Positions 1 through 64,000 of a DNA stretch of 64,000 bases are shown piece by piece. How positions within the stretch are numbered: position 1 is the first letter of the stretch; each line of letters starts with the position of its first letter. The stretch is from Jeongeupia sp. HS-3 (GTDB lineage: Bacteria; Pseudomonadota; Gammaproteobacteria; Burkholderiales; Chitinibacteraceae). The notes under the pieces are model-generated. The model was not told the origin of the DNA. It made no database searches and saw only the letters and a program-made list of their open reading frames with translations. The DNA lies in NCBI RefSeq assembly GCF_015140455.1, contig NZ_AP024094.1:1-64000 (forward strand). Reading direction: 5' to 3'. A program made the position numbers and the translations under genes.

Positions 1-18
1 CGAATAAGGACTGGATTC

Positions 19-330
19 ATGCAAAGCCAAAAAATCCGTATCCGCCTGAAGGCTTTCGACTACGCGTTGATCGACCGTTCGGCCCAAGAAATCGTTGACA
101 CTGCCAAGCGCACTGGCGCTGTGGTTAAGGGTCCGGTTCCGCTGCCGACCAAGATCGAGCGTTTTGACGTGCTGAGCTCGCCGCACGTTAACAAGACTGC
201 GCGCGACCAGTTCGAAATCCGTACTCACCTGCGCCTGATGGACATTGTTGATCCGACTGACAAGACCGTTGATGCGCTGATGAAGCTGGATCTGCCGGCT
301 GGCGTTGACGTCGAAATCAAGCTGCAGTAA
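19..330 (+). CDS. rpsJ: 30S ribosomal protein S10
   Basis: S10 (103 aa, the usual length) binds the 3' major domain of 16S rRNA in the small-subunit head. As NusE it also partners NusB in antitermination. The sequence is recognisable from the opening [12 protein letters not shown] and the internal [18 protein letters not shown]-type loop region. A Shine-Dalgarno AAGGA (6-10) lies 8 nt before the ATG. Bases 2-7 read GAATAA and could be the last codon and stop of an upstream tuf gene, the usual neighbour, but seven bases cannot prove this. A strong hairpin terminator follows 67 nt after the stop, so rpsJ is probably the last gene of the upstream str-type transcript. Confidence 0.98.
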
Positions 331-339
331 TTGGCACTA

Positions 340-374
340 TTTTGTCGCAAGTGCGCTAAGTGCTTGCGACAAAA
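340..374. repeat. 12-bp inverted repeat in the rpsJ-rplC spacer
   Basis: Perfect 12-bp arms (TTTTGTCGCAAG at 340-351 and its complement at 363-374) flank an 11-nt loop. No T-tract follows on the plus strand, so it is not a classical terminator. Its right arm carries the proposed -35 element of the rplC promoter, so the structure could be an operator, or an RNA hairpin on transcripts reading through from rpsJ. Confidence 0.6.
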
Positions 375-393
375 CAAAAAGTTGTGCTAGTAT
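364..393 (+). promoter_or_regulatory. Predicted sigma70 promoter for rplC (S10 operon body)
   Basis: The -35-like TTGCGA (364-369) is separated by 18 nt from TAGTAT (388-393). The -10 is extended by TG at 385-386. Transcription should start near 400, just inside the following hairpin. The GC-rich discriminator CGCGGG resembles those of stringently controlled ribosomal promoters. This is a sequence-based prediction only. Confidence 0.5.
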
Positions 394-396
394 CGC

Positions 397-430
397 GGGC
401 TTATCACTTTCGAGTGATAAGCCCTTTTTT
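397..430 (+). terminator. Rho-independent terminator between rpsJ and rplC
   Basis: A perfect 12-bp stem (GGGCTTATCACT, 397-408, with its complement at 413-424) closes a TTCG loop and is followed by six T residues (425-430). This is a textbook intrinsic terminator inside the normally continuous S10 operon. If the promoter at 364-393 is used, the lower part of this hairpin becomes the 5' end of the rplC message. Confidence 0.85.
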
Positions 431-486
431 ATTTTTAGTTGGTTATTTGCCGATCAATCGTAATCGGCCCTGAAAAGGAAATAACT

Positions 487-1131
487 ATGAGCTTAGGTCT
501 TGTCGGTCGCAAAGTCGGCATGACTCGCGTCTTCTCCGAGGATGGTGCATCCATTCCGGTGACGGTGCTGGACATGTCCGCAAATCGCGTCACGCAAATC
601 AAGTCCGTGGAAGCCGACGGCTATGCAGCCGTTCAGGTGACTTTTGGTGCCAAGAAAGCAAGCCGCGTCAATAAAGCGGAAGCTGGTCATTTTGCCAAGG
701 CAGGTGTCGAAGCCGGCCTCGGACTCGTAGAGTTCCGTGTCGCTGCTGAGAAGCTTGTCGATATGAAGGCTGGTGATTCGCTGTCCGTTGAGTTGTTCGC
801 CGCTGGTCAATTGGTTGATGTCACCGGTACCTCGTTGGGTAAAGGTTTCTCGGGCGTTATCAAACGTCATAACTTCCGTTCCAATCGCGCGTCGCACGGT
901 AACTCCCGTTCGCACAACACGCCGGGTTCGATCGGTCAGGCACAAGATCCGGGTCGCGTTTTCCCGGGTAAGCGCATGGCAGGTCAGCTGGGTAATGTGA
1001 AGGCGACCGTTCAGAATCTGGAAATCGTGCGTATCGATGCTGATCGTCAATTGCTGTTGGTCAAGGGCGCAGTCCCTGGTTCCAAGGGTAATGACGTAGT
1101 CGTTCGTCCGAGTGTCAAGGCGGGTGCGTAA
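487..1131 (+). CDS. rplC: 50S ribosomal protein L3
   Basis: L3 (214 aa) is an early-assembling protein that reaches towards the peptidyl transferase centre. The body contains the conserved [13 protein letters not shown] and [18 protein letters not shown] segments. The Gln of the GQAQ region corresponds to the residue methylated by PrmB in E. coli. The reading frame is open upstream to 439, but ATG 487 has AAGGAAA just before it and gives the family N-terminus [16 protein letters not shown]. Its stop shares a base with the rplD start (TAATG), indicating translational coupling. Confidence 0.98.
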
Positions 1132-1751
1132 TGGAACTTAAAGTCATCAATGCTAATGGCGAAGCGCAAGCCGCTGTCGCCGCATCGGATGTGCTGTTTG
1201 CTCGTGATTTCAACGAAGCGCTGGTTCACCAGGTTGTGACCGCTTACTTCGCGAATGCACGTAGCGGCAATCGCGCCCAGCTGGGTCGCGATGCAGTGCA
1301 TCACTCCACCAAGAAGCCGTTCAAGCAAAAGGGCACCGGTCGTGCTCGTGCTGGTATGACTTCGTCGCCGTTGTGGCGTGGTGGTGGCCGGGCGTTCCCG
1401 AATAGCCCGGATGAGAATTTCAGCCATAAAGTTAACCGCAAGATGTACCGCGCCGGCATTGCGACCATTCTGTCGCAACTCGTGCGTGAAGATCGTCTGA
1501 TCGTGGTTGATTCGTTGTCGCTGGAAGCCCCGAAGACCAAGGTTTTGGTGCAAAAGCTCGACGCGCTCAAGCTCGATTCGGTGCTTTTCATCACCAAGGA
1601 ACTGGACGAGAACCTGTACCTTGCCTCCCGCAATCTGCCGCACGTGCTCGTTCTCGAGCCGAGCCAGGCTGATCCGGTGAGTCTGGTTCGCTTCAAGAAA
1701 GTGGTGCTGACCCGTGATGCGCTGGCCGCTTTTGAGGAGATGTTCGCATGA
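1131..1751 (+). CDS. rplD: 50S ribosomal protein L4
   Basis: L4 (206 aa) has a globular domain on the 50S surface and a long loop lining the exit tunnel. The loop motif [20 protein letters not shown] is present. In E. coli L4 also represses its own operon through the mRNA leader ahead of rpsJ. Here that region is replaced by a terminator/promoter junction ahead of rplC, so any autoregulation would have to act there; that is inference. The gene overlaps rplC by 1 nt and rplW by 4 nt (ATGA). Confidence 0.98.
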
Positions 1752-2053
1752 CGCAATTCACCGAAAACCGTCTGCTCCAGGTTCTGTTGGCGCCGGTTGT
1801 GTCGGAAAAGACCACGTTCGTTGCTGAAAAGAACGAGCAAGTGGTGTTCCGCGTTTCCGTTGATGCCACCAAGGCCGAGATCAAGGCAGCAGTCGAGCTG
1901 CTGTTCAAGGTCAAGGTCGAGGGTGTGACCGTGCTTAACGTAAAGGGCAAGGGCAAGCGCTTTGGCCGTTTCGTTGGTCGTCGCAAAGACTGGAAGAAAG
2001 CTTACGTCAGCCTCGCGGCCGGTCAAGAACTTGACCTCGCAGCTGCGCAATAA
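1748..2053 (+). CDS. rplW: 50S ribosomal protein L23
   Basis: L23 (101 aa) lies at the polypeptide tunnel exit and is the docking site for trigger factor and SRP. The N-terminal part matches the family ([19 protein letters not shown]), and the basic [19 protein letters not shown] loop is conserved. It begins with an ATGA overlap on the rplD stop and ends 11 nt before rplB. The partner ffh (SRP protein) is also in this window at 24.4 kb. Confidence 0.97.
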
Positions 2054-2064
2054 GGGGACTGAAA

Positions 2065-2898
<834 letters not shown>

Positions 2899-2904
2899 TT
2901 GAAC

Positions 2905-3180
2905 ATGTCACGTTCTGTCAAGAAAGGCCCGTTCGTTGACCTGCACCTGATCAAGAAGATCGAGACTGCACGCAACTCGAACGACAAGCGCCCGATCAAG
3001 ACCTGGTCGCGTCGTTCCACGGTGCTGCCGGATTTCGTCGGTCTGACGATTGCTGTGCACAACGGCAAACAGCACGTTCCGGTTTACGTGAACGAAAACA
3101 TGGTTGGCCATAAGCTCGGTGAGTTCGCACTTACCCGGACTTTTAAAGGCCATGCTGCCGATAAAAAAGCCAAGCGATAA
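2905..3180 (+). CDS. rpsS: 30S ribosomal protein S19
   Basis: S19 (91 aa) forms a head heterodimer with S13 near the A site. The start is ATG 2905 ([18 protein letters not shown]). An in-frame TTG at 2899 would add two residues absent from the family and lacks better support. The [20 protein letters not shown] block is diagnostic. It lies 6 nt after the rplB stop, whose last codons AAGGGGTAA supply the Shine-Dalgarno. Confidence 0.97.
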
Positions 3181-3189
3181 GGTGAAGAC

Positions 3190-3519
3190 ATGCAAGTATC
3201 CGCTGTACTGAGCAGTGCTCGTGTTTCCGCCCAAAAAGCACGCCTGGTCGCTGACCTGGTTCGTGGCAAATCGGTGGAGCAGGCGCTGAACATTCTGGCT
3301 TTCAGCCCGAAGAAAAGCGCTGTTTTGATCAAGAAAGTGCTCGAGTCGGCAATTGCCAACGCAGAGCACAACGAGGGTGCCGATATCGACAGCCTCAAGG
3401 TCGCCACGATTTTTGTGGATAAGGGTCCGTCCCTCAAGCGTTTTACCGCTCGTGCCAAGGGCCGCGGTAACAAGATTGAGAAGCAGACCTGCCACATCAC
3501 GCTGACTGTCGGCGACTAA
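3190..3519 (+). CDS. rplV: 50S ribosomal protein L22
   Basis: L22 (109 aa) spans the 50S; its beta-hairpin ([20 protein letters not shown]) helps form the exit-tunnel constriction with L4. The N-terminal domain [20 protein letters not shown] is typical. A macrolide-resistance deletion site lies in the hairpin in other species; no such deletion is seen here. AAGGTGAAGA precedes the ATG. Confidence 0.97.
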
Positions 3520-3528
3520 GGAGCGAAT

Positions 3529-4233
3529 ATGGGTCAGAAAATTCATCCGACGGGTTTTCGTCTCGCCGTCACCAAGAACTGGGCCTCGCGTTGGTACGCC
3601 AACAGCAAGAACTTCGCTGGCATGCTCAATGCTGACATTGAAGTTCGTGAGTTTCTGAAGAAGAAGCTTGCTAACGCCTCGGTCAGCCGTGTGGTGATCG
3701 AACGTCCGGCCAAGAATGCCCGCATCACCATTCACACTGCCCGTCCGGGTGTGGTGATTGGTAAGAAGGGTGAGGATATCGAACAGCTGAAGAAACAGCT
3801 GCAGAGCATCCTTAAGGTGCCGGTGCACGTCAATATCGAAGAAGTTCGCAAGCCGGAAATCGACGCGCAGATCATCGCCGACAGCATTGCATCGCAGCTC
3901 GAAAAGCGCGTGATGTTCCGTCGTGCTATGAAGCGTGCGATGCAAAACGCCATGCGTCTGGGTGCCCAGGGCATCAAGATCATGTCGGCTGGTCGTCTGA
4001 ACGGCATCGAAATCGCTCGTACCGAATGGTACCGCGAAGGCCGTGTGCCATTGCACACCCTGCGCGCCGATATCGATTACGCGACCTCGGAAGCCAAGAC
4101 CACGTACGGCATCATTGGTATCAAGGTCTGGGTCTACAAGGGCGACATGAAGCCGGGCGAGAAGGCTGCTGAACCGGCGCCGGAAACTCAAAGGAAAGCA
4201 CGTAAGGGGCCACGCAATGCTGCAGCCAACTAG
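3529..4233 (+). CDS. rpsC: 30S ribosomal protein S3
   Basis: S3 (234 aa) sits at the mRNA entry tunnel and contributes to mRNA unwinding. The N-terminal [20 protein letters not shown] motif, a KH domain ([19 protein letters not shown], about residues 67-86) and the C-terminal [17 protein letters not shown] block are all present. The Lys/Arg-rich tail ends in the rplP start region, giving an overlap of 17 nt. Confidence 0.98.
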
Positions 4234-4633
4234 ACTTAAATACCGCAAGGTTCAGAAGGGCCGCAACACCGGTATCGCTACCCGCGGTAACAGCGTTGCC
4301 TTCGGTACCTTTGGTCTGAAAGCCACCAGCCGCGGTCGCCTGACTGCTCGCCAGATCGAAGCTGCCCGTCGCGCTATCACCCGCTACATCAAGCGTGGTG
4401 GTCGCGTGTGGATTCGCGCCTTCCCGGATAAACCGATTTCGACCAAGCCGGCCGAAGTGCGGATGGGTAATGGTAAGGGTAGCCCGGAGTTCTGGGTTGC
4501 CGAGATCCAGCCGGGCAAAGTCCTGTATGAACTCGACGGCGTGACCGAAGAAGTTGCTCGCGAAGCGTTCCGCCTGGCCTCGGCCAAGCTGCCGTTCGCG
4601 ACTACCTTCGTTACGCGCCAAGTGGGGCAATGA
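4217..4633 (+). CDS. rplP: 50S ribosomal protein L16
   Basis: L16 (138 aa) organises the A-tRNA side of the 50S and is assembled late. The start [17 protein letters not shown] matches the family, so the 17-nt overlap with rpsC is real. The segment [20 protein letters not shown] contains the Arg that corresponds to the RoxA/YcfD hydroxylation site of E. coli L16. The stop overlaps rpmC. Confidence 0.97.
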
Positions 4634-4821
4634 TGAAAGCTGCTGAACTGCGTCAAAAATCCGTCGAAGAGCTCAAGGTTGAGCTGACGGCGCTGCTCAA
4701 AGCCCAATTCAGCCTGCGCATGCAAAATGCGACCGGCCAACTGGCAAAAAACAGCGAAATCACCCGGGTGCGCAAGAATATTGCGCGCGTACACACCATC
4801 CTGGCTGAGAAGGCTGCTTAA
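4630..4821 (+). CDS. rpmC: 50S ribosomal protein L29
   Basis: L29 (62-63 aa) is a small two-helix protein beside L23 at the tunnel exit. The N-terminus [17 protein letters not shown] is typical. Two consecutive ATG codons (4630 and 4633) are possible starts. The first overlaps the rplP stop as ATGA; the second gives the more usual MKAAELR. Either choice changes a single residue. Confidence 0.95.
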
Positions 4822-4823
4822 TT

Positions 4824-5087
4824 ATGAGCGAAGCGAAACTCAAGCGTACGCTGACGGGTCGTATCGTCAGCGACAAAATGGACAAGACGGTTACCGTGCT
4901 CGTAGAGCATTTGGTAAAGCACCCGCTGTACGGCAAGGTGCTGCGTCGATCCAGAAAATACCATGCGCATGACGAAACGAATCAGTATCACGAAGGTGAT
5001 CTGGTTAGCATCGTCGAAGGTCGTCCGCTGTCCAAGACCAAGTCCTGGGTAGTGACTGCGCTGATCGAAAAAGCACGCGTTGTCTGA
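4824..5087 (+). CDS. rpsQ: 30S ribosomal protein S17
   Basis: S17 (87 aa) is an OB-fold primary binder of 16S rRNA helix 11. The conserved [17 protein letters not shown] and SRKYHAHDE segments are visible. It begins 2 nt after rpmC and is the last gene of the S10 unit: a 202-nt gap with a hairpin and a new promoter follows, so transcription of rplN probably restarts there. Confidence 0.97.
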
Positions 5088-5118
5088 TCGACGGCGGGCC
5101 GGTTTTCCGGTCTAGTGC

Positions 5119-5147
5119 TTGCACGGGCATTGTACGTCTTGTACAAT
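5119..5147 (+). promoter_or_regulatory. Predicted sigma70 promoter for the spc operon (rplN)
   Basis: TTGCAC (5119-5124) and TACAAT (5142-5147) are spaced by 17 nt, with a GC-rich discriminator GCCCG. The -10 lies in the right arm of the 5124-5152 hairpin, so the same DNA ends the upstream unit and starts the next one. The rplN leader would be about 135 nt and contains a small CCCC/GGGG hairpin near 5196-5207. Confidence 0.55.
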
Positions 5148-5155
5148 GCCCGTTT
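5124..5155 (+). terminator. Terminator-like hairpin after rpsQ
   Basis: Perfect 12-bp arms (CGGGCATTGTAC at 5124-5135, complement at 5141-5152) enclose a 5-nt loop and are followed by only three T residues. The stem is strong but the T-tract is short, so termination may be partial. It overlaps the rplN promoter. Confidence 0.6.
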
Positions 5156-5289
5156 CCCCATTCGCGGCGGTGTTGTTTGCTGTCGTGTGTTTCTTCCCCT
5201 TGCGGGGTCCAAAACTGACTGCATTGCTCGGTTTGCCGGGCGTCTCGGCTCTGTCGAGGTTTGCGGTACAAGTTGGAGGTTGTTCTTCC

Positions 5290-5658
5290 ATGATCCAAAT
5301 GCAATCCATGTTGGAGGTTGCAGACAATACCGGTGCGCGTCACGTTATGTGCATCAAGGTGTTGGGCGGCTCCAAACGTCGCTACGCTTCGGTGGGCGAT
5401 ATCATCAAAGTGACCATCAAGGATGCGGCGCCGCGTGGCCGTGTCAAGAAGGGTGACGTGTACAGTGCCGTAGTGGTTCGTACCGCTAAGGGTGTGCGTC
5501 GCGCTGATGGCTCGCTGATCAAGTTCGACGGCAATGCCGCCGTTCTCCTTAACAACAAGCTTGAGCCGATCGGCACCCGTATCTTCGGGCCGGTAACGCG
5601 TGAGCTGCGCACCGAGAAGTTCATGAAGATCGTCTCGCTTGCGCCGGAAGTGTTGTAA
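5290..5658 (+). CDS. rplN: 50S ribosomal protein L14
   Basis: L14 (122 aa) forms intersubunit bridges and contacts L19. The ATG at 5290 gives the exact family start [17 protein letters not shown]. The frame is open further upstream to 5119, but that stretch is the leader: it contains the promoter and encodes nothing resembling L14. TTGGAGG at 5273-5279 is the Shine-Dalgarno. First gene of the spc-type unit. Confidence 0.98.
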
Positions 5659-5669
5659 GGAGAGATGGT

Positions 5670-5990
5670 ATGAAAAAAATTCGCAAAGGTGACGAGATCA
5701 TCGTCATCACGGGTAAGGACAGCGGCAAGCGCGGTACCGTGCTGCGCGTGCTGCCGACGTCTGATCAAGTGATCGTTGAAGGTGTGAACGTTGCTAAAAA
5801 GCACGTGAAGCCGAATCCGATGCGCGGTCAGCAAGGCGGTATTGTCGAAAAAACCATGCCGATGCACGTTTCTAACGTTGCGATTTTCAATGCTGCGACC
5901 GGCAAAGCCGACCGCGTTGGCTTCAAGCTGCTCGATGACGGCAAGAAGGTACGCGTGTTCAAGTCCAGCGGCGAAGTGATTGGCGCTTAA
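5670..5990 (+). CDS. rplX: 50S ribosomal protein L24
   Basis: L24 (106 aa) is one of the two assembly-initiating proteins of the 50S. A KOW motif occupies roughly residues 4-31 ([19 protein letters not shown]). The [19 protein letters not shown] segment is also typical. AAGGAGAG precedes the ATG, and the gene follows rplN by 11 nt. Confidence 0.97.
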
Positions 5991-6001
5991 GGGGTATAAA
6001 C

Positions 6002-6541
6002 ATGGCTCGTTTGCAAGATTTTTACAAAGAGCAGGTTGTACCGGCGCTGATTCAGCAGTTCGGTTACAAGTCCGTGATGGAAGTGCCGCGCATCGAAAAA
6101 ATCACCGTCAACATGGGTGTTGGTGAAGCGGTTGCTGACAAAAAAGTGATGGAATTCGCAGTTGGCGATATGGAAAAGATCACCGGCCAAAAAGCCGTGG
6201 TCACCAAGGCTAAAAAGTCGATCGCCGGCTTCAAGATTCGTGACGGTTACCCGGTTGGCTGCAAAGTCACCCTGCGTCGCGAGCGGATGTTCGAGTTCTT
6301 TGATCGCCTGGTTTCGGTTGCGCTGCCGCGCGTCCGTGACTTCCGTGGTGTGCCTGCCAAGTCGTTTGACGGTCGCGGCAACTTCAACATGGGTGTGCGT
6401 GAACAGATCATTTTCCCGGAAATCGAGTACGACAAGATCGATGCTCTCCGCGGTATGAACATCACCATCACCACGACGGCGAAGACTGACGAAGAAGCGC
6501 GTGCGCTGCTGTCGGCCTTCAAGTTTCCGTTCAAGAACTGA
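6002..6541 (+). CDS. rplE: 50S ribosomal protein L5
   Basis: L5 (179 aa) binds 5S rRNA in the central protuberance with L18 and contacts S13 of the small subunit. Family signatures are [16 protein letters not shown] near residue 26 and the C-terminal [19 protein letters not shown]. In E. coli the rplX-rplE mRNA region is the target of S8 repression; I did not model the equivalent RNA structure here. Confidence 0.98.
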
Positions 6542-6548
6542 GGCGATC

Positions 6549-6854
6549 ATGGCAAAACTTGCACTGATTAAACGTGAAGAAAAGCGTCGCGCCGTTGTTG
6601 AAAAGTTTGCTGCCAAGCGCAATGCGCTGGTTGCAATCATCAATGATGCCAACGCCAGCGAAGAAGACCAGTTCCAGGCTCGCCTGAAGCTGCAACAGCT
6701 GCCGCGTAACTCCAGCAAAGTCCGTTTGCATAACCGTTGCGCGTTGACCGGTCGTCCGCGTGGTGTGTACAGCAAATTTGGCCTTGGCCGTAACAAACTG
6801 CGCGAGCTCGCCATGAAGGGTGAAATTCCCGGCATGGTGAAGGCCAGCTGGTAA
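6549..6854 (+). CDS. rpsN: 30S ribosomal protein S14 (zinc-independent form)
   Basis: S14 (101 aa) is in the 30S head. This is the long, zinc-free form: only one Cys (in [10 protein letters not shown]) is present, with no CxxC pairs. The start is ATG 6549 ([14 protein letters not shown]); the frame is open further upstream only because it runs through the end of rplE. It lies 7 nt after rplE. Confidence 0.97.
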
Positions 6855-6869
6855 TAGGAGAATAGAAAC

Positions 6870-7262
6870 ATGGCAATGCATGATCCTATCGCCGATATGC
6901 TGACCCGTATCCGTAACGCGCAGCGTGCGGACAAGGTTTCGGTGGCGATGCCGTCTTCCAAGCTGAAGGTGGCAATTGCTGAAGTGCTGCAGTCCGAGGG
7001 TTACGTTGAATCCTTCGCTGTGGTTGGTGATGTGAAGCCTACGCTGACCATCGAACTCAAGTACTACGCCGGTCGTCCGGTGATCGAACGCATCGATCGT
7101 ATTTCTAAGCCGGGTCTGCGCATCTACAAGGGTGCCACGGATATTCCGCGCGTGATGAACGGTCTTGGCGTTGCGATCCTGTCCACCTCCAAGGGTGTGA
7201 TGACCGACCGCAAAGCGCGCGCCCAGGGTATTGGCGGCGAGCTGCTGTGCGTTGTGGCTTAA
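6870..7262 (+). CDS. rpsH: 30S ribosomal protein S8
   Basis: S8 (130 aa) binds 16S helix 21 and is the translational repressor of the spc operon in E. coli. The N-terminal [18 protein letters not shown] and the C-terminal [20 protein letters not shown] are diagnostic. GGAGAATAG precedes ATG 6870. A second in-frame ATG two codons later is less likely because homologues begin one or two residues before the DPIADM motif. Confidence 0.97.
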
Positions 7263-7273
7263 GGGGATAACCA

Positions 7274-7807
7274 ATGTCTCGTGTAGCTAAAAATCCGGTA
7301 GCCATCCCGGCCGGCGTTGAAGTCAAGATTGGCGCCGAAGAAATTGTAATCAAGGGCCCGAACGGTTCGCTGGCTCAGCCACTGACCGGGAACGTGGATG
7401 TCAAGGTTGAAGACAACGCACTGGTGTTTGCCGCCCGCAATGGTGACAAGCAATCCCGTTCGATGTCCGGTACCTTGCGCGCACTGGTCAACAACATGGT
7501 TATCGGTGTCTCCAAGGGCTTCGAGCGCAAGCTCACCCTGGTTGGCGTGGGTTACCGTGCTCAAGCTCAAGGCGACGTACTCAATCTGACGCTCGGTTTC
7601 TCCCACCCAGTCGCGCACAAGATGCCGGCCGGTGTGAAGGTGGAAACGCCGACGCAGACCGAGGTCGTGCTCAAGGGCGCCGACAAGCAGGCTATTGGCC
7701 AGGTCGCAGCTGACATCCGCGCATATCGCGCGCCGGAACCATATAAGGGTAAGGGCGTTCGCTATTCGGATGAGGTTGTGGTCCGGAAAGAAACCAAGAA
7801 GAAGTAA
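7274..7807 (+). CDS. rplF: 50S ribosomal protein L6
   Basis: L6 (177 aa) consists of two similar alpha/beta domains and lies near the factor-binding site. The signature [20 protein letters not shown] closes the protein. It follows rpsH by 11 nt with AAGGGGAT as Shine-Dalgarno. Length and motifs are ordinary. Confidence 0.97.
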
Positions 7808-7820
7808 TCGAGGCTGAATC

Positions 7821-8174
7821 ATGGACAAGAAAGAAACTCGACTCCGCCGCGCACGCAAAACCCGTGCAAAGATTGCGGAGCTCAAGGTGGTGCGTTTGTC
7901 GGTGCATCGCACCAACAGCCATATCTATGCGCAAGTTATCGACGCAACCGGCAGCAAAGTGCTGGCCATTGCCTCGACGCTTGAAGCGGATGTGCGCGCT
8001 CAGGTCAAGAACGGTGCTTCGGTCGAAGCCGCTACGGTCATCGGCAAGCGTATTGCTGAAAAGGCCAAGGCCGCTGGCGTTGAACAAGTAGCGTTCGATC
8101 GTTCCGGTTTCCACTATCACGGTCGCGTAAAGGCTCTGGCCGACGCGGCTCGTGAAGGCGGCCTCGTCTTCTAA
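7821..8174 (+). CDS. rplR: 50S ribosomal protein L18
   Basis: L18 (117 aa) binds 5S rRNA with L5. A basic N-terminal tail ([16 protein letters not shown]) precedes the conserved [16 protein letters not shown] strand and the C-terminal [20 protein letters not shown]. It starts 13 nt after rplF and is followed by rpsE after 13 nt. Confidence 0.97.
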
Positions 8175-8187
8175 TTGGAGTTATCAA

Positions 8188-8700
8188 ATGGCTAGAAACG
8201 AAGCAGAAGATCGTCAGGACGGCCTTCGCGAGAAAATGGTTGGCGTGAATCGCGTCACCAAGGTCGTGAAGGGTGGCCGGATCATGGGCTTTGCCGCACT
8301 GACCGTCGTTGGCGACGGTGATGGTGGCGTTGGCATGGGCAAGGGTAAAGCGAAGGAAGTGCCGGTTGCGGTACAGAAGGCGCTGGACGAAGCCCGTCGC
8401 AAGCTGTTCAAGGCATCGCTGAAGAACGGCACCGTGCCGCACTCGGTAATTGGCAAGCATGGCGCGACCACCGTGTTCATGCAGCCGGCTCCGGAAGGCA
8501 CTGGCATTATCGCCGGCGGCCCGATGCGCGCTGTGTTCGAAGTGGCTGGTGTGCATAACATCACCGCCAAGATTCACGGTTCGACTAACCCGTACAACGT
8601 GGTTCGCGCTACGCTGGACGGCCTTGCCAAGCTGCACACCGCTGGTGATATCGCGGCTAAGCGTGGCAAGACCGTCGAAGAAATCTTCGGGGGTGAATGA
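8188..8700 (+). CDS. rpsE: 30S ribosomal protein S5
   Basis: S5 (170 aa) guards decoding fidelity and the mRNA entry site. It has a double-stranded-RNA-binding-like N-terminal domain with the spectinomycin loop [19 protein letters not shown], and a C-terminal domain with [19 protein letters not shown] 8188 follows TTGGAG and gives [19 protein letters not shown]; the 12 codons available upstream overlap the rplR stop and do not match the family. Confidence 0.97.
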
Positions 8701-8885
8701 TGACTGACGCGAAGAAACTCAAAGTCACGCTCGTCAAGAGCCTGATCGGTCGCCTGGAAAGCCATAAGGCATGCGCCCGTGGTCTGGGCCTGCGTAAGCT
8801 GAACAGCTCGTCGGAAGTGATCGATACCCCGGAAAACCGCGGCATGATCAACAAGATCAGCTACCTCGTGAAGGTGGAGGGCTAA
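8697..8885 (+). CDS. rpmD: 50S ribosomal protein L30
   Basis: L30 (61-62 aa) is a small surface protein of the 50S. The family pattern [28 protein letters not shown] is clear. Two adjacent ATG codons (8697, 8700) are possible; the first overlaps the rpsE stop as ATGA. It is followed directly by rplO with no gap. Confidence 0.96.
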
Positions 8886-9320
8886 ATGGAACTGAATAAC
8901 CTGAAACCGGGTGTTGGCGCCAAGCACGCCAAACGCCGCGTCGGTCGTGGTATCGGCTCTGGCCTGGGCAAGACCTCGGGTCGTGGCCACAAGGGTCAGA
9001 AGTCGCGTACTGGTGGCTTCCACAAGGTTGGCTTCGAAGGCGGTCAAATGCCGCTGCAACGTCGTCTGCCGAAGCGGGGCTTCAAGTCGCTCACCGCGGG
9101 CCAATCGGCTCAGATCAGCCTGGCTGACCTGAATCGTTTGCCGGTGAACGAAATCGACTTCCTGACGCTGTTGCAGGCAGGGCTGGTTTCCCAGCGCGCC
9201 AAGCAAGCTAAGGTGATCCTGGCTGGTACGATCGAACGCGCTGTTACGCTGAAGGGCATTGCTGCCACTAAGGGTGCACGTGCTGCGATCGAAGCCGCTG
9301 GTGGCTCCATCGCCGAGTAA
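8886..9320 (+). CDS. rplO: 50S ribosomal protein L15
   Basis: L15 (144 aa) is a late-assembly protein. The Gly/Arg/Lys-rich N-terminus includes [20 protein letters not shown]-like sequence (the true string reads [13 protein letters not shown]), and [18 protein letters not shown] is the family signature. GGAGG of the rpmD end serves as Shine-Dalgarno. secY follows after 26 nt. Confidence 0.97.
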
Positions 9321-9346
9321 TTTCGGCTACTGAATAGGGCAGTAAC

Positions 9347-10651
9347 GTGGCAAATCCCGCTCAGGCTTCTGCTGGTAGTAAGTTCGCGGATCTGAAGAAA
9401 CGCATCTGGTTCTTGGTCGGTGCACTGATCGTTTATCGTATCGGCGCGCATATCCCCGTTCCGGGGATTAATCCGGCCGAACTGGCGCGTCTCTTCGAAA
9501 GTTCGCAAACCGGTCTCTTGAACATGTTCAACATGTTCTCGGGTGGCGCCTTGTCGCGCTTTACCGTGTTTGCGATCGGGATCATGCCTTACATCTCGGC
9601 TTCGATTATTTTGCAGCTTGCCGCGGAGGTTTTTCCAACGCTCAAGCAGCTGAAGAAAGAAGGTGAGGCCGGGCGCCGCAAGATCACGCAGTACACGCGT
9701 TATGCGACGGTATTGCTGGCTACGGCGCAAAGCTTCGGGATTGCCATGATGCTGTTCCGTCAGCCGAACTTGGTTATGCTGCCGCAACTGCAGTTCATCA
9801 TCATGACGGTCATCACTTTGGTGACCGGCACGATGTTCCTGATGTGGCTGGGTGAGCAAATCACTGAGCGCGGCATCGGCAACGGGATTTCGATCCTCAT
9901 CTGCGCCGGTATCGCCGCAGGTGTGCCGGGCGCGATCGGCAAGACGCTGACCCTAGCCAATCAAGGTGCTTTACCGATCGTTCTGGTGCTGTTCTTGTTC
10001 GTCGGCGTGGTGCTGCTGACGGCTGCTGTGGTGTTTGTCGAGCGTGGTCAACGCAAAGTGCCAGTGCACTATGCCAAGCGCCAAGTCGGCAATCGCATCA
10101 TGCAGGCGCAAAGTACCCACCTGCCGCTGAAGCTGAACATGGCTGGTGTGATTCCGCCGATTTTCGCCTCGTCGATCATCCTGTTCCCGGCTACCGTGTT
10201 GTCCTGGACCGGTAATAGTGACAAGTTTTCGTGGCTGAAGTCGATCGGTGACATGTTGCATCCTGGGCAGCCGTTGTATGTGCTGCTGTATGCAGCTGCG
10301 ATCATCTTCTTTTGCTTCTTCTATACCGCGCTGGTCTTCAATCCGAAGGAAACTGCGGATAATTTGAAGAAGAGTGGCGCAATGATTCCGGGCTACCGTC
10401 CGGGCGAACATACGGCACGTTACATCGAGAAGCTCATCCTCAAGTTGACGCTGATCGGGGCCGTGTACATCACCGTGGTCTGTCTGATTCCGGAGTTCCT
10501 GATCTTGAAGTGGAATGTTCCGTTCTACTTCGGTGGTACTTCGTTGTTGATTCTCGTGGTGGTGACCATGGACTTCATGTCGCAGATGCAATCGTATGTG
10601 TTGTCGCATCAATATGAAGGCCTGTTGAAGAAGGCGAATTTCAAGGGTTAA
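9347..10651 (+). CDS. secY: Protein translocase subunit SecY
   Basis: SecY (434 aa) is the pore of the SecYEG translocon in the inner membrane. About ten hydrophobic segments are visible. Diagnostic stretches are [13 protein letters not shown] near the N-terminus, RITQYTRY-like sequence after TM2, and [22 protein letters not shown] in the cytosolic loop before TM9. The start is GTG 9347, preceded by the weak [20 protein letters not shown] is the resulting N-terminus. As in most bacteria it is encoded with the ribosomal proteins. Confidence 0.98.
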
Positions 10652-10674
10652 GGCGCGAGCCTCAAGCTGAGAAA

Positions 10675-10893
10675 ATGTCGAAAGAAGACGCCATTCAGAT
10701 GTCGGGCGAAGTCCTGGAAACGTTGCCTAATGCGACGTTCCGGGTCAAGCTCGAAAACGGACATGTGGTCCTTGGTCATATTTCCGGCAAAATGCGCAAA
10801 CATTACATTCGCATTCTGCCGGGTGATAAGGTTACTCTAGAGCTTACGCCCTATGACCTGACCAAGGCTCGCATCGTATTCCGGGCGAAGTGA
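10675..10893 (+). CDS. infA: Translation initiation factor IF-1
   Basis: IF-1 (72 aa) binds the 30S A site during initiation. The single OB fold shows [20 protein letters not shown] and [19 protein letters not shown]. Its place between secY and rpmJ is the arrangement seen in many betaproteobacteria and Gram-positives, whereas E. coli carries infA elsewhere. No good Shine-Dalgarno is present (GAGAAA only). Confidence 0.97.
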
Positions 10894-10930
10894 CTGTCCG
10901 GAATTTCATTTTTGACTGAAAGGAAAGACG

Positions 10931-11044
10931 ATGAGAGTTCAAGCATCGGTCAAGAAAATTTGCCGCAATTGCAAAATCATTCGCCGCAACCGTGTTGTGC
11001 GTGTGATCTGCACTGACCCGCGGCACAAGCAACGCCAAGGCTGA
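10931..11044 (+). CDS. rpmJ: 50S ribosomal protein L36
   Basis: L36 (37 aa) is the smallest ribosomal protein. The reading frame [20 protein letters not shown] continues to DPRHKQRQG. The zinc ligands C11, C14, C27 and H32 are all present, so this is the zinc-binding (C+) form. AGGAAAG (10921-10927) is the Shine-Dalgarno. It is the last gene of the spc unit; a strong promoter begins one base after its stop codon. Confidence 0.96.
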
Positions 11045-11073
11045 TTGAGTCAATCGGCCGCAGGCGTTATAAT
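11045..11073 (+). promoter_or_regulatory. Predicted strong sigma70 promoter of the alpha operon
   Basis: TTGAGT (11045-11050) and a perfect TATAAT (11068-11073) are separated by 17 nt. Transcription should begin near 11080, about 25 nt before rpsM. The discriminator CTGCAG is GC-rich. This is the best sigma70 match I found in the window. Confidence 0.8.
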
Positions 11074-11105
11074 CTGCAGCTTTTTTAACCTGGGGTAAGG
11101 AAGTT

Positions 11106-11468
11106 ATGGCCCGTATTGCTGGGGTTAATATTCCCAATCATCAGCATACTGTGATCGGCCTTCAGGCAATCTTTGGTATCGGCCGCACTCGCGCATACGC
11201 GATCTGCTCGGCTACTGCCATTGACACTGCCAAGAAGGTGAAAGATCTCAGCGAAGCTGAACTCGATAAACTTCGCGAAGAAATTGGCAAGTACATCGTT
11301 GAAGGTGACCTTCGTCGTGAAAACACGATGAGCATCAAGCGTCTTATGGACCTTGGCTGCTACCGTGGTTTCCGTCATCGCAAAGGCTTGCCTGTTCGCG
11401 GTCAGCGTACGCGTACCAATGCGCGCACTCGCAAGGGGCCGCGTAAAGCGATCGCTGGCAAGAAGTAA
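11106..11468 (+). CDS. rpsM: 30S ribosomal protein S13
   Basis: S13 (120 aa) contacts the P-site tRNA and L5. The helix-turn motif [19 protein letters not shown] and the basic tail [18 protein letters not shown] are characteristic. First gene of the alpha operon (rpsM-rpsK-rpsD-rpoA-rplQ) downstream of its own promoter; GGGGTAAGGAAG provides the ribosome-binding site. Confidence 0.97.
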
Positions 11469-11485
11469 TCTAAGGAACACAAAGA

Positions 11486-11878
11486 ATGGCTAAAGCAAAC
11501 ACAGTGCGTGTACGGAAGAGAGTCAAAAAGAGCGTGTCTGAAGGGATCGTGCACGTGCACGCTTCGTTCAATAACACGATCATTACCATCACCGATCGCC
11601 AAGGCAATGCACTTTCTTGGGCTACCTCGGGCGGTGCTGGTTTCAAGGGCTCTCGGAAAAGTACACCCTTCGCGGCACAGGTTGCTGCGGAGCACGCTGG
11701 TAAAGTTGCCCAAGAATATGGTGTGAAGAACCTTGAAGTCCGTATCAAGGGCCCTGGTCCGGGTCGCGAATCCGCAGTGCGTGCACTCAACGCGCTTGGC
11801 TTCAAGATCACTAGCATTTCCGACGTGACGCCGGTGCCGCACAACGGCTGCCGTCCGCCGAAAAAGCGTCGTATCTAA
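11486..11878 (+). CDS. rpsK: 30S ribosomal protein S11
   Basis: S11 (130 aa) lines the mRNA exit cleft with S7. The motifs [20 protein letters not shown] and [20 protein letters not shown] are diagnostic. AAGGAAC precedes ATG 11486. It lies 17 nt after rpsM and 13 nt before rpsD. Confidence 0.97.
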
Positions 11879-11891
11879 CCCGGAGTAAGAC

Positions 11892-12518
11892 ATGGCTCGT
11901 TATATTGGCCCCAAGTGCAAACTCGCACGCCGTGAGGGTACAGATCTTTTCCTCAAGAGCGCTCGTCGCTCGCTCGACAGCAAGTGCAAGCTGGAACAAG
12001 CCCCAGGCCAGCACGGCGCAAACGGCAAACAGCCGCGCCTCTCCGATTACGGGGTGCATCTGCGCGAGAAGCAGAAGATCCGTCGCATCTACGGCGTACT
12101 GGAACGTCAGTTCCGTCGTTATTTCGAACAAGCCAGTGCTCGCAAGGGCTCCACGGGTGAAAACCTGCTGAAGCTGCTTGAGTCGCGTCTGGACAACGTC
12201 GTTTATCGTATGGGCTTCGGCTCGACTCGCGCTGAAGCTCGTCAGTTGGTTTCCCACTGCGCGCTGACCGTGAACGGTACCGTCGTCAACATCTCGTCCT
12301 TCCAGGTTAAGGCTGGCGACGTTGTCGCTATCCGCGAGAAGGCTAAGAAGCAGGTTCGCATTCAGGAAGCGTTGTCGCTTGCTGAAGGCATTGGCTTCCC
12401 GGGCTGGGTTCAGGTTGATTCCAAGAAAATGGAAGGCGTGTTCAAAAGCGCGCCGGAGCGTTCCGATCTCTCCAGCGATCTCAATGAGTCGCTGGTGGTG
12501 GAATTCTACTCCAAGTAA
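11892..12518 (+). CDS. rpsD: 30S ribosomal protein S4
   Basis: S4 (208 aa) is a primary assembly protein, and in E. coli represses the alpha operon. [20 protein letters not shown] starts the N-terminal domain; only Cys9 and a Cys near residue 32 remain, so there is no zinc finger. An S4-type RNA-binding domain ([20 protein letters not shown]) follows. Ends 36 nt before rpoA. Confidence 0.97.
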
Positions 12519-12554
12519 ACACTGAACCGTTTTCAGGCCAAGGGATACTGATAC

Positions 12555-13538
12555 ATGCAAAACCTCGCTAACGAGTTGCTCAAGCCGCGCATCATCGACG
12601 TGCAGGCTCAATCATTCGCCCAAGCTCGGGTGGTGATGGAGCCGTTCGAGCGCGGTTACGGCCACACGCTCGGTAACGCCCTGCGCCGGATCCTGTTGTC
12701 GTCGATGCCGGGCTACGCCCCCACCGAGGTCAAGATCGAAGGCATCGTGCACGAATATTCCGCTCTGGATGGCGTGCAGGAAGATGTTGTCGATATTCTC
12801 TTGAACCTCAAAGGGGTCGTGCTCAAGCTGCACGGTCGTGACTCGGTCACGCTCACGCTCGCCAAAGACGGCGAGGGCGTGGTCAAGGCCAGTGATATTC
12901 AGCTGCCGCACGACGTCGAGGTTGTAAACCCCGACCACGTGGTTGCTCACCTGTCCGCAGGTGGCAAGCTGAACGTCGAAATCAAGGTCGAGAAGGGCCG
13001 TGGTTACCAGCCTGCACCGGCTCGTCTGAACAAGGACGAGAACCGCAGCATTGGTACCATCCAGCTTGACGCTTCGTTCAGCCCGATCCGTCGGGTCAGC
13101 TATCAAGTCGAAAGCGCTCGCGTTGAGCAGCGCACCGATCTTGATCGCTTGATCCTCGATATCGAGACCAATGGCGTGTTGACGCCGGAAGATGCGGTTC
13201 GCCAAGCGGCCCGTATTCTGATGGATCAACTGTCCGTGTTCGCCGATCTCGAAGGGACGCCGGTTGAGGAAGAGAAACCGGCAGCACCGCAGATCGATCC
13301 GATCTTGCTGCGTCCGGTGGACGACCTTGAGTTGACCGTGCGTTCGGCAAACTGCCTGAAGGCCGAGAATATCTACTACATCGGGGATCTGATCCAGCGC
13401 ACCGAGACTGAGCTCTTGAAGGCGCCGAATCTGGGCCGCAAGTCCTTGAATGAAATCAAGGAAGTGCTCGCCTCGAAGGGCCTGTCGCTGGGTATGCGCC
13501 TCGAAAACTGGCCGCCGGCGGGCTTGGAAAAGCCCTGA
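12555..13538 (+). CDS. rpoA: DNA-directed RNA polymerase subunit alpha
   Basis: The alpha subunit (327 aa) nucleates polymerase assembly and contacts activators and UP elements. The N-terminal domain shows [20 protein letters not shown] and the dimer interface. A short linker ([12 protein letters not shown]) joins the C-terminal domain, with [20 protein letters not shown] and [20 protein letters not shown]. Full length, typical of betaproteobacteria. Confidence 0.99.
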
Positions 13539-13563
13539 GCGGTCGACGGAAAGGAACTGACAA

Positions 13564-13953
13564 ATGCGTCATGGTAATGGCAATCGTAAACTGAATCGTA
13601 CCTCGAGCCACCGCCAGGCTTTGCTTCGCAACCTGGCTAATGCGCTCCTGCGTCACGAAGTCATCAAAACCACGCTGCCGAAGGCAAAGGAACTGCGCCG
13701 CGTCGCAGAACCATTGATCACCCTCGGTAAGAAGCCGTCTCTGGCCAACCGCCGTCTCGCCTTCGATCGCACTCGCGATCGTGAGATGGTTGTTAAGCTG
13801 TTTGACGTGCTGGGCCCGCGCTACGCCAACCGTAATGGTGGCTACCTGCGCATTCTGAAGTGCGGTTTCCGCGATGGCGACAATGCTCCTATGGCATTCG
13901 TCGAACTCGTTGATCGCCCGGAAGAAGCCGGAGTGGTTGAAGCCGCCGAGTAA
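13564..13953 (+). CDS. rplQ: 50S ribosomal protein L17
   Basis: L17 (129 aa) closes the alpha operon. The opening [20 protein letters not shown] is diagnostic. GGAAAGGAA precedes the start. A C-terminal acidic tail ([12 protein letters not shown]) follows the conserved [20 protein letters not shown]. An intrinsic terminator begins 14 nt after the stop. Confidence 0.97.
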
Positions 13954-13966
13954 TCGGTACGGCAAT

Positions 13967-13999
13967 GCAAAAAGGCCAGCGTTTCGCTGGCCTTTTTGC
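13967..13999 (+). terminator. Rho-independent terminator of the alpha operon
   Basis: AAAAAGGCCAGC (13969-13980) pairs with GCTGGCCTTTTT (13986-13997) around a GTTTC loop, and flanking GC pairs extend the stem by two. It is A-rich on the left and T-rich on the right, so it could work in both directions. Confidence 0.85.
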
Positions 14000-14105
14000 A
14001 TTTTGGCTGCGGCAGAAATCGAAGAGCTTGGTTGCCTGAATCCTTGGTCGTAGACTGAAGGGCTGACAGGCGTTGTATGTTTTTGGCATTTAACCGGGAT
14101 GGGTG

Positions 14106-14930
14106 ATGGCACGTTTTGCGATTGGCGACATTCAGGGGTGTTTTCGCGAGTTTCAGCTCTTGCTTGAGCGGATGGCATTCGAACCCGGGCGCGATACGCT
14201 GTATCTGGTCGGTGACCTGGTTAATCGTGGGCCCGATTCGGTGTCGGTTTTGCGCTGGGCCAAGGCGCACGACGAGTCGGTGCGTATCGTTTTGGGGAAT
14301 CACGATCTCAGCCTGTTGGCACTCTCTGCCGGCATAGGCAAGGCCCGTGGTGGCGACACGATGGGTAGCGTACTTGAGGTCGATGATGCCCCCCTGCTAC
14401 TCGACTGGTTACGTGAGCAACCATTGCTGCTCAATCTCGGGGATGCTTTGATCGCCCATGCCGGCATCTGGCCTGGCTGGTGTCTGGAGCAGGCTTGCAG
14501 TCTGGCCGATGAGGTTCATCAGCAATTGATGAGTGCGGATTGGCGCCACGGTCTTGGCCAAATGTATGGCAACCAACCTGCGCGCTGGGATGACAACTTG
14601 GATGGCTGGGCGCGCTGGCGCTTTGTCGTGAATGCGCTGACGCGAATGCGCTTTGTGGCGACCAATGGCGAGCTGCAGCTCAAGTACAAAGGCGAGCTCG
14701 GCGACGCACCCGCGGGTCTGTATCCATGGTTTGACTGGCCGCAGCGGCAGTCCCTACCGCGGGTGATCTGCGGTCACTGGTCCGCACTTGGATTGCGTCA
14801 GCGCGAAGACGTGGTTGCGCTGGATACCGGTTGCGTCTGGGGCGGGGCGCTGACTGCGATCGACCTTGACCGCGACCTGCTGTTTCAAGTGCCAGCGCAG
14901 TGCGAATATCAGGAAATCGCGACGATTTAG
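14106..14930 (+). CDS. apaH: Bis(5'-nucleosyl)-tetraphosphatase (symmetrical)
   Basis: ApaH (274 aa) hydrolyses Ap4A to two ADP and removes Np4N caps from RNA. Metallophosphatase motifs are in order: GDIQGC near residue 8 (GDxHG-type, with Gln in place of His), GDLVNRGP, and GNHDL. The final His motif is CGHWSALGL. The Asp-Ile-Gln variant of the first motif is mildly unusual; E. coli has GDVHGC. An adjacent GTG at 14103 could add one residue. The gene converges on olsA, with a 4-nt overlap of the stop codons. Confidence 0.93.
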   Translation: MARFAIGDIQGCFREFQLLLERMAFEPGRDTLYLVGDLVNRGPDSVSVLRWAKAHDESVRIVLGNHDLSLLALSAGIGKARGGDTMGSVLEVDDAPLLLDWLREQPLLLNLGDALIAHAGIWPGWCLEQACSLADEVHQQLMSADWRHGLGQMYGNQPARWDDNLDGWARWRFVVNALTRMRFVATNGELQLKYKGELGDAPAGLYPWFDWPQRQSLPRVICGHWSALGLRQREDVVALDTGCVWGGALTAIDLDRDLLFQVPAQCEYQEIATI

Positions 14931-15700
14931 GCGTGCTGCGCACTACTGCTGGTTTCAAAGGCTTGATGCGCTGCCTGAATGCGGGTGTGTACGTGTTGAG
15001 TCAGGCTGCGCCGATCACTTTCCGCCGCGGGGAGTGGTGCGAGGAAGCTGAGTTCGACGGTAAGACCCTGGTGCCCGAGGACACGCCAGAGGGATTCACC
15101 AAAAGACATTTCATCGACATAGGCCGCGGCACGGCAGCGCCGTCCTTTGCCGTTGGTATAGCGCAGATATACCGGTTGTATCGTTGCTTCGGCGTCGACG
15201 GCGGCCTGTAGTAGGGACGAGCGGAAAGGCAGAATGTTGGTGCCGTCGCTGGTGGTGCCTTCAGGGAAGATTGCAACGCAATCGCCGCGCAGCAATGACT
15301 GAAAAATGGCGCCATTGACTCGTGCCGTATCACGGCGGCGGTCGCGTTCGATAAACAGCGTGCGCGCACCGCAACACAGCTTGCCGACGACTGGCCAGCT
15401 ACGAATCTCCGACTTGGCGACAAACTGCGACACCGTGACGGCATTGAGAACGAAAATATCCAGCCAGGAGATGTGATTGGCCAGCAACACATGGTTGGCC
15501 GGATACACACCGGGCGACATGCCATGGACTTGTACCTGAATCTGCAGCAGCTTCAGTAGTTGTTTGGACCAGTGGTGGATGTAGTCAACGCGCTCGTCGT
15601 CATTCAGTCGGGGCAAATGCCAGGATACGGCATAGGTGCCCCTCGCGAGATGGAGGGCTAGACGAAACAGACGGCGAAGACGGGTACAGAAAAGCAGCAT
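14927..15700 (-). CDS. olsA: 1-acylglycerol-3-phosphate acyltransferase family protein (OlsA-like)
   Basis: A PlsC-family acyltransferase (257 aa from ATG 15700). The catalytic NHISWLD motif (HX4D) and the substrate motif FPEGTTSDG are present, as are an N-terminal hydrophobic/basic stretch (RLFRLALHLARGTYAVSW) and the FIERDRR block. Because it follows an OlsB-like gene, the probable job is acylation of lyso-ornithine lipid to ornithine lipid at the inner membrane. A general PlsC role is the alternative. The start is uncertain: the frame stays open far upstream but only into olsB antisense-like codons, and no clear Shine-Dalgarno precedes 15700. Confidence 0.85.
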   Translation of the reverse strand: MLLFCTRLRRLFRLALHLARGTYAVSWHLPRLNDDERVDYIHHWSKQLLKLLQIQVQVHGMSPGVYPANHVLLANHISWLDIFVLNAVTVSQFVAKSEIRSWPVVGKLCCGARTLFIERDRRRDTARVNGAIFQSLLRGDCVAIFPEGTTSDGTNILPFRSSLLQAAVDAEATIQPVYLRYTNGKGRRCRAAAYVDEMSFGESLWRVLGHQGLTVELSFLAPLPAAESDRRSLTQHVHTRIQAAHQAFETSSSAQHA

Positions 15701-15815
15701 GGACAACAGGTAGGGCCGAGGCCGGATGAGGGCTTGTTTGGGCAGTTTATCCGCTTCACCAGCCTCAGACCATTTCCCTATTGTCTCGGTCGTGAAATGT
15801 GTGTCGATCACGTCG

Positions 15816-16568
15816 TTAGCGCAGGAAATGTTTGGCGTAGCGTTGGTCAACATGCTGAATGGGTAGCAGCAAAAAGAAATCGGCGGTGTTGAAATCCGGA
15901 TCCCAGGCGGGTTCGCCGCAGATGAACGAGCCGGCGCGCAGATAGCCGCGTAGCAATGGCGGGATGGGCGCGTCGAGTTTCTGGTTGAGCGCTGCCAGCG
16001 GTAATGGGCAGCGTGGGAAGACCCGCCACTCGACCGGTGCGAGTGCCGTTTTCGTGAGTTTGGCATACAGGCTGGCCGCGAGATGGCCGCCATCAATCAG
16101 CGATACGCTGGCACAGCCGATCAGGTAGTGATAGCCGTGTTGGCTCATGTACTCGGCCAGCCCGGCCCACAGCAGGGAAATTGTCGCGCCTGTGCGGTAG
16201 TCCGGGTGCACGCAGGAGCGACCTACTTCGACCAATTGGTTGCGCAGGTGTGCCAGCCGGGTGAGGTCGAACTCGGTGTCGGAATAATAGCTGCCAATCG
16301 TCCGCGCCTGGTGGGGCGGCAGAATGCGGTAGGTGCCGACAACTTCGCCGGTTTCGTCATCCTGCACGACCAGGTGTTCGCAATACGGATCGAACAGATC
16401 ATGATCGATACCGGGTTCGCGGCAATTGAGGCGGGCACCCATTTCGCCGGCAAACACGCGGTGGCGGAGTGCTTGCGCCGCGCGGATCGTATCGCTGTCG
16501 GTGGTGAGCGCCACGGAAAGTTGGCGCTTGCGGGATTTACCGGTTGCGGTATGCAACTGCTGCAGCAT
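15816..16568 (-). CDS. olsB: L-ornithine N-alpha-acyltransferase (OlsB-like, GNAT fold)
   Basis: A 250-aa GNAT-type acyltransferase of the OlsB/hemolysin-like family. It transfers a 3-hydroxyacyl group from acyl-ACP to the alpha-amino group of ornithine, the first step of ornithine-lipid synthesis. Visible family stretches are RAAQALRHRVFAGEMGA, VGTYRILPPHQA and VGRSCVHPDYRTGATISLLW (acyl-donor binding region). The strong Shine-Dalgarno TAGGAGGA lies just upstream of ATG 16568 but falls inside a small hairpin. olsA follows after 115 nt on the same strand. Function is by family and context. Confidence 0.88.
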   Translation of the reverse strand: MLQQLHTATGKSRKRQLSVALTTDSDTIRAAQALRHRVFAGEMGARLNCREPGIDHDLFDPYCEHLVVQDDETGEVVGTYRILPPHQARTIGSYYSDTEFDLTRLAHLRNQLVEVGRSCVHPDYRTGATISLLWAGLAEYMSQHGYHYLIGCASVSLIDGGHLAASLYAKLTKTALAPVEWRVFPRCPLPLAALNQKLDAPIPPLLRGYLRAGSFICGEPAWDPDFNTADFFLLLPIQHVDQRYAKHFLR

Positions 16569-16576
16569 GAAAGATC

Positions 16577-16593
16577 CTCCTAGTTGGTAGGAG
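16577..16593 (-). promoter_or_regulatory. Hairpin masking the olsB ribosome-binding site
   Basis: On the minus strand CTCCTA, CCAAC, TAGGAG form a 6-bp stem with a 5-nt loop. Its 3' arm is the core of the olsB Shine-Dalgarno sequence, 8 nt before the ATG. In RNA this would hide the ribosome-binding site when closed. The stem is short, so the effect could be weak or temperature-dependent. Confidence 0.45.
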
Positions 16594-16657
16594 AAAATTA
16601 AGCGCTGCAGATGACGAAGAAATGACCGGAAGTTGAAAGTGACGTGACGGTTGGCGG

Positions 16658-16843
16658 CTAGGCGTCGAGTGGCGGTATATCGGGCTGGGTCGGGTCGGCC
16701 AACGGAATGCGGTAGCTTTCATCGGCCCATTGGCCGAGATCGATCAGCCGGCAGCGTTGGCTGCAGAATGGCCGGAACGGATTATCGGGGCTATAGGCTG
16801 CGGGCTCGCCGCATTGCGGGCAGGAAACGATGCGTTTGTTCAC
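16658..16843 (-). CDS. yacG: DNA gyrase inhibitor YacG (zinc protein)
   Basis: YacG (61 aa) is a small zinc-ribbon protein that binds GyrB and inhibits gyrase in E. coli. Four Cys in the pattern CPQC...FCSQRC (residues 8, 11, 27, 31) form the zinc site, followed by [18 protein letters not shown], the family signature. The start is GTG, overlapping the zapD stop by 4 nt. Linkage to zapD and coaE is common in beta- and gammaproteobacteria. Confidence 0.93.
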
Positions 16844-17598
16844 AGATTGCAGTAGCTGAGTGAGAAGTCGACGTCGGCATCGACCGAGCGGGCACGTTCG
16901 CCCGAGGTCGAGGGCAACATGAAACGGATATTGATGGCGTAGCGGTTGGCGGACAGCTCCGGCACGGCAGGCAGGTCGGCCACCAGATTGACCTTCAATA
17001 GTTGTACCGATTTACCGCCGGACATCTGCTGAAAATTGCCGTTCTTCGCTGTGTAGTGGCAGACCTTGGCCGAATCGCGCAGCAGGCGCAGCACGATGTC
17101 TAGCGCGTGCTTGATTGGCAGCAGTGGTGTGAACCAGCGATCGAGGTCGGCCTGACGACGCGGTGCGCCCTGTTGTAGCCAATAGTGATACGAGGGTAGA
17201 TCGAACTCGCAGACGCCTCCCGGGATATTGGCCCGTTGCTTGATCGCCATTAACCATTCGTTATCGCGCAAGAACTGACCGAATTTGCCGGTCATCTGCA
17301 ACAAGCGGCCGTGCGTGGACTCAATGTCGTTGAGTATCTTTTCCAGCGCCGCTTCGGAAATCTGTGGATTATGGCGCAGCCCGGTTAGTGTCTGGCGCTG
17401 ACGCTCCAGCTCTTGCAGCAGATCGGACTTCAAATCGGCCCGGCTCGCGACTTCCATGATCTCGAAGATTCCCAGCAAGGCACTGTGATGGTCGAGCGCG
17501 TGCCCACCTGCCACGAAATGAGCGGTACGGTTGTAGAGGTTTTCCAGACGCAATAGCGTGCGAATACGCTCGTTGATGGGGAATTCGTAGCTGATCAC
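16840..17598 (-). CDS. zapD: Cell division protein ZapD
   Basis: ZapD (252 aa from GTG 17598) cross-links FtsZ filaments at the Z ring. The start at 17598 gives [20 protein letters not shown], which matches the family N-terminus. The frame continues nine codons upstream to a TTG at 17625, but neither extra length nor a ribosome-binding site supports that. The rest is mostly helical, with conserved [19 protein letters not shown] and [10 protein letters not shown]. It overlaps yacG by 4 nt and lies 68 nt after coaE. Confidence 0.92.
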
Positions 17599-17666
17599 GG
17601 TACGCTCAGCGGCAAAGGTATGCAATTTTGCGGCAAGGATGACATTTTGGAAACCCGGCGGAATGA

Positions 17667-18281
17667 TTAAGTCTGGGCGACGGTGGACCAGGCGAGGTAG
17701 CGCTGGTGTTGCTGGGCGACTACTTCGGCGAGCCTATCGAGTGAGCCGTCGTTGTCGATAATGTCGTCGCCGAGTTCGCGACGTTTGCTGCGATCGAGCT
17801 GACTGTTGATGATGGCATCGGCCAGCTCGCCAGTCATTCCCGGGCGAGCCAGTAGGCGTTGTCGTTGGCGTGTTTCGCTGCACTCGACTACCAGTGCGCG
17901 TTCGACTCTGGCGCGGAAGGCGGGCGCTTCGAACAGTAACGGCACGGCAACGAGGGCGTATGGCGTCGTTGCGGGGAGCTCGCCGAGCTCGCGTTCGATC
18001 TCGGCAAGGATCCGTGGATGCATGATGGCTTCAAGTTGTGCCCGTGCTGCCGCATTGTCGAAGACATGCTGGCGCATCCACCCGCGCGCCAAGGTGCCAT
18101 CAGCGTCGATTGCCGCCGGGCCGAAATGCGCACGAATGGCATCGAGCGCCGCCGATGGCGGTTGCGAGAGCCGGTGAGCGATTACATCGGCGTCGATGAC
18201 CGGCACGCCTCGTTGCGAGAACAGGGCGCTGACGGTTGACTTGCCGCTGGCGATGCCGCCGGTGAGGCCGATGACGCGCAT
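17667..18281 (-). CDS. coaE: Dephospho-CoA kinase
   Basis: CoaE (204 aa) carries out the last step of CoA synthesis, phosphorylating dephospho-CoA. The P-loop GGIASGKST lies at residues 8-16, followed by VIDADVIAH, the substrate-binding region. The ATG at 18281 sits 2 nt after the pilD stop, so it is translated with the pilus genes. The frame extends 16 codons upstream into pilD, which would place unrelated residues before the P-loop. Confidence 0.96.
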   Translation of the reverse strand: MRVIGLTGGIASGKSTVSALFSQRGVPVIDADVIAHRLSQPPSAALDAIRAHFGPAAIDADGTLARGWMRQHVFDNAAARAQLEAIMHPRILAEIERELGELPATTPYALVAVPLLFEAPAFRARVERALVVECSETRQRQRLLARPGMTGELADAIINSQLDRSKRRELGDDIIDNDGSLDRLAEVVAQQHQRYLAWSTVAQT

Positions 18282-18283
18282 AT

Positions 18284-19162
18284 TTATCCCAATCCGTTGA
18301 ACAGTGCCGAGCCGAGTGTTGCACCCCACATCAGGGTGAGCCAGCCGGCGATGCCAAGGTAAGGACCAAATGGAATCGGCTTGCCCCAGCCGCGCTTGGC
18401 GGCTATGACCTGGCCGATGCCGATTACCGCGCCGGCTACGGACGATAGCAGGATGATGACCGGTAGTGCCGCCCAGCCAAACCAGGCCCCCAATGCTGCG
18501 AGCAGTTTGAAGTCACCATAGCCCATACCTTCCTTGCCGGTGATGAGCTTGAACAACCAAAAGATGCTCCAGAGCACGAGATAGCCGGCCATTGCGCCGA
18601 CGACGGCGTGCGAAAGCGGAACAAAGGTGGCGTTGAGGTTGATCCCCAATCCCAGCCAAAGCAGGGGTAGGGTAATGCTGTCCGGCAGCAGATAGGTATC
18701 CGCATCAATGGCGATCAGTGCGATCAGTGCCCAAGTCAGCGCGATGCCGGCGATGCCGCTCGCACCGAGGCCGAAATGCAGGCCGACCCAGGTCGTGAGA
18801 GTTGCGGTAGCCAGCTCAATCAGTGGATAGCGTGGGCTGATTGGCGCAGCGCAGGCGCGACAGCGGCCGCGCAGAACCAGCCAGCTGATCACCGGGATGT
18901 TCTCCAGCGCGCCGATCGGATGCTCGCAGTGTGGGCAGCGCGAGCGCGGTGTCATCAAGTTGTAGTGCGGCCGCGGCGGTTGGGGGGCATCCAGCGGTAA
19001 GTCGATGCAGCTGCATTCGTGGCGGAAATCGGCTTCGATCATTTTCGGTAGCCGGTGAATCACCACATTGAGGAAACTACCAACGAGCAAGCCGAGCACG
19101 AACAAAAACCCGCCGAACACTGGCGGGCTCTGCTGCAATAGCACGAGAAAATCGCTCGTCAT
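18284..19162 (-). CDS. pilD: Prepilin peptidase / N-methyltransferase
   Basis: PilD (292 aa) cleaves the leader of type IV prepilins and methylates the new N-terminus, in the inner membrane. The cytoplasmic loop has two CxxC pairs (CPHC and CRAC), as in bifunctional enzymes. The catalytic Asp residues lie in IDADTYLLPD and in the GxGD-type motif GYGDFKLLAALGAW. Seven or eight membrane segments are evident. It overlaps pilC by one base (TAATG). Confidence 0.96.
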   Translation of the reverse strand: MTSDFLVLLQQSPPVFGGFLFVLGLLVGSFLNVVIHRLPKMIEADFRHECSCIDLPLDAPQPPRPHYNLMTPRSRCPHCEHPIGALENIPVISWLVLRGRCRACAAPISPRYPLIELATATLTTWVGLHFGLGASGIAGIALTWALIALIAIDADTYLLPDSITLPLLWLGLGINLNATFVPLSHAVVGAMAGYLVLWSIFWLFKLITGKEGMGYGDFKLLAALGAWFGWAALPVIILLSSVAGAVIGIGQVIAAKRGWGKPIPFGPYLGIAGWLTLMWGATLGSALFNGLG

Positions 19163-20385
19163 TAGCCGACGGCCTCGCCCATCTTGAAAATGGGCAGGTA
19201 CATCGCGACGACCAGGCCACCGATCAGCGTGCCGAGCACCACCATGATGATGGGCTCCATCAGGCTTGATAGTGCTTCCACCGCGTTGTCGACCTCTTCC
19301 TCGTAGTAGTCGGCAATCTTGCCGAGCATCGCGTCGAGTGCGCCGGACTCCTCACCAATCGAGGCCATTTGCAGCACCATGTTCGGGAAGACATTGGCGT
19401 TTTGCATCGATAGCGTCAAGCTGGTGCCGGTGCTGACCTCGGCCTGGATCTTGGCCGTGGCGATCTTGTAAACATGATTGCCTGCCGCACCACCGACCGA
19501 GTCCAGCGATTCGACCAAAGGCACGCCGGCGGCGAACATCGTCGCCAGCGTGCGCGACCAGCGGGCAATGGTGGCGTTTTTGACGATTTCACCAAAAATC
19601 GGCAGTTTCAGCAGCAGTCTGTCCATGAAAATCTGCATGGCCACCGATCGTCGCCATGTTTTCATGAAGAACCATATCCCGCCGAAAATACCGCCAAAGA
19701 TCAGCCACCAATAGCTGACGAATATATCCGAGAGCGCAATAACCATCAGTGTCGGACCGGGCAGGTCGGCACCGAAGCTTGAGAACAAGTCCTTGAATGC
19801 CGGGATGACGAAAATCATGATTACGGCGGTGATGACAAAGGCGGCGACGATGACCGCTGTCGGGTAGAACATCGCGGCTTTGATCTTCTTTTTGACGCCA
19901 AGGATTTTTTCCTTGTACGTCGCCAGACGCGCCAGCAGGCTGTCGAGAATACCGGCTTGCTCGCCCGCCTGAATCAGGTTGCAGTACAGAGCATCGAACT
20001 GCGCCGGGTGCTTGCGGAATGCTTGTGTCAGCGACGAACCCGTTTCGATGTCGTTCTTGATGTCCAGCAGCAGCTTGGTGACCGAGGCATTCGAGTGTCC
20101 CTTGGCAACGATGTCGAACGAGGTCAGTAAGGGCACGCCCGATTTGAGCATCGTGGCCAGCTGCCGGGTGAACATGGTGATGTCTTGGTCGGTAATGCGC
20201 CGGCCACCCTTGAGGCGCTGTTTCTTGATGCGGGTGACGTTGATACCCTGGCGGCGCAGGTGATTTTTCAGAATCGCCTCACCGGCCGCGCGCATCTCGC
20301 CCTTGATCATCTTGCCACTGCGATCCTTGCCTTCCCAGGCGAAGGTCATTTCCTTGACCGCTGCGGCTTTTGCCTGAACGCCCAT
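19162..20385 (-). CDS. pilC: Type IV pilus inner-membrane platform protein PilC
   Basis: PilC (407 aa) is the inner-membrane platform on which PilB acts. Two T2SSF domains are visible (FTRQLATMLKSGVPLLTSFD and WSRTLATMFAAGVPLVESLD), each followed by a hydrophobic hairpin, with a final C-terminal membrane segment. GGGAGGA precedes ATG 20385. An internal ATG at residue 12 (MTFAWEGKDRSGK) is a possible later start. Next in order after pilB, 24 nt downstream. Confidence 0.96.
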   Translation of the reverse strand: MGVQAKAAAVKEMTFAWEGKDRSGKMIKGEMRAAGEAILKNHLRRQGINVTRIKKQRLKGGRRITDQDITMFTRQLATMLKSGVPLLTSFDIVAKGHSNASVTKLLLDIKNDIETGSSLTQAFRKHPAQFDALYCNLIQAGEQAGILDSLLARLATYKEKILGVKKKIKAAMFYPTAVIVAAFVITAVIMIFVIPAFKDLFSSFGADLPGPTLMVIALSDIFVSYWWLIFGGIFGGIWFFMKTWRRSVAMQIFMDRLLLKLPIFGEIVKNATIARWSRTLATMFAAGVPLVESLDSVGGAAGNHVYKIATAKIQAEVSTGTSLTLSMQNANVFPNMVLQMASIGEESGALDAMLGKIADYYEEEVDNAVEALSSLMEPIIMVVLGTLIGGLVVAMYLPIFKMGEAVG

Positions 20386-20409
20386 CGCGTCCTCCCATCG
20401 TTCTTTGAG

Positions 20410-22116
20410 TTATTCGTTGGTCACGGCCATGACTTCCTCAAGCGAGGTCATGCCCTGTTTGACTTTCAGCAGCCCGGATTGCCGCAGGTCGCGCACGCCT
20501 TCCAGGCGCGCCTGGTCGGCAACGTCGATCGCCGTGCCGTTTCTCATGATGATGCGGTTGATTTCATCAGAGATCGGCATGACCTGATAGATGCCAACCC
20601 GGCCTTTGTAGCCGGTGTCCTTGCATAGATCGCAGCCGATCGCCTTGTAGGGGGTCCAGCTGCCGTCCAGATCGCCTTCGGTGAAGCCTGCGCGCAGCAA
20701 CGCTTCGTTGGGGATATCCGCCGGGGCCTTGCAGTGCGAGCACAGTCGCCGTGCCAGACGCTGCGCGGTGATCAGGATCACCGAGCTGGCGACGTTGAAC
20801 GGCGCTACGCCCATATTCAGCAGGCGGGTCAGGGTGCCCGGTGCGTCGTTGGTGTGTAGCGTCGAGAACACCATGTGGCCGGTTTGCGCGGCCTTGATCG
20901 CGATGTCGGCGGTTTCCAGGTCGCGGATTTCACCGACCATGATGATGTCCGGATCCTGGCGCAGGAAGGCCTTGAGCGCGGCGGAGAAGGTCAGTCCGGC
21001 CTTGTCGTTGACGTTGACCTGATTAACGCCGGGCAGGTTGATTTCCGCCGGGTCTTCGGCGGTCGAAATATTCGTGCCGGGTTCGTTGAGAATGTTCAGG
21101 CAGGTATACAGCGATACGGTCTTGCCCGAACCGGTGGGGCCGGTGACCAGCACCATGCCGTAAGGCCGAGTCACCGCGTTGAGCAGGGCGGCTTTTTGAT
21201 CCGGCTCGTAACCCAGCGCATCGACCCCCAGCGTCGCAGAGGTCGGGTCGAGGATCCGCATGACGATTTTTTCGCCGTGCAGCGTAGGTAGCGTCGAAAC
21301 CCGGAAATCGATGGCCCGGCTTTTCGACAGCACCAGTTTCATCCGGCCATCCTGCGGGACGCGTTTTTCGGCGATGTCGAGCTTGGAGATGACCTTGATC
21401 CGCGAGGCGATTTTTTCCTTGATCGCCAGCGGTGGCTGGGCGATTTCGCGCAAGATGCCATCTTGGCGGTAGCGAATCCGGTAGTACTTTTCATATGGTT
21501 CAAAGTGGATGTCGGATGCGTTGGCGTTGATGGCATCCAGCAGGATTTTCTGCAGGTATTTGACCACTGGTGCATCGTCGACATCGATATTCGCGGTGTC
21601 GTTCTGCGGCTCGGGGTCGCCACCACTGATTTCGAGCTCGGACTCGTCCATCTCGAGGTTTTTCAGCGTGGCGCCGGATGCTTCGAGCAAATGATCGAGC
21701 AGTTTGACGAGCTTGTTGTCTTCGACAACGATGGGCTCGATCTGCGCACCGGTCTGGAAGCGGACTTCCTCGGCGGCCTGCAAATTGGTGATGTCGGAGA
21801 TGCCAATGAACAGCTTGGTGCCGCGTTTGAACAGCGGCACGATCCGCTGCGCCTGCATCACCTTGGTATCAAGCACACCCTGAGGGATGTAGCTGGTGTC
21901 GATCTGTTCGAGGTCGAGCAGTGGGTAGCCGAAGGCCTGGGCGCTGAATTCGGCGACCTCCTTGGCATTCATTTTGCCGCTTTGCAGCAGTTGCGCGATG
22001 AACGGTGCCTTGTTGGTGGCCGCCGTGCTTTGCAGCGTTTCTGCATCGGTGTCGCTGAGCCGGCCGTGCTGGACGAGCAGGCGAGCGAGTCCGGATATCG
22101 AGGGGGTAGTGGACAT
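20410..22116 (-). CDS. pilB: Type IV pilus assembly ATPase PilB
   Basis: PilB (568 aa) is the hexameric motor for pilus extension. An MshEN/T2SSE N-terminal domain (MSTTPSISGLARLLVQHGRL onward) precedes the ATPase. The Walker A is GPTGSGKTVS, the Asp box is IHFEPYEKYYRIRYRQDG, the Walker B is DIIMVGEIRD, and the His box follows in TGHMVFSTLHTNDA. A tetracysteine zinc motif (CSHC ... CDLC) is near residue 460. No pilin gene is in the window, so the rest of the pilus system is elsewhere. Confidence 0.97.
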   Translation of the reverse strand: MSTTPSISGLARLLVQHGRLSDTDAETLQSTAATNKAPFIAQLLQSGKMNAKEVAEFSAQAFGYPLLDLEQIDTSYIPQGVLDTKVMQAQRIVPLFKRGTKLFIGISDITNLQAAEEVRFQTGAQIEPIVVEDNKLVKLLDHLLEASGATLKNLEMDESELEISGGDPEPQNDTANIDVDDAPVVKYLQKILLDAINANASDIHFEPYEKYYRIRYRQDGILREIAQPPLAIKEKIASRIKVISKLDIAEKRVPQDGRMKLVLSKSRAIDFRVSTLPTLHGEKIVMRILDPTSATLGVDALGYEPDQKAALLNAVTRPYGMVLVTGPTGSGKTVSLYTCLNILNEPGTNISTAEDPAEINLPGVNQVNVNDKAGLTFSAALKAFLRQDPDIIMVGEIRDLETADIAIKAAQTGHMVFSTLHTNDAPGTLTRLLNMGVAPFNVASSVILITAQRLARRLCSHCKAPADIPNEALLRAGFTEGDLDGSWTPYKAIGCDLCKDTGYKGRVGIYQVMPISDEINRIIMRNGTAIDVADQARLEGVRDLRQSGLLKVKQGMTSLEEVMAVTNE

Positions 22117-22231
22117 GAGTTGCGCTAGGACTCTTTGGGTCTAGTCTTGTACGTTCGGCCGGTGCCGACGTCTCCTCGCGAAGAGTCTAGCACTGTGTGC
22201 CCGGGCATGCGTATTGGGACAGATTAGGGTT

Positions 22232-23488
22232 TCATTGTGGATACAACCTGACAACCCGGATGCTGCGATCCTGGGTCTGCACGACCTCAAGACGTTGTCC
22301 GGCAATCACCATGCAGGTGCCCGTTTCGGGAATGTCTTCAAAGTATTCAAGAATCAGGCCGTTGAGTGTTTTGGGGCCGTTGGTGGGCAGGCCAAGCTTC
22401 AGCTTGCGGTTCAGGTCGCGCAGGCTGCTTGCGCCATCGAGTAGCAGGCTGCCGTCACTCTGGCGGGCAAATGGGCTGGTGGTGGCGGGCGAGTGGGTGG
22501 TGAACTCGCCGATCATCTGCTCGAGAATATCTTCCAGTGTTACCAGCCCCAGTAGTTCGCCGTATTCGTCGACGACCAATCCCATGCGACGGTGATTTTC
22601 CTGAAAATTCTGCAACTGGGTAAAGAGCGGCGTGCCCGAGGGGATGAAGTAGGGCTGGCGCATGAGCGATCTGACCGCATCGGCATCGGTGTTGTCCTCG
22701 GTCAGCGACAGCAACTTGCGTGCGGGCAGGATGCCGAGCACGTTGTCCGGATTGCCGGCATAGATCGGCAGGCGCGAGTGGTGGCTGGTGAAGAGCTGCT
22801 GGCGCAGCAGGTCGGCCGGCATGTCGAGATCGACCATTTCCATCTGGTGGCGTGGCGTCATCACATCGTCAACGGTGATCTTGGCCAGCTCGAACAGGTT
22901 GAGCAGGATGGTGTGGTGCTTCTTCTCCATGAAACGACCGGATTCGAGCACCAGCAGCCGCAGTTCGTCGGGCGAGAGCGCGGTGTCGTTGTTCTTGTGC
23001 TTGCGCAGGTGCATCAGCCGCAACAGGGCATCAACGAAGACATTGACCAGCCATACCGCCGGATAGAACAGCCGCAGTAGCAGCGCGAGCGGGCCGCTGG
23101 CGAAATACGCGACCGGCTCGGGGTGCGTGGCGGCGATGACTTTTGGGGTTGCTTCGGAGAGCACCAGAATCGCGAAGGCGACCAGCAGTACGGCGATGCC
23201 GAGGGCGAATTCGTTGCCTGCGAATAAGCGGGCGGTGATCAGCGTCGCCAGCGTCGCCGACGCAGTGTTGATGATGGTGTTGCCGAGCAGAATGATGCCG
23301 AGCAGTGTCTCGGTTTCATTCAGCAGCTTCTGGGTTCGTACCGCGGGGCGAAAGCCTTTGCGGACTTTGCCGGCCAGACGGTAACGGTTGATCGCCATCA
23401 TCGCGGTTTCGGCTGCGGAAAAGAATGCCGAGCTTGCCAGGCAAACGATCAGGGCAATGAATAGTGCAGATAAGGGGGTGTCTTCCAC
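22232..23488 (-). CDS. CorC/HlyC family protein (DUF21-CBS-CorC)
   Basis: A 418-aa membrane protein with an N-terminal DUF21 domain of about four membrane segments (residues 1-190), two CBS domains (about 205-330) and a CorC_HlyC C-terminal domain. Family members act in magnesium or cobalt homeostasis, or remain uncharacterised. Sequence landmarks are SAFFSAAETAMMAINRYRL and VDEYGELLGLVTLEDILEQM. Start is GTG 23488. It is 53 nt downstream of the CcsA-like gene and probably co-transcribed with it. The substrate cannot be deduced. Confidence 0.9.
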   Translation of the reverse strand: MEDTPLSALFIALIVCLASSAFFSAAETAMMAINRYRLAGKVRKGFRPAVRTQKLLNETETLLGIILLGNTIINTASATLATLITARLFAGNEFALGIAVLLVAFAILVLSEATPKVIAATHPEPVAYFASGPLALLLRLFYPAVWLVNVFVDALLRLMHLRKHKNNDTALSPDELRLLVLESGRFMEKKHHTILLNLFELAKITVDDVMTPRHQMEMVDLDMPADLLRQQLFTSHHSRLPIYAGNPDNVLGILPARKLLSLTEDNTDADAVRSLMRQPYFIPSGTPLFTQLQNFQENHRRMGLVVDEYGELLGLVTLEDILEQMIGEFTTHSPATTSPFARQSDGSLLLDGASSLRDLNRKLKLGLPTNGPKTLNGLILEYFEDIPETGTCMVIAGQRLEVVQTQDRSIRVVRLYPQ

Positions 23489-23541
23489 GAAAGGGTCCGT
23501 GTGGGTGTGGACGCGGCCGGCTCAGTCTACTAGAAGGGACG

Positions 23542-24348
23542 TCAGGCGCTGTGGCGCAGCAAGGTTTCGATCACGAAGCGCGTGCCGGCATAGCCGAGCA
23601 ACAATAAAATGCAGCCGCCCAGCGTAAAACGCGAGGCAGTACGACCTCGCCAGCCAAGCAGATGACGGCCGATCAGCAAGGTCGCGAAGCACAGCCAGGC
23701 GGCGACCGAGAAGACGACCTTGTGACCCAGGCCCGGTTGATGGCCGTAGATGTGTTCGGCAAAGACCGCGCCGGTAATCAGCGCGACGCTGAGCATGGCA
23801 AAGCCGAAGCCAACGCAAGCGAACAATAGCCGCTCCAGCGCGAGCAGTGGCGGCAATTGCCGGAGCAGGATGTGCGCGTCGGCATGGTGCAGGCGCTGAT
23901 CGGCGAGGCGCATCAGAATGGCGATGCCGGCGGCATTGGCGAACAGGCCATAAGCCAGCATCGCGGTGAGAAAATGCAGCCGCGATACCGCGCTCTGCGC
24001 ATAAGTCAGCGCGTGACCGGGCGGAAGCACCAAGCTGATCCCCAGCATGGCGCAGACAATCACCAGCAGAATCGGTTGCAGGCCTTCAAGCCGGTAGGCG
24101 AGATGGCCGACCAGATAAATCAACAGTGCCAGCCATGCGGTGAGCGACAGCGCCTCAGCGGCGCCGAAGCGCAGTGGACTTTGTGCCATATGCGGCCACA
24201 GCGACAAGCCATGCAGGGCCAGTGCGAGCAGGAGTAATCCATGCTCGAGGCCGGGGCGTGGCGGGGCTGTTCTGGAGAGGCGGGAACGGCAAAAATGCCA
24301 TCCCAAGCCCAGATAGACGACGAGCGCGGAAGCTGCGAGCCAGGTCAC
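23542..24348 (-). CDS. CcsA/YpjD-like cytochrome c assembly family membrane protein
   Basis: A 268-aa polytopic protein with about eight membrane helices, of the cytochrome c assembly (CcsA/HemX) superfamily. The C-terminal block GHKVVFSVAAWLCFATLLIGRHL is typical of the proteins encoded divergently from ffh in betaproteobacteria. GTG 24348 (MTWLAASALVVYLGLGW) is my chosen start. The frame is open far upstream, but only antisense to ffh. It may not be the dedicated heme lyase: the tryptophan-rich heme motif is not obvious. Role unproven. Confidence 0.82.
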   Translation of the reverse strand: MTWLAASALVVYLGLGWHFCRSRLSRTAPPRPGLEHGLLLLALALHGLSLWPHMAQSPLRFGAAEALSLTAWLALLIYLVGHLAYRLEGLQPILLVIVCAMLGISLVLPPGHALTYAQSAVSRLHFLTAMLAYGLFANAAGIAILMRLADQRLHHADAHILLRQLPPLLALERLLFACVGFGFAMLSVALITGAVFAEHIYGHQPGLGHKVVFSVAAWLCFATLLIGRHLLGWRGRTASRFTLGGCILLLLGYAGTRFVIETLLRHSA

Positions 24349-24429
24349 TGGAGCAAATCGGGTAGAATGCGGGAATCCACAGTCTAACAGAGCGGCCGCG
24401 CCAGCGCGGGCCGGGAAAGGGTCGTATTC

Positions 24430-25779
24430 ATGCTTGAGAATCTGTCCACTCGTCTCTCCGGAGTCGTCAAGACGCTGCGCGGTAACGCCCGGTTGACCGA
24501 GGACAATATCCAGGACGCGCTGCGCGAAGTACGCATGGCGCTGCTTGAGGCCGATGTGGCATTGCCGGTGGTCAAGGGCTTTGTCGCCGATGTCAAGGTA
24601 CGGGCGCTGGGTCAGGAAGTCATCGGCAGCCTGACGCCGGGGCAGGCGCTGATCGGCGTGGTGTATGAAGAACTGACCAAGCTGATGGGCGCGCAAAACG
24701 ACGGCCTCAATCTGGCTGCGGTGCCGCCTGCGGTGGTGCTGATGGCCGGCTTGCAGGGGGCGGGCAAGACCACGACTTCCGGCAAGCTCGCCAAGCGGCT
24801 GAAAGAAGAACAAAAGAAAAAAGTGCTGCTTGTTTCTGCCGACGTCTATCGTCCGGCGGCTATCGAGCAGCTCAAGACCATCGCCGGCCAGATCGAGGTC
24901 GAGTGCTTCCCGTCCGACGCATCGCAGAAGCCGGTCGCTATCGCGCTGGCCGCGCTCGATCACGCCAAGCGGCATTTCTTCGATGTGCTGATTGTCGATA
25001 CCGCCGGCCGTCTGGCGATCGACGAAGCGATGATGGCCGAGATCAAGGCCGTCCATGCCGCGGTCACGCCGATCGAGACGCTGTTCGTCGTCGATGCGAT
25101 GCAAGGTCAGGATGCGGTGAATACCGCCCAGGCATTCAACGAGACACTACCGCTGACCGGCGTGGTGTTGACCAAGATGGACGGCGACTCGCGCGGTGGC
25201 GCGGCCTTGTCGGTGCGGCATGTGACCGGCAAGCCGATCAAGTTCATCGGCGTGGGCGAAAAGCTCAGCGGGATCGAACCCTTCTATCCGGACCGGATGG
25301 CGAGCCGGATTCTCGGCATGGGCGACGTACTCAGCCTGATCGAAGACGTGCAAAAGAACGTCGATGAAGCCGAAGCGCTGAAAATGATGAAGAAGGTCAA
25401 GTCCGGCAAGGGCTTTGACCTGGAAGACTTCAAGGCGCAAATCGGCCAGATGAAGAAGATGGGCGGCATGTCCGCGCTGCTCGACAAGTTGCCGGGCATG
25501 GGCCAGCTGGGCGATATGGCCAATCAGCAGGTGAACGATAAGGCCGTCGCGCGGATCGAGGGGATCATCAATTCGATGACGCCGACCGAGCGCAAAAAAC
25601 CGGAACTGATCAAGGCCAGCCGCAAGCGCCGCATTGCCAGCGGTGCCGGCGTGTCGGTGCAGGAAGTCAACAAACTGCTCAATCAGTTCGAGCAAACGCA
25701 GAAGATGATGAAGCAGTTCAGCAAGGGCGGCATGGCAAAAATGATGCGCGGCATGAAGGGCATGTTGCCCGGCATGTGA
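24430..25779 (+). CDS. ffh: Signal recognition particle protein Ffh
   Basis: Ffh (449 aa) with 4.5S RNA delivers nascent membrane proteins to FtsY and SecY. The NG GTPase domain has [18 protein letters not shown] (about 104-121), [10 protein letters not shown] and [13 protein letters not shown]. The methionine-rich M domain ends in [19 protein letters not shown] box at 24363-24368 upstream is a weak promoter candidate. The gene stands at the head of the ffh-rpsP-rimM-trmD-rplS group. Confidence 0.98.
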
Positions 25780-25810
25780 GGATCTACCGCGCCGTTGCCG
25801 CTCGACGGGC

Positions 25811-25840
25811 TTGTACTGGCTTGACTTTTTCTCGTACAAT
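25811..25840 (+). promoter_or_regulatory. Predicted sigma70 promoter for rpsP
   Basis: TTGTAC (25811-25816) and TACAAT (25835-25840) are 18 nt apart. The -10 and discriminator (TACAATCGGCTG) resemble those of the predicted rplN promoter. The expected leader is about 33 nt. Confidence 0.5.
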
Positions 25841-25879
25841 CGGCTGTTTCGCATAAACTCGATTTACTGGATATCTACC

Positions 25880-26131
25880 ATGGTTGTGATTCGTCTTTCC
25901 CGCGGCGGCGCCAAGAACCGTCCGTTCTACAACGTCGTTGTCTCCGATTCGCGCAACCGTCGCGACGGCCGCTTCATCGAGCGCGTGGGTTTCTACAACC
26001 CGCTGGCATCGGAAAGCGAAGAAGGCCTGCGCCTGGCAATGGATCGCGTTAATTACTGGGTCGGCGTTGGCGCCCAAGTGAATGACTCGGTTGCCAAGCT
26101 GCTGAAGGGCTACACCCCGGTCGCTGCGTAA
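25880..26131 (+). CDS. rpsP: 30S ribosomal protein S16
   Basis: S16 (83 aa) starts at ATG 25880 as [20 protein letters not shown], the family N-terminus. The 23 codons readable upstream lie over the promoter and are not coding. First gene of the rpsP-rimM-trmD-rplS operon, which couples ribosome maturation and tRNA modification, the same order as in E. coli. Confidence 0.97.
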
Positions 26132-26138
26132 GCTCGCC

Positions 26139-26672
26139 GTGGTACGCACTCCTTCTGCCCCGCAGGCAGTCCCGGACGATCTGGTCGTCATGGGTTATGT
26201 CAGCGGGGCGTTTGGCATTCGTGGCTGGCTTAATGTCGTCGCCGATACCGAACACGCAGACAGCTTGCTCGATTACGACACCTGGTGGTTGAGCCGCGAT
26301 GGCGATTGGCGCAGCTACACCCTCGAAGAGGGCGCAGTGCATACCAAGAAGCTCGCGGCCAAACTGGTCGGGGTGGATGGTCGTGATGCGGCATTTGCGC
26401 TGAAAAGCTACCAGGTTGCGGTTCCGCGCAGCCTGATGCCTGCGGCGGCCGAAAACGAGTATTACTGGTCCGATCTTGTTGGCATGGCCGTCGTGAATAC
26501 GGCGGATGAAGTGCTCGGCAAGGTTGAAAAGCTGTTCGAAACCGGTGCCAACGATGTCTTGGTGGTGAAAGGTGCCGAGACGGAACGGCTGCTGCCTTTC
26601 GTTGCGCAGGTCGTGCTCAAGGTCGATGTCGATGCGCGTTGCATCACCGTTGACTGGGGCCTGGACTATTGA
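26139..26672 (+). CDS. rimM: Ribosome maturation factor RimM
   Basis: RimM (177 aa) assists maturation of the 30S head and binds S19. The N-terminal domain has [19 protein letters not shown] and the PRC-barrel C-terminal domain has [20 protein letters not shown] and [16 protein letters not shown]. The start is GTG 26139, 7 nt after rpsP. The stop overlaps the TTG codon at 26669. Confidence 0.96.
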
Positions 26673-26677
26673 GCGGC

Positions 26678-27454
26678 ATGACGCGGCAGATTGACGTTGT
26701 CTCGTTGTTCCCGGAAATGTTCGAAGCGATCACCTTGCATGGGGTGACACGACGAGCGGTGGAGCTGGGGATTTTCGCGTTGCAAACGTGGAATCCACGC
26801 GACTTCACCGTTGATAACTATCGCCGTGTAGACGATCGCCCCTTCGGTGGCGGTCCCGGCATGGTGATGCAGCCTGAACCGCTGGAGCAGGCGATCGAAG
26901 CGGCCAAGGCGCGTCAGCGGGAGCAAGGTGTGGCTGGCAGGGTGGTTTACCTGTCACCGCAAGGCGCACCGTTGACCCATGCCAAGGCAGTTGAAATCGC
27001 GGCCCTCGATGGCTTGATTTTGCTGTGTGGCCGGTATGAGGGCGTTGATGAGCGGCTGATCGCGCGGCAAGTCGACGAGGAAATATCGATCGGCGATTAC
27101 GTGCTGTCCGGCGGTGAGCTGCCGGCGATGGTATTGATCGATTCGATCGCCAGGCTATGGCCCGGAGTATTGAATACTCAGGCAAGCGCCGAAGAAGATT
27201 CGTTTGTGGACGGCTTGCTCGATTGCCCGCATTACACCCGTCCCGAAAATTACCGCGGTATGGCGGTTCCGGAAGTTCTGCTTTCGGGAAATCATGCCAA
27301 CATACGTCGCTGGCGTTTGAAGCAAGCGCTGGGCCGCACCTGGTTGCGCCGCCCGGATCTGCTTGTGGATCGTCAGCTTTCAAAAGAGGAAGCTCGTCTT
27401 CTGACTGAATTTCAGTCTGAGCACGGATCAACCGGCTCTCCCGCACAGGGATGA
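26678..27454 (+). CDS. trmD: tRNA (guanine-N1)-methyltransferase
   Basis: TrmD (258 aa from ATG 26678) methylates G37 of tRNAs with S-adenosylmethionine to prevent frameshifting. The start [18 protein letters not shown] matches the family; a TTG at 26669 overlapping the rimM stop is an alternative. The SPOUT knot motifs [13 protein letters not shown] and [15 protein letters not shown] are intact, as is the PHYTRP motif. Confidence 0.97.
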
Positions 27455-27482
27455 AGGAACAAGCTTCGAAAGGAGTAATGCA

Positions 27483-27863
27483 ATGAATCTGATTCAGCAA
27501 CTCGAACAAGAAGAAATCGCTCGTCTGGGCAAGACCATTCCGGAATTCGCACCGGGCGATACCGTGATCGTTCAAGTCAAGGTGAAGGAAGGTACGCGTG
27601 AGCGTCTGCAGGCTTACGAAGGCGTTGTTATCGCCAAGCGTAACCGCGGTCTGAACAGCGCCTTCATCGTCCGCAAGATCTCGTCGGGCGAAGGCGTCGA
27701 GCGTACTTTCCAAACGTTCTCGCCGCTGGTCGCTTCGATCGAAGTGAAGCGTCGTGGTGATGTTCGTCGCGCCAAGCTGTACTACCTCCGCGAGCGTTCG
27801 GGCAAGTCCGCACGTATCAAGGAAAAGCTGCCGGCTCGCAAGACCGTGGCTGCTGCCAAGTAA
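27483..27863 (+). CDS. rplS: 50S ribosomal protein L19
   Basis: L19 (126 aa) lies at the subunit interface beside L14. [20 protein letters not shown] and [20 protein letters not shown] are typical. AAAGGAG at 27469-27475 precedes ATG 27483. Last gene of its operon; an intrinsic terminator follows at once. Confidence 0.97.
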
Positions 27864-27880
27864 GGCAACGTCCTTCTGCG

Positions 27881-27913
27881 AAAAACGCGGGGCTCAGGCT
27901 CCGCGTTTTTTTT
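27881..27913 (+). terminator. Rho-independent terminator after rplS
   Basis: AAAAACGCGG (27881-27890) pairs with CCGCGTTTTT (27901-27910); further G-C and G-U pairs close the stem inward, and the T-tract runs to 27913. Confidence 0.88.
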
Positions 27914-27949
27914 ATGCGCCGCGATATCATGCTGGTAAGGAGAGTCGCC

Positions 27950-28441
27950 ATGCTAAACGCGATCGAGTACGCCAATTACCACGCCATTATTGCCAGCCCC
28001 ATAGGCCCGCTTGGGTTGATGGCCGCAGATGACGTGCTGCTCCGGCTGGATTTTTTACCGGCCGCTGCACCGTTGCGCTTGCCCGCGCTCGGGGTGCTGA
28101 GTGACGTCTCGCGGCAGCTGGCGGCCTATTTTGACGATGCGCACTTCCGCTTCGATTTGCCCTATCGCCTCGAAGGCACCGAGCATCAGCGGCGGGTCTG
28201 GCGCTCCATTGCGACGATCCCGACCGGACAGGTGCTGCGCTACGGTGAGATCGCCTCGGTGCTCGGCTCGAGTGCGCGTGCGGTGGGTGGTGCCTGCGGC
28301 GCCAATCCGCTGCCACTGGTGATCCCATGCCATCGCGTCGTCGCAGGCAACGGCTTGGGTGGCTTCAACGCTCGCCGGCTTGGTATCGACTGGTTGCCGA
28401 TCAAGCGATATCTGCTTGGGCATGAAGGCTGGTTGCGGTGA
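27950..28441 (+). CDS. ogt: Methylated-DNA-[protein]-cysteine S-methyltransferase
   Basis: An O6-alkylguanine-DNA alkyltransferase (163 aa) that repairs alkylated DNA by suicidal transfer to Cys. The active site is in LPLVIPCHRVVAGNGLGGF. The DNA-binding wing has IPTGQVLRYGEIASVLGSSA and AVGGACGANP. AAGGAG (27937-27942) fixes the start at ATG 27950. There is no AdaA-type zinc domain, so it is a stand-alone Ogt-like enzyme and not a transcription factor. The xerD GTG overlaps its stop by 4 nt. Confidence 0.93.
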   Translation: MLNAIEYANYHAIIASPIGPLGLMAADDVLLRLDFLPAAAPLRLPALGVLSDVSRQLAAYFDDAHFRFDLPYRLEGTEHQRRVWRSIATIPTGQVLRYGEIASVLGSSARAVGGACGANPLPLVIPCHRVVAGNGLGGFNARRLGIDWLPIKRYLLGHEGWLR

Positions 28442-29355
28442 GAAGGCCGGAAGATGAGGTGTTGATCGACGAATTCGTCGATGCGATCTGGCTGGCCGAA
28501 CAATTGGCGACGCACACGGTGAACAGTTATCGACTAGACCTTGGTATTTGGGCCGACTGGCTGAACGAAGCCGGCATTGCGCTGCTTGCCGCTCGCCGCG
28601 ACGATGTGCAGGCATTTCTGGCTCGTCAGGCTCGGACGCTCAAGGCGGCGACACTGGCGCGACGGCTGGCGAGCCTGCGCAAGTTCTATCGCCACTGGCA
28701 ACAGGCCGAGCGTATTGATAAGGATCCGACCGAAACGTTGCGCTCACCCAAACGGGTGCGGCCACTGCCGAAAGTACTGAGCGAAGGGCAGGTTGAGGCG
28801 CTGCTGGCGGCGCCGGATGTCGATCGGCCCGCCGGTTTGCGCGATCGCACCATGCTGGAATTGATGTACGCCACCGGAATGCGAGTTTCCGAGCTGGTCG
28901 CGCTCGGTAGTGATGCCTTGCATCTCGGGGATGGCTATCTCACCGTCCTGCATGGTAAGGGTGACAAGCAGAGACTGGTGCCGGTTGGTGAGATCGCGCA
29001 GGACTGGCTCAAGCGCTATCTGATCGAGGCGCGTGCATTGCTGGTGGCTGGCCGTTTTGCGCCGACGGTGTTCGTCAACCAGCGCGGCGAGCCGATGACC
29101 CGCCAAGGCGCGTGGTACATCATCAAGCAATATGCAGGGGAATCGGGTATCGATGCCGGCAAACTCAGCCCGCATGTGTTGCGCCACGCCTTCGCCACCC
29201 ATCTGCTCGATCATGGCGCCGATTTGCGCATAGTACAAAGCCTGCTCGGCCATGCCGATATCAGCACGACGCAGATTTACACGCATATTGCCCGACAACG
29301 GCTGCAAGCCCTGCATGCGCATCATCCGCGGGGAAAAACGCTTGGCGAGCATTAG
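28438..29355 (+). CDS. xerD: Tyrosine recombinase XerD
   Basis: XerD (305 aa) resolves chromosome dimers at dif together with XerC, under FtsK control. The N-terminal SAM-like core-binding domain (residues 8-95) is followed by the catalytic domain with R149, K174, H246, R249, H272 and the nucleophile Y281 (TTQIYTHIA). The GTG start overlaps the ogt stop (GTGA). It is XerD rather than a phage integrase by its N-terminus LIDEFVDAIWLAEQLATHTV, length and HHPRG ending. No attachment site is evident nearby. Confidence 0.94.
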   Translation: MRRPEDEVLIDEFVDAIWLAEQLATHTVNSYRLDLGIWADWLNEAGIALLAARRDDVQAFLARQARTLKAATLARRLASLRKFYRHWQQAERIDKDPTETLRSPKRVRPLPKVLSEGQVEALLAAPDVDRPAGLRDRTMLELMYATGMRVSELVALGSDALHLGDGYLTVLHGKGDKQRLVPVGEIAQDWLKRYLIEARALLVAGRFAPTVFVNQRGEPMTRQGAWYIIKQYAGESGIDAGKLSPHVLRHAFATHLLDHGADLRIVQSLLGHADISTTQIYTHIARQRLQALHAHHPRGKTLGEH

Positions 29356-29411
29356 CCCCTTAGCATATGCTGGCTTGGTGTAAGCCTAAACGATTAAATC
29401 AGGGAGATATC

Positions 29412-30254
29412 ATGGCAGATTTGAATATTGTTAATACGGGGATGGAGAAAGCCGGGCAGCTGCAAACACTGCTCACCGAATATGCCACCACGGTGGGCGT
29501 GAAACTATTGGCCGCCATAGCCTTTTGGGTGATTGGTCGTTGGCTGATCGGTTTTGCTGTCGGTCTGGTGCAGAAATCGCTGGGAAAGCAGAAGGTTGAT
29601 CCAACCGTGCTGCGTTACGTTGGCTCGGTGATTACCGTCACGCTGAACATCTTGCTGGTCATCGGTATCCTTGGTTACTTCGGCGTGCAGACGACGACCT
29701 TCGCTGCATTGATCGCGGCGCTTGGTCTTGCCGTCGGCATGGCATGGTCGGGTTTGTTGGCCAACTTTGCCGGTGGTGCATTCATCATCGTGCTGCGGCC
29801 GTTCAAGGTGGGTGATTTTGTCAGCGCCGGTGGTGTAACCGGTACCGTTAAGGAGATCGGTCTGTTTTGCACTGTGATCGATACCCCGGACAATGTGCTG
29901 ACGCTGGTGGGTAACAACAAGATTTTCAGCGATACCATCCAGAACTTCACTCACAACCCGTTCCGCCGCGTGGAACTCAAGGCGCAGCTGGCCGGTTCGG
30001 CCGATTATCAGGCTGCAATTGCCGCGTTGAAAGGGCGGATCGCGGCAATTCCGAACGTCTTGGCGGAGCCTGCCGTTGACGTGGAAATCCTCGAGTTCAA
30101 TCTGGTTGGCCCGGTGCTGGCGGTGCGGCCGTACTGCCACAATGACAACTACTGGCAGGTGTATTTCGATACCAACAAGATGATCAAAGACGTGCTGGGT
30201 GCCGATTTCCCGGCGCCAATGCCGGCGCAAACGGTGATTGTGCAGCAGTCTTGA
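29412..30254 (+). CDS. mscS: Small-conductance mechanosensitive channel (MscS family)
   Basis: An MscS-type channel (280 aa) that opens on hypo-osmotic shock. Three N-terminal membrane helices are seen (about 28-50, 67-88, 95-125); the third is Gly/Ala-rich (LGLAVGMAWSGLLANFAGG) as in pore helices. The beta domain begins at RPFKVGDFVSAGGVTGTVKE. AGGGAGAT precedes ATG 29412. A stand-alone unit: a terminator follows and clpA converges. Confidence 0.93.
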   Translation: MADLNIVNTGMEKAGQLQTLLTEYATTVGVKLLAAIAFWVIGRWLIGFAVGLVQKSLGKQKVDPTVLRYVGSVITVTLNILLVIGILGYFGVQTTTFAALIAALGLAVGMAWSGLLANFAGGAFIIVLRPFKVGDFVSAGGVTGTVKEIGLFCTVIDTPDNVLTLVGNNKIFSDTIQNFTHNPFRRVELKAQLAGSADYQAAIAALKGRIAAIPNVLAEPAVDVEILEFNLVGPVLAVRPYCHNDNYWQVYFDTNKMIKDVLGADFPAPMPAQTVIVQQS

Positions 30255-30265
30255 TGCTTCGGCTT

Positions 30266-30309
30266 CCGGCAAAAACAAACCCCGCATCTGCGGGGTTTGT
30301 TTTTGCCGG
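30266..30309. terminator. Bidirectional terminator between mscS and clpA
   Basis: A perfect 21-bp inverted repeat (arms 30266-30286 and 30289-30309) separated by two bases, with the core ACCCCGCA/TGCGGGGT and A/T-rich flanks. It serves the convergent mscS and clpA transcripts. Confidence 0.9.
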
Positions 30310-30323
30310 CTAGCTGGAGAGGA

Positions 30324-32591
30324 TCAAGCCGGGACGGGTTCGGTGATCGGGAAATCGAGCACCACCTTGCCGTCCTCGCCGATGTCGATGGTCACGTCGC
30401 CACCGTGGGTCAGCCGACCGAACAGCAATTCGTCGGCCAGTGCCTTGCGGATGGTGTCCTGGATCAGCCGCGCCATCGGGCGTGCCCCCATCAACGGATC
30501 GAAGCCTTGCTTTGCCAGCATTTCCTTCAGTGCCGGCGTGAAGTGCGCATCGACCTTCTTCTCTTGCAACTGCATCTCCAGCTGCAGCAGGAATTTGTCG
30601 ACCACTTGCAGGATGATTTCGGTCGACAGCGGCGCGAACGGAATCACCGCGTCCAGCCGGTTGCGGAATTCCGGCGTGAATATGCGCTTGATCTCCTGCA
30701 TCTCGTCGCCGGTTTCCTTCTTGGCAGTAAAGCCCATCACCGGCCGGTTCAGGCTCTCGGCGCCGGCATTGGTCGTCATCACCAGGATCACGTTGCGGAA
30801 ATCCGCCTTGCGACCGTTGTTGTCGGTCAGCGTGCCGTGATCCATCACCTGCAACAGCACATTGAAGATGTCCGGATGCGCCTTCTCGATCTCGTCGAGC
30901 AACAGTACCGCATACGGATGCTTGTTGACCGCCTCGGTCATCAGTCCGCCTTGTTCGAAACCGACATAGCCCGGTGGTGCGCCGATCAGCCGGCTGACCG
31001 CGTGGCGCTCCATGTATTCGGACATGTCAAAGCGGATCAGCTCGATGCCGAGCGTATACGCCAACTGGCGCGCTACCTCGGTCTTGCCGACACCGGTCGG
31101 GCCACTGAACAGGAAGGCGCCAATCGGTTTCTGCGGGTTGCCGAGGCCGGCGCGCGCCATCTTGATCGACGTTGCCAGGGCCTCAATCGCCTTGTCCTGG
31201 CCAAACACGACGTTCCGCAAGTCGCGATCGAGTGTTTTCAGCGCGCTCTTGTCATCATTGGAGACGCTCTTGGGCGGGATCCGGGCGATCTTGGAAACGA
31301 TCTCTTCGATCTCGTGCTTGTTGATCGTTTTCTTCTGTTTCGAGCGTGGCAGGATCTTTTGTGCCGCGCCCGCCTCATCGATGACGTCAATGGCTTTGTC
31401 GGGCAGGTGACGGTCGTTGATGTACTTGGCCGACAGCTCGGCTGCGGTGGTCAAGGCCGACAGCGTGTACTTGACGCCATGGTGTTGTTCGAAGCGCTCT
31501 TTCAGTCCCTTGAGAATTTCGATGGTCTGCTGCACCGTCGGTTCGGCCACGTCGATTTTCTGGAAGCGACGCGATAGTGCATTGTCCTTCTCGAAGATGC
31601 CGCGGTACTCGGTATAAGTGGTTGCACCGATGCACTTGAGCGTGCCATTGGACAGCGCGGGTTTGAGCAGATTGGATGCATCCAGCGTACCGCCCGATGC
31701 CGCGCCGGCACCGACGAGGGTATGGATTTCGTCGATGAACAGGATGGCGTTGCGCTCTTCGGTCAGCTGCTTGATCACCGCCTTCAGGCGTTGCTCGAAA
31801 TCGCCGCGATACTTGGTGCCGGCCAGCAGCGCACCCATGTCGAGTGCGTAGACGGTCGCATCGGCGAGGATGTCGGGCACGTCGCCTTCGACGATGCAAC
31901 GTGCCAAGCCTTCGGCGATGGCGGTTTTGCCAACCCCGGCTTCGCCGACCAGCAGCGGGTTGTTCTTACGACGGCGGCAGAGAATTTGTATCACGCGCTC
32001 AAGCTCGGCATCACGGCCGATCAGCGGATCGATCTTGCCCGCCAGCGCCTGCTGGTTGAGGTTCTGGGTGAAGTTCTCCAGTGCCCCGCCTGCGGCGACA
32101 TCGCCCTCGTGCTCCTCGCCGGAGGATTCGGGCTTCGGCGTCGGCTGCGCGCTACCGCCGGCCTTGGCGATGCCGTGCGAGATGAAATTGACCACGTCGA
32201 GTCGGGTGATGCCCTGCTGATGCAGGAAGTACACCGCATGACTGTCTTTCTCTCCGAAGATGGCGACCAGTACATTGGCGCCGGTGACTTCCTTCTTGCC
32301 CGAGCTTTGCACGTGCAAAATCGCACGCTGAATCACGCGCTGGAAGCCGATCGTCGGCTGCGTTTCGACCTCACCCGCGCCCGAGACCACCGGGGTGTGC
32401 TCGGTGACGAAATCGGCCAATTGCCGGCGCAGCTCATCGATATTGGCGCTGCACGCGCGCAATACTTCGGCGGCCGACGGGTTGTCGAGGAGGGCGAGCA
32501 GCAAGTGCTCGACCGTGATGTATTCGTGACGCTTCTGTCTGGCCTCCATGAAGGCCATGTGGAGGCTCACTTCCAGTTCTTGGGCGATCAT
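30324..32591 (-). CDS. clpA: ATP-dependent Clp protease ATP-binding subunit ClpA
   Basis: ClpA (755 aa) unfolds substrates for ClpP. The N domain starts [20 protein letters not shown] and the first AAA module has [15 protein letters not shown] with a [13 protein letters not shown] Walker B. The second has [14 protein letters not shown] and [13 protein letters not shown]. Start at 32591 overlaps the clpS stop by 4 nt. The frame is open seven codons upstream within clpS. clpP is not in the window. Confidence 0.97.
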
Positions 32592-32899
32592 TCGTTCACC
32601 TCCATGATGCATTGAAGCGGGTGTTGGTGCTGGTGGGCATACTGGCTCACCTGGCTGACCTTGGTGGCGGCGATGTCTCTGGGGTAAATGCCGCAGATCC
32701 CGCGGCCCTCGTTATGCACTTTGAGCATCACGATCGTTGCTTGTTCAAGCCCCAGTCCGAAAAATTGCTGGAGCACGTCAATGACGAACTCCATCGGGGT
32801 GAAATCGTCGTTGAGCAGTACCACCCGATACATGGGCGGTGGGGCGGCGTGACGCTCCTTGTGTACGAGTTCCGGATCGAGTTGATGCTGTGTCGCCAT
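32588..32899 (-). CDS. clpS: ATP-dependent Clp protease adaptor ClpS
   Basis: ClpS (103 aa) delivers N-degron substrates to ClpA. The conserved [20 protein letters not shown] and [14 protein letters not shown] are seen, and the Asp pair plus Met line the N-degron pocket. It is translationally coupled to clpA (4-nt overlap), the usual arrangement. Confidence 0.96.
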
Positions 32900-32998
32900 G
32901 ATTTTCCAATTGTCTCCGCTCTTTTATTTTGGTCTTTAAGGAGGGCTTTTCAAGCGTGCCGGGCAAACAACACTCAATAAATCTGCTTTGCGATCTGC

Positions 32999-33028
32999 TT
33001 GACCTGTTTCGTCAATGTCGCGTAAAAA
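32999..33028 (+). promoter_or_regulatory. Predicted promoter and long leader of the cold-shock gene
   Basis: TTGACC (32999-33004) is followed at 18 nt by TAAAAA (33023-33028). A start near 33035 would give a leader of about 120 nt before ATG 33157, as is usual for cold-shock mRNAs whose leaders refold with temperature. I have not folded it. Confidence 0.4.
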
Positions 33029-33156
33029 TGTGCTGTGTTTGATCGACAAGTATCACGCCGTATCGGTATTTCCGCTGCGTTGGTCTTGAGGTCAGGCCTG
33101 AATCCCCCGTAAGGGTGTAATGCGTCAACAAGTTTTATTCTGGAGAAAGACCCCAA

Positions 33157-33360
33157 ATGGCAACGGGTACTGTTAAGTGGTTCAATGATTCCAAGGGCTT
33201 CGGCTTCATCACTCCGGACGAAGGCGGCGAAGACATCTTCGCTCACTTCTCCGCGATCAACATGCCGGGCTTCAAGACCCTCAAAGAAGGCCAGCGCGTG
33301 TCGTTTGAAGTAGCGGCAGGCCCTAAGGGCAAGCAAGCAGCCAACATCCAGAGCGCTTAA
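33157..33360 (+). CDS. Cold-shock protein (CspA family)
   Basis: A 67-aa single cold-shock domain. RNP1 (KGFGFITP, residues 15-22) and RNP2 (DIFAHFSAI) are intact. Proteins of this family act as RNA chaperones. GGAGAAAGA precedes the ATG. Monocistronic, ending in an intrinsic terminator; a leader of over 100 nt lies upstream. Which paralogue this is cannot be told. Confidence 0.95.
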
Positions 33361-33378
33361 GCACTCCAGATGTGATGA

Positions 33379-33404
33379 AAACCCCGCTTCGGCGGGGTTT
33401 TTTT
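33379..33404 (+). terminator. Terminator of the cold-shock gene
   Basis: AAACCCCGC (33379-33387), TTCG loop, GCGGGGTTT (33392-33400) and a run of T to 33404. Confidence 0.88.
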
Positions 33405-33439
33405 ATGCTGAAAGTACTGTGATCCGGCGAGCCGCCAAG

Positions 33440-33467
33440 AAAAAACCCCGCCTTGGCGGGGTTTTTT
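33440..33467. terminator. Second terminator, serving icd
   Basis: Perfect 13-bp arms with the core CCCCGCC (33440-33452 and 33455-33467) flanked by six A and six T. It ends 19 nt after the icd stop on the minus strand and can also catch read-through from the cold-shock gene. Confidence 0.85.
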
Positions 33468-33485
33468 GCAGCACATTGCACCGGA

Positions 33486-34715
33486 TTACATCCGGGCAAT
33501 GATTGCCTTGCCGAAAGCGGAGCACGACACTTCTTCAGCGTCGTCCATCAGGCGGGCGAAGTCATAGGTCACGACCTTGTCCTTGATGGTTTTTTCGGTC
33601 GCGGCGATGATCAGATCGGCGGCTTCTTTCCAGCCGATGTGGCGCAGCATCATTTCCGCCGACAGCAGCAGCGAGCCCGGATTGACCTTGTCCTGGCCGG
33701 CGTACTTCGGTGCCGTGCCGTGGGTCGCCTCGAAGCAAGCAATGTTGTCGCTCAGGTTGGCGCCTGGGGCGATGCCGATGCCGCCGACTTGTGCTGCCAG
33801 CGCGTCCGACACGTAGTCGCCGTTCAGGTTCAGCGTGGCGATCACGTCGTATTCGGCCGGGCGCAGCAGGATTTGCTGCAGGAAGGCGTCGGCGATCACG
33901 TCCTTGATGACGATGCCGTTCGGCAGTTGCAGCCACGGGCCGCCATCGACTTCAACGCCACCGAATTCGCGCTTGGCGAGGTCGTAACCCCACTGGCGGA
34001 ACATGCCTTCGGTGAACTTCATGATGTTGCCCTTGTGGACAAGGGTCACGCTCTTGCGGTTGTTGTCGATCGCGTACTGGATCGCCTTGCGCACCAGACG
34101 CTCGGTGCCATCCTTGCTGACCGGCTTGATGCCGATGCTGGACGATTCCGGGAAACGGATCTTCTTGACGCCCATTTCGCCTTGCAGGAAATCGATGACT
34201 TTCTTCGCGTCGGCGGTTTGCGCTTCCCACTCGATGCCGGCGTAGATGTCTTCGGTGTTCTCGCGGAAGATCACCATGTCGGTCAGATCCGGGCGCTTCA
34301 GCGGCGACGGTACGCCGGAGAAGTAACGCACCGGGCGCAGGCAGACGAAGAGGTCGAGTTGCTGACGCAGCGCGACGTTGAGCGAACGGATGCCGCCACC
34401 GATCGGCGTGGCCAGCGGGCCCTTGATCGAGACAACGTATTCTTTCAGTGCGGCGAGGGTTTCTTCCGGCAGGTAGTTGTCGTTGCCGTAAACCTTGGCG
34501 GCCTTCTCGCCACAGTAGATTTCCATCCAGTGGATCTTGCGGCTGCCGCCGTAGCACTTGGCAACGGCTGCGTCGACCACATCCTTCATCACCGGGGTGA
34601 TGTCGACACCAATGCCATCGCCTTCGATGAACGGAATAATCGGATTATCTGGCGTTGCCAGGTTCGGGACGATCTTGGCGCCTTCGGCGGGGACTTGGAT
34701 GTGACTTTGACTCAT
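33486..34715 (-). CDS. icd: Isocitrate dehydrogenase (NADP+)
   Basis: Icd (409 aa) converts isocitrate to 2-oxoglutarate in the TCA cycle. [15 protein letters not shown] is the start at 34715, preceded by AGGAAG; the frame runs 31 codons further upstream across the promoter. The phosphorylatable Ser of the E. coli enzyme is conserved in [13 protein letters not shown], so AceK control is possible. The coenzyme loop [17 protein letters not shown] has the Lys-Tyr pair of NADP-dependent enzymes. Confidence 0.97.
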
Positions 34716-34773
34716 CGCGGGCTTCCTGCGGATGGGGTTATGACAATGCTGTAACAGCAGCAGACAAACTACG

Positions 34774-34802
34774 ATTATGGCGTGAAGATTCACGTCATGC
34801 AA
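34774..34802 (-). promoter_or_regulatory. Predicted icd promoter with palindrome in its spacer
   Basis: On the minus strand TTGCAT (34802-34797) and CATAAT (34779-34774) are 17 nt apart. The spacer holds CGTGAA-GA-TTCACG (34781-34794), a perfect 6+2+6 palindrome placed where a repressor would block polymerase. No factor can be assigned. Confidence 0.5.
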
Positions 34803-34837
34803 AGGCAACTGCTTAAATCAAGCGGTAAAATCAGTGC

Positions 34838-35461
34838 ATGGCTCGTTTAATTCTGCTTAATAAACCCTATGGCGTGATCTGTCAGTTCTCGCCCAGCCCA
34901 CCGCACCAGTCGCTGGCCGACTATCTGGACGTGCCGGATGTCTACCCGGCGGGCCGGCTCGATACCGATTCGGAAGGACTGCTGCTGCTGACCGATTCGG
35001 GTGCCTTGCAGGCGCGGATTGCCGATCCCAAACACAAGTTGCCCAAAACCTACTGGGTGCAAGTCGATGGTGCGCCGGGCGATGCGGATCTGGAGCCGCT
35101 GCGCTGCGGCGTTGATCTGGGCGACTTCGTGACCAAGCCGGCGCAGGTGCGCGTGATCGCCGAGCCGCCCGGTCTGTGGCCGCGGACGCCGCCGGTGCGG
35201 TTCCGCGCGGCGATTCCGACTTCGTGGGTGGAAATCATCATTGCCGAGGGTAAAAACCGGCAGGTGCGGCGAATGACCGCCAAGGTTGGCTTTCCGACCT
35301 TGCGGCTGATTCGTGCCGCGATTGGCGAGTACACCCTGGCCGGGCTGGCACCAGGGCAATGGCACGAGTTGCGCGTTGCGGCACCTAAACCGCCGGCACC
35401 GGTGGCCGCGCCGGGACGGCCGAAGCAGCGCGGCCGGCGTGGCCCTAACAAGGTGCGCTAA
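34838..35461 (+). CDS. rluE: 23S rRNA pseudouridine synthase (RluE-like)
   Basis: A 207-aa RsuA-family pseudouridine synthase. The catalytic Asp is in PAGRLDTDSEGLLLLTDSG, and GKNRQVRRMTAKVGFPTLRL is the family C-terminal motif. RluE makes pseudouridine 2457 in E. coli 23S rRNA and is likewise divergent from icd there, which supports the name. There is no N-terminal S4 domain, as expected for RluE. A basic tail (GRPKQRGRRGPNKVR) ends the protein. A TAAAAT box lies just 7 nt before the ATG, so the mRNA may be nearly leaderless. Confidence 0.88.
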   Translation: MARLILLNKPYGVICQFSPSPPHQSLADYLDVPDVYPAGRLDTDSEGLLLLTDSGALQARIADPKHKLPKTYWVQVDGAPGDADLEPLRCGVDLGDFVTKPAQVRVIAEPPGLWPRTPPVRFRAAIPTSWVEIIIAEGKNRQVRRMTAKVGFPTLRLIRAAIGEYTLAGLAPGQWHELRVAAPKPPAPVAAPGRPKQRGRRGPNKVR

Positions 35462-35614
35462 CCCGCACAGCGGGCACCGAAGGCCGACAGTTGCTGACGT
35501 TGGAATGACGAATGCCGATGGAATGAACGCAGGAACCCTCCTGCTTGTGGCGGATGTGCATACAGCTTTGATTTTTAGCGCTAATTTACTGTTTTCCCTT
35601 ATGGCATAAGTCAT

Positions 35615-35636
35615 CGCCCGACCGGATAGTCGGGCG
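35615..35636. repeat. Hairpin upstream of the chemoreceptor gene
   Basis: CGCCCGAC (35615-35622) and GTCGGGCG (35629-35636) form an 8-bp stem with a 6-nt loop, without a T-tract. It is in the 243-nt gap between rluE and the chemoreceptor. No flagellar (sigma28) promoter consensus was convincing in that gap. Confidence 0.4.
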
Positions 35637-35704
35637 GCGATATCTGCTGGCAAGAGCTGCCCGGGACAGGTGCAGGCACCAGTGGACGCACCGAGGGGAA
35701 GACG

Positions 35705-37333
35705 ATGAATATGCTGATGGCCTGGCGGGTACGTACCCGTTTGTTGGTTTTGAGTGGTTTGGCAGTGCTGGGCATGATTCTGCTTTGCGCATTGAACCTG
35801 ATGGATGAGCGGCAGATCCTGTTGCAGGATCGGATGGCCAAGGTCAAAAGTCAGGCGGAGACGGCTGCCGGGGTGATTGAGCATTACCGCGCGCTGAGCC
35901 AGAAAGGGGCGATGTCGGTGGCGGACGCGCAAAAGGGCGCTGTTGAAACCTTGCGGCAAGTCCGTTACGAGAAAAGCGAATACTTCTTCATTTTCGATAC
36001 CGATCAGGTGTATCGCTTGCAGCCGGTCAAGCCGGAGTTTGAAGGCCAGAACAAGGGCGACATGAAGGACAGCAATGGCAAGTTGCTGATGAAGGAGCTG
36101 ACGGCGGCGGCCCAGCAAGGAGGCGGCTTTGTCGATTACTACTTTGCCAAACCCGGTGAGGATCAGCCGCAACCCAAAGTCTCCTACGCCACGCTGATTC
36201 CAGGATGGAACTGGGTCGTGGGAACCGGGGTTTATCTCGACGATGTTGAGCGTGAGTTCAAACAGAGCTTGCTCTGGGGCATCGGCAAGCTGCTGCTGCT
36301 GGCTTGCGGGGTTGCCATCGTGGCGCTGCTGATCACCCGCAGCATCGTGCGCCAGCTGGGGGGTGAGCCCAAGGATGGCATCGCCATCATGCGCCGCGTT
36401 GCCGAAGGGGATTTGCAGGTGGAGATCGCCGATGCGCCGGCCGGGAGCATGCTGGCCTCGCTCGGCGAGATGGTGCAGGGCTTGCGCGGTGCGATGCGCA
36501 ATGTGCGCGATGATGCTGCGCTGCTGAGTCGCCAGGCCTCGCAGATCGCCAATTCAAGCCGCGAGATTTCGCTGGCCGCCAGCCGCCAGGCCGATGCCAC
36601 CACGTCGATGGCGGCGGCGATGGAAGAGCTGACCGTCAGCATCAATCATATTTCCGATAGCTCGAATGTGACCGAGCAGACCTCCCGTCAGGCGACCGAG
36701 TTGGCGCAGACCGGAGTCGGCCAGGTGACTGCTGCCACCAGCACCATGGAGAACATTGCCAGCAGCGTCACGCTGGCGACCGGGCAGATTCGCCAGCTCG
36801 ATAGCAAGGCGCGCGAGATTTCCAGTATCGCCGCCGTGATCAAGGACATCGCCGGTCAGACCAATCTGCTGGCGCTGAATGCCGCGATCGAAGCCGCGCG
36901 CGCTGGCGAGCAGGGACGCGGTTTTGCCGTGGTCGCCGATGAAGTGCGCAAGCTGGCGGAACGGACGGCCAGCGCGACGGTGGACATCGAGCAGATGCTG
37001 ACTGCCATCCAGAGTGAAACGGTGGTCGTGGCCGAGGTCATGGACGAGGCGATTCCACAGGTGGTGCGCGGGGTCGAGTTGTCCCGCAACGTCGCCGAGT
37101 CGCTTGATCGTATCCATCGCGGTGCGGAATCCACGCTGACGCACCTGCACGAAGTGGCTTCCGCCACGCGGGAGCAGAGCCTGGCCAGCAATAGCATCGC
37201 ATCGCGGGTGGAGGATATTTCGCAGATGGTTGAGGAAACCAGCACCTCGATCCGGCATACGGCCGATAACGCCGGCGAAGTCGAGCAAATCGCCGGCCGG
37301 CTCAATGAGCTGGTGGGCCGGTTCCGGGTTTAG
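35705..37333 (+). CDS. Methyl-accepting chemotaxis protein with Cache sensor
   Basis: A 542-aa chemoreceptor. TM1 covers about residues 12-32, the periplasmic part (33-189) is a single Cache-like domain ([31 protein letters not shown]), TM2 is about 190-211, and a HAMP-like linker follows. The signalling hairpin tip is [20 protein letters not shown]. No C-terminal CheR-docking pentapeptide is present. The ligand is unknown; sCache domains often bind small organic acids. It interrupts the conserved rluE-nudJ neighbourhood, suggesting later insertion. Confidence 0.93.
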
Positions 37334-37473
37334 CGCCTGCTGGAGGCGGTGCATCAGCTGGGGCAGCCACCCGGATGCATCGCTGCACTTGCTGCTGGCG
37401 CGGGCGGTACTGGGTCGGCGTGGGGCTGGGGAAAATCGGGTAAAATTCTGTTTTGCTTGAAGAATCGGCTTGT

Positions 37474-37938
37474 ATGTGGAAACCCAATGCCACCGTCGCG
37501 GCGGTGATCGAGCGCGACGGCAAGTTCTTGCTGGTCGAGGAACGCATCCTCGGCGAAAAAAGACTGAATCAGCCTGCCGGCCATGTCGAACACGGTGAAT
37601 CGATACTCGCCGCTGCGGTGCGTGAAACGCTGGAAGAAACCGCGCACCACTTCGTGCCGACGTCGCTGGTCGGCGTTTATCAGTGGAGTCCGCCGCAGCA
37701 GCCCGAGCTGACGTATCTGCGCTTTGCCTTCGCCGGCGACGTCACTGGCGTCGAGCCGGCGCGTGCGCTCGACGACGGGATCGAGGCGGCGGTGTGGTTG
37801 AGCCGTGACGAGATCGTCGCCCGCGCCGGCGAGCACCGCAGCCCGCTGTTGCTGGCGTGCATCGACGATTACCTGGCCGGCAAGCGCTATCCGCTTGAAC
37901 TGCTGCGCGATTTCGATCGCAGCCCGGAGGCGGCATGA
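37474..37938 (+). CDS. nudJ: Nudix phosphatase NudJ
   Basis: NudJ (154 aa) hydrolyses thiamine pyrophosphate precursors and nucleoside di- and triphosphates in E. coli. The Nudix box spans [20 protein letters not shown]. The start [20 protein letters not shown] at ATG 37474 matches the family; seven codons upstream are readable from a TTG and there is no strong Shine-Dalgarno. It overlaps mnmA by 4 nt, as in gammaproteobacteria, where nudJ also precedes mnmA. Confidence 0.9.
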
Positions 37939-39011
37939 GCGAGCGCAGCAAGATTGTCGTGGGTCTCTCCGGCGGCGTCGATTCGTCGGTCACCGCGCAC
38001 CTGCTCAAGGCGCAGGGCTTTGCAGTGCATGGCGTGTTCATGCAGAACTGGGAAGACGACAACAACGACGAATACTGTTCGATCAAGGAAGACGCGATGG
38101 ACGCCATCGCGGTCGCCGATCTGCTCGGTATCGACATCGAACTCGTCAACTTCGCCAAGGAATACAAGGACCGGGTCTTCAGCTATTTCCTCGCCGAGTA
38201 CTCGGCCGGTCGCACGCCGAACCCGGACATCCTCTGCAATAGCGAAATCAAGTTCAAATGCTTCCTCGATTACGCGATCGAGCTTGGTGGCGCCAAGATG
38301 GCGACCGGCCATTATTGTGGCAACCGCGTCCGCGCCGATGGTCGTACCGAGCTGATCCGTGCGGCCGACCAGAGCAAGGACCAGACCTACTTCCTGTACC
38401 GGCTGAGCCAGGCGCAGGTGAGCCAGGCGGTGTTCCCGCTGGGCGGGCTGCAAAAATCCGAGGTGCGCCGCATCGCCGAGGAAATCGGCCTGCACAATGC
38501 CAGGAAGAAGGACAGCACCGGCATCTGCTTTATCGGCGAGCGGCCGTTCCGCGACTTCCTCAACCGCTATCTACCCAAGGTGCCGGGCAAGATGGTGACG
38601 CCGGAAGGCAAGCTCATGGGCGAGCACATGGGTTTGATGTATTACACCCTAGGCCAACGCTCGGGGCTGGGAATCGGCGGCGATAAATCCGGTAGCGGCG
38701 AGCCGTGGTTCGTCGGCGGCAAGGACATGGCCAGCAACACGCTGATCGTCGTGCAGGGCCATGATCATCCCTTGCTGCTGCAGTCGACGCTGGTCGCCAA
38801 GGATTGCTCGTGGATTCTCGGCGAAGCACCGGCCGAAGGCCGCTATACCGCCAAGACCCGCTATCGCCAGCAGGATGCCGGCTGCGTGCTGCGCTATGTT
38901 GACGGTGGGGTCGAGCTGAGCTTCGACGCGCCGCAATGGGCCGTTACGCCTGGGCAGTCGATGGTGCTTTACAGTGGCGATGTCTGCCTGGGCGGCGGGA
39001 TCATCCAGTAG
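37935..39011 (+). CDS. mnmA: tRNA-specific 2-thiouridylase MnmA
   Basis: MnmA (358 aa) thiolates U34 of tRNA for Lys, Glu and Gln. The ATP-pyrophosphatase loop [14 protein letters not shown] (about 12-25) and both catalytic Cys are present, in [15 protein letters not shown] and [17 protein letters not shown] overlap with nudJ. An intrinsic terminator begins 29 nt after the stop. Confidence 0.97.
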
Positions 39012-39040
39012 CCGCACGCGCAGTCGCCGCACTCAAATGG

Positions 39041-39065
39041 AACGGACGCCTTGGCGTCCGTTTTT
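39041..39065 (+). terminator. Terminator after mnmA
   Basis: AACGGACGCC (39041-39050), a TT loop and GGCGTCCGTT (39053-39062) are followed by T to 39065. Confidence 0.88.
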
Positions 39066-39082
39066 ACATCTCGGTGAGTTCG

Positions 39083-39142
39083 GTCTAGCCGTGCCTTGCG
39101 GGCTACGGTCAGTCGAGTCGTGCTTCGCGGAGCGAGGGTCAG
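39083..39142. repeat. Imperfect 30-bp tandem duplication
   Basis: Units 39083-39112 and 39113-39142 share a pattern of the form GTCnAGnCGTGCnTnGCGG...GGTCAG with about three quarters of bases identical by eye. The first contains a TAGCC/GGCTA hairpin. The second runs into the degV stop codon. Reminiscent of REP-type sequences, unclassified. Confidence 0.4.
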
Positions 39143-40080
39143 TTGATAAGCGCCTCGCGCTGCGAGGCGAAGGCAAGCGCGAGGCCGCCGGCGCCGATGT
39201 TGACGCCGGCGGTGGTGCTCATTTCGGCCAGATGCACCGTGACGTCGTGGCGCTGCGCGACCTGGCGCATCGCTTGATAGCCGCGCATGGCGGTCACCCG
39301 CTGTGGGTCGCCGCCGTAGCTGACGCAGATGGTCGGCGCGTCCAGCCCGGCTTCGATGTGTTCGATGGCCGTGGCGAACAGTTTGTCCACGCCGGTCTCG
39401 AAGCCGCGCACCTTGGCGACCGGGTGGGTGTCGCCCTGATAGCCACGGATCACCGGCTTGATGTCGAGCGCGCTGCCCAGGAGGTAGGATGCCAGGCCAA
39501 CGCTCTTGTCCCCCTTGCGCCGTGCCTGCTGGCGCAGCTGGCTCAGGTCGGCCGGGATCAGGAAGGCTTGCGTCGTCTGCGTCAGCCGTTCGATGTGCGC
39601 AATGATCCGGCTGGTGGTTGCGCCTTCGGCGGCGAGGCGGGCGACTTCGGCGACGATCAGCCCCTGGCCCGGAAACAGGCTCTGGCTATCGAATACGCGC
39701 AGCGAGAACGGCTTGCTGTGGCCGGCGGCTTCGCGGATCGGCCGGTAGTCGGTCAGCACGCCGCGCGCGGCCTGGCTGGCGTGCTCGAAAATCTTGCTGC
39801 GCGAGTTCATCACCGTGATGCAGAACACATAGTCGAAATCGACGACCAGACGATCAAGAAAGAGCGCGCAGATCTGTTCCGGGCTCAGCGGCGCCGAGGT
39901 GAAGTCGGCGGCGAGTTGCAAACCGTCGCGATAGAAGGCCTGGGTCGCGGCCGGGTCGCGATGGTCGACAAAGCTGTTGCCGCCGCCATGGATCGCGATC
40001 GGCATGATCTCGATACGGTGGGCGTCGATGAAGTCGCGCGGCAGATCGCAGCAGGAATCGGTAACGACGCCGATACGCAT
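39139..40080 (-). CDS. DegV family protein
   Basis: A 313-aa DegV-fold protein. The family binds fatty acids (FakB in Gram-positives presents them to the kinase FakA). The N-terminal VVTDSCCDLPRDFIDAHRIE carries the characteristic TDS motif, and FTSAPLSPEQICALF matches the TSqPs motif. No FakA partner (DegV-associated kinase) is nearby, so its role in this organism is open. Monocistronic. The upstream 100 nt contain a GGGCTAGGCCCT palindrome near 40149. Confidence 0.85.
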   Translation of the reverse strand: MRIGVVTDSCCDLPRDFIDAHRIEIMPIAIHGGGNSFVDHRDPAATQAFYRDGLQLAADFTSAPLSPEQICALFLDRLVVDFDYVFCITVMNSRSKIFEHASQAARGVLTDYRPIREAAGHSKPFSLRVFDSQSLFPGQGLIVAEVARLAAEGATTSRIIAHIERLTQTTQAFLIPADLSQLRQQARRKGDKSVGLASYLLGSALDIKPVIRGYQGDTHPVAKVRGFETGVDKLFATAIEHIEAGLDAPTICVSYGGDPQRVTAMRGYQAMRQVAQRHDVTVHLAEMSTTAGVNIGAGGLALAFASQREALIN

Positions 40081-40196
40081 GGTGGCCCCAATGCAGTGTC
40101 ATAGAGAGGCACGATGGTTGCGAATACGGAGCGCCAGCGTCAACTAAGGGCTAGGCCCTAGGGCGATGTTTGGGGGGCTGCGGCCAGCCGGAATGC

Positions 40197-40224
40197 GACA
40201 AAGCCGCCCGTGGGCGGCCTTGTC
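40197..40224 (-). terminator. Terminator-like hairpin after the DUF945 gene
   Basis: GACAAAGCCGCCC (40197-40209) pairs with GGGCGGCCTTGTC (40212-40224) with one imperfect pair. It lies 25 nt past the DUF945 stop on the minus strand but lacks a clear T-run. Confidence 0.5.
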
Positions 40225-40248
40225 GGTGTTGCATTGCTGCGACGCGGG

Positions 40249-41718
40249 CTACTTCGGTGCCGCTTCGGCGTCGGTGTCGCCGTCCTGCGGCTGATCCCAC
40301 GGCAGCGGCACCTTGTTGCCGTTGAGCGTGAACGCGCCCTCGCTCAGCTTGGCATCGGCCGAGAGCAGATCGCCGTCGACGCGGATCAGTTTCTGCTCGG
40401 CGAGGCGGTTGATCTGGCCTTCGACAAACTGGCCGACCAGATAGTCGAGGTCATCGTTGGAAATTCCCGACTCGCTGCCGCCGAACATATTGCGCGCCTG
40501 CCAGCTGGCGACGGTTTCGATCACCTTGCGTGGCACATTGAAATCGGCACGGGCATCCAGTTTTCTGACCAGATCGACCGGCTTGTCGAGGTCGGCGGCG
40601 ACAAATCCCTTGAGACCGACTTCGGCCGAGAAGCGGATCGCGCCATCGGGCAGCTTGACGTTGAGCGACTGGATCGCCAGCTTCGGATCGTTGGTCAACA
40701 GCGGCATACCTTCGGTTTTGGCGAGCTTGACCACCGCATCGGTGAACTGATCACGGGTGAGCGTCTGCTTTTGCAGTTTGGTCAGCCCGTCCGAGAGCTT
40801 CGCCAGCGTCGGGCCGTGCAGGTGGGTGGCGGTCGCGACCATTTCTGCCGGGCCGTACGGTTTGTCGTCGAGCAGCAGTTTATCCAGCGTGAAGCGCGCC
40901 AGGCCGTCGATGTACTCACCCTTCTCGCTGATCTGGCCGTTGTAGGCGAGTTTGTCGAGTGCGAGCTTGAGCGGCTGGCCTTCGGCCAGATTGAGCGCGA
41001 AATGATCGAGCTTGATGTTGGAGCTGCCGATCATCAGCCCGGTCTTGCCGCGCTTGTGATCGAGCTCGGCCGAGAGTTTGCTGAAGTTGAAGCTGCCCTT
41101 GTCCTTGGCTTCGCCGGACATGCCCGGTGCCATGGCCGACAGCTTGATGCTGTTGAAGTCGCCGCCGTAATCGAGCGTTGCCTCAAGGCCTTGCCACTTG
41201 GCCTTGACGCCGGAGATCGCCTCTTCGTAATCGAAGCTCGGCACCGTGATGTTCATCACGCCGTCGTCGCTGAAGCCGATGCGGTTCTCGATCTGGATCG
41301 GTTTTTGTTCGCCGAAGAAGCGCGACAGAAACTTCTGCGTTTCCGGCGAGAACTTGAACTCGGTGTCGACCACCGCCTTGTAGGGATGCAGGTTGAAGCG
41401 ACCAAGCAGCGGCAAGGGGCCGTGGGCGACGTTCTGGGTGTACTTGAGCTCGAACACCGGCAGCGGCTCGCCTTCGCGTTCGAGGAAGAAACGGTAGTAG
41501 TCCGGATTGACCTGCAGCGTGGCGGTTTCGGTCGAGCTGAACCAGCCGCGATGATAGCTGCGATCCTTGACGATGAAGTACGGCAGGCTCGCCAGCCACT
41601 CATGCTGTTTCTGCATGGTGTTTTGTACGGCGCGCCCGGCGTACCAGGTGCCACCGACATAGGCCACCGCGAGCACGGCAACCGTGCTGATGCTGGCGAT
41701 CAATACTTTACGTTTCAA
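40249..41718 (-). CDS. DUF945 (YdgA-like) family protein
   Basis: A 489-aa protein with an N-terminal signal anchor (residues 7-25, VLIASISTVAVLAVAYVGG) and a long predicted periplasmic part, matching DUF945/YdgA. Landmarks are SYHRGWFSSTETATL and the C-terminal half with repeated beta-rich stretches. Function is unknown in the family; members appear AsmA-like in build. GGGAGTGGG precedes the ATG. It lies 58 nt downstream of purB on the same strand and may share its transcript. Confidence 0.82.
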   Translation of the reverse strand: MKRKVLIASISTVAVLAVAYVGGTWYAGRAVQNTMQKQHEWLASLPYFIVKDRSYHRGWFSSTETATLQVNPDYYRFFLEREGEPLPVFELKYTQNVAHGPLPLLGRFNLHPYKAVVDTEFKFSPETQKFLSRFFGEQKPIQIENRIGFSDDGVMNITVPSFDYEEAISGVKAKWQGLEATLDYGGDFNSIKLSAMAPGMSGEAKDKGSFNFSKLSAELDHKRGKTGLMIGSSNIKLDHFALNLAEGQPLKLALDKLAYNGQISEKGEYIDGLARFTLDKLLLDDKPYGPAEMVATATHLHGPTLAKLSDGLTKLQKQTLTRDQFTDAVVKLAKTEGMPLLTNDPKLAIQSLNVKLPDGAIRFSAEVGLKGFVAADLDKPVDLVRKLDARADFNVPRKVIETVASWQARNMFGGSESGISNDDLDYLVGQFVEGQINRLAEQKLIRVDGDLLSADAKLSEGAFTLNGNKVPLPWDQPQDGDTDAEAAPK

Positions 41719-41775
41719 CGTCCCACTCCCTGCTCGACCCGGCGTCGCCGGGTCGTATTCAAAGGTTTATGTGAA

Positions 41776-43473
<1,698 letters not shown>

Positions 43474-43479
43474 ATGCGC

Positions 43480-44343
43480 ATGGACCGGATCACGCACGTC
43501 TCGCCCGAGTGGCAGGGCTGGATCACCGACAATCTGCAACGCGGCTGCGCGCCGATGTCGCTGGTTGAAGTGATGGTGGAAAAGAATTTCGACCCGATGT
43601 TTGCCAACGCCGTGGTGTTTCAGTTGTCCAGCAGTGCTCAGAGCGTGCCGGCGGTCGGGACCACGGCAGCGGGGGGTGCTTATCAATACGAGGCGCCGCG
43701 CTTCAATCATGTCGACAACGTGATTCGTACTGCCGATCGCGACGTGCGTATCGTCAGCCGGATCGGTCAGCCGGTGATCGCCGTGCTCGACGGTTTGCTG
43801 TCGCCGGAAGAGTGTGACGAGCTGATTTGCCAGTCCGAGCAGAAGCTGCAGCGCTCGACCATCGTCGATCCGCAAACCGGCAAGCACGAGGTCATTGCGG
43901 ATCGCTCCAGTTTTGGCACGTTTTTCACGCTGAACGAAAATGACTTCATTGCCAGACTCGATGCCCGCATCGCCGCGGTGATGAACTGGCCGATCGAGAA
44001 TGGCGAGGGCATCCAGATCCTCAACTACAAGACCGCAGGCGAATACAAGCCGCACTACGATTACTTTCCGGTGGCCGATCCGGGCAGCCAGATGCATCTG
44101 AACAACGGCGGCCAGCGCGTCTCGACGATGGTGATGTACCTGAACGACGTTGCCAGCGGCGGGGAGACGATCTTTCCCGAGCTGGGTCTCTCGGTGACGC
44201 CGAAGAAGGGCAGCGCGGTGTATTTCGAATACACCAACAGCCAGGAGCAGGTTGATCCGCTGACCTTGCACGGTGGCGCGCCGGTCAGCGCCGGCGAGAA
44301 GTGGATCGCCACCAAGTGGATGCGTCAGCGCCGTTTCGGCTGA
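43480..44343 (+). CDS. 2-oxoglutarate/Fe(II) dioxygenase, prolyl 4-hydroxylase-like
   Basis: A 287-aa protein whose C-terminal 190 residues form a P4H-type double-stranded beta-helix. Iron ligands H192, D194 (KPHYDYF) and H264 (LTLHGGAPV), plus the 2OG-binding K274 (GEKWIATKW), are all present. The N-terminal 90 residues are not recognised as a domain. Likely a 2OG-dependent hydroxylase of protein or small-molecule substrates; the substrate is unknown. An ATG two codons earlier (43474) is equally possible as start. Monocistronic, with a terminator following. Confidence 0.85.
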   Translation: MDRITHVSPEWQGWITDNLQRGCAPMSLVEVMVEKNFDPMFANAVVFQLSSSAQSVPAVGTTAAGGAYQYEAPRFNHVDNVIRTADRDVRIVSRIGQPVIAVLDGLLSPEECDELICQSEQKLQRSTIVDPQTGKHEVIADRSSFGTFFTLNENDFIARLDARIAAVMNWPIENGEGIQILNYKTAGEYKPHYDYFPVADPGSQMHLNNGGQRVSTMVMYLNDVASGGETIFPELGLSVTPKKGSAVYFEYTNSQEQVDPLTLHGGAPVSAGEKWIATKWMRQRRFG

Positions 44344-44362
44344 AACGGATCAGCACCCTACC

Positions 44363-44388
44363 AAAAGCCCCGCATTGCGGGGCTTTTT
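44363..44388. terminator. Bidirectional terminator
   Basis: AAAAGCCCCGC (44363-44373), a 3-nt loop and GCGGGGCTTTT (44377-44387), with A and T flanks. It separates the convergent dioxygenase and VOC genes. Confidence 0.88.
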
Positions 44389-44397
44389 GCTGCCGCG

Positions 44398-44823
44398 TTA
44401 GCAGCAGGGCGCCGGCTTGGCTTCGAGCGATGCATCCCAGAATGCGGCCTCGATCTTGTGGCCATCCGGATCGCGAACGAAGCAACCGTAATAGGGGTCT
44501 TCGTACAACGGGCGCGGGCCGGGCGCGCCGTCGTCGGTCGCGCCGGCGGCAATGGCGGCGTCGTAAAACGCATGCACCGCCGCCTTGTCAACGGCGCTAA
44601 AACCGATGTGGGTACCGTTGCCGACCTTGGCGGGCGCGCCGTCGATGGGGACCTGAACCCAGAACTCCGGAAATTCGCGGCCGTAAGCGGCGACACCGGG
44701 AAACTGCATCAGCCGTTTGCTGCCGAGCGTGGGCAGCACGGCATCGTAGAACGCGATGGCGCGGTCGAAATCGTTGGTGCCGAGCGACACATGCGAAAGC
44801 AATGGCAGGGTAGGTTGATCCAT
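44398..44823 (-). CDS. VOC (glyoxalase/bleomycin-resistance) family protein
   Basis: A 141-aa single VOC domain. The two beta-alpha-beta-beta-beta units begin LSHVSLGTNDFDRAIAFYDA and VHAFYDAAIAAGATDDG, and a metal-site-like FVRDPDGHKIEAAFWD lies near the end. The C-terminal KPAPCC gives two adjacent Cys. Family members include isomerases, dioxygenases and resistance proteins; this one cannot be assigned. It is 55 nt downstream of xseA on the same strand. Confidence 0.82.
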   Translation of the reverse strand: MDQPTLPLLSHVSLGTNDFDRAIAFYDAVLPTLGSKRLMQFPGVAAYGREFPEFWVQVPIDGAPAKVGNGTHIGFSAVDKAAVHAFYDAAIAAGATDDGAPGPRPLYEDPYYGCFVRDPDGHKIEAAFWDASLEAKPAPCC

Positions 44824-44878
44824 GACGATGTCCTTTCAGGGGGGGCAGTAGGACGAGAATACGCCGTCGTCATGTCAT

Positions 44879-46234
44879 TCAAAAGAGGTCTGCTTGCTGC
44901 GCGGTTCGATCGGTAATCTGGGCGTTGATGCTGTCGTCTGCAAAGCGCAGCGCCACGATATCGCCGCGACTCAACTCGGCGGCGTGTTGCACCACCCGGC
45001 CGTCTGGCCGCTCCACCAAGGCATAGCCGCGCGCCAATACCGCGTGCGGACTGAGCGCTGCCAGCCTTGCCGCCAGCGTGTCCAGCCGCCGCTGGCCCTG
45101 ATCATTGCTGCGTTCGGCCGCGAGCGACAAGCGCCGCTGCAATTCGGCCAGACGGCTGGCGTAGGGCGCGGTTTGCGGTTGCCGGTGCGCCAGTCGCAAG
45201 CTCAGCCGCTCGAGCCCGGTCTTGCGAGCCGCGATCTGCTGGGCGCCAGCCTGATGCAGCCGATGCGCCAGCGTGGCAAGGCGCTCGCGCCGCAACGACA
45301 ATGCCTCCCCCGGATGCCGCAAGCGCCGGCCGAGCTGGTCAAGCAGCTGCATCCGGCTGTGCAGGCTGCGCTCGAGCGCCCGCGTCAGCCGCGCCGATTG
45401 CTGCGCCAGCCGCGCCAGCCATTCGTCGCGATTCGGGCTGGCCAGCTCGGCCGCAGCGGTCGGCGTCGGCGCGCGCACGTCGGCGACGAAGTCGGCAATG
45501 GTGAAGTCGGTTTCGTGGCCGACGCCGGAAACCACCGGCATCGGGCTGGCGGCGATCGCGCGCGCAACGACCTCTTCGTTGAACGACCACAAATCTTCGA
45601 GGCTGCCGCCACCACGGCACACGATCAGCGTATCGACCTCGTTGCGCTTCGCGGCATTGCGGATCGCCGCGGCGATGTCGTTCGCCGCCGCCGTGCCCTG
45701 AACGGCGGTCGGGTAAATGATCACCGGCAGACCGGGATGACGCCGGCGCAAGGTGGTCAACACGTCGCGCAACGCAGCGGCCTTGGGCGAGGTGACGATG
45801 CCGATCGCGCGCGGAAACGCCGGCAGCGGCCGCTTCGTCGCCGGATCGAACAGCCCTTCGGCGGCGAGTTTCTTTTTCAGCGCCTCGAATGCTTCGAACA
45901 GATCGCCGACGCCGGCCGGACGCATCGCCTCGATCGTCAGCTGGTAATCCCCGCGTGCCTCGTACAGCGATACCACCGCGCGAACTTCGACCTGAACGCC
46001 CTCCTTGGGCTGAAAGTCGAGCAGCGCAGCGCGGTTGCGGAACATCACGCAACGCACCTGTGCGCCGGCGTCCTTAAGGCTGAAGTAGCAATGGCCCGAG
46101 TCGTAGCGCTTGAAATTGGAGATTTCGCCGGCGATCCAGCGTATCGGAAATGCGCCTTCCAGTAAGTCACGAACCTGGCGATTGAGCTCGGTCACCGTAA
46201 TGACATTGGCGCTTGACTTTTGGGGAAACATCAT
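44879..46234 (-). CDS. xseA: Exodeoxyribonuclease VII large subunit
   Basis: XseA (451 aa) with XseB degrades single-stranded DNA. The OB-fold N-terminus [20 protein letters not shown] and the catalytic block [37 protein letters not shown] are present, followed by a long coiled-coil and a short C-terminal domain. I chose ATG 46234, with AGGA about 8 nt upstream, over a codon 11 residues earlier. xseB is not in the window. Confidence 0.95.
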
Positions 46235-46325
46235 GGGTTTCGGTCCTGTAATCCACAGAGGCAGCACTACGGCTGGCTTTGTGCTGAATGTCCAGGCTGT
46301 AGTTTAGATTGCTGTTGTAATGCAT

Positions 46326-46346
46326 TGATAATTATGAGTATTTATC
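46326..46346. promoter_or_regulatory. Possible Fur-type operator
   Basis: TGATAAT-T-ATGAGTA (46326-46340) keeps a perfect left half of the 7-1-7 Fur model and 4 of 7 bases of the right half. GATAA at 46327 also faces TTATC at 46342-46346. Iron control is usual for exbB-exbD. The site is far (about 350 nt) from the exbB ATG, which weakens the case. Confidence 0.35.
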
Positions 46347-46427
46347 GATTTTTGTCGGGCTGTTCCGCTTGGCGGTAGTGGTAGTGCCCGTCTTTTTAAG
46401 CAGGTGTGTGCCGCGTTGTGCACAATG

Positions 46428-46436
46428 TTATCCACA
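46428..46436 (+). promoter_or_regulatory. Consensus DnaA box
   Basis: TTATCCACA is the exact consensus. Three bases upstream sits the palindrome TTGTGCACAA (46416-46425), and a looser TAATCCACA lies at 46249-46257. A lone perfect box is expected by chance now and then; there is no dnaA or dnaN here, so this is not evidence for oriC. Confidence 0.4.
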
Positions 46437-46694
46437 GGTTGCCCGTAAGACTCAGGCTGTCAGCAAATGGGCTTGCATGACGCCTTTGATTCGGGTTATG
46501 AGCGCACGGCAACAGTGCCTGCATTTTGTCCGGCGGTCGTTGATATTGGCGGATCGGCCGGCGGCAGCGGCTCGCCTGTCGTTGCAACGTTGCCAGCGGC
46601 GCAAGGCCACGTGCTGTGCCGCTTTCGCGTTGTCGACAATCCCGATACAGTTACGCGGTTTTCCGCATGCCTAAATTAGTGGATTGAAACGAAT

Positions 46695-47303
46695 ATGCTC
46701 GCCATCATCGAGGCCGCCGGTTGGCCGATCTGGACAATTATCATCTGTTCCGTCACTGCGGTGACGATCATCATCGAGCGACTTTTGTCGCTGCGCAAAT
46801 CGCAGGTGTTGCCGGAAGGGCTGCTGGCCCGCGCGGTGCAGGAGTATCGCAGCAGCGGCGTTTCGCCGGACATGCTGAGCAAGCTCGCCGCATCCAGCCC
46901 GCTTGGTCGGGTACTCGCTGCCGGGCTGAAGAACGTCAAGAGCTCGCGCGACATCATGAAAGAGTCGATTGAGGAAACCGGTTCGGCCGTCGCCCATCAG
47001 CTCGAACGCTATCTGAATACGCTGGGCACCATTGCCGCAGTGACGCCGCTTCTGGGTTTGCTCGGCACGGTGATCGGCATGATCGAGATCTTCGGCGCGC
47101 AATCGCCGACCGGCGGTACCAATCCGGCGGCGCTGGCGCACGGGATTTCGGTGGCGCTGTACAACACCGCTTCGGGCATCACGGTGGCCGTGCCGGCGTT
47201 GATGTTCTACCGCTACTTCCGCGGCAAGATCGACGATTTTCTCGTCGAAATGGAGCAGCAGGCGGTGAAGCTGGTTGAAGTCGTCCACGGCGACCGCAAC
47301 TGA
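46695..47303 (+). CDS. exbB: Biopolymer transport protein ExbB (MotA/TolQ/ExbB family)
   Basis: A 202-aa MotA/TolQ/ExbB channel protein with three membrane helices (about 6-28, 104-126, 148-172). The conserved LNTLGTIAAVTPLLGLLGTVIG and NTASGITVAVPALMFYRYF are in helices two and three. With ExbD it uses proton motive force to energise TonB. No tonB follows; the partner is exbD, 10 nt downstream. Location next to lpxK is common in betaproteobacteria. Confidence 0.92.
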   Translation: MLAIIEAAGWPIWTIIICSVTAVTIIIERLLSLRKSQVLPEGLLARAVQEYRSSGVSPDMLSKLAASSPLGRVLAAGLKNVKSSRDIMKESIEETGSAVAHQLERYLNTLGTIAAVTPLLGLLGTVIGMIEIFGAQSPTGGTNPAALAHGISVALYNTASGITVAVPALMFYRYFRGKIDDFLVEMEQQAVKLVEVVHGDRN

Positions 47304-47313
47304 GGATGGATCG

Positions 47314-47730
47314 ATGAAATTCCGCAAAGGTCGCCATCGCGACGAGCCGGAGATCAACTTCATCCCGTTGATCGACGTGATGCTGGTGATCCTGATTTTC
47401 CTGATGGCGACGACAACCTATTCGCGCTTCGCCGAGCTGAAAATCAACCTGCCGACCGCTGACGCAGAAAAAGTGGTTGAGATGCCGCAATCGGTTCAGG
47501 TCGCGATCTCGGCGGCAGGGCAGTACAGCATCAATAATCAAACAACCGGCTTCGGTAGCCAGGAAGCCTTCGCGGCCGAGCTGCGCCGTGCTGCCGGCGG
47601 CAATGCCGATCCGATGATCATCATCAATGCCGATTCGCAGGCAACGCACCAGAACGTCGTTAACGTGATGGAAGCGGCGAGACTGGCTGGCTATGGCAAG
47701 CTGACCTTTGCGACCCAAACCGGCAAGTAA
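47314..47730 (+). CDS. exbD: Biopolymer transport protein ExbD
   Basis: ExbD (138 aa) has a short cytoplasmic basic start (MKFRKGRHRDEPEINF), one membrane helix (IPLIDVMLVILIFLMATTTY) with the essential Asp, and a periplasmic domain ending ARLAGYGKLTFATQTGK. ATG 47314 is preceded by GAGGA. An additional 13 codons upstream are inside exbB. It works with ExbB. Confidence 0.93.
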   Translation: MKFRKGRHRDEPEINFIPLIDVMLVILIFLMATTTYSRFAELKINLPTADAEKVVEMPQSVQVAISAAGQYSINNQTTGFGSQEAFAAELRRAAGGNADPMIIINADSQATHQNVVNVMEAARLAGYGKLTFATQTGK

Positions 47731-47737
47731 AAACCCG

Positions 47738-47880
47738 CCTCATTCGGCGGCTGCGCCAGCGCATTTTGTCCTCGTCCGATGCTCGGAGTCCTCTTGGACT
47801 TCATGTCCATTCCGGGGGACTTCCTGCGGGGTGCCATCGCTTCGGGCGTGAACAAACTGCTTTGGCTCGCTCGCCGACTA
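47738..47880 (+). repeat. Dispersed intergenic repeat, copy A
   Basis: About 143 nt lying directly after exbD. It starts with CCTCATTCGGCGGCTGCGCC and ends with GCTTTGGCTCGCTCGCC. The same sequence, in the opposite orientation and some 12-14 nt shorter in the middle, is at 55861-55989. The first ~75 nt agree at roughly 85 % by eye. Open frames across it are short and unlike known proteins. Confidence 0.8.
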
Positions 47881-47909
47881 AGGCAGGTTTGTGGCTTGAT
47901 CACAGTACG

Positions 47910-47940
47910 AAAACGGGGCAGATGCCCCGTTTTGCTTTTT
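47910..47940 (+). terminator. Terminator of exbB-exbD
   Basis: AAAACGGGGCA (47910-47920), a GA turn and TGCCCCGTTTT (47923-47933), followed by a T-rich stretch to 47940. It lies downstream of repeat copy A and 33 nt before lpxK. Confidence 0.8.
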
Positions 47941-47972
47941 CGCCGCCCGGACGGGCGCAACGGGGATAACGC

Positions 47973-48977
47973 ATGGGCTTGCCCGAACGCATCTGGTACG
48001 GCACGCATTCGCTGAAATGGGTGCTGGCGCCACTGTCGCTGCTGTTCGCCGCGATCAGCGCGCTGCGCCGCTTGCTGTTTCGGCTCGGCCTCAAGCGGGT
48101 AGAGCGACTGCCGGTACCGGTTATCGTCGTCGGCAATCTCACCGCTGGCGGCACCGGCAAAACGCCGCTGACCGTTTACCTCGCCCGTGAACTGGCCCGG
48201 CTCGGTTATCGCCCCGGGATTGTCTCGCGCGGCTATGGCGGCAAGGCGGTGGGGGCGGCAGCGGTCTATCCGGACAGCGATCCGGCGCAGGTCGGCGACG
48301 AACCGGTGTTGTTGGCGCGCGCCGCCGGCGTGCCGGTATTTGTCTGCCGCGACCGCGCCGCCGCCGGGCGGGCACTGCTCGCAGCACATCCCGACATTGA
48401 TGTGCTGCTGTGCGACGACGGCCTGCAGCACTACCGGCTCGGTCGTGATCTGCAACTATGCGTCGTCGATGGCGCGCGGGGCTTTGGCAATGGCTGGCTG
48501 CTGCCGGCCGGGCCTTTGCGCGAGCCGGTGTCGCGCCTCGCCGAGGTCGATGCGGTCATCGTCAATGGCGGCGATGCCCAGCCGGCTCATCCGCGGGTGT
48601 TCAGGATGATGCTGGCGCCGGGTGCGTGCTACCGGCTTGATGATCCGGCAATCACGCGTGCGGCCGGCGATTTTTCCGGCGGCGAGCTCGCAGCCGTGTG
48701 CGGCATTGGCAACCCGGCGCGGTTTTTCGCGACGCTTGAAGCGCTTGGGCTGACGTTTTCCCGCCATGCCTTTGCCGATCATCACGCCTACGCTGCCGAC
48801 GAGCTACCGCGCGGCGTGATCATCACCACCGAGAAGGATGCGGTGAAACTGGCCGCGCGGGCTGAGATCATCGCTGACGGTGCTAGAATCTGGGTTTTAC
48901 CGGTTAACGCCACGCTCTCGCCCGATCTGGGCGGCTGGCTCGCAACAAGGCTGAAAAATGGACGTAAAGCTGCTTGA
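47973..48977 (+). CDS. lpxK: Tetraacyldisaccharide 4'-kinase
   Basis: LpxK (334 aa) phosphorylates the lipid A precursor at the 4' position, on the inner membrane. One N-terminal membrane helix (about 17-37) and the Walker [19 protein letters not shown] are clear; [20 protein letters not shown] follows. GGGGATAAC precedes the start. Its 3' end overlaps the next gene by 20 nt. Part of an envelope group with kdsB. Confidence 0.96.
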
Positions 48978-49143
48978 AATCCTGGTCTGCCCGGCCTGCA
49001 AGGGTCCGCTCGTTTTCGATAAGACGAAACAGGAACTCGTGTGCAAGGCCGACCGCCTTGCTTATCCGATCCGCGACGGCATTCCGGTGATGCTGGTAGA
49101 CGAAGCGCGCGAGCTTGATCCGACCGAAGAAGTAAACGCCTAA
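48958..49143 (+). CDS. Trm112-like protein (YcaR)
   Basis: A 61-aa Trm112/YcaR-type protein ([20 protein letters not shown]). It has one CxxC pair and a later Cys. In E. coli ycaR likewise lies between lpxK and kdsB; the function is unknown there, while the eukaryotic namesake activates methyltransferases. It starts inside the lpxK end. Confidence 0.9.
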
Positions 49144-49160
49144 TCCGGCGGGAGGGCACG

Positions 49161-50608
<1,448 letters not shown>

Positions 50609-50629
50609 TCTTGCATCGTTGATGCCATG

Positions 50630-50660
50630 CAACGCCCCGTCTGACGGGGCGTTGTTGTTT
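50630..50660 (+). terminator. Terminator after adk
   Basis: CAACGCCCCGT (50630-50640), a CTG loop, ACGGGGCGTTG (50644-50654) and a T-rich tail. Confidence 0.85.
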
Positions 50661-50693
50661 CTGCCGCTTCCAAGCGGTCTTCCGCCCACGGTG

Positions 50694-51686
50694 ATGCCGA
50701 TGCGCCTGTCCATCCTGCTGCCGTACTTCAATACGCCCTGGCCCCTGCTGCGGGCACAGCTCGATTCGCTTGCCGCCTGCGATATGCGTTCGTTCGCCTC
50801 GGTCGAGCTGGTGCTGGTCGACGATGGCTCGGACACCGGGCTGGCCGAAGCGGTCGATGCGTGGTGCGCAGGCTCGGCGTGGCTGGTGCAGCACCTGCAC
50901 CACGATGGCAATCGCGGCCTCGCCAACGCACTGAACACCGCGATGGCGGCGGCCACCGGCGATTGGCTGGCGTTTGCCGATGGCGATGATCTGACGCACC
51001 CGCAGCGTTTTGCCATCCAGGCCGATTTCCTTAGCGTCAATCCGTCGCTGGTGGCTGCTGGCGGTGACATGATCGAGCTGACACATCCCGCCGGCATCCG
51101 GGGGCGCCGTCGCCGGTTTCCCGCCGACAATGCCGATATCCGGGTCGAGCTGCTGTTTTATTGCGCGATGGCACAGCCCACGCTGATGCTGCGCCGCTCG
51201 GTATGGGCGGCGCTCGATATCTGGCGCACGCCGGGCATGGGTATGGCCGAGGATTGGGATTTCTTCATTCGCCTCGGCGATGCGGGGCGGCTGGGCAACT
51301 GCGGCGCGTCGCTGGTTGATTACCGGCTGCATGCGGGGCAGATGACGCAAGCCCTGTCCGCGTCCGAGCCGCATCCGGCGGTACTGGCACTGTGGTGCCG
51401 GCAACTGGCCGCGCTTGGGGTCGAGGCCGACGAGGTGCTGCTGGGAGTACACGCGGCACTTTCGCCGTACTGGCTGTGGCCGGCCGGCGATACCGCGAGC
51501 GCACAGCGGCTTGCGCCAGCAGCGGTGATGCGTTGGCATGATGCGCTCTTGCACGCCAATGCCATCAGCCAGCGTTACGAACAGCAAGCGTTGCAGTCCC
51601 GTTTGGCACTGCTGCTGGCACGCTGGCAGGCGGGCGAGCGTCAGGGTGGGCCAGCCAAATCGGGGCGATTGTTTAACCTGCCATAA
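50694..51686 (+). CDS. Glycosyltransferase family 2 protein
   Basis: A 330-aa GT-A glycosyltransferase. ILLPYFNTPWPLLRAQLDSL opens the fold, DDGSD and FADGDD provide the nucleotide-sugar and metal Asp residues (the second is the DxD equivalent), and GMAEDWDFFIRLGDAG is the acceptor-side ED motif. The C-terminal 100 residues are unassigned. Starts at 50694 or 50700 are equally plausible; the frame is open farther but crosses the adk terminator. No other polysaccharide genes are adjacent, so the acceptor is unknown. Confidence 0.85.
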   Translation: MPMRLSILLPYFNTPWPLLRAQLDSLAACDMRSFASVELVLVDDGSDTGLAEAVDAWCAGSAWLVQHLHHDGNRGLANALNTAMAAATGDWLAFADGDDLTHPQRFAIQADFLSVNPSLVAAGGDMIELTHPAGIRGRRRRFPADNADIRVELLFYCAMAQPTLMLRRSVWAALDIWRTPGMGMAEDWDFFIRLGDAGRLGNCGASLVDYRLHAGQMTQALSASEPHPAVLALWCRQLAALGVEADEVLLGVHAALSPYWLWPAGDTASAQRLAPAAVMRWHDALLHANAISQRYEQQALQSRLALLLARWQAGERQGGPAKSGRLFNLP

Positions 51687-51782
51687 CGGCGATCTACCGA
51701 TCATCCGTTGCTTTTACTTGCATGCCTCTTGTGTGTTTATAAAAGAAACACGTCAGCGAATGGGCGGGAGCGGGGTGAGAGC

Positions 51783-52169
51783 ATGGGTAAACCGAGTAGC
51801 TATTCGGGCGAGATGGCGCTGCCACAGGAGATTCTTGCCTATCCGCAGGCGTGCCCGCATTGTCGACAGGGTTACGACAGTTATGACGCCTTTCTTGCCC
51901 AGACGGTCGGGGTCGAGCCACCTGTGCTGGTCAGTGCCGATTTCACCGGTGCTGCCTATCGCTGGCGGCGCTGTGCCTGCGGCGAGATACTGCAATCGTG
52001 TCAGGTCGAGCGTCGTACGCACGGCGATCTGCGCGGCGAATTCGAACAGGTGCTCGGCGCGCTGACGGCACAGGGCATGCCGCAGAACGATGTGCGCGTA
52101 GAGCTGCGCAAGGTGATGCGCGGCGATCCCGGTGAATTGCTGAACTGGTTGTATCGATCTGTGGCCTGA
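51783..52169 (+). CDS. Unrecognised Cys-containing protein
   Basis: A 128-aa protein I do not recognise. It has CPHC at residues 24-27 and CAC at 64-66, plus Cys73, which could make a zinc ribbon. The C-terminal half is predicted helical and charged (GEFEQVLGALTAQGMPQNDV). GGGGTGAGAGC precedes ATG 51783. A TATAAA at 51738-51743 could be a -10, but no -35 fits. It stands alone between a glycosyltransferase and the phosphofructokinase gene. Codon use is ordinary for the window, which argues for a real gene. Confidence 0.6.
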   Translation: MGKPSSYSGEMALPQEILAYPQACPHCRQGYDSYDAFLAQTVGVEPPVLVSADFTGAAYRWRRCACGEILQSCQVERRTHGDLRGEFEQVLGALTAQGMPQNDVRVELRKVMRGDPGELLNWLYRSVA

Positions 52170-52446
52170 GTTGATGGGCGAGTCCGACAGGCTTGTCCGG
52201 CCGGATCACGAAAGATGCGCAAAGCGCTGCTGCGAGGATGGCTGATACGTCAGCGGCAGCCGGTGTTGAACGGCCGGTTTTCTACGTGATCAAAACCCCG
52301 GTTGAGCGATGGCGTTTCACACGGGCAGGCCGCATTCGGCCGCCGCCAATACGCCGCACCGGGATAATCCTATGTCGGAAATTCCCGATGGCCGGCGCTG
52401 CTGCAGTGCGTCAGATTATAAAAAGAACCCCAGCTCGGAGCCGGCC

Positions 52447-53694
52447 ATGCCGAAGAATGCGCTTTACGCCCAATCGGGCGGTGTCACCGCAGTGATCAAT
52501 GCCTCTGCCTACGGCGTCATCAGCGCCGCCCGCCGCCATCCTGACGTGATCGGCACCGTGTATGCCGCCCAGAACGGCATCCTGGGTGCAATCGACGAGG
52601 TGCTGATCGATACCGCCCAGCTGTCCGAGGCCGATCTCGCCGCGCTGAAGACCACGCCCGGCGGCGCCTTCGGCTCGTGCCGGCACAAGCTGCGCCACGG
52701 CGCCGAGCTGACGCGGCTGTTCGAACTTTTCGCCGCCCACGACATCGGCTATCTGTTTTACAACGGCGGCGGAGATTCGGCCGATACCTGCCTCAAGGTT
52801 GCCGAATTTGCCCAGTACCACGGCTATGACCTGACCGCGGTGCATGTGCCCAAGACCATCGACAACGATTTGCCGCACAGCGACTGCTCGCCCGGTTTCG
52901 GCTCGGTCGCCAAGTACGTGGCGACCTCCATCCGCGAGGCCGGTCTGGATGTCGCATCGATGGCTTCGAGCTCGACCAAGGTTTTCATTCTCGAAGTGAT
53001 GGGCCGCCACACCGGCTGGATCGCCGCCTCAAGCGGCCTGGCGGCGCAGGACAACGACGCGTCGCCGCACCTGATCCTGACGCCGGAAGTGGCGTTCGAG
53101 CCGGGACGTTTCCTCAAGGCGGTGAAAGAGACCATTGCCCGTGTCGGTTACTGCACCATTGTCGCCGCCGAAGGGACGCGCGATGCGCAAGGCGTATTCC
53201 TGTCCGAAGCCGGTGGCGCCGATGATTTTGGCCATATCCAGCTCGGCGGCGTTGCGCCGATTCTGGCCAAGCTGATCAAGGACGAACTCGGCCACAAGTG
53301 CCACTGGGCGGTGGCCGACTACCTGCAGCGTGCGGCGCGGCACATCGCCTCGGCAACCGATCTGGCGCAGGCAATCGCGGTCGGCGAGGCTGCGGTCGAG
53401 TTTGCGGTCAAGGGGCTGAAGAGCGTGATGCCGGCGATCATCCGTGAAGACAGCGAGCCTTATCGCTGGCGCATCGACGCGGTGCCGCTGCACGATATCG
53501 CCAACCGCGAGAAGCCGCTGCCGCGCGAGTACCTCGACGTCGACGGCTGGCGTTTGAGCGCCGCCGGCCGCGCCTACTTCGCGCCACTGATCGTCGGCGA
53601 GGCACCGCCGCCGTTCGTCGACGGGCTGCCGGCGTATCCGCGCTGGCAATTTTCCCATTTGCCGAAAAAACTGATTCCGTTCGAGCGGGGCTAA
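52447..53694 (+). CDS. 6-phosphofructokinase, probably pyrophosphate-dependent
   Basis: A 415-aa PFK-superfamily enzyme converting fructose-6-phosphate to the 1,6-bisphosphate. In the phosphate-donor site it has NGGGDS (D110), and PKTIDND (K136, catalytic D139). The Asp and Lys at these two positions (equivalent to E. coli Gly104 and Gly124) are the hallmark of PPi use instead of ATP. PGGAFGSCR and GRHTGWIAASSGLA bind substrate. ATG 52447 follows GGAG; longer starts at 52372 or 52309 are unlikely. The PPi assignment is inferred from residues only. Confidence 0.88.
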   Translation: MPKNALYAQSGGVTAVINASAYGVISAARRHPDVIGTVYAAQNGILGAIDEVLIDTAQLSEADLAALKTTPGGAFGSCRHKLRHGAELTRLFELFAAHDIGYLFYNGGGDSADTCLKVAEFAQYHGYDLTAVHVPKTIDNDLPHSDCSPGFGSVAKYVATSIREAGLDVASMASSSTKVFILEVMGRHTGWIAASSGLAAQDNDASPHLILTPEVAFEPGRFLKAVKETIARVGYCTIVAAEGTRDAQGVFLSEAGGADDFGHIQLGGVAPILAKLIKDELGHKCHWAVADYLQRAARHIASATDLAQAIAVGEAAVEFAVKGLKSVMPAIIREDSEPYRWRIDAVPLHDIANREKPLPREYLDVDGWRLSAAGRAYFAPLIVGEAPPPFVDGLPAYPRWQFSHLPKKLIPFERG

Positions 53695-53710
53695 GCGCTA
53701 GGGTTAGGGG

Positions 53711-54385
53711 ATGATCGCCGCGATTCTCTCCTACGTCCTGGCCGCGCTGCTGGCGCTGCTGCCGATTACCAATCCGCTGTCGGCGGCACCGCTGGTGCTG
53801 TCGATCACCGCCGACCTTACCGACGAGGAGCGGCAGCGCCAGCTCAAACGCGCGTGCATCTACATGGCGCTCATCCTGATCACCTTCCTGCTGCTCGGGG
53901 CGCTGATCATGGATTTCTTCAGCATCTCGATTCCCGGGCTGCGGATCGCCGGCGGGCTGATCATCAGCTACCTCGGTTTCCGCATGCTGTTTCCGCCCGA
54001 GCACGGCCCGTTGCCGAGCGCCGCCAAGCAGGAAGCCAAGCGCAAGCAGGATGTCTCGTTCACGCCGCTGGCGATGCCGTCGCTGGCCGGGCCGGGGTCG
54101 ATCGCCGCGGTGATTTCGCTATCATCGACGATCCACAGCAGCGCCATACTGCCGCCGTGGTTGGGCTACATATCGGTGTGCATCGGCATCATGCTGACCG
54201 CGCTGATCAACTGGCTGCTGCTGCGGGTGGCGTTCAAGCTGTACTGGAAGCTCGGTGAAACCGGCCTCAACGCCATCGCCCGGCTGATGGGCTTCTTCCT
54301 GATCTGCATCGGCATCCAGTTCTTCATCGACGGCATTGCCGGCCTGCTGCGCGACCCGTCGTTCTGGCCGGGCGCCGCCGGCTGA
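53711..54385 (+). CDS. MarC family integral membrane protein
   Basis: A 224-aa protein with about six membrane helices of the MarC/YhgN/YchE family. Typical stretches are PITNPLSAAPLVLSITADLT and FTPLAMPSLAGPGSIAAVIS. Despite the historical name no role in antibiotic resistance has been shown for the family. It lies 16 nt after the phosphofructokinase gene and probably shares its transcript; a bidirectional terminator follows. Confidence 0.9.
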   Translation: MIAAILSYVLAALLALLPITNPLSAAPLVLSITADLTDEERQRQLKRACIYMALILITFLLLGALIMDFFSISIPGLRIAGGLIISYLGFRMLFPPEHGPLPSAAKQEAKRKQDVSFTPLAMPSLAGPGSIAAVISLSSTIHSSAILPPWLGYISVCIGIMLTALINWLLLRVAFKLYWKLGETGLNAIARLMGFFLICIGIQFFIDGIAGLLRDPSFWPGAAG

Positions 54386-54403
54386 TCCGGCCTTTCAGCG
54401 ATG

Positions 54404-54433
54404 AAAAAACCGGCCCCGCAGGGCCGGTTTTTT
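54404..54433. terminator. Bidirectional terminator between marC and scoB
   Basis: AAAAAACCGGCCC (54404-54416), a CGCA loop and GGGCCGGTTTTTT (54421-54433). It abuts the scoB stop codon. Confidence 0.9.
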
Positions 54434-55090
54434 TTACTGAAGCAATCTGGCAAAGCCCAGCGGTACGCCGGTGCGCTCGGCGATGTCGTGGCGGCTGACG
54501 CCGGGGGCGAGTTCGATCACCTCGATGCCATCCGGCCCGACCTGCAGCGCGCCCAGGTCGGTGATGATCAGGTCGACGACGCCCACCCCGGTCAGCGGCA
54601 GCGTGCACTGCGGCAGGATCTTGTGGTCCTCGCTGCCGTCCTTTTTCTTCGCGACGTGCTCCATCAGCACGATGACCCGGCCGACACCGGCGACGAGGTC
54701 CATCGCGCCGCCCATGCCCTTGACCATCTTGCCCGGGATCATCCAGTTGGCCAGATCGCCCGATTCGCTGACCTGCATCGCGCCGAGGATGGCGAGGTTG
54801 ATCTTGCCGCCGCGGATCATGCCGAACGAGTCGGCCGAACTGAATGTCGCCGAGCCGGGCAGCGCGGTGATCGTTTGCTTGCCGGCGTTGATCAGGTCGG
54901 CGTCGATCTGATCCTCGGCCGGGAAGGGGCCGATGCCGAGGAGGCCGTTCTCCGATTGCAGCCACACTTCGACGCCGGCCGGAATGTGGTTGGCGACCAG
55001 CGTCGGCAGGCCGATGCCGAGGTTCACGTAAAAACCGTCCTGCAGCTCCTGCGCCGCACGGGCGGCCATCTGTTCGCGGGTCCAGGGCAT
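54434..55090 (-). CDS. scoB: 3-oxoacid CoA-transferase subunit B
   Basis: The beta subunit (218 aa) of succinyl-CoA:3-ketoacid (acetoacetate) CoA-transferase. The catalytic Glu is in [24 protein letters not shown] and [19 protein letters not shown] are typical. The start is ATG 55090 ([16 protein letters not shown]), 1 nt past the scoA stop; the frame continues upstream but only over scoA. With scoA it activates acetoacetate at the expense of succinyl-CoA, feeding ketone bodies or PHB monomers to acetyl-CoA. Confidence 0.95.
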
Positions 55091-55091
55091 G

Positions 55092-55793
55092 TCAGACTCC
55101 TTGGCGCGTGGTGCGCTGTTCGATGCGTTTCTCGGGGCGGGCGTTGTGCACCAGCCGGTGGACGAAGATGCCCGGCGTGTGGATCTCGTCCGGGTCGAGC
55201 TCGCCGGCTGCGACGATGATCTCGGCTTCGGCGATGGTGATCCGCCCGGCGGTGGCGACATTCGGGTTGAAATTGCGCGCGGTGCGCCGGTAGACGAGGT
55301 TGCCGGCGGTATCGGCCTTCCACGCCTTGACCAGCGACACGTCGGCGATGAGCGCGTGTTCGAGGATGTGCGGCACGCCGTCGAACTCGCGCACCTCCTT
55401 GCCCTCGGCCACCAGGGTGCCGTAGCCGGTGCGAGTAAAGAACGCCGGAATACCGGCGCCGCCGGCGCGCAGCTTCTCGGCCAGCGTGCCTTGCGGGGTG
55501 AACTCGAGCTCGAGCTCGCCGGCGAGATACTGGCGCTCGAATTCCTTGTTCTCGCCGACATAGGACGAAATCATCTTGCGAATCTGGCGGCTCTCGAGCA
55601 GCTGGCCGAGGCCGAAACCGTCGACGCCGGCGTTGTTCGAAATCGCCGTCAAGCCACGCACGCCGCTGTCACGCAGCGCAGCGATCAGCGCCTCGGGAAT
55701 GCCGCAGAGGCCGAAGCCGCCGACGGCGACGGTCTGGCCGTCTTGGACGATGTCGGCCAGCGCGCTGGCGGCATCGGGGTAGAGTTTGTTCAT
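55092..55793 (-). CDS. scoA: 3-oxoacid CoA-transferase subunit A
   Basis: The alpha subunit (233 aa). The glycine-rich [19 protein letters not shown] (about 23-41) and [19 protein letters not shown] motifs are present. AAGGAGG in front of ATG 55793 is the strongest Shine-Dalgarno of the locus; seven further codons upstream are not needed. It is separated from bdhA by 314 nt occupied by repeats, so it may have its own promoter, none of which I could identify with confidence. Confidence 0.95.
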
Positions 55794-55860
55794 GGTGTTC
55801 CTCCTTGAAGGCAAGGGAGTTTCGCGTTCGATATTTGATGTTCTGTCAGCGCAAACCGGT

Positions 55861-55989
55861 TTCAGCGGGCGAGCGAGCCAAAGCAGTTCGTTCTCGCCCG
55901 GAGCGCAGACGCCGGAATGGACTCAATGTCCATGAGGACGTCGAGCACCGGACGGGGACGAAATGCGCAGGCGCAGCCGCCCGATGAGG
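55861..55989 (-). repeat. Dispersed intergenic repeat, copy B
   Basis: The reverse complement of this stretch begins CCTCATCGGGCGGCTGCGCC and ends GCTTTGGCTCGCTCGCCC, matching copy A at 47738-47880 apart from a gap of about 12-14 nt and scattered changes. It sits between bdhA and scoA. Two copies in 64 kb imply a family across the genome. Confidence 0.8.
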
Positions 55990-55998
55990 CAGGCGCGG

Positions 55999-56100
55999 TT
56001 GGCAAAACCCAGCGCAGCGGTGCTGGCAAGGCGTACGAAGCGCAGACAGTACGAGTAAGTACGGCAAGCGAGTACAACGCAGCCAGCAGGGTTTTGCTAA
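55999..56100. repeat. 102-bp segment bounded by 12-bp inverted repeats
   Basis: TTGGCAAAACCC (55999-56010) and GGGTTTTGCTAA (56089-56100) are inverted repeats with one mismatch. The interior contains a second nested inverted pair (GCTGG near 56021 and CCAGC near 56083) and short tracts such as GTACGAGTAAGTACGG. It adjoins copy B and begins 7 nt after the bdhA stop. MITE- or REP-like in form; no target-site duplication was recognised. Confidence 0.55.
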
Positions 56101-56107
56101 CCGTGAC

Positions 56108-56881
56108 TTATTGGGCGGCCCAGCCGCCGTCGACATTCCACGCCGCCCCGCGCACCTGCGCCGCCGCGTCGCTGCACAGGAACAGCGTCAGTGCGCCGAG
56201 CTGCTCGGGCGTGACGAAGTCGCCCGACGGCTGCTTTTCCAGCAGCAGCGCCTTCTGTTCGGCGGCGAAGTCGCGGCCGCTCTGGCTGGCGCGGGTGTCG
56301 ATCTGCTGGCGCACCAGCGGCGTCAGCACCCAGCCCGGGCACAGCGCGTTGCAGGTGATCGCAGTATCGGCAAGTTCGAGCGCAACCGCCTTGGTCAGAC
56401 CGACCAGACCGTGCTTGGCGGCGACGTAGGCCGACTTGTTGGCCGACGCGACCAGAGCATGCACCGAGGCGATATTGACGATGCGGCCCCAGCCGCGCGC
56501 CTTCATGCCCGGGATCGCCAGTCGTGTGGTGTGGAACGCCGACGACAGGTTGATCGCGAGGATCGCGTCCCACTTTTCGGGCGGGAAATCATCAACCGGC
56601 GCCACATGCTGGATGCCGGCATTGTTGACGACGATGTCGGCGCCGCCAAATTCGGCGTCGGCAAAGCGCATCAGCGCTTCGATCTCTTCGGGCCGGCTCA
56701 TGTCGGCGCCGTGGTGGCGAACCTTGACGCCGAGGCTTTCGATCTGGCCGAGCGCCGATTCGATATCGCCGAAACCGTTCAGGACGATATTGGCGCCTTG
56801 CTGTGCCAGCGCGCGGGCGATGCCCAGACCGATGCCGCTGGTCGAGCCGGTGACGATGGCGGTTTTGCCTTTGAGCGACAT
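56108..56881 (-). CDS. bdhA: 3-hydroxybutyrate dehydrogenase
   Basis: A 257-aa short-chain dehydrogenase oxidising D-3-hydroxybutyrate to acetoacetate with NAD+. The cofactor motif is GSTSGIGLGIA (12-22), then NNAGIQHVAPVDDFP, and catalytic Ser, Tyr and Lys in NIASVHALVASANKSAYVAAKHG. The GIQHVAPV stretch is typical of BdhA. AAGGAG precedes the start, 12 nt after the permease stop. Its product is the substrate of scoAB. Confidence 0.95.
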   Translation of the reverse strand: MSLKGKTAIVTGSTSGIGLGIARALAQQGANIVLNGFGDIESALGQIESLGVKVRHHGADMSRPEEIEALMRFADAEFGGADIVVNNAGIQHVAPVDDFPPEKWDAILAINLSSAFHTTRLAIPGMKARGWGRIVNIASVHALVASANKSAYVAAKHGLVGLTKAVALELADTAITCNALCPGWVLTPLVRQQIDTRASQSGRDFAAEQKALLLEKQPSGDFVTPEQLGALTLFLCSDAAAQVRGAAWNVDGGWAAQ

Positions 56882-56892
56882 GGGGCGTCTCC

Positions 56893-58284
56893 TTAAACCA
56901 GACCGGTGAGGTAATAGGCCGCGATCACGACGAAAACGGCGAGCGTCTTGATCACGGTGACGGCAAAAATGTCACGGTACGATTCGCGATGGGTGAGGCC
57001 GGTGACGGCGAGTACGGTAATCACCGCGCCGTTGTGCGGTAGCGTATCCATGCCGCCGCTGGCCATCGCGACCACGCGGTGCAGCACTTCGAGCGGAATG
57101 CCGGCGGCCTGGGCCGAGGCGATGAAGTGTTCGGACATCGCCGCGAGCGCGATGCTCATCCCGCCCGACGCCGAGCCGGTGATGCCGGCGAGCGAGCTGA
57201 CGGTGACCGCGGCGTTGACCAGCGGGTTCGGGATGCTCTGCAGCGCCTCGCGGATGATGATGAAGCCCGGCAGCGCGGCGATTACCGCGCCGAAGCCGTA
57301 CTCGGACGCGGTGTTCATCGCCGCGAGCATGGCGCCGCTGATCGCGGTCTTGGTGCCGTCGGCGATGCGCTGGCGCACGGTGCTGAAGGCGGTGACGAGG
57401 ACGAAGAGGATGCCGAGCAGCAGCGCGGCCTCGACGGCCCAGATCGCGGTGATCGTCGGGATCGCCGTCGTCACCGGTTTGGCCATGCCCGGCAGCGCCA
57501 GCACGTGCTCCTTGCCGTACCAGAGCGGGATCGCCTTGGTGAACGCGAAGTTGGCGACGCCGATCAGCACCAGCGGCGCGATGGCCAGCCACGGCGAGGG
57601 CAGGCGGCTGGTGTCGATCGGTTCTGGCTCGTTGACGAGGCTGCTGCCATAGCCTTCACCCTTGGCCTGCAGCGAGCGGCGGCGCCAGTCGAGGTAGGCG
57701 ATGCCGACGATGATGATGAAGATCGCGCCGATCACGCCCAGCGTCGGCGCGGCCCAGGTCGTGGTCTTGAAGAAGGTTGTCGGGATGATGTTCTGGATCT
57801 GCGGCGTACCGGGCAGTGCATCCATGGTGAACGAGAACGCACCGAGCGCGATCACGCCCGGAATCAGCCGCTTCGGAATCTGGCTCTGGCGGAACAGTTC
57901 GGCCGCGAACGGGTAGACCGCGAAGACGACGACGAACAGCGATACGCCGCCATAGGTGAGCAGCGCACAGACCACCACGATGACCGTGATCGCGCGGCTG
58001 GCGCCGATCCAGCGGATCACCGCGGCGACGATGGCCTTGGAAAAGCCCGACAGCTCGACCAGCTTGCCGAACACCGAGCCGAGCAGGAAGACCGGGAAGT
58101 AGAGCTTGATGAAACCGACCATCTTTTCCATGAATACGCCGGAAAACATCGGCGCGACCATGGAAGGGTCGGTCAGCAGTACCGCGCCGAGCGCGGCGAT
58201 CGGCGCCATCAGGATGACGCTGTAGCCGCGGTACGCCGCCAGCATCAGAAAGACCAGTGCGGCCAGTGCAATGACAAATGCCAT
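56893..58284 (-). CDS. GntP family permease (probably for 3-hydroxybutyrate)
   Basis: A 463-aa transporter with about twelve membrane helices, of the GntP (gluconate/3-hydroxybutyrate:H+ symporter) family. Landmarks are LLTYGGVSLFVVVFAVYPFA, FTMDALPGTPQIQNIIPTTF and the C-terminal GGMDTLPHNGAVITVLAVTG. TGGAGGAGC precedes ATG 58284. The substrate is inferred from co-transcription with bdhA and scoAB; gluconate is less likely as no gluconate kinase is present. The sigma54 promoter lies upstream. Confidence 0.9.
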   Translation of the reverse strand: MAFVIALAALVFLMLAAYRGYSVILMAPIAALGAVLLTDPSMVAPMFSGVFMEKMVGFIKLYFPVFLLGSVFGKLVELSGFSKAIVAAVIRWIGASRAITVIVVVCALLTYGGVSLFVVVFAVYPFAAELFRQSQIPKRLIPGVIALGAFSFTMDALPGTPQIQNIIPTTFFKTTTWAAPTLGVIGAIFIIIVGIAYLDWRRRSLQAKGEGYGSSLVNEPEPIDTSRLPSPWLAIAPLVLIGVANFAFTKAIPLWYGKEHVLALPGMAKPVTTAIPTITAIWAVEAALLLGILFVLVTAFSTVRQRIADGTKTAISGAMLAAMNTASEYGFGAVIAALPGFIIIREALQSIPNPLVNAAVTVSSLAGITGSASGGMSIALAAMSEHFIASAQAAGIPLEVLHRVVAMASGGMDTLPHNGAVITVLAVTGLTHRESYRDIFAVTVIKTLAVFVVIAAYYLTGLV

Positions 58285-58401
58285 GAATGCTCCTCCAGTG
58301 GGTATAACGCGAGCGGCGGTGATTTTTGCCCCTGTCACCACGCGTCGCGTCGGCACGTTTCAATCAGGGGTGGCCCTGTCTTGGTGCGCCGTAACTGTAT
58401 A

Positions 58402-58417
58402 AGCATATTTCGTACCA
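58402..58417 (-). promoter_or_regulatory. Sigma54 promoter upstream of the permease-bdhA operon
   Basis: The minus strand reads TGGTACG-AAAT-ATGCT: GG (-24) and GC (-12) separated by exactly 10 nt, and most of the remaining consensus (TGGCACG-N4-TTGCA) is matched. The predicted start is near 58391, giving a leader of about 105 nt. The 379-nt region 58285-58663 also holds the operators below and nothing else recognisable. Confidence 0.7.
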
Positions 58418-58481
58418 ACTGCCGATCAACTACGAAAATGGCGGCTTTGCTGCGTTTGCGCTGGAGGACGGGGATAGCCGA

Positions 58482-58499
58482 AGTCTCCGATTGGAGACT
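58482..58499. promoter_or_regulatory. Operator-like palindrome 1
   Basis: AGTCTCC-GATT-GGAGACT, a perfect 7+4+7 inverted repeat centred about 99 nt upstream of the predicted sigma54 start. It is the best copy of three and is probably bound by the Fis-type domain of the adjacent activator. Confidence 0.65.
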
Positions 58500-58565
58500 G
58501 TTGTGACACACTGACGATCTGGAAAAGTGCAGTGATATCAGTGGCTTGGTCGGTGTCTGGACGCA

Positions 58566-58583
58566 AGTCTCCAAATCGAGACG
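58566..58583. promoter_or_regulatory. Operator-like palindrome 2
   Basis: AGTCTCC-AAAT-CGAGACG: the left arm is identical to site 1 and the right arm matches 5 of 7. Its centre is 84 nt (eight helical turns) from site 1. Confidence 0.6.
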
Positions 58584-58585
58584 AA

Positions 58586-58603
58586 AGTCTCTGCTTGGAG
58601 ATA
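58586..58603. promoter_or_regulatory. Operator-like palindrome 3
   Basis: AGTCTCT-GCTT-GGAGATA, with 6 of 7 and 5 of 7 matches. Its centre is 20 nt from site 2, so the two would be read on the same face of the helix. Confidence 0.55.
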
Positions 58604-58663
58604 TTCTGACCGGGTGAAGGAGGAGGGCGGCGGTGACGTAGTTTGCTGTTGCGGCCTACTACG

Positions 58664-60091
58664 CTATCGGTACGCGACGATGCCGTGCAGCACCATCTTC
58701 TTGTAGAAGGTCGCGCGGCCGATGCCCAGGCGCGCGGCGGCGTCGATGACCCGGCCGTTGCAGGCGTCGAGCGCATCCTGCAGCAGGCGTTTCTCGAAGC
58801 CTGCCATTGCATCGCCATAGCTTGGCGAGCCGCCAGCAGCGGGTGGCGCAACCTGGCCGGGGCGGAGCAGCGGCAACAGTTCGGCGGTGCCGAGCTGCAG
58901 GTGATCGCTGAGCATGGTCGCGCGTTCGAGCACGTTGCGCAGCTCGCGCACATTGCCGGGCCAGTCGTAGCCCTGCAGCAGCGCAATGCCGCTAGCGTCG
59001 ATCCGCCGCACCGCACCGCCTTCGGTGGCCGCGAGGTCGGCAAAGACCGTTTCGCACAGCGCGGCGATGTCCGAACTGCGCTCGCGCAGCGGCGGCAGAT
59101 TGATCGACAAGACGTTGAGCCGGTAGAAGAGGTCGGCGCGGAAGGCGCCGGTTTCGACCTGCTGCAGCAGCCGGGCCGACGTTGCGGCGATGATGCGTAC
59201 GTCCGAGCGGACCACCTGGTTCGAGCCGAGCGCCTCGAATTCCTTGTCCTGCAGCACGCGCAGCAGCTTGGCCTGCAGCGCCAAGGGCAGGTCGCCGATT
59301 TCATCCAGAAACAGCGTGCCGCCGTCGGCGAGCAAAAACTTGCCGACCCGGCTTTTGGCGCCGGTATAGGCACCGGCGGTGGCGCCGAACAGCTCGGCCT
59401 CGAGCAGCGCTTCGGGGATCGCCGCCATGTTCAGCGTCACCAGCGGCTTGTGGGCGCGGCGCGATGCGCTGTGGATCGCGTGCGCGAGCACCTCCTTGCC
59501 GGTGCCGGTTTCGCCGAGCAGCAGCACCGGCGAATCCATCGTCGCGGCGCGCTGGGCCTGGCGCTTGACCTCTTCGCTGGCCGGCGCACTGCCGACGAAA
59601 CTGTCGAACGAATACTTGGCGCGGCGCGTCTGCGCCAGCGATTCGCGCGCGGCGGCGAGTTCGTCGTTCAGCTTGCCGACCTTGGCGATCAGCGGCGACA
59701 GCGAGCGCACCTCGTCGTACAGCGCGAAACCGATCGCGCCGACGATGCGGCCGGCCTCGTCGCGCAGCGGCAGCCGGGTGACGACGAGCGAACCGTTGCG
59801 CGTCGGCATCAGGTCGAGCAGCATCGGCTTGCCGGTGCGCACCACTTCGCGCAACAGGCTGGACGGGATGACTTCTTCGACCTCGCGGCCGAGCGCGTCG
59901 GCCGGATCCTTGAAGCCGAAGCGATCGGCGTAGCGCGCGTTGATCCACACCACGCGGGTGTCGGCGTCGACGATGACCGTGCCTTCGCAGAAGGTTTCGA
60001 ACGAGCGGAACAGCGAGGCAATCGCCCAGTCTCGCGTCTGTTCGTAATCGGCGAGCCGGGCGCCGAGCGGGGCGGTGGACAGGTCGGTCAT
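58664..60091 (-). CDS. Sigma54-dependent transcriptional activator (PAS-AAA+-Fis)
   Basis: A 475-aa enhancer-binding protein. A PAS sensor domain covers about residues 31-125, the AAA+ domain about 160-400 with Walker A GETGTGKE (193-200), the sigma54-contact loop GAYTGA (240-245), Walker B GGTLFLDEI and FRADLFYRLNVL. A Fis-type helix-turn-helix is near 434-470. No response-regulator receiver domain is present, so the PAS domain presumably senses a ligand. I chose the third of three nearby ATGs (60091), which has GGAG 6 nt upstream. Likely controls the adjacent permease-bdhA(-scoAB) genes. Confidence 0.9.
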   Translation of the reverse strand: MTDLSTAPLGARLADYEQTRDWAIASLFRSFETFCEGTVIVDADTRVVWINARYADRFGFKDPADALGREVEEVIPSSLLREVVRTGKPMLLDLMPTRNGSLVVTRLPLRDEAGRIVGAIGFALYDEVRSLSPLIAKVGKLNDELAAARESLAQTRRAKYSFDSFVGSAPASEEVKRQAQRAATMDSPVLLLGETGTGKEVLAHAIHSASRRAHKPLVTLNMAAIPEALLEAELFGATAGAYTGAKSRVGKFLLADGGTLFLDEIGDLPLALQAKLLRVLQDKEFEALGSNQVVRSDVRIIAATSARLLQQVETGAFRADLFYRLNVLSINLPPLRERSSDIAALCETVFADLAATEGGAVRRIDASGIALLQGYDWPGNVRELRNVLERATMLSDHLQLGTAELLPLLRPGQVAPPAAGGSPSYGDAMAGFEKRLLQDALDACNGRVIDAAARLGIGRATFYKKMVLHGIVAYR

Positions 60092-60113
60092 CATCGGCTC
60101 CGTCATCGGACTG

Positions 60114-61046
60114 CTAGGGCTTGATCCAGCCGGCGATGCGCAAGGTGACCGCATCGGCGAGCCCGGCCTGCTGGCAATCGAGCGTTTCTACATCATCCAT
60201 GCCGCGCAGCCACGTCAACTGGCGCTTGGCGAGCTGGCGCGTCGCGGCGATGCCCTTGTCGCGCAGCGTTGCCAGATCATAGTCGCCGGCGAGATGCTCC
60301 CAAGCCTGGCGGTAGCCGACGCAGCGCATCGAAGGCAGGTCGAGCGACAGCGCGTACTTTTGTTGCAGCTTGCGCACTTCGTCGAGCAGGCCGCCTTCGA
60401 GCATCAGGTCGAAACGCAGCGCGATCCGTTCATGCAGCCAGGCGCGCTCGGCCGGCACCAGCGCGAGCTTGTGCAGCCGGTACGGCAGTGCTTCGGCGGT
60501 GGGGGCGGCGAGCAGCTCGGCCATCGGGCGGCCGGCCAGGATGCAGATTTCCAGCGCCCGGCCGACGCGCTGCGAGTCGTTCGGCGCCAGCCGTGCCGCG
60601 GTGATCGGATCGAGTACGGCAAGGCGCGCGTGCATGCCGGGCCAGCCGATCTCCAGTGCGTCGGCCTCGATCTGCAGCCGCAACGCGGCGTCGGCCTGCG
60701 GCAGATCGTGCAGCCCGTGTTGCAGCGCGTTGTAATACATCATCGTGCCGCCAACGAGTACCGGCACCTTGCCACGTGCGGTGATATCGCTCATCAGCGC
60801 CAGCGCGTCGCTGCGGAACTGCGCCGCCGAGTAGCTCTGCTCGGGGCTGATGATGTCGATCAAGTGGTGCGGCGCGCGTGCGAGTTCGTCGGCGTCTGGT
60901 TTGGCGGTGCCGACATCCATGTCGCGAAACACCAGCGCCGAATCGACCGAGATCAGTTCGACCGGCAGGCCGGCTTCGACCAGCGCGATGGCGCTGGCGG
61001 TCTTGCCCGACGCGGTCGGGCCCATCAGGAAAATCGCCGGGTTCAT
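60114..61046 (-). CDS. miaA: tRNA dimethylallyltransferase
   Basis: MiaA (310 aa) prenylates A37 of tRNAs reading UNN codons. P-loop [14 protein letters not shown] (7-20), [18 protein letters not shown] and [12 protein letters not shown] are conserved, as is the late [11 protein letters not shown]. The start overlaps the stop of the membrane-protein gene by 4 nt; mutL lies further upstream, echoing the mutL-miaA pairing of E. coli. Confidence 0.96.
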
Positions 61047-61831
61047 CGTTCCAGTCTTTGCATAAGGAAGTTGGCGCCGTAGCCGCAAGCAACAGCGATC
61101 AGCGTGGCCGGCAACGCCGCCCAGCCGCCGAGGTGGGCCGCCAGCGCGGGCAGGCACAGGAAGCTCGCGCCGGTACCGACCAGGCCGGTGAGGAAACCGC
61201 GCAACTGCACCAGCACCGCATCACGACCGGCATTGGCGAGCGTGAACGCCGGGATGACCGCGCCTGCGACCGGGGCTGCCGCGAGTACGCCGGTCAGCGC
61301 CGGGCCGAGTATTTGGGCCAGCCCCGTCAGCGATGCCACCAGCAGCAGTGCGGCGCTCATCCGTGTCACCAGTTCGATCCGCGGCAGCGGCACGATGACC
61401 GGCGGTGCGGCCGGTTTCGGCAGCACATACCGCGCCGCCAGCAAGAGACCCGCCAGTGAGGCGATGCCGACCGGCAGGCTGTGTGCGAGACCGCTCCTGG
61501 CCAGCGCAATCGCGGCGAACAGGTACACAATCCAGCCGCAGGCGAGCATGCCGGCCCAGCCGAAACGGCGACCGGCAAAATGCCGGCTGGCAAAACCGAG
61601 CGCGAGCATATAAGCGACATTGGCCCAGAGCCCGACCGGCGCGGCGCTAGCGGTGGCGACCGCGTAGTCCTGACCGTGTTCGAGCCACAGCGCGGTGATC
61701 ACGCACGCGGCAATCAGCGGCAGCCCGCCGAGCAGGCCGGCGGCGGCCGGGCCCCAGCGCTTGCCGGCGAGGCTGGCGAGACCGATGACCAGCGGGCCGG
61801 CGAACAGCTTGACCGCAAGCACGCCATCCAT
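61043..61831 (-). CDS. Unrecognised multi-pass membrane protein between mutL and miaA
   Basis: A 262-aa protein made almost entirely of hydrophobic helices (about eight), rich in Ala, Gly and Leu. It starts [20 protein letters not shown], overlapping the mutL stop by one base, and ends four bases into miaA, so it is translationally coupled on both sides. The two halves look alike in the spacing of Gly-rich helices, perhaps an internal duplication. I cannot name a family. Its position within a tRNA-modification/DNA-repair operon gives no functional hint. Confidence 0.75.
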
Positions 61832-63720
61832 CACTGGCCGCGCATGAAGAGTTTGTCGAGGTCGTTCATCGTCAGCCGGAACCATGTCGGCCGGCCGTGG
61901 TTGCACTGGCCCGAACGTTCGGTGATCTCCATCTCGCGCAGCAGCGCGTTCATTTCCGGAATCGTCAGCGCCCGGTTCGCGCGCACCGAACCGTGGCAGG
62001 CCATGGTGGCGAGGATCTCGTTGCGTCGGCCGGTGAGCACCTGGCTGGCGCCAACGTCGCGGATGTCGCTCAACACGGACTTCGCCAGCTCGACCACGTC
62101 GGCGTCTTTCAATAGCAGCGGCACGCCGCGTATCGCCAGCAGCGTCGGCGATTGCACCGACAGATCGAAGCCGAGCCGTGCCAGCGTTTCGCCGTGATCT
62201 TCGACCGTGGCGACGTCGAGCCGGTCGGCCGGGAAGACGTGCGGAATCAGCAGCGGCTGCGTCGGCAGTTGTTCCAGATCGAGCGCGTTCTTGAGCTTTT
62301 CGTAAACGACGCGTTCGTGCGCCGCGTGCATGTCGACGACGATCAGCCCGTCGGCGGTCTGCGACAACACATACACGCCGTGTAGCTGCGCCAAGGCGAA
62401 CCCGAGCGGCGGAATGCCGGCGTCGTTGTGCGCGGGGAACGGGGTCGTTTGTGGCGCGGTGGCCGATGGATTCCACGCCGGCGTCGCCTGATCAGACCCA
62501 AGAGCCGGGGGGCGGGCATCGAGCGTCGCAACACCATCGTTGCGGCGCAGATCGCCGAACATCCTGTCGTACAAAGCCATCGGCTCGTTCGCCACCGGCA
62601 GCGGCATAGCCTGCTGGCTGTAGGCGCCGCGCGCGGCGAGGTCGGCGTAGCTTTGGCCCGCCGTTTGAATCGATGGTGGCGGTACGAGCACCTCACCGGT
62701 TTCGGGGTCGATCCCGGCCGGCATCGTGCCGGCCTTGGTCGCCGCCAGTGCTTTTTTCAGCGAATGCAGCAGGAAGCGGTACACCGCCTGCGATTCGCGG
62801 AAACGCACTTCGATCTTGGTCGGGTGAACGTTGACGTCGACGCCGTCGGGGTCGAGATCCAGAAACAGGCAGTAGGCGGCGTGGCGGTCGTGGTGCAGCA
62901 CGTCGCGGTAGGCCTCGCGCAGCGCGTGCTGGATCACCTTGTCGCGCACGAAGCGGCCGTTCACGAAGAAATACTGGCCGTCACGGCTGGATTTGCCCAG
63001 CGTCGGGCTGCCGGTCAGGCCGTAAATGCGCAGCGGCCCGGCGGCCTCGTCGATGGCGATCGCGCTGGCGGCGAATTCGTCGCCGAGAATCGCCGCGGCT
63101 CGCTTCAAGAGATCGCCGGCGAGCAGGCGCAGCTGCGCACGGCCGTTGTGGCTCAGCGTGAACTGCTTGCCCGGATTGGCCAAGGCAAGGCGCTGCACCA
63201 TGTCGGCGCAATGCGCGTATTCGGTCGAGTCGGATTTCAAAAATTTGCGCCGCGCCGGCAACTGGTAATACAGATCGTGGACTTCGATCATCGTGCCGAG
63301 CGCCAGCGCCGCCGGTTCGGGCTCGGACAAGCGGCCGTGATCGGCGTCGACGCGCCATGCGTGCGCACCGCCGGCCTCGCGGCTGGTCAGCACCAGCCTT
63401 GAAACCGACGAGATCGACGCCAAGCCTTCGCCACGAAAACCCAGGGTCGAAACGCGCTGCAAGTCATCGAAATCGCGAATCTTGCTCGTCGCATGCCGGT
63501 GCAGCGCCAGCGCCAGATCATCGCGACCGATGCCGCCGCCGTCGTCGATCACCTTGATCAGCTTGGTGCCGCCGGCGATGAGCTCGACGTTCAGATTCTC
63601 GGCACCGGCGTCGATGCTGTTCTCCAGCAATTCCTTGAGCGCATTGGCCGGGCGCTCGACCACTTCGCCGGCGGCGATCTGGTTGACGAGGGTGTCGGAG
63701 AGAACCTGGATACGGGGCAT
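61831..63720 (-). CDS. mutL: DNA mismatch repair protein MutL
   Basis: MutL (629 aa) couples mismatch recognition by MutS to strand incision. GHKL ATPase motifs: KELLENSIDAGA (29-40), DDGGGIGRDDL and LGFRGEGLASISSVS. The C-terminal dimerisation domain holds DMHAAHERVVYEK (463-475), ACHGSVRAN and CNHGRPTW, the endonuclease and metal-site motifs of MutL proteins from MutH-less bacteria. The start at 63720 gives MPRIQVLSDTLVNQIAAGEV; 35 further codons upstream are not coding. Confidence 0.97.
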   Translation of the reverse strand: MPRIQVLSDTLVNQIAAGEVVERPANALKELLENSIDAGAENLNVELIAGGTKLIKVIDDGGGIGRDDLALALHRHATSKIRDFDDLQRVSTLGFRGEGLASISSVSRLVLTSREAGGAHAWRVDADHGRLSEPEPAALALGTMIEVHDLYYQLPARRKFLKSDSTEYAHCADMVQRLALANPGKQFTLSHNGRAQLRLLAGDLLKRAAAILGDEFAASAIAIDEAAGPLRIYGLTGSPTLGKSSRDGQYFFVNGRFVRDKVIQHALREAYRDVLHHDRHAAYCLFLDLDPDGVDVNVHPTKIEVRFRESQAVYRFLLHSLKKALAATKAGTMPAGIDPETGEVLVPPPSIQTAGQSYADLAARGAYSQQAMPLPVANEPMALYDRMFGDLRRNDGVATLDARPPALGSDQATPAWNPSATAPQTTPFPAHNDAGIPPLGFALAQLHGVYVLSQTADGLIVVDMHAAHERVVYEKLKNALDLEQLPTQPLLIPHVFPADRLDVATVEDHGETLARLGFDLSVQSPTLLAIRGVPLLLKDADVVELAKSVLSDIRDVGASQVLTGRRNEILATMACHGSVRANRALTIPEMNALLREMEITERSGQCNHGRPTWFRLTMNDLDKLFMRGQ

Positions 63721-63857
63721 GGCGGGGGACGGCGGGCAAATCGATATGATAACAGGCGGGCACGGGAGCTCGGGTCGCCCTGTACGGGCATTGCCGGTGC
63801 GCGCAGGACTGCCACTCTGGCACAATCGGGCCCTGCCGACCGTTACCCGAATCCCGC

Positions 63858-64000
63858 ATGCTCAATCCGCTTCCGATTTCCACCGACATCCCGCCCTATG
63901 GCGCCGATGAGGACACCGAGCACGCCTGGCAATGGTTCCACGCCGTCTGCCAGCTGGTGGCGGCACAACTGGCCGAGCTGCCGCGCGGTACGGTGGCGCT
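63858..64000 (+). CDS. Partial unidentified gene at the window end
   Basis: An open frame starting ATG 63858 (MLNPLPISTDIPPYGADEDT) runs off the window after 47 codons. It is divergent from mutL. The coding-like composition (third positions mostly G or C, no stop) supports a gene, but there is no Shine-Dalgarno and too little sequence to name it. Confidence 0.5.
   Translation, partial: MLNPLPISTDIPPYGADEDTEHAWQWFHAVCQLVAAQLAELPRGTVA

Follow-up and report, generated by a model that had tools for sequence, protein, structure and literature searches.

Three conserved operator sites and a sigma54 promoter ahead of the 3-hydroxybutyrate genes of Jeongeupia sp. HS-3 point to a probable HbcR-type switch

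The locus considered here lies in a 64-kb stretch of the Jeongeupia sp. HS-3 genome (the window, that is, the whole of the DNA analysed). It comprises genes for a putative permease, the dehydrogenase BdhA and a CoA-transferase subunit, together with the gene of a regulator and the sites between them (Table 1). A preliminary description of this DNA had placed a PAS-AAA+-Fis activator gene next upstream on the same strand, and the domain matches bear this out. The AAA+ sigma54-interaction domain was recognized by PF00158 (Sigma54_activat, E 9.5e-65), and the sensor and DNA-binding domains by PF08448 (PAS) and PF02954 (Fis HTH_8), both above cut-off. The protein also contains the motifs GETGTGKE, GAYTGA (a variant of GAFTGA) and LFLDE, and by its domain composition it belongs to the bacterial sigma54 enhancer-binding proteins. 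An RpoN gene is present in the genome (TIGR02395, 443.6 bits with a cut-off of 277.35). The activator gene adjoins the genes of the permease and the 3-hydroxybutyrate dehydrogenase, as is expected of HbcR-type regulators.

Table 1. Genes and predicted regulatory sites of the locus (coordinates in the window)
Feature	Position	Strand	Basis or remark
HbcR-like activator gene, PAS-AAA+-Fis	58664-60154	-	Domain matches; true start may be an internal ATG
Distal pair, outer site, core ATCTCCAAGCAGAGAC	58602-58587	-	Palindrome match; pair member in 57 promoters
Distal pair, inner site, core GTCTCGATTTGGAGAC	58582-58567	-	Pair spacing 19-23 in 57 promoters
Promoter-proximal (third) site, 16-bp core GTCTCCAATCGGAGAC	58498-58483	-	Equivalent site 49-106 bp away from the -24 G across the 57 promoters
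Predicted sigma54 -24/-12 element TGGTACG-N4-ATGCT, TGGTACGAAATATGCT	58417-58402	-	GG-N10-GC; position and type kept in relatives
Putative 3-hydroxybutyrate permease, 463 aa	56893-58284	-	Open reading frame; role inferred from the operon
bdhA, 3-hydroxybutyrate dehydrogenase	56108-56881	-	NCBIfam TIGR01963 and NF009093 above cut-off
3-oxoacid CoA-transferase subunit A	55092-55814	-	TIGR02429 above cut-off; next on this strand, about 290 bp after bdhA

The permease gave no Pfam match even at E 10, no NCBIfam match and no PDB match better than E 0.2, and an AlphaFold prediction made with 8 sequences had a mean pLDDT of 35 and yielded no usable structure. Its closest relative found in a named genome is that of Jeongeupia naejangsanensis (96% identical), and identity ranged from 74 to 96% across the best 80 of 314 relatives in named genomes.

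The palindromes and the sigma54 element are located between the stop of the activator gene and the start of the permease gene (58284). Both had been proposed in the preliminary description, and both stood up to closer inspection. The promoter with GG-N10-GC spacing had the highest score in the window, narrowly and on a scale with ad hoc weights (20.5 vs 20.0 for the next match), and it is conserved in relatives. The three copies of AGTCTCC-N4-GGAGACT were found as described, the near site being perfect and the other two differing at 2 and 3 of 14 positions. Counting the C of GC as -12 puts the predicted +1 at 58391; the palindrome centres then fall at about -99.5, -183.5 and -203.5, with spacings of 84 and 20, and the coordinates confirm the earlier values of about -99, -183 and -203.

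With up to three mismatches to this 18-mer the window contains four matches with 1.5 expected, and 5 of 100 shuffled sequences reach four, so that the number of matches alone is unremarkable. Three of the four are clustered inside 122 bp. In the whole 3.4 Mb genome only two sites have up to two mismatches, both of them at this locus, while the reversed control gave none. Comparison of the sites allowed the operator to be refined: its informative core is GTCTC-N6-GAGAC, the sixth base of the half-site being weakly constrained, and the three sites are the only ones in the 64-kb window that score 9-10 of 10 against this core.

Among the nearer relatives of the window's host, a regulator relative at E <=1e-100 was detected in 14 of 61 genomes (the window's own and 60 relatives), and the permease at E <=1e-50 in eight of 39 genomes searched, all eight of which also carry the regulator. 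In every one of the eight permease promoters a close pair of sites (19-20 bp apart) is followed after 84-87 bp by a third site, and a sigma54 element is present as well. In six of these genomes the regulator and the permease are encoded on different contigs or far apart, and the layout is nevertheless kept at the permease; therefore the sites accompany the target operon in regulator-bearing genomes and do not reflect mere adjacency. No such sites were seen beside the regulator genes of the same six genomes (L005-L010), where the permease gene does not come next, nor near the weaker regulator relatives of genomes G048 and G056 (49-50% identity).

We then searched named genomes with an alignment of the permease, keeping the best 80 of the 314 relatives and calling a locus linked if a regulator more than 50% identical was encoded within 600 bp. 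Among these best 80 there were 45 linked loci (7 codirectional and 38 divergent) and 35 unlinked ones. With up to two mismatches, two or more sites were present at all 45 linked loci of this set (129 sites vs 5 in shuffles), while ten of its 35 unlinked loci had at least one site and four at least two (18 sites vs 3.6 in shuffles). The four multi-site loci hold 12 of the 18 sites of the unlinked set. In a motif-free count of every 5-bp palindrome with spacers of 0-12, GTCTC-N6-GAGAC ranked highest among the linked loci (28 of 45 vs 2 of 35 unlinked loci among the best 80 of 314).

The 45 linked loci, the eight permease loci of the window's family and four loci of another genus, g8 (see below), make up a set of 57 promoters from Neisseriales and Burkholderiales. 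The full layout (a close pair and a third site) was revealed in all 57 promoters, in four of the 35 unlinked loci and in none of 1140 shuffled sequences; here the contrasts carry the weight rather than the scores, the position matrix having been trained on the sites that it then scored, and the counts are not independent, the loci being related by descent. A sigma54 score of at least 18.9 was reached by 56 of the 57 promoters, by the same four unlinked loci and by 4 of the 1140 shuffles; the only promoter with a merely weak sigma54 match is that of L065. The four unlinked loci with the layout (L045, L046, L056 and L057) share their 300 upstream bp, without a difference, with L025, L027, L030 and L031, and the genomes of these carry the regulator elsewhere. 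The scan for operators beside orthologues, suggested beforehand in the preliminary description, thus found them at 8/8 close permease loci and at 45/45 linked loci in named genomes (best 80 of 314). Two Cupriavidus loci, L115 and L123, have a second sigma54-activator match (286 residues, 43-44% identical) located beyond the HbcR-like regulator.

At 38 Burkholderiales loci the regulator and permease genes diverge from a shared intergenic region that holds the sites, an arrangement in which HbcR operators could also control the regulator's own gene. In the window, however, they are situated downstream of the regulator gene and not at its start, and we consider this additional role unlikely.

A sample of the class (369 genomes) contained the permease at E <=1e-60 in nine genomes, the window's included, and eight loci from seven of the eight others (all but G260) were inspected. 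In seven of these loci, from six genomes without a regulator match, no cluster of sites and no sigma54 match was found ahead of the permease gene, and the same is true of G363, whose regulator and permease show 57% and 45% identity, respectively. The regulator search of this sample scored the top four candidates per genome; eight distant regulators (L125-L132, 42-57% identity) have no cluster of sites nearby and adjoin other genes, several of them coding for transporters.

A different situation was revealed in genus g8. A regulator 63-64% identical to that of the window is present in four of the five genomes searched, and the gene downstream, in one case past another open reading frame, encodes an ABC ATPase of the branched-chain type. 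Ahead of it stand a sigma54 element and the same set of three sites. The content of the operon is taken from one case, L040 (1612-10978, minus strand), where the first ATPase is followed by a second ATPase, a binding protein and two membrane proteins, and then by a 3-hydroxybutyrate-oligomer hydrolase (PF10605, E 7e-295), a dehydrogenase that shares 70% identity with BdhA of the window, and an alpha/beta hydrolase. The presence of these 3-hydroxybutyrate genes under the same sites links the regulator to 3-hydroxybutyrate by a route that does not involve the permease.

The third large group is family f185. We take it to be Pseudomonadaceae on the strength of OprF: the match in its member G222 (E 1.4e-77) far surpasses every other in the sample, the runner-up reaching 1.6e-17. 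A regulator relative at E <=1e-95 was found in 61 of its 119 genomes (65 matches), and the best 30 of the 65 matches were examined; these are 55-59% identical to the window's regulator. In a midpoint-rooted FastTree phylogeny of 99 regulator sequences the latter groups with the f185 regulators of the same operon, apart from the distant relatives. A hand count of GTCTC-N6-GAGAC sites with up to two mismatches between regulator and promoter gave one or more in 26 of the best 30 of 65 loci and two or more in 23; the four loci without such sites belong to genus g321. When the match was relaxed to T or C in the fourth position of the half-site and to C or A in the fifth, all of the best 30 of 65 had a site. 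In 29 of these best 30 of 65 the nearest site is separated from the -24 G by 59-61 or 70-74 bp, and the thirtieth, L205, has a one-mismatch site at that distance. The members of the distal pair are mostly spaced by 18 bp, and its inner site lies anywhere from about -91 to -255. Within the fetched flank the permease gene follows in 22 of the best 30 of 65, and a bdhA-like gene in L184. In L191, L195, L211 and L213 the distal pair and the third site are separated by what we take, by eye, to be a REP-like sequence, and the third site is still 70-72 bp from the -24 G.

We next compared the recognition helix of the regulators with the sequence of their sites. The counts cover loci with an exact-core site near the regulator, five repeated loci being omitted (L022, L039-L042), and include a few sites outside the layout, e.g., two in L210 and the fourth in L193. 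Under regulators of the Y-K-x type (64 loci), sites with zero, one and two half-sites of the TCCC type numbered 131, 42 and 1, the single double-C site being that of L199. Under Y-R-x regulators (14 loci) the corresponding numbers were 8, 20 and 11, and all 11 double-C sites came from genus g321 (four genomes: L188, L190, L198 and L203). The recognition helix of g321 is LGLSRSTLYRRL, with K-to-R and G-to-S changes relative to the ordinary one, and its sites read TCCC...GGGA instead of TCTC...GAGA; a twelfth site has one core mismatch. The layout in g321 is unmoved: the pair is 17-19 bp apart and the third site follows 68 bp on, as compared with 18 and 69 in L196, L200 and L204. The sister of g321 in the tree, L193 (78% identical), has the helix LGLGRSTLYRKM, with only the first K-to-R change, and its three layout sites are all hybrid, TCCC...GAGA. 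Three ordinary sites are kept in L048 (Y-K-R), and in nine Paraburkholderia loci with Y-R-R, apparently of independent origin, 8 sites are ordinary and 16 hybrid, none being of the double-C kind. The changed residues presumably correspond to the DNA-contacting positions of Fis.

From these comparisons we consider it fairly likely that HbcR and its operators exhibit a natural stepwise switch of DNA specificity. The passage from Y-K-K to Y-R-K, a K-to-R change at the first lysine of the recognition helix, would be accompanied by hybrid TCCC...GAGA sites, and the further K-to-R change at the second lysine together with the G-to-S change earlier in the helix by TCCC...GGGA at all three sites, their positions relative to one another and to the sigma54 promoter being kept. 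It can also be supposed, although we find this doubtful, that the operators of g321 changed by drift of a tolerated site. Hybrid sites are indeed tolerated under the ordinary helix (42 of 174), where one double-C site occurs as well; Y-R-R by itself goes without double-C sites in the nine Paraburkholderia loci, and the full change is one evolutionary event in one lineage of four genomes. Against drift, both halves are changed in 11 of 11 exact-core sites of g321 vs 1 of 174 under the ordinary helix, and the sister species with one helix change is hybrid at all three positions. If the stepwise switch is accepted, the ordinary, hybrid and switched protein-DNA pairs would form a natural set for studying how the specificity of a Fis-type helix changes at three sites.

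Palindromes alone do not name their protein, and they might belong to a different regulator, e.g., a repressor, co-inherited with the operon. This is very improbable in our opinion. The layout is missing in 31 of the 35 permease loci without an adjacent regulator, and the other four have the regulator elsewhere; the palindromes accompany the regulator to a different transporter operon in g8, persisting where the ABC operon replaces the permease; their distances upstream of -24 are those typical of such activators; and their sequence shifts in step with the recognition helix in one lineage. On these grounds a repressor or unrelated regulator was set aside as their owner, and the pairing of the operators with the adjacent regulator, which the preliminary description had put forward, is supported by the first, second and last of these observations.

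The distances of the third site from the promoter cluster. In the 57 promoters it is separated from the -24 G by 49, 58-62, 71-74, 81-84, 93-95 or 106 bp, and the periodicity of its 17 distinct values is strongest at 11-11.5 bp (R 0.75-0.79) and weaker at 10.5 bp (R 0.59, nominal p 0.003). The inner site of the pair shows the strongest periodicity at 10.5 bp, with a weaker signal than that of the third site (R 0.46, nominal p 0.003); the distances are not independent values. Shifts by one turn occur within single genera, from -71 to -60 in g3 and from -61 to -72 in g321. These spacings amount to a natural experiment on the distances that matter for contact between enhancer and promoter, in which the distal pair moves far, while shifts of the near site are mostly close to one turn of the helix.

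We also looked for IHF-like sites between the third site and -24. None was found in the window's promoter (the best match has 3 mismatches) or in the four g8 promoters. Among 15 Neisseriales promoters five have a perfect site (all from Aquitalea) and seven a site with at most one mismatch. In Burkholderiales there is no perfect site and 4 of 38 promoters have one with at most one mismatch (2.6% in shuffles), while in the presumed Pseudomonadaceae seven are perfect and 16 of 21 have at most one mismatch (11% in shuffles), these 21 being the loci of the 30 whose segment could be cut out. A possible FNR/ANR-type box, TTGAT-N4-CTCAA, was noticed by eye between the pair and the third site in L029-L031 (g3, Silvimonas-type).

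A search for further targets in 12 regulator-bearing genomes, with the pattern GTCTN8AGAC followed by TGGYRC within 48-78 bp, gave 30 matches vs 49 in the reversed control. Only the matches at the known promoters are convincing in our view. In the window's genome it gave 3 matches vs 3, and the known target alone stands out. This suggests a narrow regulon, although degenerate sites would escape the pattern.

NtrC/NifA-type promoters combine palindromic upstream sites, a -24/-12 promoter and an activator with a GAFTGA-type loop. The window has all three, and differs from them in the operator sequence and in the layout of three sites, a distal pair and a single near one. The gene order of the locus would correspond to that of PA2003-PA2005. 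Control of (R)-3-hydroxybutyrate catabolism by HbcR (PA2005) and RpoN is known from Pseudomonas aeruginosa (Lundgren et al., 2015, as referred to in passages of PMC13390443, PMC10482368, PMC8694187 and PMC8657755). According to passages of PMC10482368, HbcR can be activated by (R)-3-hydroxybutyrate, and overexpression of hbcR with (R)-3-hydroxybutyrate rescues motility in P. fluorescens. Like HbcR, the window's regulator would be a PAS-containing sigma54 activator for the use of 3-hydroxybutyrate, and it is probably orthologous to PA2005, judging from the gene neighbourhood and the literature. It differs from the HbcR-type systems of the presumed Pseudomonadaceae in its Jeongeupia host, in a pair spacing of 20 vs mostly 18 and in having no IHF-like site. 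Our literature search, whose scope did not extend to Lundgren et al. (2015), found no statement of the operator GTCTC-N6-GAGAC.

Thus, we consider it very probable that the region controls a 3-hydroxybutyrate utilization operon and that the switch is a sigma54 activator related, and probably orthologous, to HbcR. The sequences themselves show the sites, how they are conserved, that they depend on the presence of the regulator and that they co-vary with its helix in one lineage; binding, oligomer assembly, the inducer and the direction of control we infer as follows. RpoN-polymerase would sit in a closed state on the -24/-12 element, with dimers of the regulator bound through their Fis-type helix-turn-helix to the close pair (about -183/-203) and to the single palindrome (about -99). 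3-Hydroxybutyrate or a product of it would be sensed, presumably at the PAS domain, whereupon the AAA+ modules would assemble, the GAYTGA loop would open the promoter, and the permease and the dehydrogenase would be made. The close pair may seed the oligomer, and the third site, shifting by about one helical turn at a time, may hold it facing the polymerase.

Judged by its sequence, the promoter is a well-conserved member of the HbcR-type, sigma54-dependent 3-hydroxybutyrate switch already described in P. aeruginosa. What the present comparison would add is the operator core, the grammar of three sites across three large groups, the exchange of the transporter and a probable switch of specificity. 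Together these define, with good support, how operators and promoter are arranged at the targets of a widespread class of 3-hydroxybutyrate regulators, and they make it possible to predict such targets in Neisseriales, in Burkholderiales and probably also in Pseudomonadaceae.
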